Both the position numbers and the translations under genes were made by a program. This document shows, piece by piece, positions 1 to 20,033 of a stretch of 20,033 nt of DNA. Under the pieces are notes generated by a model. It did no database searches. It saw only the letters and a program-made list of their open reading frames with translations, and had not been told where the DNA came from. Source of the stretch: a virus; the IMG/VR virus record IMGVR_UViG_3300021963_000841, positions 1-20,033 of that record. The stretch is one strand, 5' to 3'. The stretch's first letter is position 1. Every line of letters begins with the position of its first letter.

Positions 1-1
1 T

Positions 2-490
2 ATTGCGCCTACGGCTCCCTGCTCTTATAACAACGTCGATCTGCGTGGGTATACTACTGCCCCCGAGCTGGCCCCTCCTATCTCTCGTCACGTCGATAGG
101 GATAGTGGGACTTTCGGAGTCCAGTCTTATGACTACCCGCCGAACATCGAGATTGCAGCTGAAGTAGGTTGGGATGCTTATAAGGAAGTTGTGGACGGTA
201 TCGTTCGCCTCTTCCAAAGCACGCTTCTCTTCCACGGATACAGCTTCAACAGTTGGTCTGACGTTGTTACCTACGACCGAGACTTTATCTACGAGTGGAT
301 GTATTCCCCTCAAACCAGTCTCTATTATTCTCTCCAGGTGATGCCTGATACCCAGGCTAAAGATGATGCACTGGCTGCCCTTGATGAGGACTTCCGTGAT
401 CTCTTTGGTTTTGATCAAGACATCGACCCTGACTGCGGCTGTCCCACTGTTAAACCCGAAAACGAACCCTGTATTCCCTGCGGAGAATGA
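2..490 (+). CDS. Ribonucleotide reductase large (alpha) subunit, C-terminal part
   Basis: This reading frame enters from the left edge and leaves 162 residues before the TGA. It probably encodes the end of an RNR catalytic subunit, which reduces ribonucleotides to deoxyribonucleotides for phage DNA synthesis. The stretch DFIYEWMYSPQTSLYYSLQV resembles the late barrel region of RNR alpha subunits, where an aromatic-rich (L/I)YY segment is usual. The extreme C-terminus is cysteine-rich: a CGC, then CIPC three residues from the end. Class I alpha chains carry a mobile redox-active cysteine pair there that is recharged by thioredoxin or glutaredoxin. The stop codon overlaps the next gene's start (ATGA), and that gene looks like an RNR small subunit, which strongly supports the call. 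The catalytic cysteine and allosteric regions lie outside the window, so the class cannot be read from this piece alone. Translation in cyanopodoviruses such as Syn5 is known to give a similar class I pair. Confidence 0.62.
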   Translation: MAPTAPCSYNNVDLRGYTTAPELAPPISRHVDRDSGTFGVQSYDYPPNIEIAAEVGWDAYKEVVDGIVRLFQSTLLFHGYSFNSWSDVVTYDRDFIYEWMYSPQTSLYYSLQVMPDTQAKDDALAALDEDFRDLFGFDQDIDPDCGCPTVKPENEPCIPCGE

Positions 491-1218
491 GCCCAACCCT
501 GTCGCCCTACGATCAAGTTATCAGCCGCAAACGCAAATGGACCCCTGTGGCGGTACAAAAGGGACAGGTGGCAGAGGGGGCCGAGGACGCACTCAAACGC
601 GCCCTTGGTCTTCGCCACCTGGAATTGCCTGTGCGTGAGTTCCTTCAGCAAGCCCTCGATAAGGATCTACCCCAAACCCCTGGTGTGCGGGAAGCTCTCC
701 TTTCAAATCAGAAGGATGAAGAGAACCATGACCTGGCATTGAATTATGTTATTGATGCTCATGGTGCCGACATGAAGCATGAAGACGAAGCCAAGCACAT
801 CCTTCGGGCATGGCTTGACGCGCCTGAGCATCCGATACTCAAAGCAGCTATTCTGGAGCGCAGTGTCTTCTTCGTCATCCTTCCGTTCTTCCGATTCAAT
901 GGAGACATCGGAATCCGCACCACAGCAGCAGACATCAGCCGCGACGAACAAACCCACGTCGCAATCCACTCGATGGTCTGCTCCGAGCTGGGTCTCAAGT
1001 CCACATCAAGCCTCAATCGCCTACGTCGAGCGACTGTGGGATGGGTAGTTGATGGTCTTAAATCAACCACCAATAAGTATCTTGATAAGGACTTCTGGTT
1101 GAGTCAGTCTGATTCCCTTTATGAAAGGGGTAAAGCTCCTGGCCTTTCTGATACCCAACGCGCTCGGATGCCCGCCTTCTTTGAGGCGGCAAATACCGAT
1201 CTTCCACAATATGGTTAA
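487..1218 (+). CDS. nrdB: Compact class I ribonucleotide reductase small (beta) subunit
   Basis: This 243-residue protein has the ferritin-like ligand pattern of RNR beta subunits, which hold the dimetal cofactor that starts radical chemistry in the alpha subunit. I can place E46 (helix B), E78-x-x-H81 (EENH), E124 (ILERSVFF) and E154-x-x-H157 (DEQTH). Spacing of E46 to E78 (32) and E124 to E154 (30) matches E. coli NrdB (31 and 34), but E78 to E124 is only 46 residues against 89. This accounts for part of the short length compared with about 320-375 in cellular proteins. The E. coli radical Tyr122 lies four residues after the first ligand His; here that place is Leu85, with Tyr87 two residues further. 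The start overlaps the alpha-subunit stop by ATGA, implying translational coupling and equal expression. A small oxygenase-like ferritin fold is an alternative, but the neighbour favours RNR. Confidence 0.75.
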   Translation: MSPTLSPYDQVISRKRKWTPVAVQKGQVAEGAEDALKRALGLRHLELPVREFLQQALDKDLPQTPGVREALLSNQKDEENHDLALNYVIDAHGADMKHEDEAKHILRAWLDAPEHPILKAAILERSVFFVILPFFRFNGDIGIRTTAADISRDEQTHVAIHSMVCSELGLKSTSSLNRLRRATVGWVVDGLKSTTNKYLDKDFWLSQSDSLYERGKAPGLSDTQRARMPAFFEAANTDLPQYG

Positions 1219-1221
1219 TCC

Positions 1222-1422
1222 ATGTCTTACCTTGATGAGGAGCCCCTTCCCCTTACACGCGTAGTAGGGGGTAGGGTTGATTTGCTTCGGCTCATTGAAG
1301 AGCTTGAAGGAATGTATCCTGATCGGTTTCCTGATTGCAATATAACAGAGCGGGAACTTGCTTTCCAAGCTGGTGCTATTGCAGTCATCAAACACCTAAA
1401 AAACAAAACCTCAAACGATTAA
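1222..1422 (+). CDS. Small conserved-looking hypothetical protein (66 aa)
   Basis: I do not recognise this gene. It begins three bases after the RNR beta stop and ends four bases before the next start, so it fills the gap exactly, which argues that it is real. The product is mildly acidic at the N-terminus (DEEPLPL), has a predicted helix around DLLRLIEELEGMYPDRF and a second helix around ERELAFQAGAIAVIKHLKNK. It has no signal peptide, membrane segment or cysteine motif beyond one Cys in PDCN. There is no Shine-Dalgarno before the ATG, so it is probably translated by coupling from the upstream gene. Small helical proteins of unknown role are common just upstream of the portal gene in T7-like phages. 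No function is proposed. Confidence 0.6.
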   Translation: MSYLDEEPLPLTRVVGGRVDLLRLIEELEGMYPDRFPDCNITERELAFQAGAIAVIKHLKNKTSND

Positions 1423-1426
1423 GATC

Positions 1427-1702
1427 ATGTGCTTTGGTGGTCCCCCTCCGGCGCCCCCGCCGCCTCCCCCGATGCCTCAACTGCCTCCTCCCCCGCCTCC
1501 CCCGCCCGCGCCTCCCGCCCCTCCGCCGGAGCCGGTTTCTGTGAGTGCTGGTGAAAAGGTTGGCACTATTAAAACCGCAGCCAGTATGCGTAGTGCTCGC
1601 CAGCGTTCTGCTGGTGCTGCTAGCTTCCGTGCCCCTAGCCCTACTCCTACCCTTGGAACCATCAGCGGTCAAGCAACTGGCCTCAACATTCCTGGTTCTT
1701 AA
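1427..1702 (+). CDS. Proline-rich small virion/tail-assembly protein, T7 gp7.3-like
   Basis: The 91-residue product starts MCFGG and continues with an extreme proline tract: 24 prolines among residues 6-36, including runs of six and eight. The rest is small, basic and Ser/Ala/Gly-rich (residues 44-71), ending in GLNIPGS. T7 gp7.3 is a 99-residue virion protein needed for tail-fibre attachment and host adsorption; it sits immediately before the portal gene and has a basic, low-complexity body ending in GGGINI. Position, size, low complexity and the final LNI/INI motif match, but overall identity is low, so the link is mainly by synteny. Next to the previous stop by four bases and to the portal start by four, it is part of one operon. 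Translating the Pro runs would normally need elongation factor P. Confidence 0.6.
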   Translation: MCFGGPPPAPPPPPPMPQLPPPPPPPPAPPAPPPEPVSVSAGEKVGTIKTAASMRSARQRSAGAASFRAPSPTPTLGTISGQATGLNIPGS

Positions 1703-1706
1703 TTAA

Positions 1707-3344
1707 ATGGAAAATCAATCTGCTGCTGGCCGTTACGCTCGCTTGGCAAGTGACAGAACGATCTTCCTTGATACTGCTCGGGAGTGTGCAAGGTTAAGTT
1801 TGCCGTATTTGCTTACACCAACTGGTGTATACAATGGCCAACAACTGCCCACTCCTTGGCAATCAATCGGTGCCAAAGGCGCTAACGTCATGGCCTCGAA
1901 GCTTATGCTTAGCCTGTTCCCTGTAACGGCTACGTTCTTTAAGCTTCAGATCAACGACGGTAAACTCGCCTCGGATCCCAATCTAGATGCTCGGATCAAA
2001 TCTGAGATCGACCTGAGCCTCTCCAAAATGGAGCGGGTCATTATGCAACACGTTGCCGAATCACAGGATCGAGTGATCCTTCACCAGGCAATGAAGCATC
2101 TGATTGTAACCGGGAATGTCCTGGTATACATGGGTTCGAGTGGTGTTAAGCTTTACCCTCTTGACCGTTATGTGGTCGTCCGTGATGGAGAGGGTCAACC
2201 CACCGAGATCGTTACTGTTGAATCTATCAACCGTCAATTCCTTCCTGAGCAATTCCAAAAGCCCAAGTCTTCCGTTAATCGGGTAGACGATAACACCAGC
2301 ACTCCTTCTGTGGACGTGACGGTAGGCGAGGATGAAGTTGCTGTTTATACGTGGGCAAAGCTCACCGATGGACAGTGGCGTTGGCGTCAGGAAGTTGATG
2401 GTGAAATTATCGAAGACAGCTACGGCAAGTCTCCGAAAAACACAACCCCCTGGCTTCCACTTCGTTTCAATATCGTTGATGGAGAAGACTATGGACGTGG
2501 CCGCATTGAAGAATACCTTGGTGATCTGAAGTCCCTTGAGGGTCTGATGCAAGCCATGGTGGAAGGCTCTGCCGCCGCTTCTAAGGTTGTGTTCCTGGTG
2601 TCGCCTTCTGCTACTGTCAAACCCAGTGTGTTGGCAAAGGCAGGAAACGGTGCTATCATCCAAGGTAGGCAAGAAGATGTGTCTGTGGTCCAAGTCCAAA
2701 AACAAGCGGACTTCTCCACGGCATATCAAATGATCACCCAGCTGACTCAACGGCTGAGTGAAGCCTTCCTGATTCTGACTGTTCGCCAGTCGGAACGTAC
2801 TACCGCTGAAGAGGTTCGAGCTACCCAGCAAGAACTGAATGAGCAGCTTGGTGGTATCTATGGAAACCTGACCACAGAACTACTTCGACCCTATCTTCAG
2901 CGGAAGTTGTTTGTTCTTCAACGGTCTGGTGTCCTTCCCAAGCTTCCCAAAGGAGTAGTCTTCCCAACCGTCATTGCCGGTATCGAAGGTATTGGCCGTG
3001 GACAAGACCGGGAATCACTAATGATGTTCCTTCAAACTGTCTCTCAGTCTCTTGGCCCCGAGGCGATGATGAAGTTCATCAATCCAGACGAAGCAATTAA
3101 GCGGCTTGCTGCGGCTCAAGGCATTGACCCTCTCCAACTGATTAAGACTCAGGAAGAGCGTGACAATGAAATGAAGATGCAACAGCAGCAACAAATGCGG
3201 ATGTCGATGATGGAGCAGGCTAGCGACTTTGCTAAGTCTCCTGTTATGGATCCATCCAAGAATCCAGCCGCTGCTGAAACTTTAGCCAACGTACAAAATG
3301 TCGTCCAAGGAACCGCTGGAGCCCAACCAGTCCCTCAACCCTGA
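1707..3344 (+). CDS. Portal / head-to-tail connector protein (T7 gp8-like)
   Basis: This 545-residue protein matches the size and character of the T7 connector (536 aa). The N-terminus ARYxRLxSDRxxFLDTARECARLSLPYLLT-like region, the GAKGANVMASKLMLSLFP segment (about residues 52-69) and the RTTAEEVRATQQELNEQLGG helix (about 365-384) are family hallmarks. Twelve copies form the ring at one capsid vertex through which DNA is packaged and ejected; it nucleates prohead assembly with the scaffold and is the base for the gp11/gp12 tail. The C-terminus is Gln- and Met-rich (KMQQQQQMRMSMMEQ), then a flexible Ala/Pro/Gln tail. The ATG is four bases after the preceding stop; no strong Shine-Dalgarno is visible. 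A small ORF overlaps the last 47 bases in the +1 frame. Confidence 0.95.
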   Translation: MENQSAAGRYARLASDRTIFLDTARECARLSLPYLLTPTGVYNGQQLPTPWQSIGAKGANVMASKLMLSLFPVTATFFKLQINDGKLASDPNLDARIKSEIDLSLSKMERVIMQHVAESQDRVILHQAMKHLIVTGNVLVYMGSSGVKLYPLDRYVVVRDGEGQPTEIVTVESINRQFLPEQFQKPKSSVNRVDDNTSTPSVDVTVGEDEVAVYTWAKLTDGQWRWRQEVDGEIIEDSYGKSPKNTTPWLPLRFNIVDGEDYGRGRIEEYLGDLKSLEGLMQAMVEGSAAASKVVFLVSPSATVKPSVLAKAGNGAIIQGRQEDVSVVQVQKQADFSTAYQMITQLTQRLSEAFLILTVRQSERTTAEEVRATQQELNEQLGGIYGNLTTELLRPYLQRKLFVLQRSGVLPKLPKGVVFPTVIAGIEGIGRGQDRESLMMFLQTVSQSLGPEAMMKFINPDEAIKRLAAAQGIDPLQLIKTQEERDNEMKMQQQQQMRMSMMEQASDFAKSPVMDPSKNPAAAETLANVQNVVQGTAGAQPVPQP

Positions 3345-3489
3345 GGACTTTGAGCTTCCCTCAACCACCGAACTAAATCCCAGGAAAAAACCAGCAGGCA
3401 AACCAGTTGTTAAGACTGATACTGCTAAGCCTACGCACAAAGCCGTAAGGTATCCTGGTCTGGGTAATGTTACCATTGTTGTCCACTAA
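3298..3489 (+). CDS. Small hypothetical protein overlapping the portal 3' end (63 aa)
   Basis: This ORF starts inside the portal gene, shares 47 bases with it in the +1 frame, and fills most of the 154-base space before the scaffold gene. Its product is hydrophilic and rich in Pro, Lys and Glu (PRKKPAGKPVVK), with a more ordered C-terminal strand-like end (YPGLGNVTIVVH). No membrane segment or known motif is present. No Shine-Dalgarno is evident, so translation would depend on reinitiation or coupling with portal translation. The argument for a real gene is that phage structural operons leave little space empty, and that no later ATG in this frame gives a product clear of the overlap. It could still be a chance ORF or the 3' extension of a rare frameshifted portal. 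Confidence 0.5.
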   Translation: MSSKEPLEPNQSLNPEDFELPSTTELNPRKKPAGKPVVKTDTAKPTHKAVRYPGLGNVTIVVH

Positions 3490-3498
3490 TCACCACCC

Positions 3499-4341
3499 AT
3501 GGCTGAAATCATTTTTGACGGTTCTGATCCGGCTGAAACCGAAGCTCGTCTTGAAAACGAAGCGAGGCTTGTGGAGATTGGCGATAAGCTAATTACTCAA
3601 GAAGAAGAGCGTGACCTCGATAAGTATGAACGGGCACGCGCAGCTGAAGAGGCTGAGCTTCGGTATGCTGGTAAGTTCAAGTCTGCCGAGGATCTTGAAA
3701 AGGCTTACAAAGAGCTTGAAAAGAAACTTGGACAGAAAGAGGAGACCACTCAAGAAGAGGGTGAAGATGCCCAAGACGTGAGTGAATCCGAAAAAGAGTC
3801 TGGTGATGAGGATGTTTCTGAAACTGCTAAGTTTCTTCAGGAGGCATCTGATGAGTATTGGACTAACTCCAATCAACTTAAGCCAGAAACAATCCAGAAA
3901 CTTAAGGAACTGCCTTCTGAGCAGTTAATTGATGCCTATCTGGAGATTCAAAAGAACAGCCCCATCCAACAGCAACAGCTGTCCGACACCGATGCTAATG
4001 CAATCATGGCTTCGGTAGGTGGACCTGAGGCTTACAACGAAACCCTAGCCTGGGCAGCAGATAACCTCAAGCCTGAGGAAGTAGCTGCCTATGACAACGT
4101 AGTCAACAGTGGCAACAAGGACGCAATCTTCTTTGCTGTTCAAGCTTTGAAGCAACGTTATCAAGATGCTGTTGGTTTTGAAGGTAAGCGGGTATCTGGT
4201 AAGGCTGTTAAGAACACCGTCAAAGGATTCCGTAGTCAAGCCGAGCTGGCACGCGCCATTTCCGATCCTCGTTATCGGGATGACCCCGCCTATCGGATTG
4301 ACATCGAACAACGTTTGGCTGCAAGTGGCGATCTAATCTAA
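3499..4341 (+). CDS. Capsid assembly scaffolding protein (T7 gp9-like)
   Basis: The 280-residue protein is strongly acidic and helical, as expected for an internal scaffold that guides capsid protein into the prohead and then leaves. The first 100 residues are charged helices; YAGKFKSAEDLEKAYKELEKKLGQ (about 56-79) is a typical segment. Residues about 80-115 are dominated by Glu and Asp. The C-terminal end (FRSQAELARAISDPRYRDDP..., about 246-266) is the conserved helix of T7-like scaffolds, thought to contact the capsid protein. It lies between portal and capsid genes, the invariant place. T7 gp9 is 307 residues. The GTG/ATG choice is simple: the ATG at 3499 is the first in frame after the preceding stop. 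No cysteine residues are present, in keeping with a reversible partner. Confidence 0.93.
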   Translation: MAEIIFDGSDPAETEARLENEARLVEIGDKLITQEEERDLDKYERARAAEEAELRYAGKFKSAEDLEKAYKELEKKLGQKEETTQEEGEDAQDVSESEKESGDEDVSETAKFLQEASDEYWTNSNQLKPETIQKLKELPSEQLIDAYLEIQKNSPIQQQQLSDTDANAIMASVGGPEAYNETLAWAADNLKPEEVAAYDNVVNSGNKDAIFFAVQALKQRYQDAVGFEGKRVSGKAVKNTVKGFRSQAELARAISDPRYRDDPAYRIDIEQRLAASGDLI

Positions 4342-4528
4342 CAGATCGTGGGGACTGCAATGTCCCCCTGCCTATTGAGGATGGGATAACCTCGTTAAAA
4401 ACCCAGTCATGACTGGAATGGGCCTTCTGCGGAAGACAACCCATGAAAGGACAACCCCAAATACAATTAAATAATCTCTCAAAGATCTTTGGGAATCAAG
4501 TTTCACACTCTTCATTCCCCCTAAAACT
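4342..4528 (+). promoter_or_regulatory. Structured leader upstream of the major capsid gene
   Basis: This 187-base gap is the longest non-coding stretch here. It contains several inverted repeats: GGGGAC/GTCCCC (4350-4355 with 4362-4367); TGAGG/CCTCG (4376-4380 with 4390-4394, one wobble); a perfect 14-bp palindrome CCAGTCATGACTGG (4403-4416); CTTC-TGCG-GAAG, a UNCG-type tetraloop hairpin (4424-4435); a 12-bp palindrome CAAAGATCTTTG (4480-4491); and GGGAAT/ATTCCC (4491-4496 with 4514-4519). None has a following T tract, so they are not intrinsic terminators. In T7 the equivalent gap holds a strong phage promoter and an RNA processing site feeding gene 10. A similar role is inferred; I could not identify a phage promoter consensus. 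Confidence 0.5.
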
Positions 4529-5530
4529 GTGACTGCAACTCTTACTCAACTCGGCCAGGCTAATAAGGCTGGCGACAAGAAGGCTCTGTTTCTGAAGCTC
4601 TTCACCGGTGAGGTCTATGAGGCCTTCCGTAATGCTACTATTGCCAAGGGTCTGGTGATGAACCGCACCCTGCGTAACGGCAAGGAAGCACAATTCATCC
4701 ACACCGGTCGTGTGTCGGCTGGCTACCACACCCCTGGCAACGCCATCCTGGGTAGCGGCAACCCCCCTGTGGCTGAAACCACCATCGCAATGGACGACCT
4801 GCTGGTTGCCTCTGCGTTCGTGTATGACCTGGATGAGACCCTCGCTCAGTACGACATCCGTGGCCCCATCGCCCGTCAAATCGGCCAGGCCCTGGCTGAG
4901 TTCTATGACCGCCGCATCTTCCGCGTGCTGGATCGTGCCTCTGGCCTGACTGCCGCTGTGACCGGTGAGCCTGGTGGTTTCCGTGTGAACCTGGGCGCCA
5001 ACAAGGAGTATGATGCTCAGGCTCTGGTTGACGGCTTCTTTGAAGCTGCTGCCCGCCTGGACGAAATTGCTGCTCCTAAGGAAGGTCGTGTGGCTGTGCT
5101 GTCCCCGCGTCAGTACTATGCCCTGATCAGCCAGGTCGATACCAACATCTTGAACCGCGAGTACGGTGCTGCCGGTGGTAGCCTGAACAGCGGCGAAGGT
5201 CTCTATGAGATCGCTGGTATCAAGATCTACAAGTCCAACAACATCCCCTTCCTCGGCAAGTACGGCTCTGCTGCCGGTACCGCTATTGACGCGGCTGCTG
5301 TGACTGGTGAGAACAACAACTACGGTGTGGCTGCTGACTTCACCAACTCCTGCGGTCTGATCTTCCATCGTGACGCTGCTGGTGTTGTGGAAGCCATCGG
5401 TCCTGCTGTGCAGACCACCGGTGCTGACACCAAGGTGATCTACCAAGGCGACGTGATCGTGGGCCGTCTGGCCTATGGCGCGGGCGCTGTGCGTGTTGCC
5501 TGTGCTGGTGCTTTCCGTAACGTGGCCTGA
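4529..5530 (+). CDS. Major capsid protein (T7 gp10A-like)
   Basis: The 333-residue product matches the T7-like HK97-fold capsid protein (T7 10A, 345 aa), which forms the icosahedral shell. Family signatures are LTQLGQANKAGDKKALFLKL near the N-terminus, the region GKEAQFIHTGRVSAGYHTPG (about residues 51-70), and FYDRRIFRVLDRA (about 129-141). The start is GTG at 4529: the frame is open back to the TAA at 4472 but has no ATG, and GTG gives the expected MTATLTQLGQ N-terminus. There is no Shine-Dalgarno. Codon use is clearly more biased than in neighbours (CTG, GGC, CGT, GGT, AAC), as expected for the most abundant virion protein. No slippery site with a downstream extension is seen, so a 10B-like frameshift form is unlikely. 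A strong terminator follows. Confidence 0.97.
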   Translation: MTATLTQLGQANKAGDKKALFLKLFTGEVYEAFRNATIAKGLVMNRTLRNGKEAQFIHTGRVSAGYHTPGNAILGSGNPPVAETTIAMDDLLVASAFVYDLDETLAQYDIRGPIARQIGQALAEFYDRRIFRVLDRASGLTAAVTGEPGGFRVNLGANKEYDAQALVDGFFEAAARLDEIAAPKEGRVAVLSPRQYYALISQVDTNILNREYGAAGGSLNSGEGLYEIAGIKIYKSNNIPFLGKYGSAAGTAIDAAAVTGENNNYGVAADFTNSCGLIFHRDAAGVVEAIGPAVQTTGADTKVIYQGDVIVGRLAYGAGAVRVACAGAFRNVA

Positions 5531-5550
5531 TTTAACTTAGGCTTTAATAA

Positions 5551-5588
5551 GGGGGTTAGCCTATTAAAGGTTAGCCCCTCTTCTTTTA
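5551..5588 (+). terminator. Intrinsic terminator after the major capsid gene
   Basis: GGGGTTAGCCT (5552-5562) pairs with AGGTTAGCCCC (5568-5578) in an 11-bp RNA stem with two G-U wobbles and an AUUAA loop. It is followed by UCUUCUUUU. The place corresponds to the T7 terminator after gene 10, where partial termination favours capsid mRNA over tail genes. Confidence 0.85.
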
Positions 5589-5603
5589 ATTACCTGTCCG
5601 ATA

Positions 5604-6203
5604 ATGACAACCCAACTCCAAGCTATCAATCAGATGCTTAGTGGCATCGGGCAGGCCCCGGTGGTAAGCTTAGATGTCGCTAACCCCGAAATCGCTATCG
5701 CAGTGGACATTCTCGATGCTGTCGATAGTGAAGTACAAGGAGAAGGCTGGCACTTCAACACCGAAGTAGCCTATCCTTTTACTGCTGACAATAGTGGTAA
5801 CATTTATGTTCCTGCTAATGCTCTTCAGCTTTCGGATAACAAGTATGCCAACAATCAGAAATACCAGACCGTATTGCGTGATGGCAGACTTTACGATAAA
5901 GTAAACCATACCTATACGTTTACTGCCGGATCAACAGTTAAATGCGATGTTGTCTGGAAATTTGACTTTGAGGATCTTCCTCAGGTCTTCCAGGATTACA
6001 TCACCCAACGAGCTACTCGTGTGTTTGCTGGACGTGTTCTTGGTTCCCAGGAAATGGTTACCTTTAACGCTCAAGACGAAGCCCTTCTTCGTGCTAACTG
6101 TCTGGCCTACGATACCAGTAGTTCCGACGTAAACATCTTTGGCCAGGAAACTGGTCAGAACTTCTACATTAGTTACACTCCTTTCCGCGCTATTGCTCGA
6201 TAA
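5604..6203 (+). CDS. Tail tubular protein A (T7 gp11-like)
   Basis: The 199-residue protein begins TTQLQAINQMLSGIGQAPV, the standard opening of the gp11 gatekeeper family, followed by the segment DSEVQGEGWHFNTE (about 44-57), also diagnostic. T7 gp11 is 196 residues. Twelve copies bind beneath the portal ring, form the upper tail and provide the docking surface for the fibres. The C-terminal part has the helical LPQVFQDYITQRATRVFAGRV stretch (about 126-146), typical of this fold. It comes directly after the capsid terminator and three bases before tail tubular protein B. The start has no Shine-Dalgarno; the ATG is preceded by TCCGATA. Confidence 0.95.
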   Translation: MTTQLQAINQMLSGIGQAPVVSLDVANPEIAIAVDILDAVDSEVQGEGWHFNTEVAYPFTADNSGNIYVPANALQLSDNKYANNQKYQTVLRDGRLYDKVNHTYTFTAGSTVKCDVVWKFDFEDLPQVFQDYITQRATRVFAGRVLGSQEMVTFNAQDEALLRANCLAYDTSSSDVNIFGQETGQNFYISYTPFRAIAR

Positions 6204-6206
6204 ATC

Positions 6207-8888
6207 ATGGCTGCTATCTCACAAAGAACTGTTGGTCTGATTGGTGGGGTATCACAACAGCCTGATTCTTTGATGCTTCCGGGTCAGCTTAGGGAATGTG
6301 ATAACTATTACCCTGATCCAACATTTGGTCTACTCAAAAGGCCAGGCGCACAGTTTGTTCGCCGCATTGAAAATTCACTGTCCGGTGGCAGTTGGTTCTT
6401 CATTTGTAAAGGACTAGACGAAAAACTTCTTCTTCAGATTACCAGCAACGGTTCGGTACGTCTGTGGGATGCTCAAAGCGGCATTCAACAAACCATCAAC
6501 ACCCTTTCTGGTACAGCTACCACCTACGCTAGCCACACGAAGAGTTCTGATCTTGAAGTTCTTCAGATCAATGATTACATCTTTGTGCTTAACCGTGGTG
6601 TCACTGTTCAAGACGTAGCAACCACCTCTGCTGCTCAGAACCCTTTTGGTTATGTAACGCTTACAACTATTGCCTACGATACGACCTATCGCGTGGTGAT
6701 TGATGGTATTGCGTTTAGTTATAACACTCCCACTACCTCTGGCTCCAACCTTAACGCCAACACCATTATTAGTAACCTTGTTAGCACCATCAATGCTAAC
6801 CCAGCTTATGTTGCTACTGGTGTTGCCAACTATATCCACATCCGACGTGCCAATAATGCTGACTTTAGCCTTGAAGCTACTGGTAGTATTTCTGGTACTG
6901 GCCTTGTTGCGTATAAAGGAATCGTAGATGGTGTTCAGGATCTGCCCAGTCAGTTCCTCAATAACTATATCATTAAGGTTGCTGGCAGCTCCGATACCAA
7001 CGGAGATGATTACTACGTTAAGTTTCAAACCAGCAATGGTGGAGCACAGGGCGCTGGTTCCTGGGTGGAAACAATTAAACCAGGGGAAGTTCTGGGTCTG
7101 AATGCCACCACAATGCCCCATGCGCTGATTCGTGAGGCAGACGGTACCTATACCTTCCGTGAACTTAGCGCCTCTGCTGCGGCCTCCTACGTGCTTTCTA
7201 CGACGGTTTCTGGCATTCCCACTGCCATAAGTGTAACTTCCGTTGGAACAGCACGCTGGAACGTTGGTCAAGCCTTTCCCGTTTATGGTGGTACCGGTAA
7301 GAATCTACGTCTTAAGATAACCAGTGTCAATGCTCAAAAGCAGATTACTGGTGTTGAGATTATCAGAGCTGGTCAGGGCTACACAGCCACCAACGTGGTA
7401 ACCAATAACCAAGGCGATAGTTTTACCATCACTTCTGTTACCTCCGCCACCATTTCCGGTAGCACCTGGGCTACTCAGTATTGGTCTCAGCGTACTGTGG
7501 GTGATGTAGACTCCGCTCCAAGCCCCAGTTTTGTTGGAAGTCGTATCTCTGGCATCTCCTTCTTCAAGAACCGCCTGATCTTAATGAGTGAAGAAAACAT
7601 TGTCTGCTCACAGGCAGGTGAATTTCTTTCCTTCTACCCTTCAACGGTTATTACGGTTGTTGATAGTGATCCAATCGACATCTCTGCTGGTTCTACCACA
7701 CGTGTTGAGTTTAGGTATGCGCTCCAACAATCAAATGGTTTGCTGATTTTTGCCGACAACGCACAATACATTCTTCAGACAAGATCCGAAGCATTCTCTC
7801 CGGCTACTGCCGAACTTAACCTGATCTCTAGCTTTAGTCATACCACGGACATCAAACCCCTGGACCTTGGCAGTACAGTCGTTGTTGTGGAGGAAAACGA
7901 AACCTCCATTGCCGTTAATGAGCTGACGATCAACATTGATTCCAACCCACTTAAAAAGGAACTTAGCAAGCTAATTCCGTCTTATATTCCAAATGGAATT
8001 AACCTTGTTACCAATAGCCTCAGTGCTTCCTTGTTTGGGTTTACCTCAGTTCAGGAGCCGAAAACCCTTTATCTCTTCCGGTACTATACTCAAGACCAAG
8101 AACGCTTGATTGCTTCCTGGTTTAAGTGGACATTTCCTGGAAATGTATTGCTTGCTGATTTCCACGAAGATGAAGTCTTTATTGTCATTCAAGCTGACAA
8201 TCAACCAGTGCTTTGTCGGATGGAGTTGTTGACGGAAACTCCTGGTGGTGCTATCTTATTTGAAGACAAGTACGTAGATCTTCGGATGGACTTGTTTGAT
8301 TACAACCCAGCCAAGGCCTATGACGCAGGCAATGACGAAACAAAGATCTTCTTTGATGAAGGCGCTAACATTGCTTCCGCTCAACCTTGTGTCGTAAAGA
8401 TCAGTCCAAACGACAACTCCTTTGTTGAGTATCCAACTCTTCAATACAATGCTGCTGCCCCTGCCGGACAGAAGTATTATGTGACTGTGGATGGCAATCA
8501 AACATCGGAACAATTTGCTCTTGGTTATCAGATCACGTCAACCGCAAGGTTCCCTGGGTTCTATGTTAAAAAAGATAAAATAGCAGATGAATTAAACGTT
8601 CCTGTTGTTCATCGTGTGCGCTTCTATAGCCACGAGTCTGGGCCGTTTGAGGCTTCATTAGATGTCCCAGGTCGTGCTACCTTTAACATTACTCTTCCCC
8701 AGATCACAGCGAACCAAAGCCAAGCAAACGAGGCTCCGATGTTGCGAACTGCGGAAAACATTGTTCCTATCATGGCAAAGGGTAAAGACGTTGACCTTAG
8801 TATTATCTGCAATGCTCCTTTTCCTTTGGCTCTGGTTACAATGACCTGGGAAGGGACTTACAATAACAAAGGAATTAAATCCGTATGA
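6207..8888 (+). CDS. Tail tubular protein B (T7 gp12-like), with an inserted beta domain
   Basis: The 893-residue protein is the tail nozzle. It opens SQRTVGLIGGVSQQPDSLML and continues with QLRECDNYYPDPTFGLLKRPGA-type sequence (about residues 27-48), a family signature. Six copies form the nozzle through which DNA leaves. T7 gp12 is 794 residues, so this is about 100 longer. Part of the excess is residues about 352-411, a Gly-rich beta segment with ITGVEIIRAGQGYTATNVVT that resembles the small G-S-G-Y-T domains found in cyanophage and marine phage structural proteins. The central RISGISFFKNRLILMSEENI (about 447-466) and SRxSFSPATAEL-like stretch follow the family order. It sits directly after gp11 and overlaps the next gene by ATGA, so production is coupled. 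Confidence 0.94.
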   Translation: MAAISQRTVGLIGGVSQQPDSLMLPGQLRECDNYYPDPTFGLLKRPGAQFVRRIENSLSGGSWFFICKGLDEKLLLQITSNGSVRLWDAQSGIQQTINTLSGTATTYASHTKSSDLEVLQINDYIFVLNRGVTVQDVATTSAAQNPFGYVTLTTIAYDTTYRVVIDGIAFSYNTPTTSGSNLNANTIISNLVSTINANPAYVATGVANYIHIRRANNADFSLEATGSISGTGLVAYKGIVDGVQDLPSQFLNNYIIKVAGSSDTNGDDYYVKFQTSNGGAQGAGSWVETIKPGEVLGLNATTMPHALIREADGTYTFRELSASAAASYVLSTTVSGIPTAISVTSVGTARWNVGQAFPVYGGTGKNLRLKITSVNAQKQITGVEIIRAGQGYTATNVVTNNQGDSFTITSVTSATISGSTWATQYWSQRTVGDVDSAPSPSFVGSRISGISFFKNRLILMSEENIVCSQAGEFLSFYPSTVITVVDSDPIDISAGSTTRVEFRYALQQSNGLLIFADNAQYILQTRSEAFSPATAELNLISSFSHTTDIKPLDLGSTVVVVEENETSIAVNELTINIDSNPLKKELSKLIPSYIPNGINLVTNSLSASLFGFTSVQEPKTLYLFRYYTQDQERLIASWFKWTFPGNVLLADFHEDEVFIVIQADNQPVLCRMELLTETPGGAILFEDKYVDLRMDLFDYNPAKAYDAGNDETKIFFDEGANIASAQPCVVKISPNDNSFVEYPTLQYNAAAPAGQKYYVTVDGNQTSEQFALGYQITSTARFPGFYVKKDKIADELNVPVVHRVRFYSHESGPFEASLDVPGRATFNITLPQITANQSQANEAPMLRTAENIVPIMAKGKDVDLSIICNAPFPLALVTMTWEGTYNNKGIKSV

Positions 8889-9355
8889 TCCATAAAATCC
8901 GCCCAGCAACATTTGATGATGCACTCTTTGTTGCTGAGCACCTTCAGGCGGATGATCGGAATGAATTGCTGGGGTGGGGTTATGATCCAATCGTAGCCCT
9001 ACCCAATTCATATCAGCATTCAGACAATCCAATTACCTTTACCATCAAAGATAAAATTTGTGGGATGGCGGGGGTATCCAGAACCGATGCCCAATGCGGA
9101 GCTATCTGGATGTTAACAACAGATTTTCTCCGCCCCTATCCTAAGCTCTTTTTTAAGGAGGCTAAGAAATGGGTCGATCAACAAACCTCCTATACCATGC
9201 TTCATAACATAGCAGATCCAAGAAACAGAATGCACATGAAACTGTTGCATTTACTTGGATTCAAGAAACTTTGTTATGTCAGTGTTGGTCCACAGAACCT
9301 TACCTACGTTGAATTTGCTAAACTAACGTCATGTGTCTCCCAGCCGCCGCAGTAG
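8885..9355 (+). CDS. gp13-like protein with a GNAT-type fold (DUF2833-like)
   Basis: This 156-residue protein corresponds to T7 gp13 (138 aa), which affects assembly of the internal core but is not always retained in the virion. The C-terminal half has the family pattern: AIWMLTTDFLRPYPKLFFKE (about residues 75-94), then LHNIADPRNRMHMKLLHLLG (about 106-125) with F126 next, which is the second half of a GNAT acetyltransferase fold. The usual acetyl-CoA loop (Q/R-x-x-G-x-G/A) is not clear, so catalysis is doubtful. It starts with ATGA overlap to the tail nozzle gene and ends 25 bases inside the next gene. Its position between gp12 and gp14 supports the call. Confidence 0.82.
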   Translation: MIHKIRPATFDDALFVAEHLQADDRNELLGWGYDPIVALPNSYQHSDNPITFTIKDKICGMAGVSRTDAQCGAIWMLTTDFLRPYPKLFFKEAKKWVDQQTSYTMLHNIADPRNRMHMKLLHLLGFKKLCYVSVGPQNLTYVEFAKLTSCVSQPPQ

Positions 9356-10113
9356 CGATTGGCCAATTTGTACTCGGTGCTGTTTCTTCTATTGCTCAGT
9401 ACCAACAAGAACAGGCCGCAGCAACTTACGAAGAACAACTTCGACAACAGGATTATCAAGTCCGCCAACGTCAGGCGGAGTATGAATACGGAATCCAGCG
9501 CCAGCAGTACGAAGCCAGTCAGAAAGCTTACAATGATCGCATTGAAGCCAACCGTGCTGCTGCGGATCGCGGGTATCGTCGTGAGCAAATGCTTCTTGCT
9601 GAAAAGAAAGCAGAAGCAGCTCAACGCGCTCAAGATCTCTTTATTGAAAAGATCCAATCACAGGGTACGGTACTGTCTTCTGGTAGAACAGGCAAGTCTA
9701 TTGCTTTGTTAACCTCCGATGCAGAACGTGAGTATGGTAGAGACTTGGCTAACCTTGGTACCAACCTCGGCTATGCTTCTCAAAGCTATAACCTGAATGT
9801 TCAGGACATCTATTCCGAAGCAGAAAGTCAGAACAACATTGCGGCAAGTCAGCGGATGTTTGAACCTACTAAGGCATATGTACAACCTCCTGCTGCTGTA
9901 ATGCGTCCCAGTGGCGTTGGACTGGCTCTTGGCATTGGCCAGGCCGCTCTTGGTGCTGCTGGTACTTACGGAGCCCTTAAGGCGCCTTCTGGTGGCAATC
10001 TGGGAGGCTCTGCATTCCGTATGGACACAGCAGATACTCTTGGAGAAGCGGGCCGTAATCTTTCAAGCAATCCTCTAAAGACAAGTCTTTCATCCTTTAG
10101 GATCGGAGGTTAA
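9331..10113 (+). CDS. Internal virion protein B (T7 gp14-like)
   Basis: The 260-residue protein begins MCLPAAAVAIGQFVLGAVSS, with the Met-Cys start and hydrophobic first 20 residues characteristic of gp14-like proteins (T7 gp14 starts MCWAAA). This fixes the start at 9331 even though it overlaps the previous gene by 25 bases. Residues about 20-110 are Gln/Glu/Arg/Ala-rich and would form a long coiled coil. The centre has GTVLSSGRTGKSIALLTSDAER (about 112-133), a conserved gp14-type motif. A second hydrophobic, Gly/Ala-rich segment lies at about 192-213. In T7, gp14 is part of the internal core, ejected into the outer membrane as the first section of the DNA conduit; the hydrophobic segments fit. 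T7 gp14 is 196 residues. No clear Shine-Dalgarno precedes the ATG. Confidence 0.88.
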   Translation: MCLPAAAVAIGQFVLGAVSSIAQYQQEQAAATYEEQLRQQDYQVRQRQAEYEYGIQRQQYEASQKAYNDRIEANRAAADRGYRREQMLLAEKKAEAAQRAQDLFIEKIQSQGTVLSSGRTGKSIALLTSDAEREYGRDLANLGTNLGYASQSYNLNVQDIYSEAESQNNIAASQRMFEPTKAYVQPPAAVMRPSGVGLALGIGQAALGAAGTYGALKAPSGGNLGGSAFRMDTADTLGEAGRNLSSNPLKTSLSSFRIGG

Positions 10114-10122
10114 TTATTAACA

Positions 10123-12738
10123 ATGGCAATCTATCAATCCAAAGGTCGGAGGGTCCAGCTTGAAGGCACTGAAGTAAAGCGTGGGTTTAATCCGCAACAA
10201 GTTTACGATAACTCTCAACGTCTCGGTGAAGCTTACCGCGAGGTTGCTCAAACCTACCGTGAAGGTAATCAAGTTTATCTCAATCAACTGGAACAGGTTG
10301 GGAGAGATCTTAAGATTCAAAATGAACAAAACCTGGAGGCGCTGTCTACTTTTAGTGATACGCTTTCCAAGTTTGTCATTGACAAGCAGACCAAGTACAA
10401 CGAAGATCAAAAGAATCTTGGTATCGCAGACATCCTGAATGGTGACCTGCGTCTCAACCAAAATCTTTATCAACAGTATTCTGACAAAAAGAAAGTTCTG
10501 GAAACAGCTAACGATGCCCAGATGCAAGTTGTTAGTGAGTTTCGCCAGGTAGACCCTGCTTTTGCAGAAAGTGTTTACCAGCAGTCTCCTGCGGTTAAAG
10601 GTTGGCGGGCTTATGGTCAAGCTATTGGCAAGACGCAATCGGCTGTCTCTCAGGCTGAATCCTTTTTGGATAACTTCCTGAAAAGTGATGAGCCGATTGA
10701 GGTTCCTGTTAATGGAAAGATCGAACGGTTTACTCCTCGACAAACCCGCACACCAGAACAGCTTAATGCTGCTTGGAACGTTGGTATGCAGAAGTTCATT
10801 GAAGCTTCTGGTCTGAACCAAATCAATCCTGTTATCCTTGCTGAACACGCTTCCCCCATTATGATGCGTGTTCGTGCCGAACTTCTCGGCAATCGGATGC
10901 GGGAAATCATCAAGACTCGTGAAGCCAACGAACGGGAAGATCTTCGGACTTCTCTTTTCACGGCTGCCAGTCTTATGTCCAAAGATCCTGCTGTAGCTCA
11001 GAACAACATCAGCGAACTTAATAAGCGTCTGATTGAACTGAACGGCATGGATCGTAAGGCAGGGAACGATGAGACCCATGACATGATGAAAAATGTCATT
11101 CGTACTCTTACCTCCAAAGATCCTCGTGGTGCTGATGCACTGTTTACTGCCTACAAAGGTACACTGATCAATCCAGAAAACCCGACGCTGGGCACCTGGG
11201 GTGATCGGTATGAGATGACCGACATCAGTGAGTTCATTTCACAGACAGGCAAGGCGCAACAAGCAGAGCTAGAAACTGCAGCAAAGTCTGAAGCTGATGG
11301 TATCCTGAAGGTCTTCTACGCGAAGCCAAATGCTCAGACGTACAATGAAGCCAACGCTTTGCTTGAAAAGCTTCAGTCTAAGTATCCAAAGATTGCAGCA
11401 GAGGCTCTGGCTGAATTAACCAGCAAAGGTCCCAACTGGAATCCTGGTCGGGAAGAAGACCTTCTTGCTACTGTTAAAAGTCCTGCTGAACTTCAAGCCT
11501 TACGTGCTGCTGGTTACATCTCTGATGCAGCCTATCAACGTGGTACTCAAAAGTTTGGTGAAGCTGCGGACTTCAAGAAACTTCTTCCTAGTGAATCTGA
11601 AGTCGATAATCAAGTTCGCGGTAGATTGCGTGAATTGCTTAAGGATCAAGTAGGCACCGATGAAGGCTTTGCTCAAAAGTCAGCCTTTACTGTGACTGGT
11701 ATTCGTGGTTTGGCAATGGCGACTGTCTTGCAAAAGATTAGCACCGGTCAAATTACCGATCCTCTTCAAGCGCAAAAAGTTCTTAACGATACAATTACCC
11801 AACTAATTCCAGAGTTCTTTTCTACCAAGAAAGTTGGAAATGTTACTGTTCCTGTTTTCTATGCTGCCCCCAAAAATAATCGGGTGGCTCAATCGAGCAT
11901 GGGAACTCCTAACAAGCTTTCCAATGGTCAGACTGGTCTCAATCTGATTAACGTTGCCTTGAGTCGTGTTCCCGCCATTACCTCCTCTACAAAGGATGTT
12001 CTGTTGGATGTGGATCGGTTCCAGGTAGCAGTAGATACGATGAGGAACGGTGGACAACCTCCGTCTGATGTGGCCTTCCTGGCTAAGACAGCTGGTGTGT
12101 CCGTGCCTGAATTGCTGCGGCAACAGGCTAGCCCCGACAAGTTGAACATTCCTTTTGATGTCAACGAACTTGGTCAAGGAGCCGCTACCTATCAACAGAA
12201 TCGTCTTCTTAGTCCTCGCATTGCAGAAGCCCTTGCAAATCCCAGGATTGTTGGGACGCAACGTAGGCAACTGACTGCCGAGTTAAATCGCCTTCGTAAC
12301 CGTCAAGCAACACCGACTATCACTGGTCCGGTTGATGTGCCCAGGTTTAGACAAGCCATCTTTGGAAAGGAATCTGGTGGGCGTTATGATGCCGTTAATC
12401 CTGATTCTGGAGCCCTTGGTATTGGCCAAGTCATGCCTGAAAACGTAGGCCCTTGGACCCTTCGGTACTATGGTCGTAGACTGACTCCTCAAGAATACTT
12501 AAAAGATACTCAAGCACAGGACGCAGTGGTCAATGGTCACTTATCCTATTTGATCCAACAACAACTGCTGGCTGGCTATGCCCCTGAACTTGCAATTCGC
12601 AGGGCTGCTTCTATTTGGTATTCTGGTCGAGCAAACCTTTATAATGATTCAAAGAAACAGTTCTACAATGGTCGGGAATACCCCTCCATCCGTGACTATA
12701 CTTTGGACATTCTTGATCGTTACAGCAAAGCGCAATAA
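10123..12738 (+). CDS. Internal virion protein (T7 gp15-like) with C-terminal lytic transglycosylase domain
   Basis: This 871-residue protein holds the gp15 position (T7 gp15, 747 aa) and is mostly helical, as expected for a core protein ejected into the periplasm. Residues from about 740 form a soluble lytic transglycosylase/lysozyme-like domain: FGKESGG with probable catalytic E750, then GALGIGQVMP (763-772) and a later AIRRAASIWYSG-type helix containing the substrate groove Tyr. Such domains cut the glycan strand of peptidoglycan to let the DNA tunnel through. In T7 this domain is at the N-terminus of gp16 instead; phiKMV gp36 has a C-terminal muralytic domain in an internal virion protein. 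A strong GGAGG (10105-10109) lies 13 bases before the ATG. The stop codon lies within the first arm of a terminator. Confidence 0.87.
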   Translation: MAIYQSKGRRVQLEGTEVKRGFNPQQVYDNSQRLGEAYREVAQTYREGNQVYLNQLEQVGRDLKIQNEQNLEALSTFSDTLSKFVIDKQTKYNEDQKNLGIADILNGDLRLNQNLYQQYSDKKKVLETANDAQMQVVSEFRQVDPAFAESVYQQSPAVKGWRAYGQAIGKTQSAVSQAESFLDNFLKSDEPIEVPVNGKIERFTPRQTRTPEQLNAAWNVGMQKFIEASGLNQINPVILAEHASPIMMRVRAELLGNRMREIIKTREANEREDLRTSLFTAASLMSKDPAVAQNNISELNKRLIELNGMDRKAGNDETHDMMKNVIRTLTSKDPRGADALFTAYKGTLINPENPTLGTWGDRYEMTDISEFISQTGKAQQAELETAAKSEADGILKVFYAKPNAQTYNEANALLEKLQSKYPKIAAEALAELTSKGPNWNPGREEDLLATVKSPAELQALRAAGYISDAAYQRGTQKFGEAADFKKLLPSESEVDNQVRGRLRELLKDQVGTDEGFAQKSAFTVTGIRGLAMATVLQKISTGQITDPLQAQKVLNDTITQLIPEFFSTKKVGNVTVPVFYAAPKNNRVAQSSMGTPNKLSNGQTGLNLINVALSRVPAITSSTKDVLLDVDRFQVAVDTMRNGGQPPSDVAFLAKTAGVSVPELLRQQASPDKLNIPFDVNELGQGAATYQQNRLLSPRIAEALANPRIVGTQRRQLTAELNRLRNRQATPTITGPVDVPRFRQAIFGKESGGRYDAVNPDSGALGIGQVMPENVGPWTLRYYGRRLTPQEYLKDTQAQDAVVNGHLSYLIQQQLLAGYAPELAIRRAASIWYSGRANLYNDSKKQFYNGREYPSIRDYTLDILDRYSKAQ

Positions 12739-12781
12739 GACCCTTTCTCTGCGGAGATGGGGTCTTCCCCCTTTTTTCTTT
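12737..12781 (+). terminator. Intrinsic terminator between gp15- and gp16-like genes
   Basis: AAGACCC (12737-12743) pairs with GGGTCTT (12760-12766), and the interior folds into TCTC-TGCG-GAGA (12746-12757) with a UNCG tetraloop, giving a long nearly continuous hairpin. It is followed by CCCCCTTTTTTCTTTT. The left arm begins within the TAA of the gp15-like gene. Confidence 0.8.
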
Positions 12782-12793
12782 TCTCTGCGGAGA
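12744..12793 (+). repeat. Paired 14-base direct repeat, each copy a UNCG hairpin
   Basis: TTTCTCTGCGGAGA occurs at 12744-12757 and again at 12780-12793. Each copy can fold as TCTC-TGCG-GAGA. The first is the tip of the terminator hairpin, the second lies just before the gp16-like start. Confidence 0.85.
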
Positions 12794-12802
12794 CCTTACT
12801 AA
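12780..12802 (+). promoter_or_regulatory. Ribosome binding site enclosed in a small hairpin
   Basis: The Shine-Dalgarno GGAGA (12789-12793) is nine bases before the ATG at 12803. The same bases form the right arm of the hairpin TCTC-TGCG-GAGA (12782-12793), so ribosome access to the gp16-like message would compete with folding. The stem is only four base pairs, but a cUNCGg loop is unusually stable. Confidence 0.5.
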
Positions 12803-15800
12803 ATGGCTGATATTGAAGCTTTCCGTCCAGTTGACCTTGAGAAGCTGGAAGCTCTTCAAAACCAAGCATTAAGCAACAAGAACAAACAAAAACAGCTGGA
12901 AGCTCAGGCAAAACAACGCCAACAGGCAGCTGATGTTCAACCCCAACAAGCTCCTCCTCAACCCACCCCTCCTGTTCAGCAACCCCAACAAATCTTCCAA
13001 AGCCTGATGCCTCAGATGCAGCCCGGTCAGTTGGATGCTGTTGGTAAGTATATTGAACAAAACGTCAACATCCCTCTTCTTGACTTCATTGATAACATTT
13101 CTGGAGACAAGAAAAGCGCAGAAACCATTGCCAAGGAACGACAGCAGCTGCGGACAAAGCGCGGTCAAGAACTGAAAGCAACCGAAAAGGCTGTTGAACA
13201 GCAGTTCTACTCTAACCAAGCGTCTGCTGCTGGTGCTGAAGTTATCCGTGCTGGTGTTGGCGCCATTGCTAAACCTATTGAGGGTGTGGCCGATGTTGGT
13301 TACCAATGGTATCTAAACAATACTGTTAACAAAGGTAAAAAGCCTTCAGACGAAGGGTATGTTCGCGCATATACCGAACTGACAAAAGCACCTAAAACAG
13401 AAGTAGGTCTTGCTGGTGAGAAGCTTCTTAGCTTTATTCTTCTGGCTCGTGCCCTGCGTAATGTGCCTGGAGCCAAGCTTGGGGCCAAACCTATTCCTGC
13501 TGATGTAAAGGGCATTGCTCGTGTTGGAGCCAAAGCCAGCCGTCTTGTTCAAGAAGGCCTGGTCCCTGGTATGGTTGCTGACTTCTTCCTTACGGATGCC
13601 AAAGATGGCAACATGTCTGAGGTGGTCAAAGGTCTTGTACCCGCAGCTTACCGTGATTCCCTTGTGTTTGGACTATCCACCGATAAGTATGGAGATCCAT
13701 TCCTAAATCGCGTTAAGAGCCTTGGAGAAGGCGCTGTAATGAACCCCATCTTCAATGGTGGTATAGATGCACTCGTTAAGGGTTACAGGGCCGCTAGAGC
13801 CGCTCTGAAAGGTGGTGCTGATCCTGACACAGCTATTAAGACTGGTCTGGATACCATGGCCGATGCGTCTGATGAAAACATCAAAGAAGCAGCCAGAAAC
13901 TCCAAAGCTGAAACCGACAATACCGTTAAGGTAAGGGCTCAGGAATTGGAGGAACTGGATGAGCAAGAGTTTGAACTTGGGCGTAAGCTTAATCAAGCCA
14001 CAGATCCAGAAGAGATTCAACAGCTTGAACTTGAGCTTAATGATCTTAATTACAAGCGGGATGACATCCTGACCGACATCGACAACGAGTTAGATCCTGC
14101 TACTCAAAAGCTACCATTTGAGAACACCCGTACTATCAATGCGGATGACATCAATAACGTAGCTCGTGACCAGATCAACCTTGAAGAAGGATTCCCTGGT
14201 ATTGGTCGAGTAAGTATTCATGGTGCGTCTGGTTCTGTTATGACGGAATCTGCCATCAAGAGTGCTGGCATTAAGGATGGTGCTCGTAAGATGCTCAACC
14301 GCTATGAGAAGGACGTGGATGTTCTGCGTATTTCCAAGGAAAGCGGCATGAGCGTTGGTAAGGTTCTTGACAATGCGGCTCGTATCTATCAAGATTTCCT
14401 TGATGGTATGCGTCCATATGATGAGATCTTTACTGGTGATGAAGGGGAACTTGTCAAGCGTTTGCTTGGTCAGTCTGGTGAACTTGTTGTTGGTACCAAG
14501 CGGGGAACCCTAGGTGCCACCAACGAAACTCTGATTGCCGCCAAAGCTATCATTGCTGACTGGTCTAATGATCTTTATAAGCTAGCCCAGCTGGCAGAGG
14601 ATGCCGATACCAGCCAAGTAGCAGGCTTTAACTATTACGAACGATTGATTGATCGTTACGTTGGTTTGCTTGAGTTCTATAAAACTGGCACTCAATTCTT
14701 TGGTGGATCTCTCAATAGCTTGAAGCTTAGCATCACTCCTAACATGGATGCACGCGAAACTGCTCAGCTGATGTCCAGCTTTGAAAGCGAAGAAATTCCT
14801 GTTACCCTGGCTCGCCTTCGTAAGTTCGCTAAGGATGCCAAAGATGCCTATCGTCGTGGCGATGCTGAGGGCCTTGAAAAGCTTCGTACCCTGACTAGGG
14901 CTATGGTTTTGTCTGGTGGTGATCCGGCTAAAGCCATTAGCTTTGGCCAGACTGCCCGTGACATTTGGGGTTCGGTTCAAACCCGTAACTTCTACAACTC
15001 CATCCTGTCTGGTGCCAAGACTATCTTCCGTAATGGTGGTACCGTCTATCGTCTTGTTGAAGGCCCTACTAGCATTGCTATGCGTGGGTTCTTCTCCGGT
15101 GATGATGCTACGTTGCGGGCGGGATTAGCTGGTTATAAGGCAATCCTTGGTAGTGCCTCTGAAGCCTTTAAAGTGGCTAGCAGGACTATTCGTACTGGTA
15201 TTCCGATTCAGGCAACCCCTAACCGGATTATGCAACAGACGGAAACGCTTGCCAAGTTGCAAACCCTTGAAACTGTTGCTGAAACTCCTACCCAGCAACG
15301 GATGGTTGGTTACCTTAAATTCCATTACCGCTTTGCAGAAGCTCTGGCTATTCCTGAGCGACTCATGATGGGTATGGATGATTACTTTAAAACCATCCTT
15401 GCTCGCCAACGGATTGATGAGCTGGCTACCTATCAGGCTTACAAGGAAGATCCTACCAACTGGAAGCGTAATCTTACCACGTATCTTGATCAATACAAGA
15501 ACTCTATCGACCCTAACACTGGGGTAATTAAGAGTAAAGCCATTGCTGAGTATGCAGACATTGGCACCTTCCAAAGTGATCCATGGGAGAATGCTAGCAA
15601 GCTTGCTGGATTCATTGATTCCATACCCCTTGGTAAAGCTCTGATTCCGTTTATTCGTACTCCTGCTAACATCATTAGTTATCAGTTTGAACACCTGCCT
15701 TTGACTGCTCGGTTTTCTAGGAACTACCAGTCTGCCATGAAGTCTGGTGATCCACTTCTGATTGCAGAATATGAAGGTCGCCAAGCTATCGGAGTGATGG

Positions 15801-16879
15801 CCGTGACTGCTGCTGGTATTATGGCTTCATCTGGTCTGATTACTGGCAACATGCCTAGTCACCTTACCGAACCTGAAGAGCATAAACGGTGGAAAGAACT
15901 TAACATCAAGCCACGTTCCCTAAAGTTTGGAGATAAGTACATCTCCTACAATATGGTCGAGCCCCTCTCCAATATCATTGCTGCGGTTTCTGACACCATT
16001 CGTGTGTGGCAGACCTATGGCATGAAGGAGGAGTTTGTGGATCGTATGAGCACACAGCTTATCTTTAGTATTGGTGCTAGCCTTACTGAAAAGAGCTACT
16101 TCTCTGGTATTGCCGCAATGGCAGAACTCACCAATGGTGAGAATTGGACAAGCGAAAATGCCATCCGTGGTATGCTTGGATTCATGAATAACCAGGCCAT
16201 TGGTGCAGGTCTTCGTCGTGCTGTATCCAATACCTTTGATGAGCACATGCGTGAATACTCTGATGAGTTTGATCGCAGCCTTCAAACCTCTATTCCTGGA
16301 TACCGCAACTTCCGCCCTTCGATGATCAGTGTCTTTACTGGTCAACCAATGAAGAACCCCAATGGAGGTTTGTGGAATGCCAACGTACCCTTTGAAGTAA
16401 GTGTTGAGAATAAGGATCCAGTTGTTAACATGCTCCAATCCATCGGGTACAAGTGGAAGGATGACCTAGACCGTCACCGCACTGGTATGCCTCTGACTGC
16501 TGAACAAAAGAACTTTATCCGTAAAACAATGTTCGAATACGGATTACGTGATCAGCTGGCAGTGGAGATGTCAAAGCCTTACTTCCAAGAAGACTTTGAT
16601 AACTGGAAAAATCGCAGACTTGGCACTGACAAGAAGTACTTTGACTCCAAACAACCAAAGATCTACGAGAATGTTCAGGACATCTGGAACAAGGCACGCG
16701 ACTATGCTTTCGTGAAGTTAGCTGCCCAAGATGCTGAATTTGCTGGTACTCTGGAACGGTTGAACAAGAAAAAGTATCAATTCGAGAACGGTAACTACGA
16801 ACTCGATAAACCGCAGAAGTTCTACTCAACCATGACAGACCAAGAGGCTAAGCGCCTTGAGGCACTTACTAATTATTAG
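12803..16879 (+). CDS. Internal virion protein D (T7 gp16-like core/ejection protein)
   Basis: The 1358-residue protein matches T7 gp16 (1318 aa) in size and position. It is the largest core protein, ejected to span the periplasm and inner membrane and to help pull in the leading DNA. Here the first 30-70 residues are Gln/Pro-rich and coiled (NKNKQKQLEAQAKQRQQ), and there is no transglycosylase motif at the N-terminus, unlike T7. The middle is highly helical with a Glu-rich coiled coil (about 385-430). One hydrophobic segment, AIGVMAVTAAGIMASSGLITG (about 995-1015), could insert into a membrane. The C-terminal third (for example VDRMSTQLIFSIGASLTEKS, about 1081-1100) looks like cyanopodovirus gp16 proteins. 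It follows the terminator above, so its mRNA must come from read-through or a promoter I could not identify. Confidence 0.87.
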   Translation: MADIEAFRPVDLEKLEALQNQALSNKNKQKQLEAQAKQRQQAADVQPQQAPPQPTPPVQQPQQIFQSLMPQMQPGQLDAVGKYIEQNVNIPLLDFIDNISGDKKSAETIAKERQQLRTKRGQELKATEKAVEQQFYSNQASAAGAEVIRAGVGAIAKPIEGVADVGYQWYLNNTVNKGKKPSDEGYVRAYTELTKAPKTEVGLAGEKLLSFILLARALRNVPGAKLGAKPIPADVKGIARVGAKASRLVQEGLVPGMVADFFLTDAKDGNMSEVVKGLVPAAYRDSLVFGLSTDKYGDPFLNRVKSLGEGAVMNPIFNGGIDALVKGYRAARAALKGGADPDTAIKTGLDTMADASDENIKEAARNSKAETDNTVKVRAQELEELDEQEFELGRKLNQATDPEEIQQLELELNDLNYKRDDILTDIDNELDPATQKLPFENTRTINADDINNVARDQINLEEGFPGIGRVSIHGASGSVMTESAIKSAGIKDGARKMLNRYEKDVDVLRISKESGMSVGKVLDNAARIYQDFLDGMRPYDEIFTGDEGELVKRLLGQSGELVVGTKRGTLGATNETLIAAKAIIADWSNDLYKLAQLAEDADTSQVAGFNYYERLIDRYVGLLEFYKTGTQFFGGSLNSLKLSITPNMDARETAQLMSSFESEEIPVTLARLRKFAKDAKDAYRRGDAEGLEKLRTLTRAMVLSGGDPAKAISFGQTARDIWGSVQTRNFYNSILSGAKTIFRNGGTVYRLVEGPTSIAMRGFFSGDDATLRAGLAGYKAILGSASEAFKVASRTIRTGIPIQATPNRIMQQTETLAKLQTLETVAETPTQQRMVGYLKFHYRFAEALAIPERLMMGMDDYFKTILARQRIDELATYQAYKEDPTNWKRNLTTYLDQYKNSIDPNTGVIKSKAIAEYADIGTFQSDPWENASKLAGFIDSIPLGKALIPFIRTPANIISYQFEHLPLTARFSRNYQSAMKSGDPLLIAEYEGRQAIGVMAVTAAGIMASSGLITGNMPSHLTEPEEHKRWKELNIKPRSLKFGDKYISYNMVEPLSNIIAAVSDTIRVWQTYGMKEEFVDRMSTQLIFSIGASLTEKSYFSGIAAMAELTNGENWTSENAIRGMLGFMNNQAIGAGLRRAVSNTFDEHMREYSDEFDRSLQTSIPGYRNFRPSMISVFTGQPMKNPNGGLWNANVPFEVSVENKDPVVNMLQSIGYKWKDDLDRHRTGMPLTAEQKNFIRKTMFEYGLRDQLAVEMSKPYFQEDFDNWKNRRLGTDKKYFDSKQPKIYENVQDIWNKARDYAFVKLAAQDAEFAGTLERLNKKKYQFENGNYELDKPQKFYSTMTDQEAKRLEALTNY

Positions 16880-16881
16880 TG

Positions 16882-19800
16882 ATGGCAATCACCGAAAATA
16901 ACTATACGGGTAACGGGTCAACGACCCTTTACTCGTTCACTTTCCCATACCTTGATAGTTCCGAAGTCCAGGTAACCCTGAACGGAACTCTTACAACTGC
17001 ATACACCTTTGCCAACGCTACTACTGTTCAGTTTAATACCGCTCCAACCAATGGGGCGGCTATTCGTATCTATCGGGAAACCGATACCGATGCTCTTCAA
17101 GCTACGTTCTTTGCTGGTTCGGCCATCCGTGCCCAGGATCTGAACGATAACTTCAACCAGATTCTGTATAGCACTCAGGAAACCGTAGACCGCCGCCTTG
17201 ATAAGAATGGCGGTACCATGGTTGGCAACCTAGGTTTTGCCGCTGGTAAGGGTATTGTTTTTGAGGGCGCTACTGATGACGCTCACGAGACCACCCTTCT
17301 TGGTGGTGATCCTACTGCGGATCGTACCCTTAACCTTCCCAACGTTTCTGGTACTCTTGTAAGCACTGGTGACACTGGTACAGTTGCTACGGCAATGATC
17401 GCTGATAGCAATGTTACTACTGCTAAGATTGCTGATCAGAATGTTACCACGGCTAAGATTGCTGATCTTAATGTAACTACTGGTAAAATCGCAGACGGTT
17501 CTATCACCTCTAGCAAGATTGCAGATGGTACTATTGTCGCTGGTGATTTGGCCGCCGATTCTGTCGTTACCTCCAAGATTCTTGATAGCAATGTAACCAC
17601 AGCAAAGATTGCAGATAGCAATATAACCACTGCCAAACTGGCCGATGGTTCTGTAACTTCTGCCAAGATTGCAGATGGAACCATCGTTGCAGGTGACATT
17701 GCATCTGATGCAGTTATTACCTCTAAGATCCTTGATCAGAATGTGACTACCGCTAAGATCGCGGATCAAAACGTCACCACTGCCAAGATCGCAGATCTGA
17801 ATGTTACCACTGGTAAGATCAACGATCAGGCCGTTACTGCGGCAAAGATTGCAACCGGTGCTATTGATTCTACTAAACTAAGCACGTCTACTGTAATTAC
17901 ACTTGCAGAGGTTGCTTCAACTACTACCGACGACGCAAGTTTCTTTACTTCAGCCGCTTCTGATTTGCGGTATTTTCGCCAAGACAATACCGAAACAATT
18001 AGTTTTGGCCAAGCCTGGAGCAGCAGTGATAGCTTCATTGCAACCACGGCAGCCATTGACGCACGAGTCATTGATCTTGTTGATGATGTAGGTGGGTTTG
18101 TTCCCATTGCAAACGAGACCAGCTTCCCTGTTGCTAATCCTGACATCAACAACCCAGATGGTGCTGGGACCATTATTAGTGTCAAGGAAATCGTTACCGC
18201 TCGTACTCCCGTCTCCGGTACGGTAACCATTGCCAACGGTTCTGGCTCCAATACGGTCACGATTAACGGCTGTGGCAATACCACCCTTGCTGCTGGCTAT
18301 GGCATGTTGGTGGAAACCACCTCAACCCTCCACACCTACAACTTCCACCGCCTTGTTCCCAGAGCCACGGAAGTTACGACTGTCGCTGGCATCTCTGGTG
18401 ACATCACCACGGTCGCTACCAACAATGCAAACGTCACTGCTGTTGCTGGTAATGCTGCCAACATTAACACCGTTTCCACCAACATTGCCAATGTCAATAA
18501 CGTTGGTGGCAGCATTGCAAACGTCAATAGCGTTGCCAGCAACCTTGGTACTGTTAATGACTTTGCGGCTCGTTATCGGGTAGCGTCTTCGGATCCAGTT
18601 ACCAGTCTTGATACTGGTGATCTTGTCTTTAATACCACCAACAACGAACTGCGTGTCTACAACGGCACCTCTTGGCAGGGTGGTGTTACCGCTACTGGAA
18701 ACCTAGTCAGCAAGTCTGGCGATACCATGACGGGACCGCTTGGTGTTACGGCAGGTACGGCAGCACTTCCGTCGCTGTTTATCTCTGGTGACCCCAATAC
18801 CGGCATTTATTCCCCTGGCGCAGACCAAGTAGCCATCAGCACTGGTGGGTCTGGCAGGTTGTTTGTTGATGCGAGTGGGAATGTCAGCGTCGGCAACTCA
18901 TCCGCATTTGATACTGCGGCTGGGCGAGGCAACATTTCAATCAACGGATCCTCCACTGCACTTTTAGCATTAGGAACCGGTGGCGCTCAGAAGTTTGCAA
19001 TTTATCACGACGGGACTAATTGCGAAGTCAACAATCTTCAGGCTGGGTATTTAGACCTAAAAACCCAAAATCAATCCCGTTTGCGCATCACCTCGGCAGG
19101 ACTCGTTGGCATAGGGACTAGCTCGCCTGGTGTTGAATTAGATGTTAACGGAACAATCAGATCTAGGTCTACATTTCGATTGTATTCCAGTAGCAATGAT
19201 ATTTTCTACATTGCACCAGGCACTGTTATAACAGGTGGTACGGCAAATGATATTGCGCTGCGTTCCGACGCAACTGGGTCAATTCTGTTTAGCACAAATG
19301 GCGCAACCGAGAGGATGCGTATTGACGCTTCAGGCCGAGTAGGGATTGGCACTGCGAGCCCTGCTTACAACCTAGATGTAAATGGTCAAATCCGCCTGAA
19401 CAATGATCTGCTGATTGCAGATGCAACCGCAACTCGTGGACGAATTTATGGTGATTCCACCGGCGTTATTTATAGAGCCGAAAGCGGTTTAGCTACAAGA
19501 TTTGTGCATGTAAGCACGGAGCTTGCTCGCATTACGTCAAGTGGGCAGCTCTTGGTGGGCACGTCTTCTGCGCTTACCGGAACTGACACTCAGTATTCGC
19601 GCTTTGTTGTTGCTGGTAATACCAGTGGTGCTAGCGCTGGCATCATGTCTATCTCGCGGCCTGAGGCTGCAACAAGTATTACTACGGATGAAGTCCTAGG
19701 GATTATTTCGTTTGCCGATAGCGGTGCTGGTGAGTATGGGCGCATTACTTGTGCGGCCGATGCAAACGCCGGAACAAATGATTATCCTGGCAGGTTAGTG

Positions 19801-20033
19801 TTTTCGACTACGGCGGATGGGGCATCTTCTCCGACGGAGCGGATGCGTATCGCTAACAACGGTGCAATCTCAACAGTTGTACCTGGCGGCTCTACTCTTT
19901 ACCCTGCTTATGACTGCCGCGCTTGGGTAAACTTTAACGGCACCGGCACAGTTGCTATCCGCGCTAGCGGCAATGTGAGCAGCATTACGGATAACGGAAC
20001 AGGTGACTATACGGTAAACTTTACGACGGCAAT
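16882..20033 (+). CDS. Tail fibre protein (T7 gp17-like N-terminus), C-terminus outside window
   Basis: The frame is open from the ATG at 16882 to the right edge (1050 complete codons). Residues 1-100 are the T7 tail-fibre anchor (GNGSTTLYSFTFPYLDSSEV; later IRAQDLNDNFNQILYSTQE) that attaches to the tail. About 127-163 is a conserved spacer (TTLLGGDPTADRTLNLP). Residues 174-333 are sixteen ten-residue repeats (consensus ADxNVTTAKI). A second ten-residue array (504-563, NxANVxxVAx) is a likely triple-stranded shaft. From about 630 there are repeats of the form RxRIxxxGxVGIGTxSPxxxLDVNGxIR (about 734-761 and 811-838), frequent in phage receptor-binding fibres. The last visible part, VNFNGTGTVAIRASGNVSSI, resembles the distal domain of marine phage fibres. 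Fibres recognise the host surface. It starts three bases after the gp16-like stop. Confidence 0.93.
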   Translation, partial: MAITENNYTGNGSTTLYSFTFPYLDSSEVQVTLNGTLTTAYTFANATTVQFNTAPTNGAAIRIYRETDTDALQATFFAGSAIRAQDLNDNFNQILYSTQETVDRRLDKNGGTMVGNLGFAAGKGIVFEGATDDAHETTLLGGDPTADRTLNLPNVSGTLVSTGDTGTVATAMIADSNVTTAKIADQNVTTAKIADLNVTTGKIADGSITSSKIADGTIVAGDLAADSVVTSKILDSNVTTAKIADSNITTAKLADGSVTSAKIADGTIVAGDIASDAVITSKILDQNVTTAKIADQNVTTAKIADLNVTTGKINDQAVTAAKIATGAIDSTKLSTSTVITLAEVASTTTDDASFFTSAASDLRYFRQDNTETISFGQAWSSSDSFIATTAAIDARVIDLVDDVGGFVPIANETSFPVANPDINNPDGAGTIISVKEIVTARTPVSGTVTIANGSGSNTVTINGCGNTTLAAGYGMLVETTSTLHTYNFHRLVPRATEVTTVAGISGDITTVATNNANVTAVAGNAANINTVSTNIANVNNVGGSIANVNSVASNLGTVNDFAARYRVASSDPVTSLDTGDLVFNTTNNELRVYNGTSWQGGVTATGNLVSKSGDTMTGPLGVTAGTAALPSLFISGDPNTGIYSPGADQVAISTGGSGRLFVDASGNVSVGNSSAFDTAAGRGNISINGSSTALLALGTGGAQKFAIYHDGTNCEVNNLQAGYLDLKTQNQSRLRITSAGLVGIGTSSPGVELDVNGTIRSRSTFRLYSSSNDIFYIAPGTVITGGTANDIALRSDATGSILFSTNGATERMRIDASGRVGIGTASPAYNLDVNGQIRLNNDLLIADATATRGRIYGDSTGVIYRAESGLATRFVHVSTELARITSSGQLLVGTSSALTGTDTQYSRFVVAGNTSGASAGIMSISRPEAATSITTDEVLGIISFADSGAGEYGRITCAADANAGTNDYPGRLVFSTTADGASSPTERMRIANNGAISTVVPGGSTLYPAYDCRAWVNFNGTGTVAIRASGNVSSITDNGTGDYTVNFTTA
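17401..17880 (+). repeat. Decapeptide repeat array in the tail fibre (16 x 30 bases)
   Basis: Sixteen units of 30 bases follow one another without interruption, consensus A-D-x-N-V-T-T-A-K-I. A higher-order duplication is visible: units 4-8 (17491-17640) and 9-13 (17641-17790) agree at 40 of 50 residues, in the same order (ADGS, ADGT, A(A/S)D, LD, AD). The array likely forms a rod segment. Confidence 0.92.
18391..18570 (+). repeat. Second decapeptide array in the tail fibre (6 x 30 bases)
   Basis: Residues 504-563 read as six consecutive ten-residue units, such as NNANVTAVAG, NAANINTVST, NIANVNNVGG and SIANVNSVAS. The hydrophobic residues fall at fixed places, as in a trimeric fibre shaft. 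The repeat is unrelated in sequence to the upstream array but has the same 30-base period. Confidence 0.8.

Follow-up and report, generated by a model that had tools for sequence, protein, structure and literature searches.

Two exact copies of the 14-base repeat TTTCTCTGCGGAGA, lying 36 nt apart at positions 12744–12757 and 12780–12793 between the genes for the internal virion proteins gp15 and gp16, are best read as the tips of two hairpins, HP1 and HP2, of one conserved cis-acting element in the late mRNA. The structure of this two-hairpin element is well supported, strongly in HP1 and moderately in HP2. From it we infer an intercistronic RNA with two roles, insulation of gp16 and gating of its translation, a function to which we assign a probability of roughly 0.45. 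The DNA analysed is the 20,033-base virus record IMGVR_UViG_3300021963_000841 (this whole stretch is referred to as the window), whose late genes, comprising portal, scaffold, capsid, tail and internal virion proteins, are T7-like. Judged by gp16, its named relatives are mostly Synechococcus and Prochlorococcus phages, and by the capsid the nearest relatives among the matches listed are Synechococcus phages.

Table 1. Features of the gp15–gp16 junction and of the capsid region in the window.
Feature	Positions	Strand	Description
Palindrome upstream of capsid gene	4403–4416		CCAGTCATGACTGG
Capsid-leader motif	4418–4444		27 nt, in the leader of the major capsid gene
Hairpin after capsid gene	5551–5579		long; loop neither UACG nor UUCG
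gp15-like internal virion protein	10123–12738	+	from gene order and match to relatives
Swapped lytic-domain segment of gp15	12295–12733	+	no DNA match to locus L001
HP1	12737–12766	+	stem AAGACCCUUUCUC/GAGAUGGGGUCUU, 12 pairs, one U-U mismatch; loop UGCG 12750–12753; holds copy 1
Linker between hairpins	12767–12781	+	CCCCCUUUUUUCUUU in the window; G-poor family-wide
HP2	12782–12793	+	UCUC(UGCG)GAGA; loop 12786–12789; SD-like GGAG 12789–12792; within copy 2
Spacer to gp16 start codon	12794–12802	+	G-poor family-wide
gp16-like internal virion protein	12803–16879	+	PHROG 6651

The first-pass annotation had placed the repeat at the tip of a stem-loop behind gp15 and again over the gp16 Shine–Dalgarno (SD) sequence, and both placements are borne out: copy 1 forms the tip of HP1, which begins inside the gp15 stop codon, and the GGAG contained in copy 2 lies 10 nt ahead of the gp16 ATG. 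No third exact copy is present elsewhere in the record. Sixty dinucleotide shuffles of the window yielded no exact 14-mer recurring within 60 nt, whereas the real window has four such pairs, the TTTCTCTGCGGAGA pair included (overlapping 14-mers being counted separately). A near-copy with two mismatches at 473–486 was rejected as a further element, as it is the coding end, C-I-P-C-G-E, of an upstream open reading frame.

HP1 sits after the gp15 stop codon in 46 junctions, 40 of them distinct. These comprise 17 from the gp16 scans (window included; 16 contigs in the first scan, one more in the second), 24 from the capsid-scan set, L273 and L276 taken from a set of 20 loci, and three cultured isolates. 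L015/L155, which end before the junction, are left out of the first 17. The capsid-protein scan, in which the best 80 of 245 loci were used, extended the sample to phages whose gp16 is only ~19–50% identical, and their junctions have the same layout as that of the window; seven of its loci were scored as duplicates, among them L216, which was scored on a short mis-called segment, and L252 is the same contig as L001. Among the 17 closest junctions, all of which carry an upstream TGCG with flanking arms in stems that differ, TCTCTGCGGAGA ahead of gp16 is invariant; its reading as a sequence-specific signal was rejected, since the stem varies in the wider relatives.

The cultured marine and estuarine isolates Syn5, S-CBP42 and SS120-1 contain HP1, and HP2 was not found in them by a loop-limited search. 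Seventeen other named records, left out of the 46, have no such element by eye, and their gp15 and gp16 genes overlap or are separated by a gap of at most 25 nt (S-TIP28, P60, P-SSP7, S-CBP3, NATL1A-7, S-CBP4, S-B28, S-SBP1, S-RIP2, P-SSP10, 9515-10a, CRP-114, ProddE, S45C4, S-CBP2, S-SRP01 and S-CBP1, the last three with gp15 and gp16 assigned from gene order); these phages therefore manage without it. We note that P-SSP7, with AUUAC(UACG)GUAAU, and P60 show, by eye, UACG-tipped hairpin-like sequences near the junction. A search of viral contigs with the pattern TGCGG..CTCTGCGGAGA was set aside: among at least 119 loci, five gp16 queries matched three (L037, L058 and L079), all contigs already in hand, and the other loci look like chance. 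Rfam gave no family at gathering score over the whole window, only two sub-threshold eukaryotic families at the junction with E up to 5, and only two tRNAs, both away from the junction, on ten relative loci. In the listed titles and abstract openings of open-licence PMC literature, no account of a gp15–gp16 hairpin element was found.

The pairing of HP1 is maintained while its sequence is rebuilt between phages. In 31 distinct sequences, 10 of 10 stem pairs show two-sided changes (141 cells), pairing holds in 87.7% of cells versus 46.0% after shuffling, and each arm changes in step with its own other arm, the covariation being 1.069 versus 0.260 shuffled; none of 500 shuffles reached as high a value, and the best value with a slid partner was 0.570. 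One analysis was centred on TGCG by design, so the fair counts for the loop come from two other searches. A loop-blind search, covering simple hairpins of at most 38 nt, gave a TGCG loop on the lowest-energy hairpin in 37 of the 40 distinct junctions (it does not rank first in L001, L239 and L249). A search without gaps that tolerated a single mismatch gave TGCG as the loop of the longest tetraloop hairpin in 34 out of 44 junctions. A TGCG is flanked by at least 7 of 10 pairs in 37/40 junctions versus 21/4000 shuffled sequences. In 1.03 Mb, 24 distinct long TGCG hairpins were found, 20 of which lie at the gp15–gp16 junction (17 flagged by script and three placed by their coordinates).

The loop is closed by five kinds of base pair in the 31 distinct sequences (CG 9, GC 8, UG 5, UA 5 and AU 4), so it is not kept solely for the stability rule of C(UNCG)G. 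The 310 cells of the stem contain 216 Watson–Crick pairs, 56 G-U, 9 A-C and 29 others. This excess of G-U over A-C points to the plus-strand mRNA as the acting form; HP1 most likely does not work as the opposite strand or as a DNA cruciform, neither of which favours G-U over A-C. Folded in context by RNAfold, HP1 has a probability below 0.25 in 11 of 37 junctions and of 0.06 in the window, partly because of cross-pairing with HP2 and partly because of other competing folds.

HP2, with its purine-rich 3′ arm, is present in 37 of the 40 distinct junctions, so that two related hairpins are kept in the relatives. With the search restricted to T[GA][CAT]G, its loops are UGCG (25), UGAG (9), UAAG (2) and UGUG (1); once any tetraloop was admitted, a loop other than that of HP2 came first in 15 of 43 junctions. 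Pyrimidines fill 142 of 148 positions in the 5′ arm and purines 143 of 148 in the 3′ arm; this asymmetry is expected of an SD role and is lacking in HP1, whose 5′ arm has 232 pyrimidines and 168 purines. For the inner four pairs, 97.7% of cells are paired (79.7% shuffled), 20 cells are changed on both sides (5.7 shuffled) and covariation is 0.720 (0.360 shuffled); three of the four pairs are changed on both sides, which 107 of 500 shuffles also reach, and the pair types number five, fewer than the 6.3 in shuffles. SD-like purines thus lie in a conserved hairpin arm, as sequestering of the SD would have it, and the computed probability of the hairpin in context is low: at most 0.49 in the 37 junctions, near 0 in many and 0.00 in the window, which counts against HP2 as a stable gate. 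The end of the arm lies 6–23 nt from the gp16 start codon, in many members a longer spacing than is typical of an SD. The linkers and spacers on either side of HP2 contain 5.2% and 2.2% G, respectively, versus 24.2% in gp15 coding sequence and 11.3% ahead of other starts, and are probably unfolded, as judged from this composition. Pairing between the loops of HP1 and HP2 was considered and discarded, as HP2 loops shift to UGAG, UAAG or UGUG while HP1 stays UGCG.

The first-pass annotation proposed that the copies trade partners, opening and closing the gp16 ribosome site. The exchange could physically take place: each copy is close to self-complementary, copy 1 and copy 2 can form 12 pairs (two G-U), and in the window the cross-paired structure, together with a small inner GGGG/CCCC hairpin, reaches −23.9 kcal/mol versus −18.8 kcal/mol for two separate hairpins. 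Cross-pairing dominates the window fold, the minimum free energy structure of a longer window stretch being likewise cross-paired, and it is more probable than native pairing in the window, L001 and L014 and comparable in L152 (0.39/0.19). However, the alternative pairing that an RNA switch would retain is not conserved. Where both hairpins are present (37 distinct junctions), the native inner four pairs are kept in 136/148 (HP1) and 145/148 (HP2) cells, versus 96/148 and 81/148 for the crosswise pairs, and the cross-pairing probability, at least 0.39 in four junctions, is at most 0.21 in the other 33. Any two near-palindromes can cross-pair trivially; this is not what selection kept, and HP1 would be expected to fold first during transcription; we consider such a switch very improbable. 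The same stem-loop had also been called the gp15 terminator, and a partial terminator (attenuator) between gp15 and gp16 is an unlikely reading as well, although the stem-loop is GC-rich and is followed by a U-rich stretch (at least 6 T in 8, within 16 nt past the inner 10 pairs) in nine of the 40 distinct junctions (window, L002, L004, L189, L218, L230, L249, L251 and S-CBP42). The other 31 have no such stretch; in the window, CCCCC intervenes between the stem and the T-run, so that no U-tract directly follows the GC-rich stem as in an intrinsic terminator, and a simple terminator scan of the window did not list the site. Syn5 RNA polymerase made no obvious stop at a T7 stem-loop terminator in vitro (PMC3950665).

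Two further explanations take the element as a site acted upon in RNA or in DNA. In mRNA processing or stability, HP1 would guard the gp15 3′ end, a host ribonuclease would cut the G-poor linker and HP2 would cap the gp16 5′ end. This is possible, if doubtful: the two hairpins flank an A/U/C-rich linker of similar length (loop-to-loop distance 35–46 nt) and promoters are few in Syn5 (PMC3950665), but the invariant UGCG loop and the purine-rich HP2 3′ arm are left unexplained, and HP2 is absent in three isolates. A recombination linker, retained at the DNA level as a crossover site for swaps of the gp15 lytic domain, has in its favour that HP1 usually adjoins the downstream edge of the swapped domain. 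The C-terminal segment of gp15 gives a weak, SLT-like lytic transglycosylase match in the window (E = 0.0044; 17 bits, below the Pfam cut-off of 21.3) and, also below cut-off, in L173, whereas L001, with a gp16 91% identical to that of the window, has an M23 domain there; M23 is also found in L165 and L016, DPBB in L011 and L012, and no assigned domain in L008. Eleven pairs were compared (the domain of some members being read from the alignment of relatives), of which six differ in lytic domain, four are similar throughout and one, L212/L213, gave no match. In five of the six, the DNA match returns 2–11 nt upstream of the HP1 foot. In the sixth, L008/L010, it returns 87 nt ahead of the gp15 stop, and both members share a displaced stretch of 80–95 nt with L012. 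Against such a linker, the stem sequence is not conserved, just its pairing and loop, and the G-U excess suggests selection on plus-strand RNA; a crossover site is thus highly unlikely. The position of the swap edge indicates that HP1 travels with gp16 when the upstream domain changes, which suits an insulator.

In the preferred reading, that of an insulating and gating RNA element, HP1, with its UGCG loop and freely rebuilt stem, would close off the gp15 message and shield the gp16 start region from whichever lytic domain and 3′ sequence lie upstream. HP2, short and with a UNCG-like tetraloop, would hold the purine-rich SD-like bases just ahead of gp16, and the G-poor, probably unfolded linker and spacer would keep the parts of the element separate. 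By restricting ribosome access, HP2 would give gp16 a separate and lower rate of synthesis on a long late mRNA, so that the paired hairpins probably tune the amount of the second DNA-injection protein, gp16. The earlier proposal that gp16 is held back relative to gp15 stands to this extent: control is plausible, with SD-like bases in HP2, but not through exchange of the copies. A single promoter in Syn5 drives transcription of over 37 kb (PMC3950665), and late-gene ratios would therefore be set after initiation. We infer insulation, gating, lower gp16 output and the lack of a nearby promoter, the last of these known for Syn5, with control lying past the transcription start and mostly not at termination. 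In T7, according to the review PMC8954989, gp15 forms an octamer before ejection, and the core shows four gp16 molecules, a further two being suggested; the need would therefore be for somewhat less gp16 than gp15.

It is also conceivable, though rather unlikely, that a dedicated RNA-binding protein, of phage or host origin, recognises HP1 by its UGCG tip and sets the ratio of the DNA-injection proteins on a late transcript that has almost no promoters within it. If true, the gp15–gp16 element and a related tetraloop motif in the capsid leader would form a small post-transcriptional regulon of T7-like cyanophages.

The capsid-leader motif (Table 1) consists of an outer stem, a one-sided internal loop (C opposite A-Y-A-M), a 4-bp inner stem and a tetraloop, and is found in 48 of 52 distinct segments, its relatives being among L174–L253, Syn5 (L284), S-CBP42 (L285) and SS120-1 (L286). 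Both stems vary between phages yet pair, as judged without a formal count. The loops are UGCG (42), UGAG (4) and UACG (2); a strict reading of UGCG as the universal recognition loop was rejected, since UGAG and UACG occur and S-CBP2 reads, by eye, as a GCAA loop. The capsid leader of S-SRP01 has the motif with UACG. Rfam gave no match to the motif above gathering score. Directly upstream lies the full palindrome CCAGTCATGACTGG, the middle four bases of which become TCGA or CTAG in many relatives with self-complementarity kept. Long hairpins also follow the capsid gene in L189, L203, L210, L213 and L230, with UACG or UUCG loops. In Prochlorococcus phage SS120-1 (7368–7419, minus strand), the gap between scaffold and capsid genes holds a Glutamine-II riboswitch match above gathering score, and tRNA matches lie upstream of the capsid gene in L210 (258–326) and L239 (33–102).

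At least one T7-like cyanophage, Syn5, is mostly transcribed from a single promoter. As a means by which such phages make unequal amounts of their virion proteins, the gp15–gp16 RNA element, with its invariant loop and rebuilt stems, offers a concrete candidate, and HP1 is present in cultured phages. The cyanophage motifs wcaG, manA and PhotoRC-II of Rfam are located ahead of metabolic or photosynthesis genes (PMC2864571). The present element resembles these in being a structured RNA of cyanophages and differs in lying between gp15 and gp16 and in having no Rfam family at gathering score in the window and scanned junctions. Phage translational operators exert control at translation starts. The target sites of T4 RegB likewise place control at GGAG-type starts (PMC3014915). 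The element would be alike in that placement, but its SD-like bases are held in a hairpin arm. In the T7 late region, transcript ends are set by stem-loops lying between the genes, namely a class I terminator and RNase III sites; the hairpins described here are likewise stem-loops between late genes, unlike the T7 terminator in that most lack a U-tract, and their stems are shorter than those of usual RNase III substrates. The C(UUCG)G intercistronic hairpins of T4 are, like HP1, stable UNCG-capped hairpins between phage genes. Whereas the T4 hairpins have a UUCG loop closed by C-G, HP1 has UGCG closed by five kinds of pair, with C-G in nine of 31 distinct sequences, and it is found at one gene junction, in most cases accompanied by HP2 at the start site.
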